Assembly: GCA_937132035.1 (NCBI GenBank)
Contig: CAKZOA010000401.1
Span: 1-38,379 of the forward strand
Reading direction: 5' to 3'
DNA: 38,379 bases
From: an uncultured Desulfobulbaceae bacterium
GTDB taxonomy: Bacteria; Desulfobacterota; Desulfobulbia; Desulfobulbales; Desulfocapsaceae
The notes beneath the pieces are model-generated. The model did not search any database. It was not told where the DNA came from and was given only the letters and a program-made list of their open reading frames with translations. Below, in pieces: positions 1 through 38,379 of the stretch (positions within the stretch are counted from its first letter, which is position 1; every line of letters starts with the position of its first letter). Both the position numbers and the translations under genes were made by a program.

Positions 1-648
1 GCCCTGATGCCTCTGCAGATTCAGCCGAAATTTCTGCGGGCCATTCAGGAAGGAGAGGGTACGAGGTTGGGAAGCAGCAATGTCGTCAGCTACAATTTTC
101 GTCTGATCAGCGCCACCAATAAGGACTTGTCGCAGGCAGTGGAGGAGGGGACCTTCCGGGAGGATCTGTTTTTCAGACTCTTTTCCGTGGAAATCATGGT
201 GCCGCCTCTCCGGCAGAGAAAAGAGGACATTCTGCCCCTGGCTATTCAGTTCCTGGACGAGACCAATAAGGTTTTTAGTAAGAGGGTGGCCGGCTTTTCC
301 ACGGAGATACTGGAACTTTTTGAGAGATACAGCTGGCCCGGCAATGTGCGCCAGCTGCGTAAAGAGGTGGAGAGGCTGGTCGCCTTGACCACCGATGGGG
401 AGCTGATCTATGCCGACAAGTGCTCACGCGAACTGTTGAGTTTTTATCGGACCATAGACCCAGATGCCGCCGGAATAAAGAAGCCTCTGAGCATACCCGA
501 CCATGTCCGCAGGCTGGAGGTGGAGTTGATCGGCAGGGCTTTGAAGAAGACCGAGGGCAACAAGTCCAGGGCCGCCGAACTCTTGAACATAACCAGACAG
601 GGCTTGTTGAAGAAGATCAAGCGCTACGGTCTCGGGAAAACCATATAG
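1..648 (+). CDS. Sigma-54-dependent transcriptional regulator, C-terminal part (AAA+ end plus Fis-type HTH); 5' end outside window
   Basis: Frame is open from base 1. FREDLFFRL, VPPLRQRKEDI, YSWPGNVRQLRKEVERL and C-terminal ALKKTEGNKSRAAELLNITRQGLLKKIKRYGL are typical of bEBPs. Confidence 0.93.
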   Translation, partial: ALMPLQIQPKFLRAIQEGEGTRLGSSNVVSYNFRLISATNKDLSQAVEEGTFREDLFFRLFSVEIMVPPLRQRKEDILPLAIQFLDETNKVFSKRVAGFSTEILELFERYSWPGNVRQLRKEVERLVALTTDGELIYADKCSRELLSFYRTIDPDAAGIKKPLSIPDHVRRLEVELIGRALKKTEGNKSRAAELLNITRQGLLKKIKRYGLGKTI

Positions 649-667
649 AGCAGAAGGGGATATCTTC

Positions 668-1014
668 TCAGCCAGACTGCAGTGGTTGCCGCTGAAACAC
701 TGGTGCGGATGGCTGCGCTTCCTCCTTCTCGAAAAAACCATCGGCCTCATCTGTCAAAACGAGAGTGCCTTCGGTCTGGATCAGGCCGAGTTTCACCAGG
801 CGGGCGTGCAGCGGCTTCAAGCTCGCAGGGGCAGTACCTGCAATCCTGGCAATATGCGGAATTGATGCGAAAGTGAACGCCTGCCATTGAAGATGATCAG
901 CACCTTTAACTCCCGGCGGCTGAAAATGGTAGGTGCGAGATGGTAACGTCCTGTCTGGGGTAGATGGCCGTGGAAAAGCTGTCCCGGACTCATTGTCTCT
1001 CCTCTTTTAACCAC
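668..1014 (-). pseudogene. Small winged-helix/HTH-like protein interrupted by a -1 frameshift (or sequencing error)
   Basis: Frame 1 gives MVKRGETMSPGQLFHGHLPQTGRYHLAPTIFSRRELKVLIIFNG. Continuing in the -1 frame gives QAFTFASIPHIARIAGTAPASLKPLHARLVKLGLIQTEGTLVLTDEADGFFEKEEAQ..., ending at a stop at 668-670. The join reads as one wHTH-like protein. Confidence 0.4.
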
Positions 1015-1478
1015 ATTGCAACTCTAGGTGGGGTCTCATTTCAGGCCAATATTGATCATGCATGGCGAAACAGGTTGATTTTCGCAGAAAAACACTGGGA
1101 AGAACCAGTCCCCATCGTTCTTCCCAGAAAAAGACAACCAGTTTGTGACCACCGTACTCCTGAAACCATATCGGGAGGACCGTCGGCAGTGAAAATCAAA
1201 AAAACAGCTACGGCCAGAGTTCAGCAAAAAAAACATTCCATCGAGGTCAGGTGGTCCGATCAACGGAGCTTGTGCAGCAAGACCTGCCGTTACGGTGTCG
1301 ACATAATCGGCGATTGATATTGACGCCGCCCAGGGAAAACGATAGGCTTTTGCCAGCATGCAGCCTACAGGCGGTTGCAAAGACATGGGCACGGGCGAAC
1401 AGCGACACCTGTTGAGAGCAGGTGCCGGAAAGCGTCACTATTCTTGCTTAAAGACGGGTGTAAAAAAAGGAGAAGGAA

Positions 1479-2045
1479 ATGAAAAAGACAGTGGTTCTCA
1501 TGGCCAGTCCCAGGCTGCAGTCCAATACGGATATCCTGGCGAATAAAGCTATCGACGGCATTCGCGGCGATGGAGCCGAAGAACATCAGATCGACAAATT
1601 CGACCTGGTGGAGATGCAGGAATATGTCTGTGTAGCCTGTGGCCAGTGCCGGCAAGCCGGCGAGTGTCTGGAATATCCGGAGATAAACCATGTCCTTGAA
1701 AAAATAGCGGCGGCCGACGGTCTGGTCCTGGCGACACCTACCTGGTGGCTCGGGCCTTCGAGCTATCTCAAGATTTTCATAGATCACTGGGGCGCCTTTC
1801 TCCGACCGGATTACAGTTCGCGCATAGCCGGAAAAAAGGCTCTTATCCTTGCCTGCTGTGGAAACCCCGAGGTCAATCTGGCGGAAAAAGTCTGTGATGA
1901 CCTGAAGCAGATTGTCGATTTTCTCGGCCTGGAGGTGAGAGGAATGCTTGGGGTCAAGGGGGTAAATGAGTTTGGCGCCGTCGTTCGCGACGACATTGCA
2001 CTGGAAAAAGCCTTTACTCTGGGCGCCACCCTCTATAGCACATAG
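1479..2045 (+). CDS. Flavodoxin-fold NAD(P)H-dependent FMN reductase / iron-sulfur flavoprotein family
   Basis: SD AAGGAGAAGGAA before ATG; MASPRLQSNTDILANKAIDGI start; Cys motif CVACGQCRQAGEC; TPTWWLGPSSYLKIFIDH flavodoxin motif. Confidence 0.85.
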   Translation: MKKTVVLMASPRLQSNTDILANKAIDGIRGDGAEEHQIDKFDLVEMQEYVCVACGQCRQAGECLEYPEINHVLEKIAAADGLVLATPTWWLGPSSYLKIFIDHWGAFLRPDYSSRIAGKKALILACCGNPEVNLAEKVCDDLKQIVDFLGLEVRGMLGVKGVNEFGAVVRDDIALEKAFTLGATLYST

Positions 2046-2368
2046 AAGACATAGCACATTCTTCTCACTATCACGTTCGTAAGGTTTTGTATGTGTGTGC
2101 CACCCTCTCAGAAGAAACGATTTCTTTTGGCACCGGCTGCCGGGCAGAGGAAATGACAACCCTGTCTTCCTGACACGAAGTACGCTCTCAAGGTGGTCCA
2201 AGTCTGGAAAAGGAATAGGGTTTTTCAATATGGCCTCTCAATAAGGCCTTGCGATATGCGGGGATTGTGTGCTACTAACAGAAGATGCACATTCGGCAAA
2301 GAGATCGTGCCGCGGATAGTTACCAGGGGGATATATCCCCAAAAGCTCTTTTAATTGTGGAGGGAACA

Positions 2369-3397
2369 ATGCGCTATCTTAAAGGATTTGTAGTTGGCTG
2401 TACCCTGCTTGTGTCTTCAGCAAGTCTTGTCTTTGCTGGCAATGGAGATACCCTCAAAGATGTCAAAGACAAAGGATTTATACAGGTTGGCGTCAACGGC
2501 GATCTCTTTGGTTTTGGCAAAGCGGATCAAAAAGGCGAATGGAAAGGTCTCGATGTTGATACAGCCCGCGCCATTGCCACGGCCGTTTTTGGCGACTATA
2601 AGGACCGTATCCGCTATACTCCTCTGACAGCGAAAACCCGCTTTACCGCTCTTCAGTCCAAGGAAATTGACCTGCTCACCAGAAACGCCACTCAGACGCT
2701 GGGAAGAGACACTGCCCTCGGCCTCGACTTTGCCCAAGTCAATTATTACGACGGACAGGGCTTTATGATACCCAAGGAACTTGGTATCAAGAGCGCCAAG
2801 GAACTCGACGGAGCGACGGTATGCGTCCTGCCTGGAACCACCACCGAACAGAATGCCGCCGACTTTTTCCGCTCCAGTAATATGGACTGGAAAACGGTTA
2901 CCATCGAATCCACCGCCGAGCTTTCTCAGGCGTTTTTCGCCGGCCGGTGTGACGTTATGACCTCGGACTCATCGCAGCTCGCCGGTATCAGGGCCAGTGC
3001 GCCCCAGCCGGATAAGTATATGATCCTGCCGGAAATAATTTCCAAGGAACCTCTGGCTCCAGCCGTCCGTCACGGCGATAACCAGTGGAAGGACATTGTC
3101 AACTACGCCGTCCTCGCCCTGATCAACGCCGAAGAACTTGGCATCAACTCCGAGAACGTTGATGAGATGCTCAACAGCAAGGATCCGAAGATTCAGCGCT
3201 TTCTGGGAGCAACGCCCGGTAATGGCGCAGCTCTCGGTCTAGATGAGAAATTTGCCTACAATATCATTAAAAAAGTCGGCAACTACGGAGAAATATTCGA
3301 GCGCAACGTTGGCGTCAACACGCCGCTTGGACTGGAGCGTGGCCTCAATGCATTGTGGACCAACGGCGGACTCATGTATTCCCCTCCGTTCAAATAG
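2369..3397 (+). CDS. aapJ: General/polar L-amino acid ABC transporter substrate-binding protein (AapJ/BztA-like)
   Basis: Signal peptide MRYLKGFVVGCTLLVSSASLVFA; DVDTARAIATAVFGD, LLTRNATQTLGRDT and DVMTSDSSQLAGIR are typical of AapJ. Followed by permease and ATPase genes. Confidence 0.9.
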   Translation: MRYLKGFVVGCTLLVSSASLVFAGNGDTLKDVKDKGFIQVGVNGDLFGFGKADQKGEWKGLDVDTARAIATAVFGDYKDRIRYTPLTAKTRFTALQSKEIDLLTRNATQTLGRDTALGLDFAQVNYYDGQGFMIPKELGIKSAKELDGATVCVLPGTTTEQNAADFFRSSNMDWKTVTIESTAELSQAFFAGRCDVMTSDSSQLAGIRASAPQPDKYMILPEIISKEPLAPAVRHGDNQWKDIVNYAVLALINAEELGINSENVDEMLNSKDPKIQRFLGATPGNGAALGLDEKFAYNIIKKVGNYGEIFERNVGVNTPLGLERGLNALWTNGGLMYSPPFK

Positions 3398-3433
3398 ACA
3401 TTTTCTCTTCCGGGTTACGGTGAAAAACCAGTG

Positions 3434-3485
3434 AAAAAAACCCATTCCGGGCTGATTGCAGCACCTCTTCGGAATGGGTTTTTTT
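3434..3485 (+). terminator. Rho-independent terminator/attenuator between aapJ and aapQ
   Basis: Perfect 16-bp inverted repeat AAAAAAACCCATTCCG (3434-3449) / CGGAATGGGTTTTTTT (3470-3485) ending in a T tract. Confidence 0.85.
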
Positions 3486-3623
3486 GATTGACCCGGCCCG
3501 CACGAGCATCTCTTCAGGGCGGGAGGCACGGACGCAGCCGGCGGAACAGGTCGTCACAGTTTCCGCGGAGCGTCGTCCATGACCTGCCAATGATTGTTCT
3601 CTGCGAATAGTTGAGTGCCTCTT

Positions 3624-4805
3624 ATGGCTGAAGCGAATACCGTCACCGGCAAAAGGACCTACTTCTGGAACGACGAAAAAACCAGGGGCGTACTCTATCA
3701 GATCGTCACCGCCGCCCTGGTGGCATTTATCGGCTATTACCTGATCTCCAACGTCCAGCATAATATGGAGAGACAATCGATAGCCAGCGGCTTCGGCTTT
3801 CTCGACCAGGAGGCTGCCTTTGAAATCGGTGAAACCCCCATCGAATATTCTGCGGCCGACACCTATGGCCGGGCCCTGATCGTCGGAGTGATCAACACCC
3901 TCAAGGTTTCCGTTGTCGGCATGATCCTGACGACCATTCTCGGAACCTTCATCGGCGTCTGCAGTCTGTCGTCCAACTGGCTGATTTCCCGATTCGGCAA
4001 TGCCTATGTCGAACTCTTTCAAAATATTCCGGTCCTTCTGCAGCTTTTTTTCTTCTACGCCCTGTTTTATGAGGCCTTTCCCGGCCCCCGTCAGGCCCTG
4101 ACACCGCTGACGGGAATTTTTCTCTCCAATAGGGGCATCGATTTCGGCGTACCGGCAGCCCATTATGCCTGGTCGGCAATGGGCACCGCCTTCCTCATCG
4201 CCTGCGTGGCCTCCGCTGGTATTATCAAATGGGCCAGGAGACGCCAGGAGAAGACCGGCAGGCAGTTTCCCGTGGCTTCGGTCAGCCTGGCATTGGTTAT
4301 CATTTTACCGTTTCTGACCTGGCTTGGCTGCGGAGCGCCGATGGCCATGGATGTGCCGGTTCTCAAGGGGTTCAACTTCAAGGGCGGGGTCAATATCAGT
4401 CCCGAGTTTTCGGCGCTGCTGGTGGGCCTGGTGCTCTACACCGCCGCCTTCGTCGCCCAGATCGTGCGTGCGGGCATACAGTCCATCAGCACTGGTCAGA
4501 CCGAGGCGGCCATGTCCATCGGACTCAAGTCCAAACACTTGATGATGCTGGTTATCTTCCCTCAGGCACTGCGGGTCATCGTCCCTCCCCTTACCTCTCA
4601 GCTTCTCAATCTCACCAAAAACAGTTCTTTGGCCGTGGCCATCGGCTATCCTGATTTCGTCCAGGTAGCTGGAACGACGATCAACCAAACCGGCCAGGCG
4701 GTTGAGGGTGTGGCCCTGATGATGCTGGTCTACCTCAGTTGCAGTCTGCTGACCTCGGCCTTCATGAACTGGTACAATAAGAAAATTGCCATTATCGAAC
4801 GGTGA
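3624..4805 (+). CDS. aapQ: Amino acid ABC transporter permease (AapQ/BztB-like)
   Basis: Multiple TM segments; permease motifs YVELFQNIPVLLQLFFFYALF and EAAMSIGLKSKHLMMLVIFPQALRVIVPPLTSQLLNLTKNSSLA. Alternative GTG start at 3615. Confidence 0.9.
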   Translation: MAEANTVTGKRTYFWNDEKTRGVLYQIVTAALVAFIGYYLISNVQHNMERQSIASGFGFLDQEAAFEIGETPIEYSAADTYGRALIVGVINTLKVSVVGMILTTILGTFIGVCSLSSNWLISRFGNAYVELFQNIPVLLQLFFFYALFYEAFPGPRQALTPLTGIFLSNRGIDFGVPAAHYAWSAMGTAFLIACVASAGIIKWARRRQEKTGRQFPVASVSLALVIILPFLTWLGCGAPMAMDVPVLKGFNFKGGVNISPEFSALLVGLVLYTAAFVAQIVRAGIQSISTGQTEAAMSIGLKSKHLMMLVIFPQALRVIVPPLTSQLLNLTKNSSLAVAIGYPDFVQVAGTTINQTGQAVEGVALMMLVYLSCSLLTSAFMNWYNKKIAIIER

Positions 4806-5905
4806 TTATGACTACATCGCAGCCCCAGACCGAAGCCGTCAAGCCGCCTCTGACCAACGTCGGTGTCCTTGGCTGGATCAGGAACAATTTGTTTAACGGC
4901 TATTTCAACTCCCTGGCCACCATCCTCATTGTTCTGGCGCTATGGCAGCTGGTTCCCGATTTTATCCAGTGGGCCTTCATCGACAGCGTCTGGTTCACAT
5001 CCGGCAAGGAATGCCATCAGGCCCAGGGGGCCTGCTGGTCGGTGGTAACCCAGAATATCAGGTTCAACATTTTCGGTTACTACCCCTACGAGGAGCAGTG
5101 GCGGCCATTGCTGGCGATGATCATTCTCGTGGGGATGCTGTTCTACAGCCGTGACTGGAAGAGATGGAGCCGCCGTCTCGGCTACCTCTGGCTGGCGGCA
5201 CTTTTCGTCATGGGCGTGTTGATGAAGGGCGGCCTTTTCGGACTGATGCCCGTGGAGTCGACCAAGTGGAGTGGCCTGCCGCTTACCCTGCTGCTGTCGT
5301 TTTTCGGCATTCTCGCCTCCTATCCCCTGGGGGTGGTCCTGGCCCTGGGGAGACAGTCGAGCCTGCCGATCATCAAGGCCTTCTGTGTGGTCTATATCGA
5401 ACTCATCCGCGGCGTGCCGCTGATTACGCTGCTGTTTATGTCGTCGGTGATGTTCCCGCTGTTTCTGCCCGAGGGGGTGACCATCGACAAGGTCCTGCGG
5501 GCGCAAATGGCCATCATCTTGTTTACCGCGGCCTATATCGCCGAGGTCGTTCGCGGCGGTCTGCAGGCCCTGAACACCGGCCAGTACGAGGCGGCAGAAT
5601 CACTGGGTCTCACCTACTGGCAGAAAATGCGTCTGATCATCCTGCCGCAGGCCCTGAAAATTGTCATCCCGCCCACCGTCGGTGTTTTGATATCGGCTTT
5701 CAAGGATACATCCCTGGTAGTAATTATCGCCCTCTATGATATACTCAACACCACCAAGTCGATACTCAATGTGCCGGAATGGACGGGTTTCAGCACCGAG
5801 GCATATATTTTCGTGGCGCTGATCTATTTCTTCTGCTGCTATGCCATGTCCACATACAGCAGAACCATCGAAAAGCAGCTTGAATACACATCCAACATCA
5901 AATAA
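4802..5905 (+). CDS. aapM: Amino acid ABC transporter permease (AapM/BztC-like)
   Basis: [26 protein letters not shown] and [44 protein letters not shown]; overlaps the upstream gene by 4 bp. Confidence 0.9.
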
Positions 5906-5936
5906 AGACGGGCTACACCATCGGGGAAGACGATCC

Positions 5937-6695
5937 ATGGAAAAGCAGGCAGAACAGGGTAACGGCCGACCGGTCATTGAAATAATCGAGATGCATAAAT
6001 GGTTTGATGATTTTCACGTTCTCAAGGACATCAATCTCCGAGTGCAGCCCCAGGAGAGAATCGTCGTCTGCGGACCCTCGGGATCGGGCAAGTCGACCAT
6101 GATTCGCTGCATCAACCGCCTGGAGGAACACCAGCGCGGCAAGATTATCGTCAACGGCACCGAACTGACCAGGGATTTGAAGAATATAGAAATTGTACGA
6201 GCCGAAGTGGGTATGGTCTTCCAGCACTTCAACCTCTTTCCCCATCTGACCATCCTCGAAAACCTGACGCTTGGGCCCATCTGGGTGAGAAAAACACCGA
6301 AGAAAGAGGCCGAAGAGCTGGCCATGCACTATCTCGAAATCGTCCATATCCCCGAGCAGGCCAATAAGTATCCCGGTCAGGTATCCGGCGGCCAGCAGCA
6401 GCGGGTCGCCATCGCCCGCAGCCTCTGCATGCGCCCCAAGATCATGCTCTTTGACGAACCCACCTCCGCACTTGATCCGGAAATGATCAAAGAGGTACTC
6501 GATGTCATGGTCGATCTCGCCAAGGAGGGTATGACCATGATCGTCGTCACCCACGAAATGGGCTTTGCCAAGACAGTGGCCGATCGGGTGATTTTTATGG
6601 ATTTTGGCGAAATTGTCGAGGAAAACGAGCCCAACGCCTTTTTCGACAATCCTCAGCACGAGCGTACCCAGCTGTTTCTCAGTCAGATTCTCTAG
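5937..6695 (+). CDS. aapP: Amino acid ABC transporter ATP-binding protein (AapP/GlnQ-like)
   Basis: Walker [10 protein letters not shown]; signature [15 protein letters not shown]; Walker [16 protein letters not shown]-loop VVTHEMGFA. Confidence 0.95.
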
Positions 6696-6773
6696 GGTCC
6701 TGGCGGAGAAAGCTCTCTTCGGGGAGTCTCACAGCGTTCACGTACCGCCGTCATCCCTAGTTTCATCCCTCGG

Positions 6774-6806
6774 GCAGGAGCGGAAACGGCAGCTTCCACT
6801 CCTGCC
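6774..6806 (+). terminator. Hairpin downstream of the aap operon (terminator-like, no strong U tract)
   Basis: GGCAGGAGcGG ... CCaCTCCTGCC inverted repeat (8 bp plus 2 bp around one mismatch) just after aapP. Confidence 0.35.
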
Positions 6807-6938
6807 GAAAACTTCTCTGTCGTTGCAGAAGAAATGCTCAGGCGCGAGTAATGCTCATATCGGAGTGTGAAAGGGACACGATTTTTGCTATAGTGGGTGA
6901 GGTGTCCAGAGTCAACCCCCCTCACAGGAACGACAGAG

Positions 6939-8102
6939 ATGAAATGCCCCAAATGCCAACATGAACAACCCCGGGCTGCAGAATGCCGCAACTGTGGCGT
7001 GATTTTCGCCAAGTATGAGGCCGTGCAAAAGCGGCGGCAGAAAGATGAAGCCCGGAAAGAAAAAGAGTCGGCTTCCGGCTCCGGCATCGCCAGGTATGTG
7101 CAGCTGGCCCTTGTGATACTGGTCGTTGCCGGCGGAATCTATTATTTCACCGGTGACGCTACAGACGATAACCTTGCCATGCCAGGATCGACATCTGAGA
7201 CTGGTATTCCGGCACCTGCCAGTAGAGGCTCAGCCGGTCTTCAGCCTGCCGGCGAACTGAATGCCGGCTCCTCCACCGCCGCGGCTTCTGCCGATAGCAT
7301 TGTTCTCTCCGGCTCCAGCCCGGTGGAGAGGGCCCGCCGGGCCACGGTCTCCATTGAAACACCCTGGGGGACCGGGTCGGGGTTTTTTATCGACAAAAAC
7401 TATATCGTCACCAACAAACACGTGGTCGAATTTGACCAGGGCGAACTCGAGAAAATCCAGCGAAAGATACAGACCAATCGACGGCTTATCGATCTTGAGG
7501 AGCAAAAAATCGCGCAAATGCGCCGGGAACTGCGAAATATGCCCAAGGGACCGGCACGGAGCCAGCTGGAAATACTCATCCGCCAGCGGCAGGAATATCT
7601 GGCCAAGGTCACAGTCAAACAGCAGCAGAACGAAGATCGTCTGGCCCGGCTGGAAAAAGACAGCGCCGCTCCCCAGATCAAGATTATTCTCGACGATGGT
7701 TCCGAACATTTTGCCGGCTATATGATCTCTTCGCCACAGTACGACCTTGCCCTGCTGGCACTGTTTTCCCACGACGGCGTCTCGCTCGAAAAGCCGCCGC
7801 CGGACAGGCCCATCCGCCAGGGAGACACGGTTTTCACCGTCGGCAGCCCGGTGGGCCTGCGGCATACGGTGACCTCGGGGGTCTTTTCCGGCTATCGTAA
7901 AAGAGAGATCGACAATCATGTCTTTTTGCAGACCGATGCAGCTATAAATCCAGGCAACAGCGGCGGACCGCTCATCGATGAATATGGCTTCGTCCACGGC
8001 GTCAACACCATGATTTTACGCGACACCGAGGGCATAGGCTTTGCCATCCCCATAGACAGGGTTTTTGAGGAGTTCAGCTCCTCGCTGCCGGCGTCCTTCT
8101 GA
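6939..8102 (+). CDS. Zinc-ribbon, single-TM trypsin-like (S1C/HtrA-type) serine protease without PDZ, with a coiled-coil insertion
   Basis: N-terminal MKCPKCQHEQPRAAECRNCGVIFAKYE zinc ribbon; TM YVQLALVILVVAGGIYYF; triad regions VTNKHVV, YDLALLAL and NPGNSGGPL. Confidence 0.88.
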   Translation: MKCPKCQHEQPRAAECRNCGVIFAKYEAVQKRRQKDEARKEKESASGSGIARYVQLALVILVVAGGIYYFTGDATDDNLAMPGSTSETGIPAPASRGSAGLQPAGELNAGSSTAAASADSIVLSGSSPVERARRATVSIETPWGTGSGFFIDKNYIVTNKHVVEFDQGELEKIQRKIQTNRRLIDLEEQKIAQMRRELRNMPKGPARSQLEILIRQRQEYLAKVTVKQQQNEDRLARLEKDSAAPQIKIILDDGSEHFAGYMISSPQYDLALLALFSHDGVSLEKPPPDRPIRQGDTVFTVGSPVGLRHTVTSGVFSGYRKREIDNHVFLQTDAAINPGNSGGPLIDEYGFVHGVNTMILRDTEGIGFAIPIDRVFEEFSSSLPASF

Positions 8103-8173
8103 GCTCAGTTGCTCTGCTTCGTTTTTCCCTTCGGGCAATCTCAACTACCATCTCAACTGGTGAAAGTATCGGC

Positions 8174-8665
8174 TCAGCGCTGCGGCGGAATTTCAAAAAC
8201 GCCCCTTTCCCGGTTCTTAATCACCTCCTCCGGAGTGAAAATGCGGCCGTTCATGCAGATATAGATACCCTCGGGAAGGGCCTGCACCGCACCTATGGCG
8301 CAGGCGATGTTGAAGGGTGCATCGCTGGATCTGAACCGTGCCGGGGCCATGGAGCCGGTGAGCACCACGACCTTGCCCCGTATGGATTGGAGATGACGGG
8401 CGGTATCGGCCATGGTATCGGTGCCGTGGGTGAGGATGATAAGACGGTTTTCTTCGCCGTCGATGGCCCGGTACAGAGTGTCCCGGTCCTCGTCGGTGAG
8501 TTCGAGGCTGTCTTTTTTCAGTATAATCTTGCTCTCATGGCGAAAGGTCACATTGCCTTCGGCGAGTATCTCATCGAGGATGGGTTCGCCCACCTGGTAA
8601 TCGCTTTGAGCATCGAAGTAGATTTTGTCTATGGTGCCGCCTGCCGTGTAAAAAACTATTTTCAT
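8174..8665 (-). CDS. Asparaginase N-terminal-domain-only protein (163 aa)
   Basis: FYTAGGTIDKIYFDA and LTHGTDTMADTARHL match the two asparaginase signatures; no C-terminal domain. Confidence 0.85.
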   Translation of the reverse strand: MKIVFYTAGGTIDKIYFDAQSDYQVGEPILDEILAEGNVTFRHESKIILKKDSLELTDEDRDTLYRAIDGEENRLIILTHGTDTMADTARHLQSIRGKVVVLTGSMAPARFRSSDAPFNIACAIGAVQALPEGIYICMNGRIFTPEEVIKNRERGVFEIPPQR

Positions 8666-8741
8666 ATTCTCTCCTTCAGGGCAATAATCGTCCTGGCGGT
8701 ATTCGCCCCTGCCTGCTCAACAGATACCTGCAAGAGCGCGA

Positions 8742-9506
8742 TTAGTCCTTGCCGTTGAAATCATACTCTTCCAGCTGCCAGTCGTCCCTGAGTTGAAAAA
8801 TACCTTCGTGGTTGGTTTTATCCAGATGAATGGGGGTTACCGAGACATGATTGCGGGAGACGGCATAGATGTCGGTATCGGTGGCGGAATCGGTTACCGG
8901 TGAACCGCCGCCGATCCAATAGAGCTTTCTGCCCCAGGGATCGCGGGTTTCCTGGATGGCGTCGCGCCAGAATCTCCTCCCCTGGCGGGTGACCCGCAGG
9001 CCGTTGATCGTACCGGTGGCGGGAATGTTGATATTGAGCAGCGTGTTTTCGGGAAGGCCTTTTTGCAGAACCACTGCGGCCAGGCGGGCGGTAATTTCGG
9101 CGGCCCGTTCGAAGTCGGCGGTTTTTTCAGCCATGGAGACTGCCAGTGAGGGTACTGCATTCATGGTCCCTTCGACGGCCGCCGAGACCGTTCCAGAATA
9201 GGATATATCGTCACCGAGATTAGGGCCGTTGTTGATGCCAGAAACCAGCAGATCCGGTGCATGGTCCAGTATCTTCTGCAGAGCCAGAGCGACGCAGTCC
9301 GTTGGAGTGCCGTCGATGGCGATGATGTCGGTGTCGATTTCTTTGAGGCGCAGCGGCCGGTGCATGGTCAGCGAATGTGACACGGCCGATTTGTCGCGGT
9401 CAGGGGCGACCATGATGACGCGGCCGACTTTTTTGAGGGCGGTGTGAAGGTGGCGGATGCCACCACTGTCGAAGCCGTCGTCATTGGTTAATAAGATGGT
9501 TGTCAT
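8742..9506 (-). CDS. surE: 5'/3'-nucleotidase SurE
   Basis: ILLTNDDGFDSGGIRHL, VVMVAPDRDKSAVSHSLT-like motif, DLLVSGINNGPNLGDDISYSGTVSAAVEG. Confidence 0.95.
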   Translation of the reverse strand: MTTILLTNDDGFDSGGIRHLHTALKKVGRVIMVAPDRDKSAVSHSLTMHRPLRLKEIDTDIIAIDGTPTDCVALALQKILDHAPDLLVSGINNGPNLGDDISYSGTVSAAVEGTMNAVPSLAVSMAEKTADFERAAEITARLAAVVLQKGLPENTLLNINIPATGTINGLRVTRQGRRFWRDAIQETRDPWGRKLYWIGGGSPVTDSATDTDIYAVSRNHVSVTPIHLDKTNHEGIFQLRDDWQLEEYDFNGKD

Positions 9507-10396
9507 TGTACCTCTCCTGTGTGGATTGTGTCGGCGGTCTGCCAGAAGGCCTCGACCACCGGATTGTGCATGTTTTTTTCAAGAGTACAGACACCGACGG
9601 AGAAGGGCTTGAGCTCCGGAGCGGCGGTGAGCGTCCTGACTGAGGTTTTTAAAGGGCTGTTGGCCAGCACCAGTTCGGGGATGATGCCGATGCCGAATCC
9701 CATGCTGACCAGGGTGATGATGGCCTCGTTGCCGGCGACCTGGGAGTAGATGTTGGGGGTGAGCCGCTCCTGCCTGAACCAGGCCTCGGCCCTGGTACGG
9801 CTCAGGCCCCGTTCGGCCAGGATCAGTGGTGTCTTTTGCCAGTCAATGTCGCCGTCCTCGTCGACAGAGGCCTGGGAAAAGCCGGAGGCAGCGATGAACA
9901 GAAGCGGAGTTTCGATGATTTTTTTAAACTTCAGGCCTCTGGGAAGCTCGTCGGGGAGGGCGGCAATGCAGATATCCGCCTCTGCTCCCTTGAGTTTGTC
10001 AATCGCCACCGCCGCATCGCCGGTCTGCAAATTGATATGGATGTCGGCAAAGTCTTTGCTGAACCGCTCGAGAAGAGCAGGGAGAATACTGAGAATGGCG
10101 GTCACCGAGCAGTAGAGACTGAGTTCCCCGCGCAGGCTGGCGCCGCTGCCAAGATCCATCTGCAGACTGTTCCAGCGTTGGAGGACGTCGTCGGCGTAGG
10201 CTGAAAAAAGCGTTCCGGCCCTGGTCAGGCTGACCGAGCGCTGGTTGCGGTCAAAGAGCCTTTTACCAAGCTCGTCCTCGAGGCGCTGGATGGTGCGGGT
10301 CAGCCCCGAGGGTGAAATATTGCACGCCCGGCTGGTTCTGCCGTAGTGAAGTGTTGCCGCCAGGTGCTTGAAAAGCTTCAGGTCGCGAATATTCAT
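9503..10396 (-). CDS. ilvY: LysR-family activator, IlvY-like
   Basis: [58 protein letters not shown] LysR HTH; divergent from ilvC. Confidence 0.9.
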
Positions 10397-10413
10397 GAGA
10401 GTGGTATACCCGA

Positions 10414-10444
10414 ATACTGTGTTGCGTGAACTGCAACACAGTAT
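10414..10444. promoter_or_regulatory. Candidate IlvY operator (LysR-type inverted repeat)
   Basis: Perfect 12-bp arms ATACTGTGTTGC (10414-10425) / GCAACACAGTAT (10433-10444) with a 7-nt spacer; TTGC-N7-GCAA fits the LysR T-N11-A pattern. Confidence 0.75.
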
Positions 10445-10458
10445 AACGGATAAATCAC

Positions 10459-10487
10459 TTGACGCAACAAACAATTCCACCTATATC
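10459..10487 (+). promoter_or_regulatory. Predicted sigma-70-type ilvC promoter
   Basis: TTGACG (10459-10464), 17-nt spacer, TATATC (10482-10487), just downstream of the inverted repeat and about 50 bp before the ilvC ATG. Confidence 0.6.
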
Positions 10488-10538
10488 TGCGCCATGGTAG
10501 TATTGATCGTAAAACTTCAGTCAAACAAGGAGATAAAA

Positions 10539-12011
10539 ATGGGAAATAACTATTTCAATCGACTGCCCCTGCGCCTGCAGATCGAAGAGCTTTCGCAGTG
10601 CCGTTTCATGGAACCCAAGGAATTCAGCGGCGTCGAGGTGCTCAAGGGCAAAAAAATCGTCATCGTCGGCTGCGGCGCTCAGGGGCTCAACCAGGGATTG
10701 TGTCTTCGGGACTCGGGGCTCGATGTCTCCTACGCCCTGCGTGAGAGCGCCATTGCCGACAAGCGGCAGTCCTGGAAGAACGCCAGCGACAACAACTTTA
10801 CCGTCGGAACCTACGAGGAGCTGATCCCGCAGGCGGATCTGGTTATCAACCTCACTCCCGACAAGCAGCACTCCGACGTGGTCACCGCCGTTATGCCGAT
10901 GATGAAGAAGAATGCCACCCTTTCCTACTCTCACGGCTTCAATATCGTCGAAGTAGGCATGGAAATCCGCGAGGATCTGACGGTTATCATGGTCGCCCCC
11001 AAATCGCCCGGCACCGAGGTGCGCGAAGAGTACAAGCGGGGCTTCGGCGTACCGACCCTGCTCGCCGTTCACCGGGAAAATGACCCGCAGGCCAAGGGCT
11101 GGGACATCGCCAAAGCCTACTGCTGCGCCACCGGAGGCGACAAGGCAGGCGCCTTGCAATCCTCGTTCATTGCCGAGGTCAAATCGGATCTCATGGGCGA
11201 GCAGACCATTCTCTGCGGCATGCTCCAGGTCGGTTCCATCCTCTGCTACGACAAGATGGTGGAGAAGGGCATCGATTCCGGCTATGCCTCCAGGCTTGTC
11301 CAGTATGGATGGGAGACCATTACCGAATCGATGAAGCATGGCGGCATCACCAATATGATGGACAGGCTTTCCAATCCCGCCAAAATACGAGCCCACTACC
11401 TTTCCGAAGAACTCAAAGTGATTCTCCGCACGCTTTTTGAGAAGCATATGGATGATATCATGTCCGGCCATTTCTCCGAGACCATGATGGCCGACTGGGC
11501 CAACGATGACGCCGATCTTCTCCGCTGGCGCAAACAGTCGGGCGAGACCGCCTTTGAGCGCTCTGAATCAATGAGCGAAGACATTGCCGAACAGGAATAT
11601 TACGATCACGGCATCCTGATGATTGCCATGATCAAGGCCGGGGTCGAACTGGCCTACGATGTCATGGTCGCCGCCGGTATCAAGGAGGAGTCGGCCTATT
11701 ACGAATCGCTGCACGAAACCCCCCTGATTGCCAATACCATTGCCCGTAAGAAACTCTATGAGATGAATGTGGTTATTTCCGATACGGCCGAATACGGCAA
11801 CTATCTCTTTGCCAATGCCGCCATTCCGCTGCTCCAGGATTTTATGGCCGACATCGACACCGATGTCATCGGTAGAGGCCTTGATGTCAAGGACAACAGC
11901 GTCGACAATCTGGAACTGATCCAGGTCAACGAGGCGATCCGGTATACAAGCATTGAAGCCGTCGGCGAAGAGCTGCGCTCCTTCATGGGAGCCATGAAGC
12001 CGATCTGGTAG
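10539..12011 (+). CDS. ilvC: Ketol-acid reductoisomerase, long (E. coli-type, class II) form
   Basis: [24 protein letters not shown] start; [31 protein letters not shown]; about 490 aa with duplicated C-terminal domain. Confidence 0.97.
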
Positions 12012-12023
12012 TTTTCCATTCCC

Positions 12024-12050
12024 GGCAGCGGAGCATTCGGCTCCGTTGCC
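12024..12050 (+). terminator. Hairpin downstream of ilvC
   Basis: GGCAGCGGAGC-attcg-GCTCCGTTGCC, 11-bp stem with one G-U, then a T-rich stretch. Confidence 0.5.
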
Positions 12051-12078
12051 TCTGTTGTTTCCTCTGTTGTTTCCTCTG
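12049..12078. repeat. Short direct repeat (12-bp unit, about 2.5 copies)
   Basis: CCTCTGTTGTTT CCTCTGTTGTTT CCTCTG immediately after the ilvC hairpin. Confidence 0.6.
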
Positions 12079-12394
12079 TCTCTCGTTGCCTCCTCCTGCT
12101 TACAGTACACGCTGGTACATTGACGATCTGCGTAAACTCTTTTTCACCTCCCTGATACCATGCATCATAGGATGGTACGTCATCTGTCTGGCAGCAAATG
12201 TTTGGAGAAGATTTCCTGCAGACGGTGACAATCATGCCGCATATCCATGACGTATTTTGTAATTTCAGGCTGTTGTTTCATTTACCAACGGCGCTTTGTA
12301 AGTGGCACGAATACTGCAAGTTGACCTGCGTTATCGATGATAGACGAGGCGAGGTTTCCCGTAAAAGAGTATTCGAACGAGGATCGATAGAGCT

Positions 12395-13393
12395 ATGAAT
12401 ATGGCAATTACCCAGAACAACACGCAATCATCCGGCAGGCTCACATTCCCGCTGGTCACGGTCAAGCAGCAGAAAGAGACTACCAGCAGAAACAACCAGG
12501 CCTTTGACAGGTATCTCAAGGAAATTGGCCAGTATGAGCTTCTCTCCCGGGAGGAAATGGAAGAACTGGCCATTCGCGTTATCGAACACAACGACCAGGA
12601 CGCCGCCTATCGCCTCATTTCAGCGAATATGCGGCTGGTGGTCAAGGTGGCCATGGATTTCCAGAAATACTGGATGCAGAATTTTATGGACCTTGTTCAG
12701 GAGGGCAACATCGGCTTGATGAAGGCGGTGAGAAAATTCGATCCCTATAAGGGCGTTAAGTTTTCCTACTATGCAACGTATTGGATTCGCGCCTATATCC
12801 TCAAGTTCCTGATGAATAACTGGCGGCTGGTCAAGCTCGGTACCACCCAGGCCCAGCGCAAGCTGTTCTTCAGTCTCAACAAGGAGAAAAAGAATCTCGA
12901 GGCTCAGGGGTATGCGGCAAAACCGGAACTTTTGGCCGAGCGTCTGGGGGTGAAGAAATCGGAAATAATCGAGATGGGCTGCAGGATGAGCAACGAGGAC
13001 GTTTCGTTGGAAAGTCCAATGGGGCCGGACTCCGATACGGAAAAGAAGGATTTCGTGGCAAGCAGCGGGCCTTCCATTGAGGAAGCGCTCTGTGACGAGG
13101 ATATGAAAAGACGTATCCGCAAGCTTTTGCGTGATCTCAGTGGCAGCCACAATGAAAAGGAAAAGATGATTCTTGAGTGCCGGCTGCTTACCGATGAACC
13201 GCTGACTCTGCAGAAGATATCGGAGAAGTTCGGTATTTCCCGTGAGCGTATTCGCCAGATCGAGAGCAATCTGCTCAAAAAGATGAAAAAACATATCGAA
13301 GAAACCGATCCGGAAATAATGATTTTCGCCGCCGGTCCTGTTCCCAGGCAGAGAGCCATGGAAAGACTCACTGAGGAGGCGGTAGCAGTTTGA
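12395..13393 (+). CDS. rpoH: RNA polymerase heat-shock sigma factor RpoH (sigma-32)
   Basis: NLVQEGNIGLMKAV-like region 2 and YYATYWIRAYILKFLMNNWRLVKLGTTQAQRKLFFSL including the RpoH box; region 4 LTLQKISEKFGISRERIRQIE. Confidence 0.93.
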   Translation: MNMAITQNNTQSSGRLTFPLVTVKQQKETTSRNNQAFDRYLKEIGQYELLSREEMEELAIRVIEHNDQDAAYRLISANMRLVVKVAMDFQKYWMQNFMDLVQEGNIGLMKAVRKFDPYKGVKFSYYATYWIRAYILKFLMNNWRLVKLGTTQAQRKLFFSLNKEKKNLEAQGYAAKPELLAERLGVKKSEIIEMGCRMSNEDVSLESPMGPDSDTEKKDFVASSGPSIEEALCDEDMKRRIRKLLRDLSGSHNEKEKMILECRLLTDEPLTLQKISEKFGISRERIRQIESNLLKKMKKHIEETDPEIMIFAAGPVPRQRAMERLTEEAVAV

Positions 13394-13417
13394 AAGCCGA
13401 TCACTATTGACCTAAGG

Positions 13418-13442
13418 GCCGCTTCCGAGGCTTGGGAGCGGC
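13418..13442 (+). terminator. Hairpin downstream of rpoH
   Basis: GCCGCTTCC-gaggctt-GGGAGCGGC, 9-bp stem with one G-U; no clear U tract. Confidence 0.3.
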
Positions 13443-13946
13443 GGCGCTATCGGTGGTGTTCTCCTGCCAGAGTCTTCTCCGAGCGGAAAATTGTCCTGCC
13501 CGATTGGAATATCGGCACCCCGACGGGAATCTCAAGCTGTACCTCGTCTGTTTTTTTGACGACGGCCATCTCCCGGGTCAGATACCACGATCTGCCGTAA
13601 CCCCTTCCCCTGCAGGTTTCTTTGACCAGGAGTGTCTCGGAGAAACGCATTTTTTATCGCGGATCAAGACATTTTCAGGGCATAAAGCACATTCATGTAT
13701 ATACCAGTATTTAGTTAGCCCGTATTCTCAGCAACTCGGTCTGAGTCAGAGATACACTTTTCCCGGTAGGCGATGAGCCCATCCCTGAGGGCTCGACGGC
13801 AGCCGTTCAGGCTGCAGACGCCCGTGAAAAAAGCACCCCTGTCTTCTTCTGCCACTCTCCACATACCCCACCTCTGCGATGTTTGTGCGCTGCTACCCCG
13901 GTGAAGGAGCCTGCGATGCTGGAATAATTCCAGCGGAGGGTGTACT

Positions 13947-14486
13947 ATGGTTTTGGGATCAGAAAATACTATACGGGAGAGCAGAGACTGGGGGCAGGAA
14001 TACCAGAGGGAGCCGGCGGTTATGGAAACTGCGAAAACGATTCTGGTAGTGTATCATTCCCAGGGTGGTACCATGGAGAACCTGGCACGTCGTTTTGTCA
14101 GGGGGGCAGCGCGTGAACAGGGGATATCGATACAGTTGAAAAGGGCCGCCGACGCCCGTCTGGAGGATCTTCTCGGCTGCAGCGCTATAGCCATAGGCTC
14201 TCCCGAATATTTCGGTACCATGGCCGGCCTCATCAAAGATTTTTTTGACCGCACCTATGAAGAGGCCAGGCAACGCACCGTGGGGTTGCCCTACGTCGTG
14301 TTCGTCTGTGGTGGCAACGACGGTCGTGGCGCCCTCATGCAGATCGAGCGGATAGCTTCGGGGTATTCCTGGAAGAAGGCGCTGGAGCATGTACGCATAA
14401 CCGGCAGCCCGGTCGAACAAGATCTGGTTGCCGTCGAGGAGCTGGGCCAGACACTGGCCGCCGGCATCGATTTCGGTATTTTTTGA
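13947..14486 (+). CDS. Flavodoxin family protein
   Basis: KTILVVYHSQGGTMENLARRFVRGA phosphate loop; AIAIGSPEYFGTMAGLIKDFFDRTYE. Alternative start at 14022. Confidence 0.85.
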   Translation: MVLGSENTIRESRDWGQEYQREPAVMETAKTILVVYHSQGGTMENLARRFVRGAAREQGISIQLKRAADARLEDLLGCSAIAIGSPEYFGTMAGLIKDFFDRTYEEARQRTVGLPYVVFVCGGNDGRGALMQIERIASGYSWKKALEHVRITGSPVEQDLVAVEELGQTLAAGIDFGIF

Positions 14487-14535
14487 AACATCCTGCGGCG
14501 ACCAGGGCAAAGAGGGAAATACTACGATTGCGGAG

Positions 14536-15204
14536 ATGACCTATACGCCAGATTTGAAGGAAATCAGACAATCCTACAGCGAGGTTCTGAAGAACTGGGA
14601 TTCCATAGACGATGAGCTCGATAAATTGGGAATCGGAAGAAAGGACACGCCTTTTGATTCTGTGGTAATGGAAAATATGCTGTGTGCCTGGGAGTATCTT
14701 GATTTCATTATCCGCAAAAAAGATTACGGTCTTTTCTCGGAAAAGGGCGGTCCGGACATGCTGGAGATCAATCACCGGGTCCACTACGGGCTGGACCGGG
14801 AACTGCGGAGCGAGTACCGTAAGGCCATCGATTCCACCACCGAAAAGTATTCGCGGCTGATCGCGCCTCTGAGAAAATATTACCGCAAAAAGATGAAGAA
14901 GCATACTTCGGCCAACAAGGTTGCCGCCGAACTCTATATCGCCATCCTGGGGATGCCGCAGCTCTATATCGAGGGCAACCACAGAAGCGGTTCCATCGTC
15001 GCCAGCTGGGTCAACCTGGTACATAAAAATCCTCCGTTCGTCCTGACGGTGGACAATGCCATCTCCTTTTTTGCACCGGCCCAGGAAATTAAAAAATTCG
15101 ACCAGCGCACCGCCTGGCGGTCCATGACCAAACTGCCGAAGTATAAAAAGGCGTTCAAAGAGTTCTGGAAAGACAATTGCGATATGAGATTTGTCAAAAA
15201 ATGA
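14536..15204 (+). CDS. Fic/Doc (Fido)-like protein with degenerate catalytic motif
   Basis: AAELYIAILGMPQLYIEGNHRSGSIVASWVNLVHKNPPFVLT aligns by eye with the Fic motif HPFx[D/E]GNGRxxR; the catalytic His position is Gln. Confidence 0.6.
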   Translation: MTYTPDLKEIRQSYSEVLKNWDSIDDELDKLGIGRKDTPFDSVVMENMLCAWEYLDFIIRKKDYGLFSEKGGPDMLEINHRVHYGLDRELRSEYRKAIDSTTEKYSRLIAPLRKYYRKKMKKHTSANKVAAELYIAILGMPQLYIEGNHRSGSIVASWVNLVHKNPPFVLTVDNAISFFAPAQEIKKFDQRTAWRSMTKLPKYKKAFKEFWKDNCDMRFVKK

Positions 15205-15313
15205 GCGGGCCAGAGTCGAGCTGCTCCCAGAGGCCCTGACAGCAGGTACTGGTGGCTACATGGGAGAACTTGATGCAACGCCGCAAAATTATCCATCGAA
15301 TGAGGGGACGGAT

Positions 15314-15934
15314 ATGGTTGAGATCATCGCACTCTACGGCAGTCCGAGACGCGAGGGTAACAGCGCCACTCTGCTGGAGCGGGCAGTAGCCGGGGCACGA
15401 CAGCAGGGGGCGGTGGTCGAGGAGGTCTATCTACGTGATCACAAAATCTCGCCCTGCCTGGAAATATACCAGTGTATGAAAAATGGCGAATGCGCCATCC
15501 GCGACGATTTTGCCTCAATACTTGCCAAAATCGAGGCCAGCTCCGGCATTATGCTGGCCTCGCCCATTTTTTTCTACTCTGTCAGCGCCCATACCAAAAT
15601 CTTCATGGATCGCTGCCAGTCGCTGTGGGTGCGCAAATACTGGATAGAGAAGCAGCCCTTCGGCAGGGCGGAGCTGACGCGCAAGGGCATATTCATCTCC
15701 GTCGGCGCCACCGAAGGTAAAAAACTCTTCGACGGCGCTCTGCTCTCCGTCAGATACTTCTTCGATGTCCTCAGCGCCGAACTCTGGAAAACCGTTCTTT
15801 GCAGAGGGGTCGACCGTAAGGGTGAGATCAATTCCCGTCGGGACTACCTCGAGGAGGCCTTTGCCGCCGGCAGGGAGCTGGCCAGGGTCCTGCAGGAACA
15901 GCAAAGCCAGCGGTCCGCGTCCGAGAAGACGTAA
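15314..15934 (+). CDS. NAD(P)H-dependent FMN reductase / flavodoxin-fold protein
   Basis: MVEIIALYGSPRREGNSATLLERAVAGA; ISPCLEIYQCMKNGECAIRDDF; GIMLASPIFFYSVSAHTKIFMDRCQSLW. Confidence 0.9.
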   Translation: MVEIIALYGSPRREGNSATLLERAVAGARQQGAVVEEVYLRDHKISPCLEIYQCMKNGECAIRDDFASILAKIEASSGIMLASPIFFYSVSAHTKIFMDRCQSLWVRKYWIEKQPFGRAELTRKGIFISVGATEGKKLFDGALLSVRYFFDVLSAELWKTVLCRGVDRKGEINSRRDYLEEAFAAGRELARVLQEQQSQRSASEKT

Positions 15935-15991
15935 TATTCCCTTTCTGGTACCTCCAGGAGTTTCAGCTCATCGCCCCCGCGGCCCCGGCCT

Positions 15992-16924
15992 TTATCCTCG
16001 CTTTGTAATTTTGGCGGCAAAGCGGTAGTTGACCACGATCAACGCTGCCGAGACCAGAAGAATGGCGCCGGCGAGCCGCATGGTGAATGGCTCGCCCAGC
16101 AGCAGTACGCCGAAGGTGACCCCGGAAATGGGAACGATGAAGATAAAGGAATGCAGCGCCGTTGCCCCGTAGCGCTGGATGAGAGTATTCCACATGATAA
16201 AACCGAAGCTGGCCGTCACCAGACCCTGGTAGAGCAGTGCCGCGATCACCGGCGGCGACAGGGTGCTGATCATCTCTTTATCGAAGATCAGGGCGGCGGC
16301 GAGAAACAGGGGCATATTCAAAAGCATCGGCAGCACGGTGATCTGCACCGGATGAAAGTCGGCAATGATCCGTTTGATGAAGACGACGTTGCATCCCCAG
16401 AGAAGGACCGCCAGGAAAATTATGGAATCGCCCTGCCAGGAGCTGGCTCCGGCATGGGCCGTGTCGAGAAAGAGCAGGAGGACGCCGCTGAACCCCAGCA
16501 GCAGGCCGGCGGCTTTTTTCAGCTGCATACGCTCATCCTTGAGAAAAAGGTGGGCAAGCAGCATGACGACAAAGGGCAGAAGGTTGGCAATAAGGGTGCC
16601 GTGGGAGGCGGTGGTCAGGTTCTGGCCCAGATACATCCCTGACATCTGACAAAAAAAGATCAGGGAGACCACGGTTATCTGCCTTGCCTGCCGGCGGTTG
16701 GCGACCATGATGGGCCAGCCGCGCCAGCGTGCCCAGAGAAGGATGGTCAGTGAGGATATGCTAAAGCGCAGAAAAATGTTGGTAAAGACGCCGAGGCCGG
16801 AAAGGCTTATCTTCATGGCCACGGCGTTGGCGCCGAACAGGGCGCAGAGCAGCACGGTAAAAAGCGAGATGCCGAGCGAGATGTCCCTGCTCAGCACAGG
16901 CCCAGGTGTATACGGCTTCTTCAA
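15992..16924 (-). CDS. EamA/DMT-superfamily transporter
   Basis: About 10 hydrophobic segments; two EamA-like halves (LCALFGANAVAMKISLSGLGVFTNIFLRF and GDSIIFLAVLLWGCNVVFIKRII). Confidence 0.9.
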   Translation of the reverse strand: MKKPYTPGPVLSRDISLGISLFTVLLCALFGANAVAMKISLSGLGVFTNIFLRFSISSLTILLWARWRGWPIMVANRRQARQITVVSLIFFCQMSGMYLGQNLTTASHGTLIANLLPFVVMLLAHLFLKDERMQLKKAAGLLLGFSGVLLLFLDTAHAGASSWQGDSIIFLAVLLWGCNVVFIKRIIADFHPVQITVLPMLLNMPLFLAAALIFDKEMISTLSPPVIAALLYQGLVTASFGFIMWNTLIQRYGATALHSFIFIVPISGVTFGVLLLGEPFTMRLAGAILLVSAALIVVNYRFAAKITKRG

Positions 16925-16948
16925 GCGCTTCTCCCTGCAGCCGCTCTC

Positions 16949-17596
16949 TCAGGCGATGTCGGCAAACAGCCAGGGGTGGCGCTCTTTTTCCCGTTTCTCA
17001 TAGGCGTCGATAAGAGGGCGCTTTTCCAGGGTCAGGCCGATGTCGTCGAGGCCCTTGAGCAGGCAGTTTTTGCGGTACGGGTCGATGTCGAAAAAGAGAT
17101 TGAGTCCGTCGCAGGTGACACACCGCTGGTGGGCCAGATCGACCTCGAGGCTGTATCCCGGCTGGTCCCAAACCCTTTGAAAGAGCTCTTCAATCGTCTC
17201 CGCCGGCAGGGTCAGGGCGAGGATGCCGTTTTTGAGACAGTTGCCGGCAAAAATATCGGCAAAGCTTGGCGCAATGAGCACCCGAAAGCCATAATCGGAA
17301 AGGGCCCAGACCGCATGTTCCCGGCTCGAGCCGCAGCCGAAATTCTCTCGGGCAAGCAGGATGCTCGCCTGCCGGTAGCGCTCCTTGTTGAGGACGAAGT
17401 CGTCGTTGAGCGGTCGGCGGCTGTAATCCATATCGGCTTTGCCTTCGTCGAGGTAGCGGAGCTGGTCGAAGAGGTTGACGCCGAAACCGCTGCGTTTCAC
17501 CGACTTGAGAAACTGTTTGGGAATGATGAGATCGGTATCGACGTTGGCCCTGTCAAAGGGGGCGACGATGCCGTTGTGGGTGGTGAAAGGTTGCAT
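16949..17596 (-). CDS. leuD: 3-isopropylmalate dehydratase small subunit
   Basis: [71 protein letters not shown]. Confidence 0.96.
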
Positions 17597-17646
17597 TGTT
17601 AGCCCGTATATTTGACGAGTTGAGATGGTCTGCTAGTCGAGGAGAC

Positions 17647-17681
17647 CTGTGATTTGCTATACTTTAGTTTGCCAATCACAG
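17647..17681. repeat. Inverted repeat in the leuC-leuD spacer
   Basis: CTGTGATTTGC (17647-17657) / GCCAATCACAG (17671-17681), 11-nt arms with one mismatch (G-U in the minus-strand transcript), 13-nt spacer. Confidence 0.6.
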
Positions 17682-17857
17682 AAGCGACGAAGGATAGCGG
17701 GCCATATCGACTCTCCCTAAGGGTGAAAATGGACATAAGGGTAATCGTTTTCTCTTTGTACAAACTGTTCCATCGATAATTGCCTTGAGATCGAGTTTAA
17801 CAAACTGATATATAAAGATAAATAGAGCATGCCTCTCATTTTCAAGAAATGTTTGGG

Positions 17858-19279
17858 CTAGCTCCACTGACGTATATCGACGAACCGGCCGGCTACGGCT
17901 GCGGCTGCGGCCATGGCCGGGCTGACCAGATGGGTGCGGCCGCCGAAGCCCTGGCGGCCCTCGAAATTCCTGTTTGAGGTCGAGGCACAATGCTCTTTTT
18001 CACCGAGCCTGTCGGCATTCATGGCCAGGCACATGGAGCAGCCCGGCTGGCGCCATTCGAAACCGGCATCGATGAAAATGGTATCGAGGCCCTCGCTTAT
18101 TGCCTGGTCGCGGACCAGGCCGGAGCCGGGCACCACCAGCGCCTGTTTCAACGAGGCGGAGATTTTTCGGCCCTTGAGCACCGCCGCCGCCTGACGCAGA
18201 TCCTCTATGCGGGCATTGGTGCAGGAGCCGATGAAAATCCGGTCGAGGCGGATATCGGTCATGGCCTGATTCTCTCTGAGGCCCATATACTCAAAGGCCC
18301 GGCGCAGCGACTGGCGCTCGGAGGCGCTGGAGCACCCGTCAAGCGAAGGCGTTCTGCCACTGATGCCGGTGACCATTTGCGGTGAAGTGCCCCAGGTGAC
18401 CTGCGGTTCGATCTCGGCGGCGTCACAGCGTATGGTGGTCTCGAAGTTCGCCTCGTTGTCGGACACCAGGCTCCGCCAGTATTGTTCGGCCTTCTGCCAC
18501 TGGCTGCCCCTGGGAGCGTAGGGACGTCCCCGCAGATAGTCGATGGTGGTGTCATCGACGGCTATGAGCCCCGCCCGGGCGCCGGCCTCGATGGACATGT
18601 TGCAGACGGTCATGCGCCCCTCCATAGACAGCCCGCGAATGGCCGGACCGGCGAACTCAACGGTATGGCCGGTGGCCCCGGCGGTGCCGATACGGCCGAT
18701 GATAAAGAGGATGATGTCCTTGGCACAGACTCCGGGGGAAAGCGCTCCGTCGACCTCGATGAGCATGTTTCTGGCCTTTTTTTGAATGAGGCACTGGGTG
18801 GCGAGAACATGCTCGACCTCGGAGGTGCCTATGCCCTGGGCCAGCGCCGCCATGGCACCGTGGGTGGAGGTATGGGAGTCGCCGCAGACAATGGTCATAC
18901 CCGGCTGGGTGATGCCCTGTTCGGGGCCGACGATATGGACGATGCCCTGGCGCCGGTCCTCCATGGCAAAATCGGTTATAGTGTGCCTGTGGCAGTTGTT
19001 TTGCAGAACCTCGACCTGCAGGCGGGAGAGGGGGTCGCTGATCGCTGCGACGCCGCCTTCTCTCTCCGAGGCCAGGGTCGGCACGTTGTGGTCGTAGGTG
19101 GCCAGGCAGGCGCCCGGGCGTCTGATGTCCCGCCCCGCCAGCTGCAACCCCTCAAAGGCCTGGGGAGAGGTTACCTCATGCAGGAGATGACGGTCTATGT
19201 AGAGTAGAGCCGTACCGTCCTCCTGCTCCTCGACGATATGGCTGTGCCATATCTTGTCGTAGAGTGTCTGTGCCGTCAT
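17858..19279 (-). CDS. leuC: 3-isopropylmalate dehydratase large subunit
   Basis: [16 protein letters not shown]...[80 protein letters not shown]. Upstream in-frame ATG at 19303. Confidence 0.96.
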
Positions 19280-19580
19280 ATCCGCCACCGTGTACATATA
19301 CATAGTCTCGTGGTTGTCTTCATCTTAGAACCATAGACATAGAGACGGGAGAAAACAACAGAATTGTCGATCGTCAGGAGAAAAGACGGCGGTGAATCCG
19401 CCGAGATGGCGTGGTTCCTGCAGTGCAGGAATTATTTTTCTTACAAGAAGAATGTTTGTGACCTATAATCCTGGTATGAGCCGCACCCCCCGGCGTGCCG
19501 AAAAAAAGAGTATGCCTGCCGTGCCGGATAAAGGCGTGAGCATGTCCACCGCCCACCATCAAGATACTCAGGAGAATACT

Positions 19581-20801
19581 ATGCGCTTTGATTTCCCCAA
19601 CGCCTCGGGCAACACCCTCTCGGGCAAGCTTGAGCTTCCCCTGGATGAACCGCGGGCTTTTGCCCTTTTCGCCCACTGCTTCACCTGCTCCAAGGATGTT
19701 ATCGCCGCCCACGCCATTTCCAAGGCCCTGGCCTCCGCCGGTATCGGCGTACTGCGCTTTGATTTTACCGGTCTGGGCAACAGTCAGGGCGATTTTTCCA
19801 ATACCAATTTCTCCTCCAATGTCGATGATCTGCGCAGCGCCTGCTCCCATCTGGCCAAGAAATATGCCATGCCGGAGCTGCTGATCGGCCACAGTCTCGG
19901 CGGGGCGGCGGTACTGAAGGCGGCGGTGGATCTCGAGGAGGTCAAGGCGGTGGTGACCATCGCCGCGCCCAGCGAACTCAGCCATCTCTCCGATATGCTG
20001 GTGAGCAAAAATGAAACCATAGAACGTGAGGGCCAGGCCCGGGTCAATCTTGCCGGCCGTACCTTTACCGTCAAGAAACAGTTGCTGGAGGATCTGCAGA
20101 AAACGGAACTGCTCGAAGGGGTCGAAGGTTTTCGCAAAGCCCTGCTGGTAATGCACGCCCCCTTGGACGATACCGTCGCCATAGAGCATGCAGGTCGTAT
20201 CTTCCAGGCGGCCAAGCATCCCAAGAGCTTCGTCTCCCTCGACAGTGCCGATCACCTTCTCACCAGGGACAGAGACGGCCACTATGCCGCCGGGGTCATT
20301 GCCGCCTGGGCGGACCGCTACCTGACTCCAGCCGCCAGGGAGAATGAGACGATTCCGAAAAAGACGGTGGTGGTGCGTTCGCGGCAGCAGACCAGGTTCA
20401 CCCAGGACGTCTTCACCGCCGATCATCATGTGCTGGCCGACGAGCCCCGACGACTCAAGGGCAACAACCTGGGCATGAACCCCTATGAATTTGTCCTCGC
20501 CGGCCTCGGCGCCTGTACCTCCATGACCTTGAGAATGTACGCTGAGCGCAAGGAGATCCCCCTGTCAGGTGTCGAAGTGCGGCTCCAGCATGACAGGGTT
20601 CATGCCGATGACTGCGAACACTGCCAGAGCACCAGCGGCAAGATCGACCGCATTCGCAAGTCCATTCACCTCAGCGGCGATCTCAGCGATGACCAGAAAA
20701 ACAGGCTCTATGAAATAGCCGAAAAGTGCCCGGTCAACAAGACCCTGCAGTCGGAGACCCTCATGGAACGAAAAGAACAGCTTGACCTGGACGAAGAATA
20801 A
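19581..20801 (+). CDS. Bifunctional alpha/beta hydrolase - OsmC-like peroxiredoxin fusion
   Basis: N-terminal FAHCFTCSKD and LLIGHSLGGAAVL hydrolase motifs; C-terminal GLGACTSMTLRMYAERK and AEKCPVNKTL OsmC Cys motifs. Confidence 0.92.
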   Translation: MRFDFPNASGNTLSGKLELPLDEPRAFALFAHCFTCSKDVIAAHAISKALASAGIGVLRFDFTGLGNSQGDFSNTNFSSNVDDLRSACSHLAKKYAMPELLIGHSLGGAAVLKAAVDLEEVKAVVTIAAPSELSHLSDMLVSKNETIEREGQARVNLAGRTFTVKKQLLEDLQKTELLEGVEGFRKALLVMHAPLDDTVAIEHAGRIFQAAKHPKSFVSLDSADHLLTRDRDGHYAAGVIAAWADRYLTPAARENETIPKKTVVVRSRQQTRFTQDVFTADHHVLADEPRRLKGNNLGMNPYEFVLAGLGACTSMTLRMYAERKEIPLSGVEVRLQHDRVHADDCEHCQSTSGKIDRIRKSIHLSGDLSDDQKNRLYEIAEKCPVNKTLQSETLMERKEQLDLDEE

Positions 20802-20822
20802 CGGCCAGCCTCGCCGGAGCCA

Positions 20823-22388
20823 TCAGCTCGCCGTTCCGGAGACCTTGCTGCGCTCCTCGGCAAAATCGAAGCCGGTCCAGATACCGATGGATTTGAGGAT
20901 GGAATCCTGGGGATGGAAGCGGCGGAAGATCTTGAAATAGAGGGCCGCCTCCTTGCTGGTGATGACGGCCTGGGGATGATCGTGCTGCAGCCGCGCCAGT
21001 TCTTCGTCGCTGATCTCCTTCTGGGCGAGCTTCTCGCCCAGTGATTCGCATCCCGCCCCTTGGGTGTACTGCACCTTGTAGCGCCACAGTATATCGTCTG
21101 GCAGAAGACCGGTTCCGGCAAAGGCCCGGCGGAAGATCCACTTTTCAATTTTGGAGCCGTCCTCCTGCAGCTTGATCTTTTCCCCGGCCGGTATCTGCAT
21201 GGCCAGCTCGATCATGTCGACGTCGAGAAAGGGTACCCGCAGTTCAAGATTGAAGTACATGCCCATGCGGTCGGCCCGCTGCAGATTGATATTATGCAGG
21301 GTTTCGGTGCAGCGCCGTCCTTCCTCGTTGAGTTCCGGGAGCGGAAAGTGCTTCATGTAATGATAGCCGGCGAACAGCTCGTCGGCGCCCTCGCCGGTGA
21401 GCACCACCGTGACGTGATCGGCGGCCAGTTTGCAGGTGAAGTAACAGGGCACTGCGCAGCGAACCAGGGAGGGATCGTAGCTTTCCAGTTTGTTGATAAC
21501 CTCGGGCAGGGCTTCGTAGTAGTCGTCTTCGCTGAAGGCCAGTTCGTGATGGGTGGATCCGATGTGAGCCGCCGCCTGGCGGGAGGCGATGAAGTCGTCG
21601 CTTTCCTCGCCGTTATCGTCGCGCATACCGACCACGAAGGTATGCAGATGGGGAATTTCCTCGGCGGCGATGGCGGCGATGATTGAGCTGTCGAGGCCGC
21701 CGCTGCAGAATGAACCCACCGGCACCTCGGGGTCGGCCAGCAGCCTTTTTTTGACCGCGGCGGTAAAGGTTTCCCGGATCCGGTGGCAGATGTCGTCGAT
21801 ATCGGTTAAGGGCTCGCGGGCCACTTTCGGCACTGTGTAATAACGGACGAAGCCTTCGGCCGGGGTGTAATAGTGGCCGCTGGGAAATTCATGGGCCTCG
21901 TCGACGCCGGCCAGGCTCATGGCCCCCAGCTCCGAGGAGAAGAACATGGTGCCCTGGTGATAGCCGTAGTACAGCGGTTTGATGCCGATGGGATCGCGGG
22001 CGAGCATGAAGGTATCGTCGTCGAAGAGGGCGAAGGCGAACATGCCGTCGAGTTCCCTGACGCATTCGGGACCCTTCTCCCGATAGAGTGCAAGGATGAC
22101 CTCAGAGTCGGAGTTGGTACGGAAGCGATAGCTGTTCTCCAGTCTGTGCCGGATCTTTTGAAAATTGTAGATTTCGCCGTTGCAGATCAATCCCTGGCGG
22201 CCGTCCTCGGTGATGAGCGGCTGACGGCCGTGGGCGACGTCGACGATGGAGAGCCGCGTGTGTCCAAGGACCATGGTATCGGTAACGTGAATACCGCGGT
22301 CATCGGGGCCCCTGTGACCCAGCGCCTCGAGCATTTTTTCTATGATCTGTTTATCGGCGGTACCGACACATCCGGCTATTCCGCACAT
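20823..22388 (-). CDS. asnB: Asparagine synthase (glutamine-hydrolysing), AsnB-type
   Basis: MCGIAGCVG N-terminal Cys2 glutaminase; GLICNGEIYNFQKIR; GSFCSGGLDSSIIAAIAAEEI PP-loop; LTGEGADELFAGYHYMK. Confidence 0.93.
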   Translation of the reverse strand: MCGIAGCVGTADKQIIEKMLEALGHRGPDDRGIHVTDTMVLGHTRLSIVDVAHGRQPLITEDGRQGLICNGEIYNFQKIRHRLENSYRFRTNSDSEVILALYREKGPECVRELDGMFAFALFDDDTFMLARDPIGIKPLYYGYHQGTMFFSSELGAMSLAGVDEAHEFPSGHYYTPAEGFVRYYTVPKVAREPLTDIDDICHRIRETFTAAVKKRLLADPEVPVGSFCSGGLDSSIIAAIAAEEIPHLHTFVVGMRDDNGEESDDFIASRQAAAHIGSTHHELAFSEDDYYEALPEVINKLESYDPSLVRCAVPCYFTCKLAADHVTVVLTGEGADELFAGYHYMKHFPLPELNEEGRRCTETLHNINLQRADRMGMYFNLELRVPFLDVDMIELAMQIPAGEKIKLQEDGSKIEKWIFRRAFAGTGLLPDDILWRYKVQYTQGAGCESLGEKLAQKEISDEELARLQHDHPQAVITSKEAALYFKIFRRFHPQDSILKSIGIWTGFDFAEERSKVSGTAS

Positions 22389-22418
22389 ACTTTACCTCCA
22401 GATAGTTTTTTTTCCGGG

Positions 22419-23669
22419 TCATCTCTTGTCGATTTCAAAGACGCCTACCAGTCCGTGTCCCATACCGGTGCCGGTCTGCAGTTCCATTTCCAGTTTGCGC
22501 AGGGAGTAGCCCAGATGGGTTTCAATGATATTGGCCCGGGCGTCGCCAAAGCGCAGTTGACCGGCGGCCTCGACCACCACCTTCATGGTGCGGATGGCTT
22601 CCTTGAGGGGTTCGGGATAGAAGGGCTCGATGACGGTGTCGACCCCGTCACTCCCGTAGCCTGAGAGCATGGCGATGGTGTGTTCGACCAGGGTATTGCA
22701 GCTGAGGAAAAATGACTCGTAGAAGCTGTTGAGATGATCGAAGCCGCGCCGTGGTACATAGTCCACCAGCAGTTTTTCCAGGTCGGTGCGCACATACCCC
22801 TCAAACAGCGAGTTGATCGGCAGCCGCAGATCCGGGCAGTGGGAATTGTAGTCGCCGGTGGCCAGATGCCTGCCGACCAGCATCGAACGATCGAAGAAGC
22901 AGAGCGGTCGTATCTTCACTCCGCTTTCTTTTTCGGCTCGCAGGGCAATGTCCATGATCTCCTGCCTGGTCATCAGACGCAGGGGAAAGACCGGAATATC
23001 ATGGCGGTGCCGCTCCTCCGGCGGGTAGATATAGGAGATGCGATAGTCCATGAAGTATTCTTCTTCGGGCGAGACATGCCAGAGGTCCTGCCATTCATAG
23101 GAATAGCGGCCCAGCCAGTCGCCGACGAAAAGCGCCCGGTCGGGGGCGTGCTTGCAGATATCGACGAGCAGCTCCACCACCGTGTCGTCATGAAAATGGG
23201 ACATGGTGCCGTAGAGACTGAGGTAGATGTCGAAGGGTTTTTCCTCTTTTCTGGTAAAGGGCAGTCCGTGGCCCAGATCCATCTTCTCGAAGCGCAGCTT
23301 GGGGTTGCCGCCAAAATGGTCCCGGGCCTGCTCGAGCAGAGTGTCGTTGATGTCGACGCCGAGATATTCCTGGAGGATATCCGGCCTGATGGTCTGGGAA
23401 ATATACTCATAGAGCTCCGGATCCTTGGAAGTCACGGCCATAATCAGATCGAAGCCGTCGCCGCTGCCGCAGCCCATGTCGAGGATGCGCAGCCTCGACA
23501 TGGTTTTTTCCTTGCGCTTGACCAGCTCGTTGAGATAGGGCCGGAGAAAAATACCGGTGAGCTGGTCCTCCCAGAAACGGCGGACGTTGTCGTACTTGCC
23601 GCCAAGACCGCTGGCCTTGGCGTACCGGCCGGTGCCGGCCGCCTGATCGTATGCTTTTACTTCCGCCAT
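22419..23669 (-). CDS. Class I SAM-dependent methyltransferase with uncharacterised C-terminal region
   Basis: SAM motif I RILDMGCGSGDGFDLIM; LGVDINDTLLEQARDHF; C-terminal about 150 aa not recognised. Internal ATG at 23669 preferred over the 23858 ORF start. Confidence 0.75.
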   Translation of the reverse strand: MAEVKAYDQAAGTGRYAKASGLGGKYDNVRRFWEDQLTGIFLRPYLNELVKRKEKTMSRLRILDMGCGSGDGFDLIMAVTSKDPELYEYISQTIRPDILQEYLGVDINDTLLEQARDHFGGNPKLRFEKMDLGHGLPFTRKEEKPFDIYLSLYGTMSHFHDDTVVELLVDICKHAPDRALFVGDWLGRYSYEWQDLWHVSPEEEYFMDYRISYIYPPEERHRHDIPVFPLRLMTRQEIMDIALRAEKESGVKIRPLCFFDRSMLVGRHLATGDYNSHCPDLRLPINSLFEGYVRTDLEKLLVDYVPRRGFDHLNSFYESFFLSCNTLVEHTIAMLSGYGSDGVDTVIEPFYPEPLKEAIRTMKVVVEAAGQLRFGDARANIIETHLGYSLRKLEMELQTGTGMGHGLVGVFEIDKR

Positions 23670-23743
23670 GATTTCTCCTGTGCCTGTGTCATCTAAAGCG
23701 TTCACGAGCCTCTCCGGCTCGCCCTGTGGTTCAGGTTTCGGAG

Positions 23744-24430
23744 TTATGCAGCCGCCTGAGCCTTGGCCCAGTCGAGGGCGGCGAAGGCATCGCTGCAGTA
23801 GCCGTCGGCGCCGATTTTTTCGGAAAACTGTTTCGAGGTCGGTGCGCCGCCGATGCATATCCTCACACGGTCGCGGATGCCCTCGCCCTTGAGTTTTTCA
23901 ACGACCTCCTCCATGTTGCGCATGGTGGTGGTCAGCAGGGCGGAAAGGCCGAGGTAGGGGGCCTGCTGTTCTTTGACCGTGGCGATAATGGTATCGACGG
24001 AGACGTCGACGCCGAGATCGATGACCTCGTAGCCTGCGCCCTTGAGCATGATGGCGACGATGTTCTTGCCGATGTCGTGCAGATCGCCGGCCACCGTGGC
24101 TATGACGAACTTGCCCTTGGACTCGACGCCGGCCTTGACCAGATGCGGCGTGAGAATGTCCATGCCGGCGCCCACCGCCTCGGCTGCGGCCAGCATATCG
24201 GGGATCAAATACTCTCCTGACTCGAATTTCTCACCGACCACGGCCATGGAGGCGGTGAGACCGTCGATCAATATCTTCTCGGGCTCGACATTCTGTTCCA
24301 AGGCCTCTTCAACCAGTTCGGTGACGGCGGGTTGGCCTTCGAATCCTTCGTCGAATCCCTCATCTTCGGCCTCGACGCGGCCCTGGACGACGTTGATGGC
24401 GATGTTTTCCAAAAGTTCGTTCGTGTTCAT
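23744..24430 (-). CDS. Corrinoid (B12-binding) methyl-carrier protein, MttC/MtbC family
   Basis: VATVAGDLHDIGKNIVAIMLKGAGYEVIDLGVDV carries the DxHxxG cobalamin motif; cap domain N-terminal. Confidence 0.95.
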   Translation of the reverse strand: MNTNELLENIAINVVQGRVEAEDEGFDEGFEGQPAVTELVEEALEQNVEPEKILIDGLTASMAVVGEKFESGEYLIPDMLAAAEAVGAGMDILTPHLVKAGVESKGKFVIATVAGDLHDIGKNIVAIMLKGAGYEVIDLGVDVSVDTIIATVKEQQAPYLGLSALLTTTMRNMEEVVEKLKGEGIRDRVRICIGGAPTSKQFSEKIGADGYCSDAFAALDWAKAQAAA

Positions 24431-24468
24431 GTCTTTCTCCTGATGTCTATGTCCATGTAAAAACTCAA

Positions 24469-24541
24469 TGATTACAGATGAAACTCAGCCTGGCCTCTTG
24501 CAAAGGGTCCCAGGCACGTAGCTCAATTTCATTGGTAATCA
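24469..24541 (-). other. Long intercistronic stem-loop between the mttB-like gene and the corrinoid protein gene
   Basis: TGATTAC-AG-ATGAAA-CTCA-GCCTGG (24469-24493) pairs with CCAGGC-...-TTTCAT-TG-GTAATCA (24510-24541): 7, 6 and 6 bp helices with internal loops. Confidence 0.65.
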
Positions 24542-24546
24542 GCGTA

Positions 24547-26094
24547 TTACCCGGGCGATGTCCTGAGCCGTGGAAGCAGACCGGGGACGCTGTCGTAGAT
24601 CTCGTCGACTATATCATCTTCAAGATGTTTGGCCGGCCGGGCCTCCAGTTCCTGCAATCTGGCATGGGCCTTTTCCAGCACCCGGTCCTGCATATCCTTT
24701 GATTCGAAGCGGTAGGGCTCGGAGACCAGACCGGCGCGCATCGGCTTGCGGGTGTGACGGGTGAAGAGCCGGTGGGTGGTCTGCATGACCTTGCGTTCCA
24801 TGGCCACCGCTTCCTCGGTGGTTTCGCCGTTTATGACGGCGGGGCGCATGCAGTGCTTGGCCATGCCGATCTGTTCGTTGTCCAGCACCGCCTGCAGCGG
24901 CGAGAAGGTGTTGGTCCTATCGAGCAGACCGAAGGCATAGTGGATATACTGGGCGCCGCTGGCGGCCATGTAGAGGTGGGAAAAAAGCTTTTCGATGGCC
25001 GCCTGCATGCCGGGCACCTTGGCGTTGGCGACGCCGGTGCTGGAATAGCAGGGCAGCCCGTAGAACCTGGCCATCTGGGTGCAGTCGACGTTGTACTGGT
25101 TGAACTCGGGGCAGCCGTAGAGGTCGTTGAGATCGTCGAGCCTGGCCCGTACCGGCACCGAGCCGTACATAACCGGGGTTTCCGGTTCGATGAGCTGGGT
25201 GAGGGCGATGCCGGTGAGAATCTCGGCGTTGATCTGGGCCACCATGCCGCTCTCCTGAATGGGCGCCGAAGAGCCGCCCTGCGGCGAAGAGGAGATCACC
25301 AGCGGCAGACCTTTGTCGACGACTGCAAAAACCTTGTCGGCGGTATCATCTACCAGCTGCAGCGGGCTTTTGAAGACGCAGGCGATAAAGGAGATGATGG
25401 GGTTTTCCCGCAACGCCTCGCTGCCGCCGGCGATGATCTCGGCCATCTTCACCACATCGTCCAGGGCTTCGAGGCTGGTGAGGCCGGCCTGCACATGCTT
25501 GGTGATGTTGTTAAGGCTGGCGAAAAATTTATTGACGTCGTGATTGGCCTCGGTGATGTCCTCATCCTGGATATTGACCGGCCGGATGAAGAAATCGAGA
25601 TGCTCCAGCTGCTCGGCCAGCCGCGCCGCCCGGGCCAGCAGTTCGGTGCTGCCGCGTTTTTCGATAAAGCGGGGCAGCAGACGCGGCTCGCCGTCGCCTG
25701 CGGCGGCGACATATTTTTCCATTTCCGTTTCCAGCCAGACATTGGTCTCCGAACCGGTGCCGAAATATACCCGGGGCACGGCGGCGTTGATATCGAGGCG
25801 GTTGCTCCTTTCGCGGGCGCCTAGAACGATATGCGAGGGCGCCCGGGAGAGAGCCTCCATGATCAACTTTTCGGGGATCCGCACCCGCCAGCAGGGCGAG
25901 CTACCGCTCTCTTCTTTGTCCACCGTGGCGCCATGGGCGCCGAAGAGTTCGGCGGCTTTGGCGTTGTAGCACCAGATGCCGGGATCGGCGAGGATCTCCA
26001 TGGAGGCCCGGTGCAGATGGTCGATCTGCTCCCGGTCCAGGCGTTCATAGGGTCTGACGATGTTTCCTTGTCGAAAGCTGTCCATTGTTTGCAT
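24547..26094 (-). CDS. MttB-family (trimethylamine/quaternary amine:corrinoid) methyltransferase, non-pyrrolysine
   Basis: ILADPGIWCYNAKAAELFGAHGATVD N-terminus; uninterrupted 515-aa frame, so no amber codon; adjacent corrinoid protein. Confidence 0.88.
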   Translation of the reverse strand: MQTMDSFRQGNIVRPYERLDREQIDHLHRASMEILADPGIWCYNAKAAELFGAHGATVDKEESGSSPCWRVRIPEKLIMEALSRAPSHIVLGARERSNRLDINAAVPRVYFGTGSETNVWLETEMEKYVAAAGDGEPRLLPRFIEKRGSTELLARAARLAEQLEHLDFFIRPVNIQDEDITEANHDVNKFFASLNNITKHVQAGLTSLEALDDVVKMAEIIAGGSEALRENPIISFIACVFKSPLQLVDDTADKVFAVVDKGLPLVISSSPQGGSSAPIQESGMVAQINAEILTGIALTQLIEPETPVMYGSVPVRARLDDLNDLYGCPEFNQYNVDCTQMARFYGLPCYSSTGVANAKVPGMQAAIEKLFSHLYMAASGAQYIHYAFGLLDRTNTFSPLQAVLDNEQIGMAKHCMRPAVINGETTEEAVAMERKVMQTTHRLFTRHTRKPMRAGLVSEPYRFESKDMQDRVLEKAHARLQELEARPAKHLEDDIVDEIYDSVPGLLPRLRTSPG

Positions 26095-26199
26095 CCTTAT
26101 AGTGTTGTCTGATTGCGTTATCTCATAGGGGCTTGCCGTGAGATGAGCACCTCCAGGGCAATGAGCAAGAAGCTGAGCTGTATCGGTAATCCCATACGG

Positions 26200-27000
26200 T
26201 TATGTTCGTGTCCGCCAGTATTTGGCATATTTGCGGCAATGGCGGTCGCGTCCCAGCACCGCTTCGGCGGTGCGCACGGCACCCATGAGCTTTTCATCGG
26301 CGACGTTCATGATGGCGCCGTCGAGTCCGGCATAGAGCGCCATGTGCAAAAAGGCGGTGTTGAAGATGTGCCGGCGGGGCAGACCGAAACTGACATTGGA
26401 CACTGCCATTACCGTCTTCGCCTGGGGAAATTCGCTCTTCACCGCCTCGATGGTCTTCAGCGTCACTTTCCCCTGGCTGACATCGGTGGAGACCGGCAGC
26501 ACCAGGGGGTCGAAAAAAATCCGGTCAAGACCGATGCCCATTGACGAACAGGCGGAGGCGATGACGGCGCAGGCATTCACCCTTTCGCCGACGGTGGCGG
26601 GGATGCCCTTCTCATCCATGGCCAGGCCCACCAGCGGTGTATCGTACTCTTTGGCCAGCGGCAGTATCCGCTCAAGAGAGGAGGGCGCCCCCTTGGTGGC
26701 GTTGATCAGCGACGGCCGGCCACCCCGCATGCCAAGACCTGCCTGCAGCACCTCCGGGTCGGCGGAGTCGATGCACAGCGGCGTCTCTACAGCCGACTGT
26801 ATCAGTTCCACCGCCCAGCGCATGGACTCTATCTCCTCCTGTTGGCCGCCGCTGCCGGTGCCGACGTTGACGTCGAGGTAGTCGGCCCCGGCCTCGCTCT
26901 GGCTGCGGGCCAGCTCGAGGAGGGCGGCTTCGTCGCGCTTTTCGATTATGGCTTTGACCGAAGGAATGGTGGCGTTGATCTTCTCGGCGATTGTCAGCAT
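26200..27000 (-). CDS. Methyltetrahydrofolate:corrinoid methyltransferase (MtgA/AcsE-like, pterin-binding TIM barrel)
   Basis: MLTIAEKINATIPSVKAIIEKRD; GADYLDVNVGTG; PLCIDSADPEVLQAGL; SLINATKG; MAVSNVSFGLPRR. Confidence 0.93.
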   Translation of the reverse strand: MLTIAEKINATIPSVKAIIEKRDEAALLELARSQSEAGADYLDVNVGTGSGGQQEEIESMRWAVELIQSAVETPLCIDSADPEVLQAGLGMRGGRPSLINATKGAPSSLERILPLAKEYDTPLVGLAMDEKGIPATVGERVNACAVIASACSSMGIGLDRIFFDPLVLPVSTDVSQGKVTLKTIEAVKSEFPQAKTVMAVSNVSFGLPRRHIFNTAFLHMALYAGLDGAIMNVADEKLMGAVRTAEAVLGRDRHCRKYAKYWRTRT

Positions 27001-27031
27001 AGTCTCTCCTGGGTAGTCTCTTCTGCGGTGG

Positions 27032-28495
27032 TTATTCCATGATAAAGGGGCGAATGGCTGGGATCTGCTCCTTTATCCAGGCGCGCATCTCTTCTTCCAG
27101 CACGTTTTCCGCCTTGGCCTCCAGTATCTCTTTGACCCGGGCCGTGGCCCGTTCCCCGGTATCCCGGCTCCCCTGAGCGGCCCACTGCTCGCGGGTGTTG
27201 CGATCGCTGAGCTGGGGGGCGTATTGCTCGCTGCGCATGTATTTGCGGGTATGCCTCGAGGAGACGAAGTGGCCGCCGGGGCCCACCTTCCTGATCTCTT
27301 CCAGGGCCAGGGTGGTGTCGTTGACCTCGATGCCCTCCACCGCCCGCATGATCATGCCGATTATCTCGTTGTCGACCACCAGCTTGTCGAAGGAAGCGGT
27401 CATGCAAAACTCGATGAAGCCGGCGGCGTCGTGAATGAAATTGGCCCCGGCCAGGGCCACCATGGTCGAGGTGATGGCCGACTCATAGCCGGCCTGGGCG
27501 TCGATGCACTTGGAATCGCTCATGCCGGCGGTGGCATAGAAGGGCAATGTATAAAACTGGGCCATCTGGGCGGCACCGGCATTCATCAGCCCCATTTCCA
27601 CGGCGCCGGCCAGATATTTCATATCGCGCAGGTCGGTGATTGAGGAGATGCAGCCGTAGAAGGCTGGGCAGCCGGGCTTGGCAAGTTGGGTCATGATGAT
27701 ACCGGCCAGGGTGTCGACGTTCTGGATGACCATATTGCCCGCCAGCGTAATCGGCGCCGTCGCCCCGCACAGCGGTTCGGCGGGTACCACCACCGGGATG
27801 CTGTTTCTGGCGGCCTCGACTGCCAACTCGCCGTAGCTCTTGTCGAGCTTGAAGGGGCTGATGGGACAGGCGACCATGGAGATAAAGGGTTTCTCTTTGA
27901 GCTTCTCGGCGGAGCCGGCGATTTTTGCGGCCATACGGATGACCTGGCGGACGCCTTCGACGGTATAGACCCCGCCCATGACATGCTTGCGGGTGCGGTT
28001 GAGGGCGGCGCCGAAACGGTTGACATCGATATCCTCCACCGGCAGGTCGCCGGGGTAGACATTGAGCATGTAGAAATGGATGTTGTCGAGATTCTCCACC
28101 ATCCGGGCCATATTCATGACGTCTCGGAGTTCCGAGCGTCTGGCTTCCTGGCTGCCCGGGTCCTGGACATTGAGGGCGGTGCCGCCGGTGCCCATATAGA
28201 CCTTGTTGCCGCCGATTTCCAGGTCGTGTTCGCCTTCTTCCTGCCGGCCATGGAGGGTGACCTTCGACGGTGCCGTTGCCAGCAGCTTCTCCACCAGATG
28301 GGGCTTGAGGCGGACGATGTTGGTCTTCTGGTCGATGTCGGCGCCGGCGGCGGCGAAGGCGTCGAGCGCCTCCGGATAGTTGACCTGCACGCCGATCTCG
28401 TCAAAGACCCGCAACGAAGTCAGATGGATCTTGTCGATATCCTCGGTGGTCAGCGGTGTATACTGACCGCCGGACAGTCCTTTTCGTGTTTTCAT
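27032..28495 (-). CDS. MttB-family methyltransferase (second paralog), non-pyrrolysine
   Basis: LTSLRVFDEIGVQVNYPEALDAFAAAGADID; MARMVENLDNIHFYMLNVYPGD; FVSSRHTRKYMRSEQYAPQLSDRNTREQW; no in-frame amber. Confidence 0.93.
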   Translation of the reverse strand: MKTRKGLSGGQYTPLTTEDIDKIHLTSLRVFDEIGVQVNYPEALDAFAAAGADIDQKTNIVRLKPHLVEKLLATAPSKVTLHGRQEEGEHDLEIGGNKVYMGTGGTALNVQDPGSQEARRSELRDVMNMARMVENLDNIHFYMLNVYPGDLPVEDIDVNRFGAALNRTRKHVMGGVYTVEGVRQVIRMAAKIAGSAEKLKEKPFISMVACPISPFKLDKSYGELAVEAARNSIPVVVPAEPLCGATAPITLAGNMVIQNVDTLAGIIMTQLAKPGCPAFYGCISSITDLRDMKYLAGAVEMGLMNAGAAQMAQFYTLPFYATAGMSDSKCIDAQAGYESAITSTMVALAGANFIHDAAGFIEFCMTASFDKLVVDNEIIGMIMRAVEGIEVNDTTLALEEIRKVGPGGHFVSSRHTRKYMRSEQYAPQLSDRNTREQWAAQGSRDTGERATARVKEILEAKAENVLEEEMRAWIKEQIPAIRPFIME

Positions 28496-28513
28496 CGTAT
28501 CCTTTGCTGGGTA

Positions 28514-29296
28514 TTATTGCTCGTTATGGTGCTGTTTAGCTGGGGTTGCGGCCGTACCGGAGGAGCGCCTGGCGATGCAGTCGCCTTTGCCGCAGCGGCT
28601 GCAGGGATTGTAATCGAGGTTTCGGGGTGCCCGCTTGGGATCGTAGAGGCCGAAGACGGCGGAGATGCTTTTACGTGGATTCATCAGCGCCGTATCGCTG
28701 AGGCTGACGCCTATGTTTTCGCAGTCGAGCAGCGAGAACAGGGTGTTCTGCTCGCCGATGGACCAGTCGCAGTAGCCGGGGGAAAAGCGCAGGCCGGCAA
28801 CGTAGGAACGCCGGCTGAGGCGGTGGATGAAATCATCCTGGAACCTCTGAGCGGTGTTTTCGATGGCGCCCGAAGCCAAAGCGTCGATGACGTAGGCATC
28901 GGCGATGCTGCCTTTGGCGCCGAAGGCCTCGATCATCTTATCTATGCCGGCACCGATGGTGGCCACAAAGCAGACCAGCTTGTCGGCGCCCTTGAGGCTT
29001 GCCGCCATCTTCCGGCTGCCCAGACGGGCAGTGTTGCCGCCGTTTTGCAAGGCGATGCTGTCGCCTGTGCAGGCGGTGATGTCGTAGACCTTCCAGGTCA
29101 CCCGCGGTCTCAGTCGGTCCAGCACCGGCCGACGATAGGTGGTAAGCCGCTTTCCGGTGGTGCGGGTCATATGGCGGCGCCGACGACGGCCCAGCAGCCG
29201 CTGGACCATGTCCATATCGAAATCGGGCCGGTAGTGCGACAGCGACTGCTGCCGCCGGGGCATGTTTTCCCCGAAGCGGGGACTGATCATATTCAT
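28514..29296 (-). CDS. MetH activation-domain-like protein (probable corrinoid protein reactivation), with C-terminal Cys cluster
   Basis: LRFSPGYCDWSIGEQNTLFSLLDCENIGVSLSDTALMNPRKSISAVFG matches the B12-dependent Met synthase activation domain; C-terminal PCSRCGKGDCIARR. ATG at 29296 preceded by AGAGGAGCACCACC. Confidence 0.85.
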   Translation of the reverse strand: MNMISPRFGENMPRRQQSLSHYRPDFDMDMVQRLLGRRRRRHMTRTTGKRLTTYRRPVLDRLRPRVTWKVYDITACTGDSIALQNGGNTARLGSRKMAASLKGADKLVCFVATIGAGIDKMIEAFGAKGSIADAYVIDALASGAIENTAQRFQDDFIHRLSRRSYVAGLRFSPGYCDWSIGEQNTLFSLLDCENIGVSLSDTALMNPRKSISAVFGLYDPKRAPRNLDYNPCSRCGKGDCIARRSSGTAATPAKQHHNEQ

Positions 29297-29531
29297 GGTG
29301 GTGCTCCTCTGTCTGTGCTCCGGAAGGCTATTTTTTCTGTATGCACCATGGCCCTGTCCCTTGAGAAGCCGTGAAGAGTGTGTTGCGCTGCTATAGGCGA
29401 ACATACTCTGCACTCGCTGTCATCGGCAGCTGCAGGGTGAGAGATGATGATTCAGTGTGTGCAGGGGAATGGTGCTCTCGCGCCTTGTGGAGAGATTGTC
29501 TCTTTCCCTTGCGAAGGCGCCCGCTTTGAGG

Positions 29532-29547
29532 TGCAATTAACATGCCG
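29532..29547 (-). promoter_or_regulatory. Candidate sigma-54 (-24/-12) promoter upstream of the methyltransferase cluster
   Basis: Minus strand CGGCATG-TTAA-TTGCA; GG to GC spacing is 10 nt as in TGGCACG-N4-TTGCW; two mismatches. Confidence 0.3.
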
Positions 29548-30049
29548 CCGGGCGGATTCTGTTGTATGGATGTGTGCGAACTGGTAATAATGAGCTGTTA
29601 TAAATAGAGAAAGCGAAGATGGATTTCAGTGGGGACGGGATCGCCCTCCAGCGCCATGCATTCAGGGCCTTCAAGCTGCAGCCGGAGTGGGAAATACTGC
29701 TACAGCGGTGCCTTCTTTTGAGGAAAAACTGCGCAATAAATGCCCATGAGCTGGTCTGTGTGGCTGGTTGTACGGCCCGTTGTTTGGGCCTGGCGCCCTC
29801 GGCAGGGGGCCCCGGAGACGAATCGTGATGAGTAAAAAGTGCACATCTGCTGGCGAAATGGTGCGGACAGCCGTCCGCTCTGTCCGGACCCCGACAACGC
29901 TTTATCCGGTTTCACAGGAATCCTGGAACGACTCTTTTTAGCAAACCCGCTTGTTCGCAGAGACGGCAGATGGTGGAAAAACCTTCTAAAAACCAGGAAA
30001 ATACGATAGGCTTGTGTCAGGGGAGATAAAAGAAATCCGGGAGGAAAGC

Positions 30050-30838
30050 ATGAACAGGCAACCATCACCCACCGACGAAGAGGGGCCGGTAGTCGAAGCT
30101 GGTCCCAGCGACATGGAGGCAGTGGGGTCCGCCGCCCTGGAGCAGTACGGCAGCAGGACCAAGCTTGGTGCCATCGGTCTGGTGACCAGCGCTGTTATAC
30201 GAGATTTCAACGATCCGCTGCAGGCCATAGGCAATATACTCGGCGGCATTCAGCGCCGTGGAAGCGTCGAGGCCGAGGATCTGAACCTGGTGACTCTGGC
30301 CTATGAAGAACTGCAGAAGCTCAACGCCATGGTCCGCGAGCTCCAGGAGTTCTGCCAGCCGGGCCGGGAGTATAGGGAGCTTGTGGATATGGCCGCCGAG
30401 GTGGACCATTACGTGAAAACCACCACAGCCGTTTTTGCCGGCCGTCACATCACTGTGAAGGCGGAAACAGAGCGTGGACTGCCGCCGGTGCATGCTGAAG
30501 CCAGACTGATCAGGTGGGTTCTGGAAGAGCTGTTCGCCAAGCTCGCCAGCAGCTGCGATGAGGGCGCAGCCTTACATCTCAGGTTCTTTGCCGATGATGG
30601 CGCCGTTGTCCTGCAGATTTCGGAAAAGGGCTGCGGCCTTGATCAGGAGGCGATGGAGCGGTTTACCGAGGTTTTCAGCAACGGTGGAAAACAGGATATC
30701 GCCTGTTTCTGGCTGACCATCTGTTCGGCGATTGTGGTCATGCACGACGGCTCTCTCAAGGTCGGCTCCGCCGACGGCAGCGGCACAGTGGTGCGGGTGC
30801 GCCTGCCCGTCGCGCCGCCGCCGGCATCCTCCGAGTGA
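30050..30838 (+). CDS. Degenerate histidine-kinase-like protein (pseudo-HK: DHp plus HATPase folds, catalytic residues missing)
   Basis: GAIGLVTSAVIRDFNDPLQAIGNILGGIQRRG parallels the intact H-box of the kinase at 35724, with Arg replacing His; N, G1 and G2 boxes also degenerate. SD GGGAGGAAAGC. Confidence 0.75.
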   Translation: MNRQPSPTDEEGPVVEAGPSDMEAVGSAALEQYGSRTKLGAIGLVTSAVIRDFNDPLQAIGNILGGIQRRGSVEAEDLNLVTLAYEELQKLNAMVRELQEFCQPGREYRELVDMAAEVDHYVKTTTAVFAGRHITVKAETERGLPPVHAEARLIRWVLEELFAKLASSCDEGAALHLRFFADDGAVVLQISEKGCGLDQEAMERFTEVFSNGGKQDIACFWLTICSAIVVMHDGSLKVGSADGSGTVVRVRLPVAPPPASSE

Positions 30839-32493
30839 ACAGCGACGTGACGGCGAAAAAAAAGATACTGCTGGTCGACGATGAAAAAAGCATCAGGCTG
30901 TCCTTCCGGCGGGAGCTGCAGCCGTACTACGACGTCCACCTCGCCGGCTCCTGCAGCGAGGCCCTGGAGGCGCTGGCCGGCGAGCGCTTCGATTTGCTGC
31001 TGACCGATCTGGTCATGGCCGACGACAGCGGCCTCACCCTGCTGCGCCGGGCCAAGGCCGGCAACCCTGAACTCCATGTCGTCATCATCACCGGCTATGG
31101 TGAAATAGAGACAGTGGTCGAAGCAATGCGCTTAGGCGCCGATGATTTTCTGCTCAAACCATGCGATATCGAAGAATTGCTCAGGCGCCTCGCCAAAACC
31201 TTTGAGAGAGATGATTATATAGCCAGGGTCCGGCTCTACGATAAAATCTCTCAGAGCATCGGCATACTGGTTGCTCTGGTGGATAAAGCAGGCCTCATCG
31301 TCGAGGCCAACTCCGCCTGGCAGCAGGCCTGCGGGCTGAGCATGGCGAAGCTGGCCGGCCGTTCACTGGCCGAAGTACTGGGACAACACAGCCTGGAGCG
31401 CACCATTCTGCCGCGGCTCGAGCGCTGTCTGAGAGAGGGCGAGGTGCAGCACTACGATTTGTTCAGGTTCCAGGACGGCCGGCCCCGCAGCATGGTCGCC
31501 ACCTTCAACCCGGTTGCCAGTGGCAATACGGCAACCATGGCGGTGTTGGCGATGACCGATGTCACCGATGTCATGGCCTGGCACCAGCCCCTGCTGGAGC
31601 GGGCCGAACAGTTGGAGCTGGAACGCAGCGTCAGCATGGAAGGCTTTATGGACTGCGACCTGGCGGCGGGCCAGGCCCGCTACTGCGCGCAATGGAAGCA
31701 CTTGCTGGGCTATGGGCCGGATACTGCCGACGAGGATATTCCCCAGTGGCTCGATGTCGTTCACGGTGACGACGAAGAATCCCTGCGGGCAGCCCTCGGT
31801 GAATGCCTGGAGGGGCTGGCCCCGGCCTACGAGACGAGCGTCCGGTTGCGCATGGCTTCCGGGGACTGGCGGTGGTTCAGGGCCAGGGGCATGGTGGTTG
31901 ACCGGGCCGGCGACTCTACCCCCCGGCGCCTGGTCGGCACCCTCGTCGATATCCACCGCTGGAAGACAAGAGAGGAACAGGCGCTCATGACGATCAGGGA
32001 GCTGGAGGAGGAGCGTACCGGCAGCCGGAACCAGCGTCAGCAACTCCGCGAGGCCCTGGAAGAGGCCGACACCGCCTGGAAGGTGCTCCAGCATAAGCGC
32101 GATCAGGATCGCAAAATCCTTGAGGAGCAGCTGAGCGATAATGTCGTCAATATTATCGCACCGCTGGTGATGCGGCTGCACAAAACCGGACTGAACAGCG
32201 ACCAGCGGCCGCTGGTGGAGGCCCTGGAAAAAAGCCTCGGAGCAGTCACCTCCTCCTTTGTCAGCGATCTGGCCAGCCGCCACATCGGCCTCACACCCAT
32301 GGAAATACAGGTGGCCAGCCATGTCAAAGACGGCAAGGCCACCAAGGAGATAGCCGAAATCCTCCACCTGGCCCCGGAAACGGTCAATGTCCACCGCAAA
32401 AAGATCCGCAGAAAGCTGGGCCTGAGCAACACCGCCGTCAATCTCCGTACCTTCCTCAGTTCCCTCGGCCAGGACGACGGTCTCCGGCCATAG
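30835..32493 (+). CDS. Response regulator with REC, PAS domains, coiled coil and C-terminal LuxR-type HTH
   Basis: ILLVDDEKSIRLSFRREL, LLLTDLVMADDSGLTLL and ADDFLLKP REC motifs; PAS SIGILVALVDKAGLIVEANSAW; LTPMEIQVASHVKDGKATKEIAEILHLAPETVNVHRKKIRRKLGL HTH; GTG start overlapping the upstream stop. Confidence 0.9.
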   Translation: MNSDVTAKKKILLVDDEKSIRLSFRRELQPYYDVHLAGSCSEALEALAGERFDLLLTDLVMADDSGLTLLRRAKAGNPELHVVIITGYGEIETVVEAMRLGADDFLLKPCDIEELLRRLAKTFERDDYIARVRLYDKISQSIGILVALVDKAGLIVEANSAWQQACGLSMAKLAGRSLAEVLGQHSLERTILPRLERCLREGEVQHYDLFRFQDGRPRSMVATFNPVASGNTATMAVLAMTDVTDVMAWHQPLLERAEQLELERSVSMEGFMDCDLAAGQARYCAQWKHLLGYGPDTADEDIPQWLDVVHGDDEESLRAALGECLEGLAPAYETSVRLRMASGDWRWFRARGMVVDRAGDSTPRRLVGTLVDIHRWKTREEQALMTIRELEEERTGSRNQRQQLREALEEADTAWKVLQHKRDQDRKILEEQLSDNVVNIIAPLVMRLHKTGLNSDQRPLVEALEKSLGAVTSSFVSDLASRHIGLTPMEIQVASHVKDGKATKEIAEILHLAPETVNVHRKKIRRKLGLSNTAVNLRTFLSSLGQDDGLRP

Positions 32494-32748
32494 ACAGGCT
32501 GCGCCGGTTGCCGCCGGCCTCCGCCTCTGCCGGCGTAAAAGGCAGTACCGCACCACGATGCACGCCACGATGCCGATGAAGTTGCCGATGAGGTTATGCG
32601 CTTGACAGGATCGATTTCGGTACAATGCTGAAAGAAGCGGTTTAAATAATGCTTTCCGTCGGCAATCACGGTATTCTCCCGAGACGAAGCGCAGGACCAG
32701 GGCCGGTCACCACCGGCAGGAAGGCAGAAACCAGGGCAAGGAGAGCGT

Positions 32749-35709
32749 ATGAGCAGCAGGAAAAAGCCAGCCGGCACCGAGGCCGGAAAAAACGACAGGC
32801 ACCATGCCGACGATCCGCAGCTGATAGTCGGCATCGGCTCCTCCGCCGGCGGTCTCGAGGTCTTGAAGGATTTTTTCGCCGCCATGCCGCCCGATTCGGG
32901 CATGGCCTTCGTCCTCGTCTCCCATCTCTCACCCGACCGCGAATCGATGCTGCCGGGAATCCTCCAGGAGTCGACGGAGATGGAGGTGAAGCAGGCCGAA
33001 GAAAAGATGAAGGTTGCGCCCGACCATGTCTATATCATCCCGCCGGATAAAGAGCTGGTCATCTTCAGGGGGAGACTGCAGCTTCTCCGGCGCCAGAAGG
33101 GCGACGGCCATCACCGGCCGGTGGATACCTTCCTGCGCTCACTGGCCGAGGACCGGCAGAGAGGGGCTGCGGCCATTATTCTCTCCGGCACCGGCACCGA
33201 TGGCAGCCAGGGCGTCAAGGCCGTCAAGGAGCAGGGAGGACTGGTACTGGTCCAGGATTCCCAGTCGGCCAAGTTTGGCGGCATGATCGACGCCGCCAGC
33301 AAGACCGGCATCGTCGACCATGTCATGACGCCTCAACAGATGCCGGAGTGCCTCGTCGACTATCTTCATCACCTCAACAACTCCGCCTCACCAGAAGAAG
33401 CCGACGAGAATGAGAGTCTTGAGCATGACCTGCATAAAATATATGCCATGATCCGTTCCTCCACCGGCCATGACTTTTCCCTCTACAAAAAAAACACCAT
33501 TCTCCGCCGTATCGAGCGGAGGATGTTCGTCCATCAGCTGGCCACCATAGGTGACTATGTCGACTATCTCGACGACTCCGAGAAGGAGATTGGCATCCTT
33601 TTCAAGGAACTGCTCATCGGCGTCACCAGTTTTTTCAGGGACGAGGAGCTCTTTGACAAACTCCGGAACCAGTATCTGCCCGAGCTGCTGCAGGGCAAGG
33701 AGGACGGCGATGCCTTCCGGGTCTGGGTGCCTGGCTGCAGCAGCGGCGAGGAGGTCTACTCCCTGGCCATGATCCTCAGCGAATGCCTCGAGGAGCAGGG
33801 GACTGCTCTTCACCTGCAGTTCTTCGGCACCGACCTCGACGAGGAGGCCATCGGCGCCGCCAGGGCCGCTGTCTATCCCGACTCCATCGGCCTCGATGTC
33901 GATGCCCGGCGTCTGAAGCGGTTTTTCACCAAGGAGAAGAACTGCTACCACATCAAACAATTCATCCGCGAAATGGTGGTGTTCGCCAAACAAAACGTTG
34001 TCAAGGATCCGCCCTTCACCAGGATCGACCTGCTCAGCTGCCGCAACCTGCTGATCTATTTCGGCCCCCAACTCCAGCAAAATCTGCTGCCCGTCTTTCA
34101 TTACAGCCTCAGGCAGGACGGCATGCTGGTACTCGGCAGCTCGGAAAACCTCGGGACGGCGGCCGAGAATTTCAGCGTTATCGACAAGAAATGGAAAATC
34201 TTCCGGCGCCAGGCCGACCACGGTGATATGGCCGCGGCCATGAAGTTTCCACGAGGCAATGCTGCCGGGGGCGAGAGGGTACGACGGTCCGTAAAAACAG
34301 CCGAGGCGGCCAAAAACGAGGTCGATGCCCGCCTGTTCAGGGCGATCCTCAGCCAGAGCGGCCTGCCGACCTGCGTTGTTGTCGATGACGAGTCCGAGCT
34401 GGTCTATACCCACGGACGCACCGGCCGCTACCTCGAACCCGCCGAAGGCGAGGTCAGCACCAATATTGTCAAGATGGCCCGGCCCGGGCTGGAGGCGCCT
34501 CTCATCAACGGCATCCAGAAGATGAGCAGCGAACGCACTGAAATCAAGCAGAACAACATCAGAGTCAAGGACAACGGCGGCTACCACGATATCAATCTCA
34601 TTCTCAGACCGCTGCCGGAGGTTAAGGGTGGCCGGCGGGGACTGATGCTGGTCATCTTCGAAGAGATTGGCAAAGGCCAGAAACAACCACGGACCGAGCC
34701 GGAACAACCGGAAAAACCCGAGGAAGAGTTTACCAGAGACAACCTCAAGCAGCTCCAGGACGAGCTGCGCTACACCAGGGAAAACCTGAAAAGCACCGTC
34801 GAGGAACTGGAGACCTCCAACGAAGATCTGGTGACCACCAACGAGGAGCTGCAGTCGGCCAACGAGGAACTGCAGTCCACCAACGAGGAGCTCGAAACCT
34901 CAAAAGAGGAGCTGCAGTCGCTCAACGAGGAGGCCTCGACGGTCAATTCCGAGCTGGAGAGCCGGATCGACGAACTGGTCTCGGCCAACGATGATATCAA
35001 AAATTTCCTCGCTGCCACCGAGATAGCCACTATTTTCTTAGACAGCGCTTTGAAAATACGGCGCTTTACCCCCAAGATGACCAAGTTTTTCCGCATTACG
35101 GGGAGCGATGTCGGCCGCCCCATCGGTCATTTCTCCTCAACCCTCAAAAATGTCGATATCCAGGAGCTTGCACAGCAGGTGATCGATACCATCGAGAGGC
35201 ATGAGTCGGTGATCCAGGATCAGGAGGGGCAGAAATACCGGCTGTGCATCCGGCCCTTCCGGACCACGGAAAATGTCATCGAAGGCGTGATTGTCACCTT
35301 CGAAAACGTTACTGAGTTCAAGAAGATGGTGGACTCGCTGGCCGAGAGTGAAGAGTCGTGGCAGAAACTGGTCGAGCATGCGCCCTTCGGCCTTTTCGTG
35401 GTCAGCGATGAGCGCATCAAATATATCAATCCCGAAGGCCTTCGCATTTTCGGCGCCTCCTCGGCCCGGGAACTGGTCGGCACCCTGGCCAGGGAGCGGG
35501 TGGCCGAGCAGTCCCGGCAGCGATTTCAAAAGCAGATAGGCCACCGCGACTCAACCTGGCGGACGGCCTCCGTCGACTCCGAGAAGTATCTGCATCTCGA
35601 CGGCAGCACTATCGAATGTCTCTCCTCGGCAACGCCGGTCGACTATAAGGGCGCCCCGGCCACGGTATTCTACCTCCGTTGCAAAAGTGGCGACGCGTCT
35701 CCCGCCTGA
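32749..35709 (+). CDS. CheB-CheR fusion (methylesterase/methyltransferase) with coiled coil and PAS domains
   Basis: CheB: VGIGSSAGGLEVLKDFF, SHLSPDRES, SGTGTDGSQG. CheR: GVTSFFRDEELFDKL, VWVPGCSSGEEVYSLAMIL, RIDLLSCRNLLIYF. C-terminal PAS domains. Confidence 0.95.
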   Translation: MSSRKKPAGTEAGKNDRHHADDPQLIVGIGSSAGGLEVLKDFFAAMPPDSGMAFVLVSHLSPDRESMLPGILQESTEMEVKQAEEKMKVAPDHVYIIPPDKELVIFRGRLQLLRRQKGDGHHRPVDTFLRSLAEDRQRGAAAIILSGTGTDGSQGVKAVKEQGGLVLVQDSQSAKFGGMIDAASKTGIVDHVMTPQQMPECLVDYLHHLNNSASPEEADENESLEHDLHKIYAMIRSSTGHDFSLYKKNTILRRIERRMFVHQLATIGDYVDYLDDSEKEIGILFKELLIGVTSFFRDEELFDKLRNQYLPELLQGKEDGDAFRVWVPGCSSGEEVYSLAMILSECLEEQGTALHLQFFGTDLDEEAIGAARAAVYPDSIGLDVDARRLKRFFTKEKNCYHIKQFIREMVVFAKQNVVKDPPFTRIDLLSCRNLLIYFGPQLQQNLLPVFHYSLRQDGMLVLGSSENLGTAAENFSVIDKKWKIFRRQADHGDMAAAMKFPRGNAAGGERVRRSVKTAEAAKNEVDARLFRAILSQSGLPTCVVVDDESELVYTHGRTGRYLEPAEGEVSTNIVKMARPGLEAPLINGIQKMSSERTEIKQNNIRVKDNGGYHDINLILRPLPEVKGGRRGLMLVIFEEIGKGQKQPRTEPEQPEKPEEEFTRDNLKQLQDELRYTRENLKSTVEELETSNEDLVTTNEELQSANEELQSTNEELETSKEELQSLNEEASTVNSELESRIDELVSANDDIKNFLAATEIATIFLDSALKIRRFTPKMTKFFRITGSDVGRPIGHFSSTLKNVDIQELAQQVIDTIERHESVIQDQEGQKYRLCIRPFRTTENVIEGVIVTFENVTEFKKMVDSLAESEESWQKLVEHAPFGLFVVSDERIKYINPEGLRIFGASSARELVGTLARERVAEQSRQRFQKQIGHRDSTWRTASVDSEKYLHLDGSTIECLSSATPVDYKGAPATVFYLRCKSGDASPA
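34797..34920 (+). repeat. Imperfect 21-nt (7-aa) heptad repeat encoding the CheB-CheR linker coiled coil
   Basis: EELETSNEDLVTTNEELQSANEELQSTNEELETSKEELQS; recurrent AACGAGGAGCTGCAGTC units. Confidence 0.75.
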
Positions 35710-35723
35710 GGAATAAGAGGCCC

Positions 35724-37070
35724 ATGAGCAGAAAAGACACCACATCCTTTGAAAAATTACGGCAACGGGCCCTGGAAATGCTCGATGAGCGTGAGCGGAC
35801 GACGATGGATGATTTCAACGGCGACATGCGCCGTCTGCTGAGTGAACTCGATACCTACCGCATCGAGCTCGAGCTCCAGAACGAGGAACTGCGTCTGGCC
35901 CAGCTGGAGCAGGAGCGCTCGCAGCAGAAATACAACCAGCTCTTCGAGCGGGGAACGGTGGCCTATCTCAGCCTCGACGACCACGGACGCGTTGTCAGGA
36001 CCAACCCCTACACTGCTTCGATGCTGGGATGCCCTCGTGCCGACCTGCTTGGCAAACCCTTCAGCCGATTTATCCATTTCGACGACCAGGATACCTTTCA
36101 CCTGCACCGCCGCCAACTGAAGAGACCGGGCGTTCTGGCCACCTGCACCCTGCGGCTGCGCCCCGACGACGGTCCGCCGATCTATGTCCAGCTTGACAGT
36201 TCAGTCAACGAGGGGGCAGGAGAGAACGCCGGTGGGATTTTGACCACCGTCACCGATGTCAGTCAGCTGGAGGAGGCCAGGGAGGAATTGCTTACCCTCA
36301 ACAGGGAGTTGGAGAGGCGTGTCGAAGAGCGAACCCACGAGCTGCAGAAGGTTTTGGGCCAGCTGCTGCACTCGGAAAAGCTTGCGGCCATCGGCGGTCT
36401 TTCGGCCTCCATTGCCCATGAACTCAACAATCCCCTGCAGGGGGTACTCAATATTATCAAGGGGGTGGGGCGACGGGGACGCTTCGACGCTGAGGACCGG
36501 GAGCTGATGGATATTGCCGCAACCGAATGCCGGCGCATGCGCAATCTGCTCAGGGCGCTTCAGGATTTCAACCGGCCCACCTCGGGTATCCGCGCCCCCA
36601 TGGATCTGCATGCGGTCCTCGACTCCGTGCTGCTGCTTTTCGGCAAGAAATTCAAAAATTCCGGCATTGTTGTCTACAGGCACTACGCCGATGACCTGCC
36701 GGTGGCCTACGGGGTGGGCGACCAGATCAAGCAGGTGATCATGAATATTCTCGCCAACAGTATCGATGCCTGCCCGTCGGGCGGCCATATCACTGTCGCC
36801 ACCCATGCTGAAAAGAGGCAGGTGGTCATCGACATAGCCGACACCGGCAGCGGCATTGCCCCGGAGCATCGTGAGCGTATCTTTGAGCCCTTTTTCTCCA
36901 CCAAGCCCGAGGTGCGGGGCACCGGGCTGGGACTGTCGGTGAGCTACGGCATCATCAAGGACCATAAAGGCACGATAGAAGTCGACAGCCGTCCAGGCGA
37001 GGGCTGCCGCTTCCGCATCCTGCTGCCCCTCCGCGGGCCGGGCAGAAAGGCCGCGCCACCCTCTGGGTAG
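35724..37070 (+). CDS. PAS-domain sensor histidine kinase
   Basis: H-box AAIGGLSASIAHELNNPLQG; N-box QVIMNILANSIDAC; G1 IADTGSGIAPE; G2 RGTGLGLSVSYGI. Confidence 0.95.
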   Translation: MSRKDTTSFEKLRQRALEMLDERERTTMDDFNGDMRRLLSELDTYRIELELQNEELRLAQLEQERSQQKYNQLFERGTVAYLSLDDHGRVVRTNPYTASMLGCPRADLLGKPFSRFIHFDDQDTFHLHRRQLKRPGVLATCTLRLRPDDGPPIYVQLDSSVNEGAGENAGGILTTVTDVSQLEEAREELLTLNRELERRVEERTHELQKVLGQLLHSEKLAAIGGLSASIAHELNNPLQGVLNIIKGVGRRGRFDAEDRELMDIAATECRRMRNLLRALQDFNRPTSGIRAPMDLHAVLDSVLLLFGKKFKNSGIVVYRHYADDLPVAYGVGDQIKQVIMNILANSIDACPSGGHITVATHAEKRQVVIDIADTGSGIAPEHRERIFEPFFSTKPEVRGTGLGLSVSYGIIKDHKGTIEVDSRPGEGCRFRILLPLRGPGRKAAPPSG

Positions 37071-37216
37071 CATCCCTAACCATTTTCTCCCCGTTTTACT
37101 CCTCTTGCCGAAAAGGGCGCCAGTTCGTACCATAAAATACCAGACGTCGAACAGTGGGTAATACCGTCTGGCAAACTCAACTCTTTCGCCGGCACCGGCC
37201 TCACCCTGGAGGAAGC

Positions 37217-37792
37217 ATGCACGAAAGCACCCTACTCATCGTCGATGACGATACAGCCATCCTGCGTTCCTTCGCCGCCGATTTCCGGGAAATCTGTCCC
37301 GCGGTAACCACCGCCGTCACGGCCCAAGAAGGTATAGCGGCCCTGAAGGAGACCTTCTTCAATATCATCGTCACCGACCTGGTGATGCCGGGCACGAGTG
37401 GCCTGCATGTGCTGCGGGAGGCCAAGAAAAAAGACAGCGACACCTGCGTTATCGTTCTCACCGGCTACGGTGATCTCCATTCGGCTGTCGAGGCCCTGCG
37501 GATGGGCGCCGACGACTATCTGCTCAAGCCCGTCGACAGCGAGGAGCTGCTGGTGCAGATGATGAAGCATCTCAGTAAACAGCGGCAGAGGCGTAAGCTC
37601 AAGCTCAGGGAGAATATGCTCACCGTCTGCGCCTACTGCAAAGACGTGCGCGACGAGGCCGCTTCGCAGGCGCACAGAAGATGGACGGACATGGAAAGCT
37701 ACCTGACGCGCAAAAGCGGTATCAGTCTTTCTCACGGCTGCTGTCCCTCCTGTTTCGAGGAGATCTCCCGGGGGTGGGAGGGCGATGGGTAG
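37217..37792 (+). CDS. Response regulator (REC) with C-terminal CxxC / HGxCPxC motif
   Basis: LLIVDDDTAILRSFAADF, IIVTDLVMPGTSGLHVL and ADDYLLKPVD; C-terminal VCAYCKDVRDE...WTDMESYLTRKSGISLSHGCCPSCFEEI. Confidence 0.92.
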   Translation: MHESTLLIVDDDTAILRSFAADFREICPAVTTAVTAQEGIAALKETFFNIIVTDLVMPGTSGLHVLREAKKKDSDTCVIVLTGYGDLHSAVEALRMGADDYLLKPVDSEELLVQMMKHLSKQRQRRKLKLRENMLTVCAYCKDVRDEAASQAHRRWTDMESYLTRKSGISLSHGCCPSCFEEISRGWEGDG

Positions 37793-37805
37793 TCAGGCTA
37801 CCCAT
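37785..37805 (+). terminator. Hairpin overlapping the stop codon of the response regulator
   Basis: ATGGGTAG-tcagg-CTACCCAT, perfect 8-bp stem; no long U tract. Confidence 0.4.
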
Positions 37806-37950
37806 AATCTTCCCGTTTATATGCCCTTTGCAGGCGCCGGTTTCTGTGCGATGATATGATTCACGGAAAAGGCTCTACTGCCGGGTGGTGCGGCGCCGGC
37901 ATCGGCTGCCGGCCACCGCTCTTCCATCTCTTTTCATGCGCCGAGGAAAA

Positions 37951-38379
37951 ATGAATACGTCAAAGGTACCTCCATTTTCATCGTCGGGTGCACACCGCCT
38001 CTGCGCCGACTTCTGCGATATGCAGCAACTGATCGAATCCTGCAGTCGCAGTTACGAACAGCAGCTGGCTCCGAGGGGCATGGTGCTGTGCACCCGCATC
38101 CGAGGCCCCATACCGCGTTTTGTGCGTGCCGACGCCGAGGTCATCGATCGTCTCTTCGACTGTCTTGGCCGCTGTACATCGGCGGTCGAGGCCCGGGGCT
38201 GCGCCGTCCTCGATATCGCCGCCGAGCCCGAAGGAGAGGACAGACACAATATCTATCTCGTATTGACACTGTCGGGAAATGGTCTCGATGCCCGGCAGGA
38301 GGAACAGTTGCTGGCAGCTCAGGAGGGAACGGATGATGAAAGCGCCTCGGCCCTGCAGCAGGCCAGAGCGATCTGCAGG
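37951..38379 (+). CDS. Degenerate HATPase domain, N-terminal part of a sensor-kinase-like protein; 3' end outside window
   Basis: Open frame from ATG 37951 to the window end (143 codons; absent from the ORF track because it has no stop). SRSYEQQLAPRGMVLCTRIRGPIPRFVRADAEVIDRLFDCLGRCTSAVEARG resembles hybrid-kinase HATPase, followed by LTLSGNGLDARQEEQLL in G1 position. Confidence 0.55.
   Translation, partial: MNTSKVPPFSSSGAHRLCADFCDMQQLIESCSRSYEQQLAPRGMVLCTRIRGPIPRFVRADAEVIDRLFDCLGRCTSAVEARGCAVLDIAAEPEGEDRHNIYLVLTLSGNGLDARQEEQLLAAQEGTDDESASALQQARAICR

Follow-up and report, generated by a model that had tools for sequence, protein, structure and literature searches.

A Gln-type Fido protein family associated with a second, PhoU-less Pst phosphate transporter in Desulfobacterota

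In Fic enzymes the histidine of the core motif acts as the general base and a second arginine serves the gamma-phosphate, and many bacterial Fic/Doc proteins are toxins. PhoU, in turn, is known to connect Pst with PhoR. Of the other elements of the Fic motif, the Asp/Glu holds Mg and the GN-R loop holds the phosphates (PMC4454073, PMC4177925). The family of Fic-like (Fido) proteins considered here, which carries glutamine at the position of the catalytic histidine, is connected by profile-level homology over family residues ~44–185 to the class II FICD-type Fic AMPylases (PF02661; PDB 5jj6, 4u04 and 6i7j). The two have in common the order of helix, Fic loop, Fic helix and a PP.xL..xx..Y[YF] element, but the family differs in its His to Gln and Gly to His replacements, in the missing second Arg, in having no conserved inhibitory Glu, in an unrecognisable docking hairpin and in consisting of one domain of 222 aa.

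Glutamine in place of the catalytic His is also a property of the Fic/Doc clade D2, whose consensus is Qx[FY]x[DE][GV]NKR and whose members are, like those of the present family, single-domain bacterial proteins without known function (Khater and Mohanty, 2015; PMC4454073). Compared via the published consensus only, the two differ at position 8 of the motif, which is Lys in D2 (NKR) and His in the family (NHR in 36 sequences, NNR in one); moreover, no phosphate context is reported for D2 (PMC4454073), unlike for the family. The Doc toxin of phage P1 resembles the family in that position 8 of its motif is basic or polar and a second Arg is absent, but it keeps the catalytic His and pairs with the antitoxin Phd, and the family has neither. 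AvrB shows that a Fido protein can function although the usual motif is lacking (PMC10866546); it is a secreted effector with a different motif, whereas the family keeps E, G, N and R. PhoU shares with the family the placement of its gene 3' of pstSCAB in a phosphate transport operon and, if the proposal made below is correct, the part of a cytoplasmic partner of Pst, but there is no sequence relation between the two (hhalign E 0.45) and PhoU itself is encoded elsewhere in the same genomes.

The window analysed here, a stretch of 38,379 nucleotides corresponding to one (C401) of the 499 contigs of an uncultured Desulfobulbaceae genome (G000), contains one member of this family at 14536–15204 on the plus strand. 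Desulfocapsaceae and Desulfopila/Desulforhopalus are the named taxa most closely related to this genome. The ORF encodes 222 aa and starts with ATG, the first ATG being the start in close homologs too (M-[AP]-Y-R-P). The original prediction had read in it a Fic pattern with QLYIEGNHR substituted for HPFx[D/E]GNGR, and this description holds, as the ORF is real and the motif columns are conserved in 37 homologs. The altered motif spans residues 142–150 (14959–14985, plus strand), and in the register given by per-column conservation and hhalign Q142 takes the place of the catalytic His, E146 that of the Mg-binding Asp/Glu and H149 that of the Gly/Lys of GN[G/K]R. A second invariant block, PPFVL...NA...FxP (residues 166–181; 15031–15078, plus strand), corresponds in the alignment and by hhalign to the PPVxLPVExRxxYY stretch that follows the Fic helix. 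On the same strand the gene is flanked, as the original prediction had stated and as Pfam supports, by genes for a flavodoxin-like protein (13947–14486) and an NADPH-dependent FMN reductase-like protein (15314–15934), at distances of 49 and 109 bp, respectively. Elsewhere in the window, 12395–13393 (plus strand) encodes a sigma-32 (RpoH)-type sigma factor that passed the subfamily model and did not reach the equivalog cut-off, while 23744–27000 (minus strand) holds genes judged by eye to encode a corrinoid protein, an MttB-like trimethylamine methyltransferase and a pterin-binding methyltransferase, a cluster for which methylamine or betaine demethylation is possible.

The homology of the family to Fic/Fido proteins is well supported by profile comparisons. 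As a single query the window protein has no match in Pfam, NCBIfam or PDB; PF02661 matches 7 of 13 members singly, with 6e-5 as the best value. When the family profile is searched against PDB with hmmsearch, FICD structures are matched with an E of 2e-5 for a profile of 13 sequences and of 4e-5 to 1e-4 for one of 37 sequences, and the Fic loop is correctly placed in the match. Comparison of the family with canonical Fic proteins of the same phylum by hhalign gives 95.3% with an E of 2.1e-8 across 134 columns, with Q142 aligned to the catalytic His; as controls, the reversed alignment gives an E of 0.076, ten column shuffles 0.17–0.86 and a PhoU alignment 0.45. The assignment to the Fido group made in the original prediction is borne out at the level of sequence homology. 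HMMER places a two-residue gap instead of one near the motif, with which the exact partner of the His may be residue 140 or 142; residue 140 is variable, and neither residue is His in any member. AlphaFold2, run on six sequences only, reached a pLDDT of 40. A CpcN match in the PDB searches was dismissed as five sub-significant repeats in a phycobilisome linker, none passing singly, and phrog_11900 consists of ordinary Fic proteins.

A search of 258 genomes of the order gave 30 matches, made up of 26 family members and four ordinary Fic proteins. Further Gln-type members occur in other Desulfobacterota and one is found on a gammaproteobacterial plasmid of Candidatus Thiodictyon syntrophicum; apart from this plasmid, no relatives of the Fido protein were found in IMG/VR, a phage collection and PLSDB. 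In the resulting alignment of 37 homologs covering the motif, drawn from related genomes and the one plasmid, P141-Q142-L143-x-x-E146-G147-N148 is identical in 37 of 37, including the Gln at the catalytic His position; R150 is present in 38 of 38 homologs, and position 149 is His in 36 of 37 and Asn in one (L041). Other columns without variation are PPFVL (166–170), N174, A175, F179, P181 and K186. Pairwise dN/dS bounds range from 0.04 to 0.29, where for most pairs, which are saturated at synonymous sites, the bound is the ratio of raw proportions. Given the invariance of the motif columns and these bounds, the Gln and His of the motif are, as judged from the aligned sequences, a fixed and selected state under purifying selection, and the QLYIEGNHR motif is by the same measure not due to chance. 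The concern raised with the original prediction, that this could be a single decayed copy, is answered by this conservation. Likewise, the window gene is not a worn copy of a canonical Fic gene of its own genome, since that genome encodes four canonical Fic proteins, of which three or more retain HPFxDGNGR intact, and the Gln/His state is fixed in the family.

Several other elements of canonical Fic proteins are missing. The AMPylating-Fic motif HxFx[D/E]GNGR with its catalytic His does not occur in the family, and position 153, which would be the second Arg of GNGRxxR, is occupied in every member by Ala, Ser, Cys or Val. Neither the class I–III inhibitory helix [S/T]xxxE[G/N] nor a conserved inhibitory Glu was found among the members, and they show no recognisable Fic target-docking hairpin (YRxxxVxIxGxxHxPP). 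The window sequence SVVMEN (residues 42–47) was considered as an inhibitory helix and rejected, as position 42 is mostly Asp and position 46 variable across the family, and as the alignment places the helix after the canonical SNAIEGN site. In the genome of Desulforhopalus sp. IMCC35007 (G115) the Fido gene is divided between two contig ends (L056:124–576 and L057:8204–8422); the break falls at motif codons 150–151 with ~120 bp of other sequence beyond each break, which probably reflects a repeat or insertion element within the motif. Another genome (G170) has two copies of the gene (L051 and L052) at unlinked places.

The gene neighbourhoods of the homologs lead away from the redox and flavin connection that the original prediction had proposed. 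Neither flavoprotein is found near any other homolog examined, including that of genome G001 from the same genus, and the two adjoin the Fido gene in the window's genome only; the recurrent partner is a Pst system without PhoU. Clustering of the flanking ORFs leaves Pst genes as the sole widely shared neighbours, and mapping with Pst/Pho seeds gives 18 loci in which the Fido gene comes immediately downstream of a co-oriented pstS-pstC-pstA-pstB(-pstS) set. These comprise 16 genomes of the order (three families), one genome from another family of the phylum (G666) and the Thiodictyon plasmid, and they span several Desulfobacterota families and two phyla. The gap between the pst operon and the Fido gene is 42–398 bp, and in L043, L044, L046, L047, L084, L086, L088 and L018 a second substrate-binding protein gene, pstS2, lies between pstB and the Fido gene. 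No phoU is present in the linked operon. Because the same genomes carry a classical phoR-phoB / phoU-pstC-pstA-pstS-pstB locus elsewhere, the linked operon represents a second Pst without phoU, and its PstB is ~47% identical to the classical PstB. The Fido genes and pstB do not overlap, so that co-transcription is putative only, and a scan for E. coli-type Pho boxes gave no consistent signal, with none even before the classical pho/pst locus.

The co-occurrence of the two components is pronounced. The second PstB is present in 19 of the 258 genomes of the order (74–100% identity to the L042 copy), and the Fido gene is found in 18 of these 19 vs. 8 of the 239 genomes without it (Fisher p 1.3e-20, a value that overstates independence, as the 258 genomes are related). 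The Fido gene is adjacent to the second Pst in 16 of the 19; among the other three, the contig of G529 is cut at both ends, that of G108 ends inside pstS2 before the site, and G126 has its Fido gene on another small contig, not within 1.3 kb of pstB. On the tree the pst-linked state takes 4 changes vs. 12.3 with shuffled labels, and the linked loci lie in one supported group of 21, in which two of the three unlinked members are at contig ends. Fido and PstB distances correlate (Mantel r 0.74, 0 of 5000 permutations), i.e., the two proteins diverge together. The tie of the family to phosphate uptake is far more secure than either the regulatory or the enzymatic reading of its function discussed below.

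The window protein itself groups with full support in a long-branched clade that comprises five complete sequences, and the genomes of this clade are without the second PstB. In the window's own genome the classical Pst/Pho locus (L102) is present and the second PstB absent, and the window copy, its motif intact, is located away from pst genes. As this copy lies away from pst and pho genes, its functional inference rests on homology rather than on its own neighbours. Two relatives from a single genus, placed inside the window clade or adjacent to it (L054 and L056), have the Fido gene after phoB-phoR; in the window and the rest of the clade the gene has unrelated surroundings. In the clade of family f54 the Fido gene is mostly away from pst or pho genes. 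Two loci of that family (L048 and L049) show a KefB-like cation/proton antiporter gene followed after ~12 bp by the Fido gene, and the antiporter was rejected as a general partner since it does not precede the Fido gene generally. Some 4 kb upstream of the Fido gene, L049/L050 carry pst-like genes together with a PIN/PhoH-like gene.

The reading that we prefer, at a probability of roughly 0.45, is that the Gln-type Fido protein may serve as an accessory or regulator of high-affinity phosphate uptake. In the linked loci its gene is placed where PhoU usually stands, which suggests a role in the control of phosphate uptake. The protein is probably not AMPylating, since the catalytic base and the second Arg are lost. 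Its E-G-N-H-R pocket would still accommodate a ligand carrying phosphate, be it ATP/ADP, Pi or a different phosphorylated metabolite, and the invariance of the motif together with the low dN/dS bounds argues for such a kept ligand site. Occupancy by the ligand would then be passed to the PstAB part of the transporter, which is the role of PhoU for the classical Pst; in the window clade, where a second Pst is lacking, the protein would work on the classical Pst/Pho system that remains. A regulator that binds its ligand but transfers no AMP is favoured by the loss of the base and second Arg alongside invariant metal and phosphate elements. The more specific proposal that the Gln/His-site Fido protein is a dedicated signalling subunit of the PhoU-less Pst, taking PhoU's part either as a phosphate-ligand sensor or as a PstB-modifying enzyme, is possible but less likely than not.

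From adjacency to pst alone, a regulator and an enzyme with Pst as its target cannot be distinguished, and the invariance of PPFVL, N174 and K186 is also expected of an active enzyme. It is possible, with odds clearly below those of a regulator, that the family consists of active Fido enzymes which use another cosubstrate mode and modify a Pst or Pho component by transfer of phosphate, a sugar or some other group. Across two phyla the motif does not vary, the change of Gly to Lys at position 8 in Doc inverts ATP and makes a kinase (PMC4177925), and the authors of the Gln clade D2 argue that D2 need not be dead (PMC4454073); by analogy with AvrB, another transfer reaction may remain compatible with the family motif. 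However, no member has the general base or the second Arg of RxxR, and the natural homolog L041, with Asn at position 8, makes a catalytic role of H149 doubtful. The loss of the base, along with the unrecognisable docking hairpin, would suit a non-enzymatic structural partner whose Fic-like loop holds no ligand, but we consider this unlikely, as it leaves the total invariance of E146, G147, N148 and R150 unexplained.

Two further explanations concern the genomic setting. Weak Doc-like PHROG matches in 3 of 13 members would agree with a toxin of a Doc/Fic-type toxin-antitoxin pair that settled beside pst by chance, yet Pst genes are the only conserved neighbours of 70 aa or more, most loci leave too little room upstream for an antitoxin gene, co-inheritance with PstB extends over long distances and the catalytic His is missing, all of which make a toxin very improbable. 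Hardly any weight is left for a redox/flavin-linked Fido protein working with the two adjoining flavoproteins, which the common strand and the short gaps in the window would favour, given that these flank no other homolog, even within the genus.

The NHR motif and the phosphate link of Gln-type Fic proteins appear to be new, the His-to-Gln state itself being known from D2; a literature search, with subscription journals mostly outside its scope, returned no paper linking Fic-like proteins with pst operons. Gln-type Fic/Doc proteins have so far been a sequence clade without function or context, and the tie to pst gives them a testable biological setting. If the regulatory reading is true, a Fido protein would be added to the control of phosphate uptake, and the range of Fido proteins would widen from modifying toxins and effectors to the regulation of a transporter.
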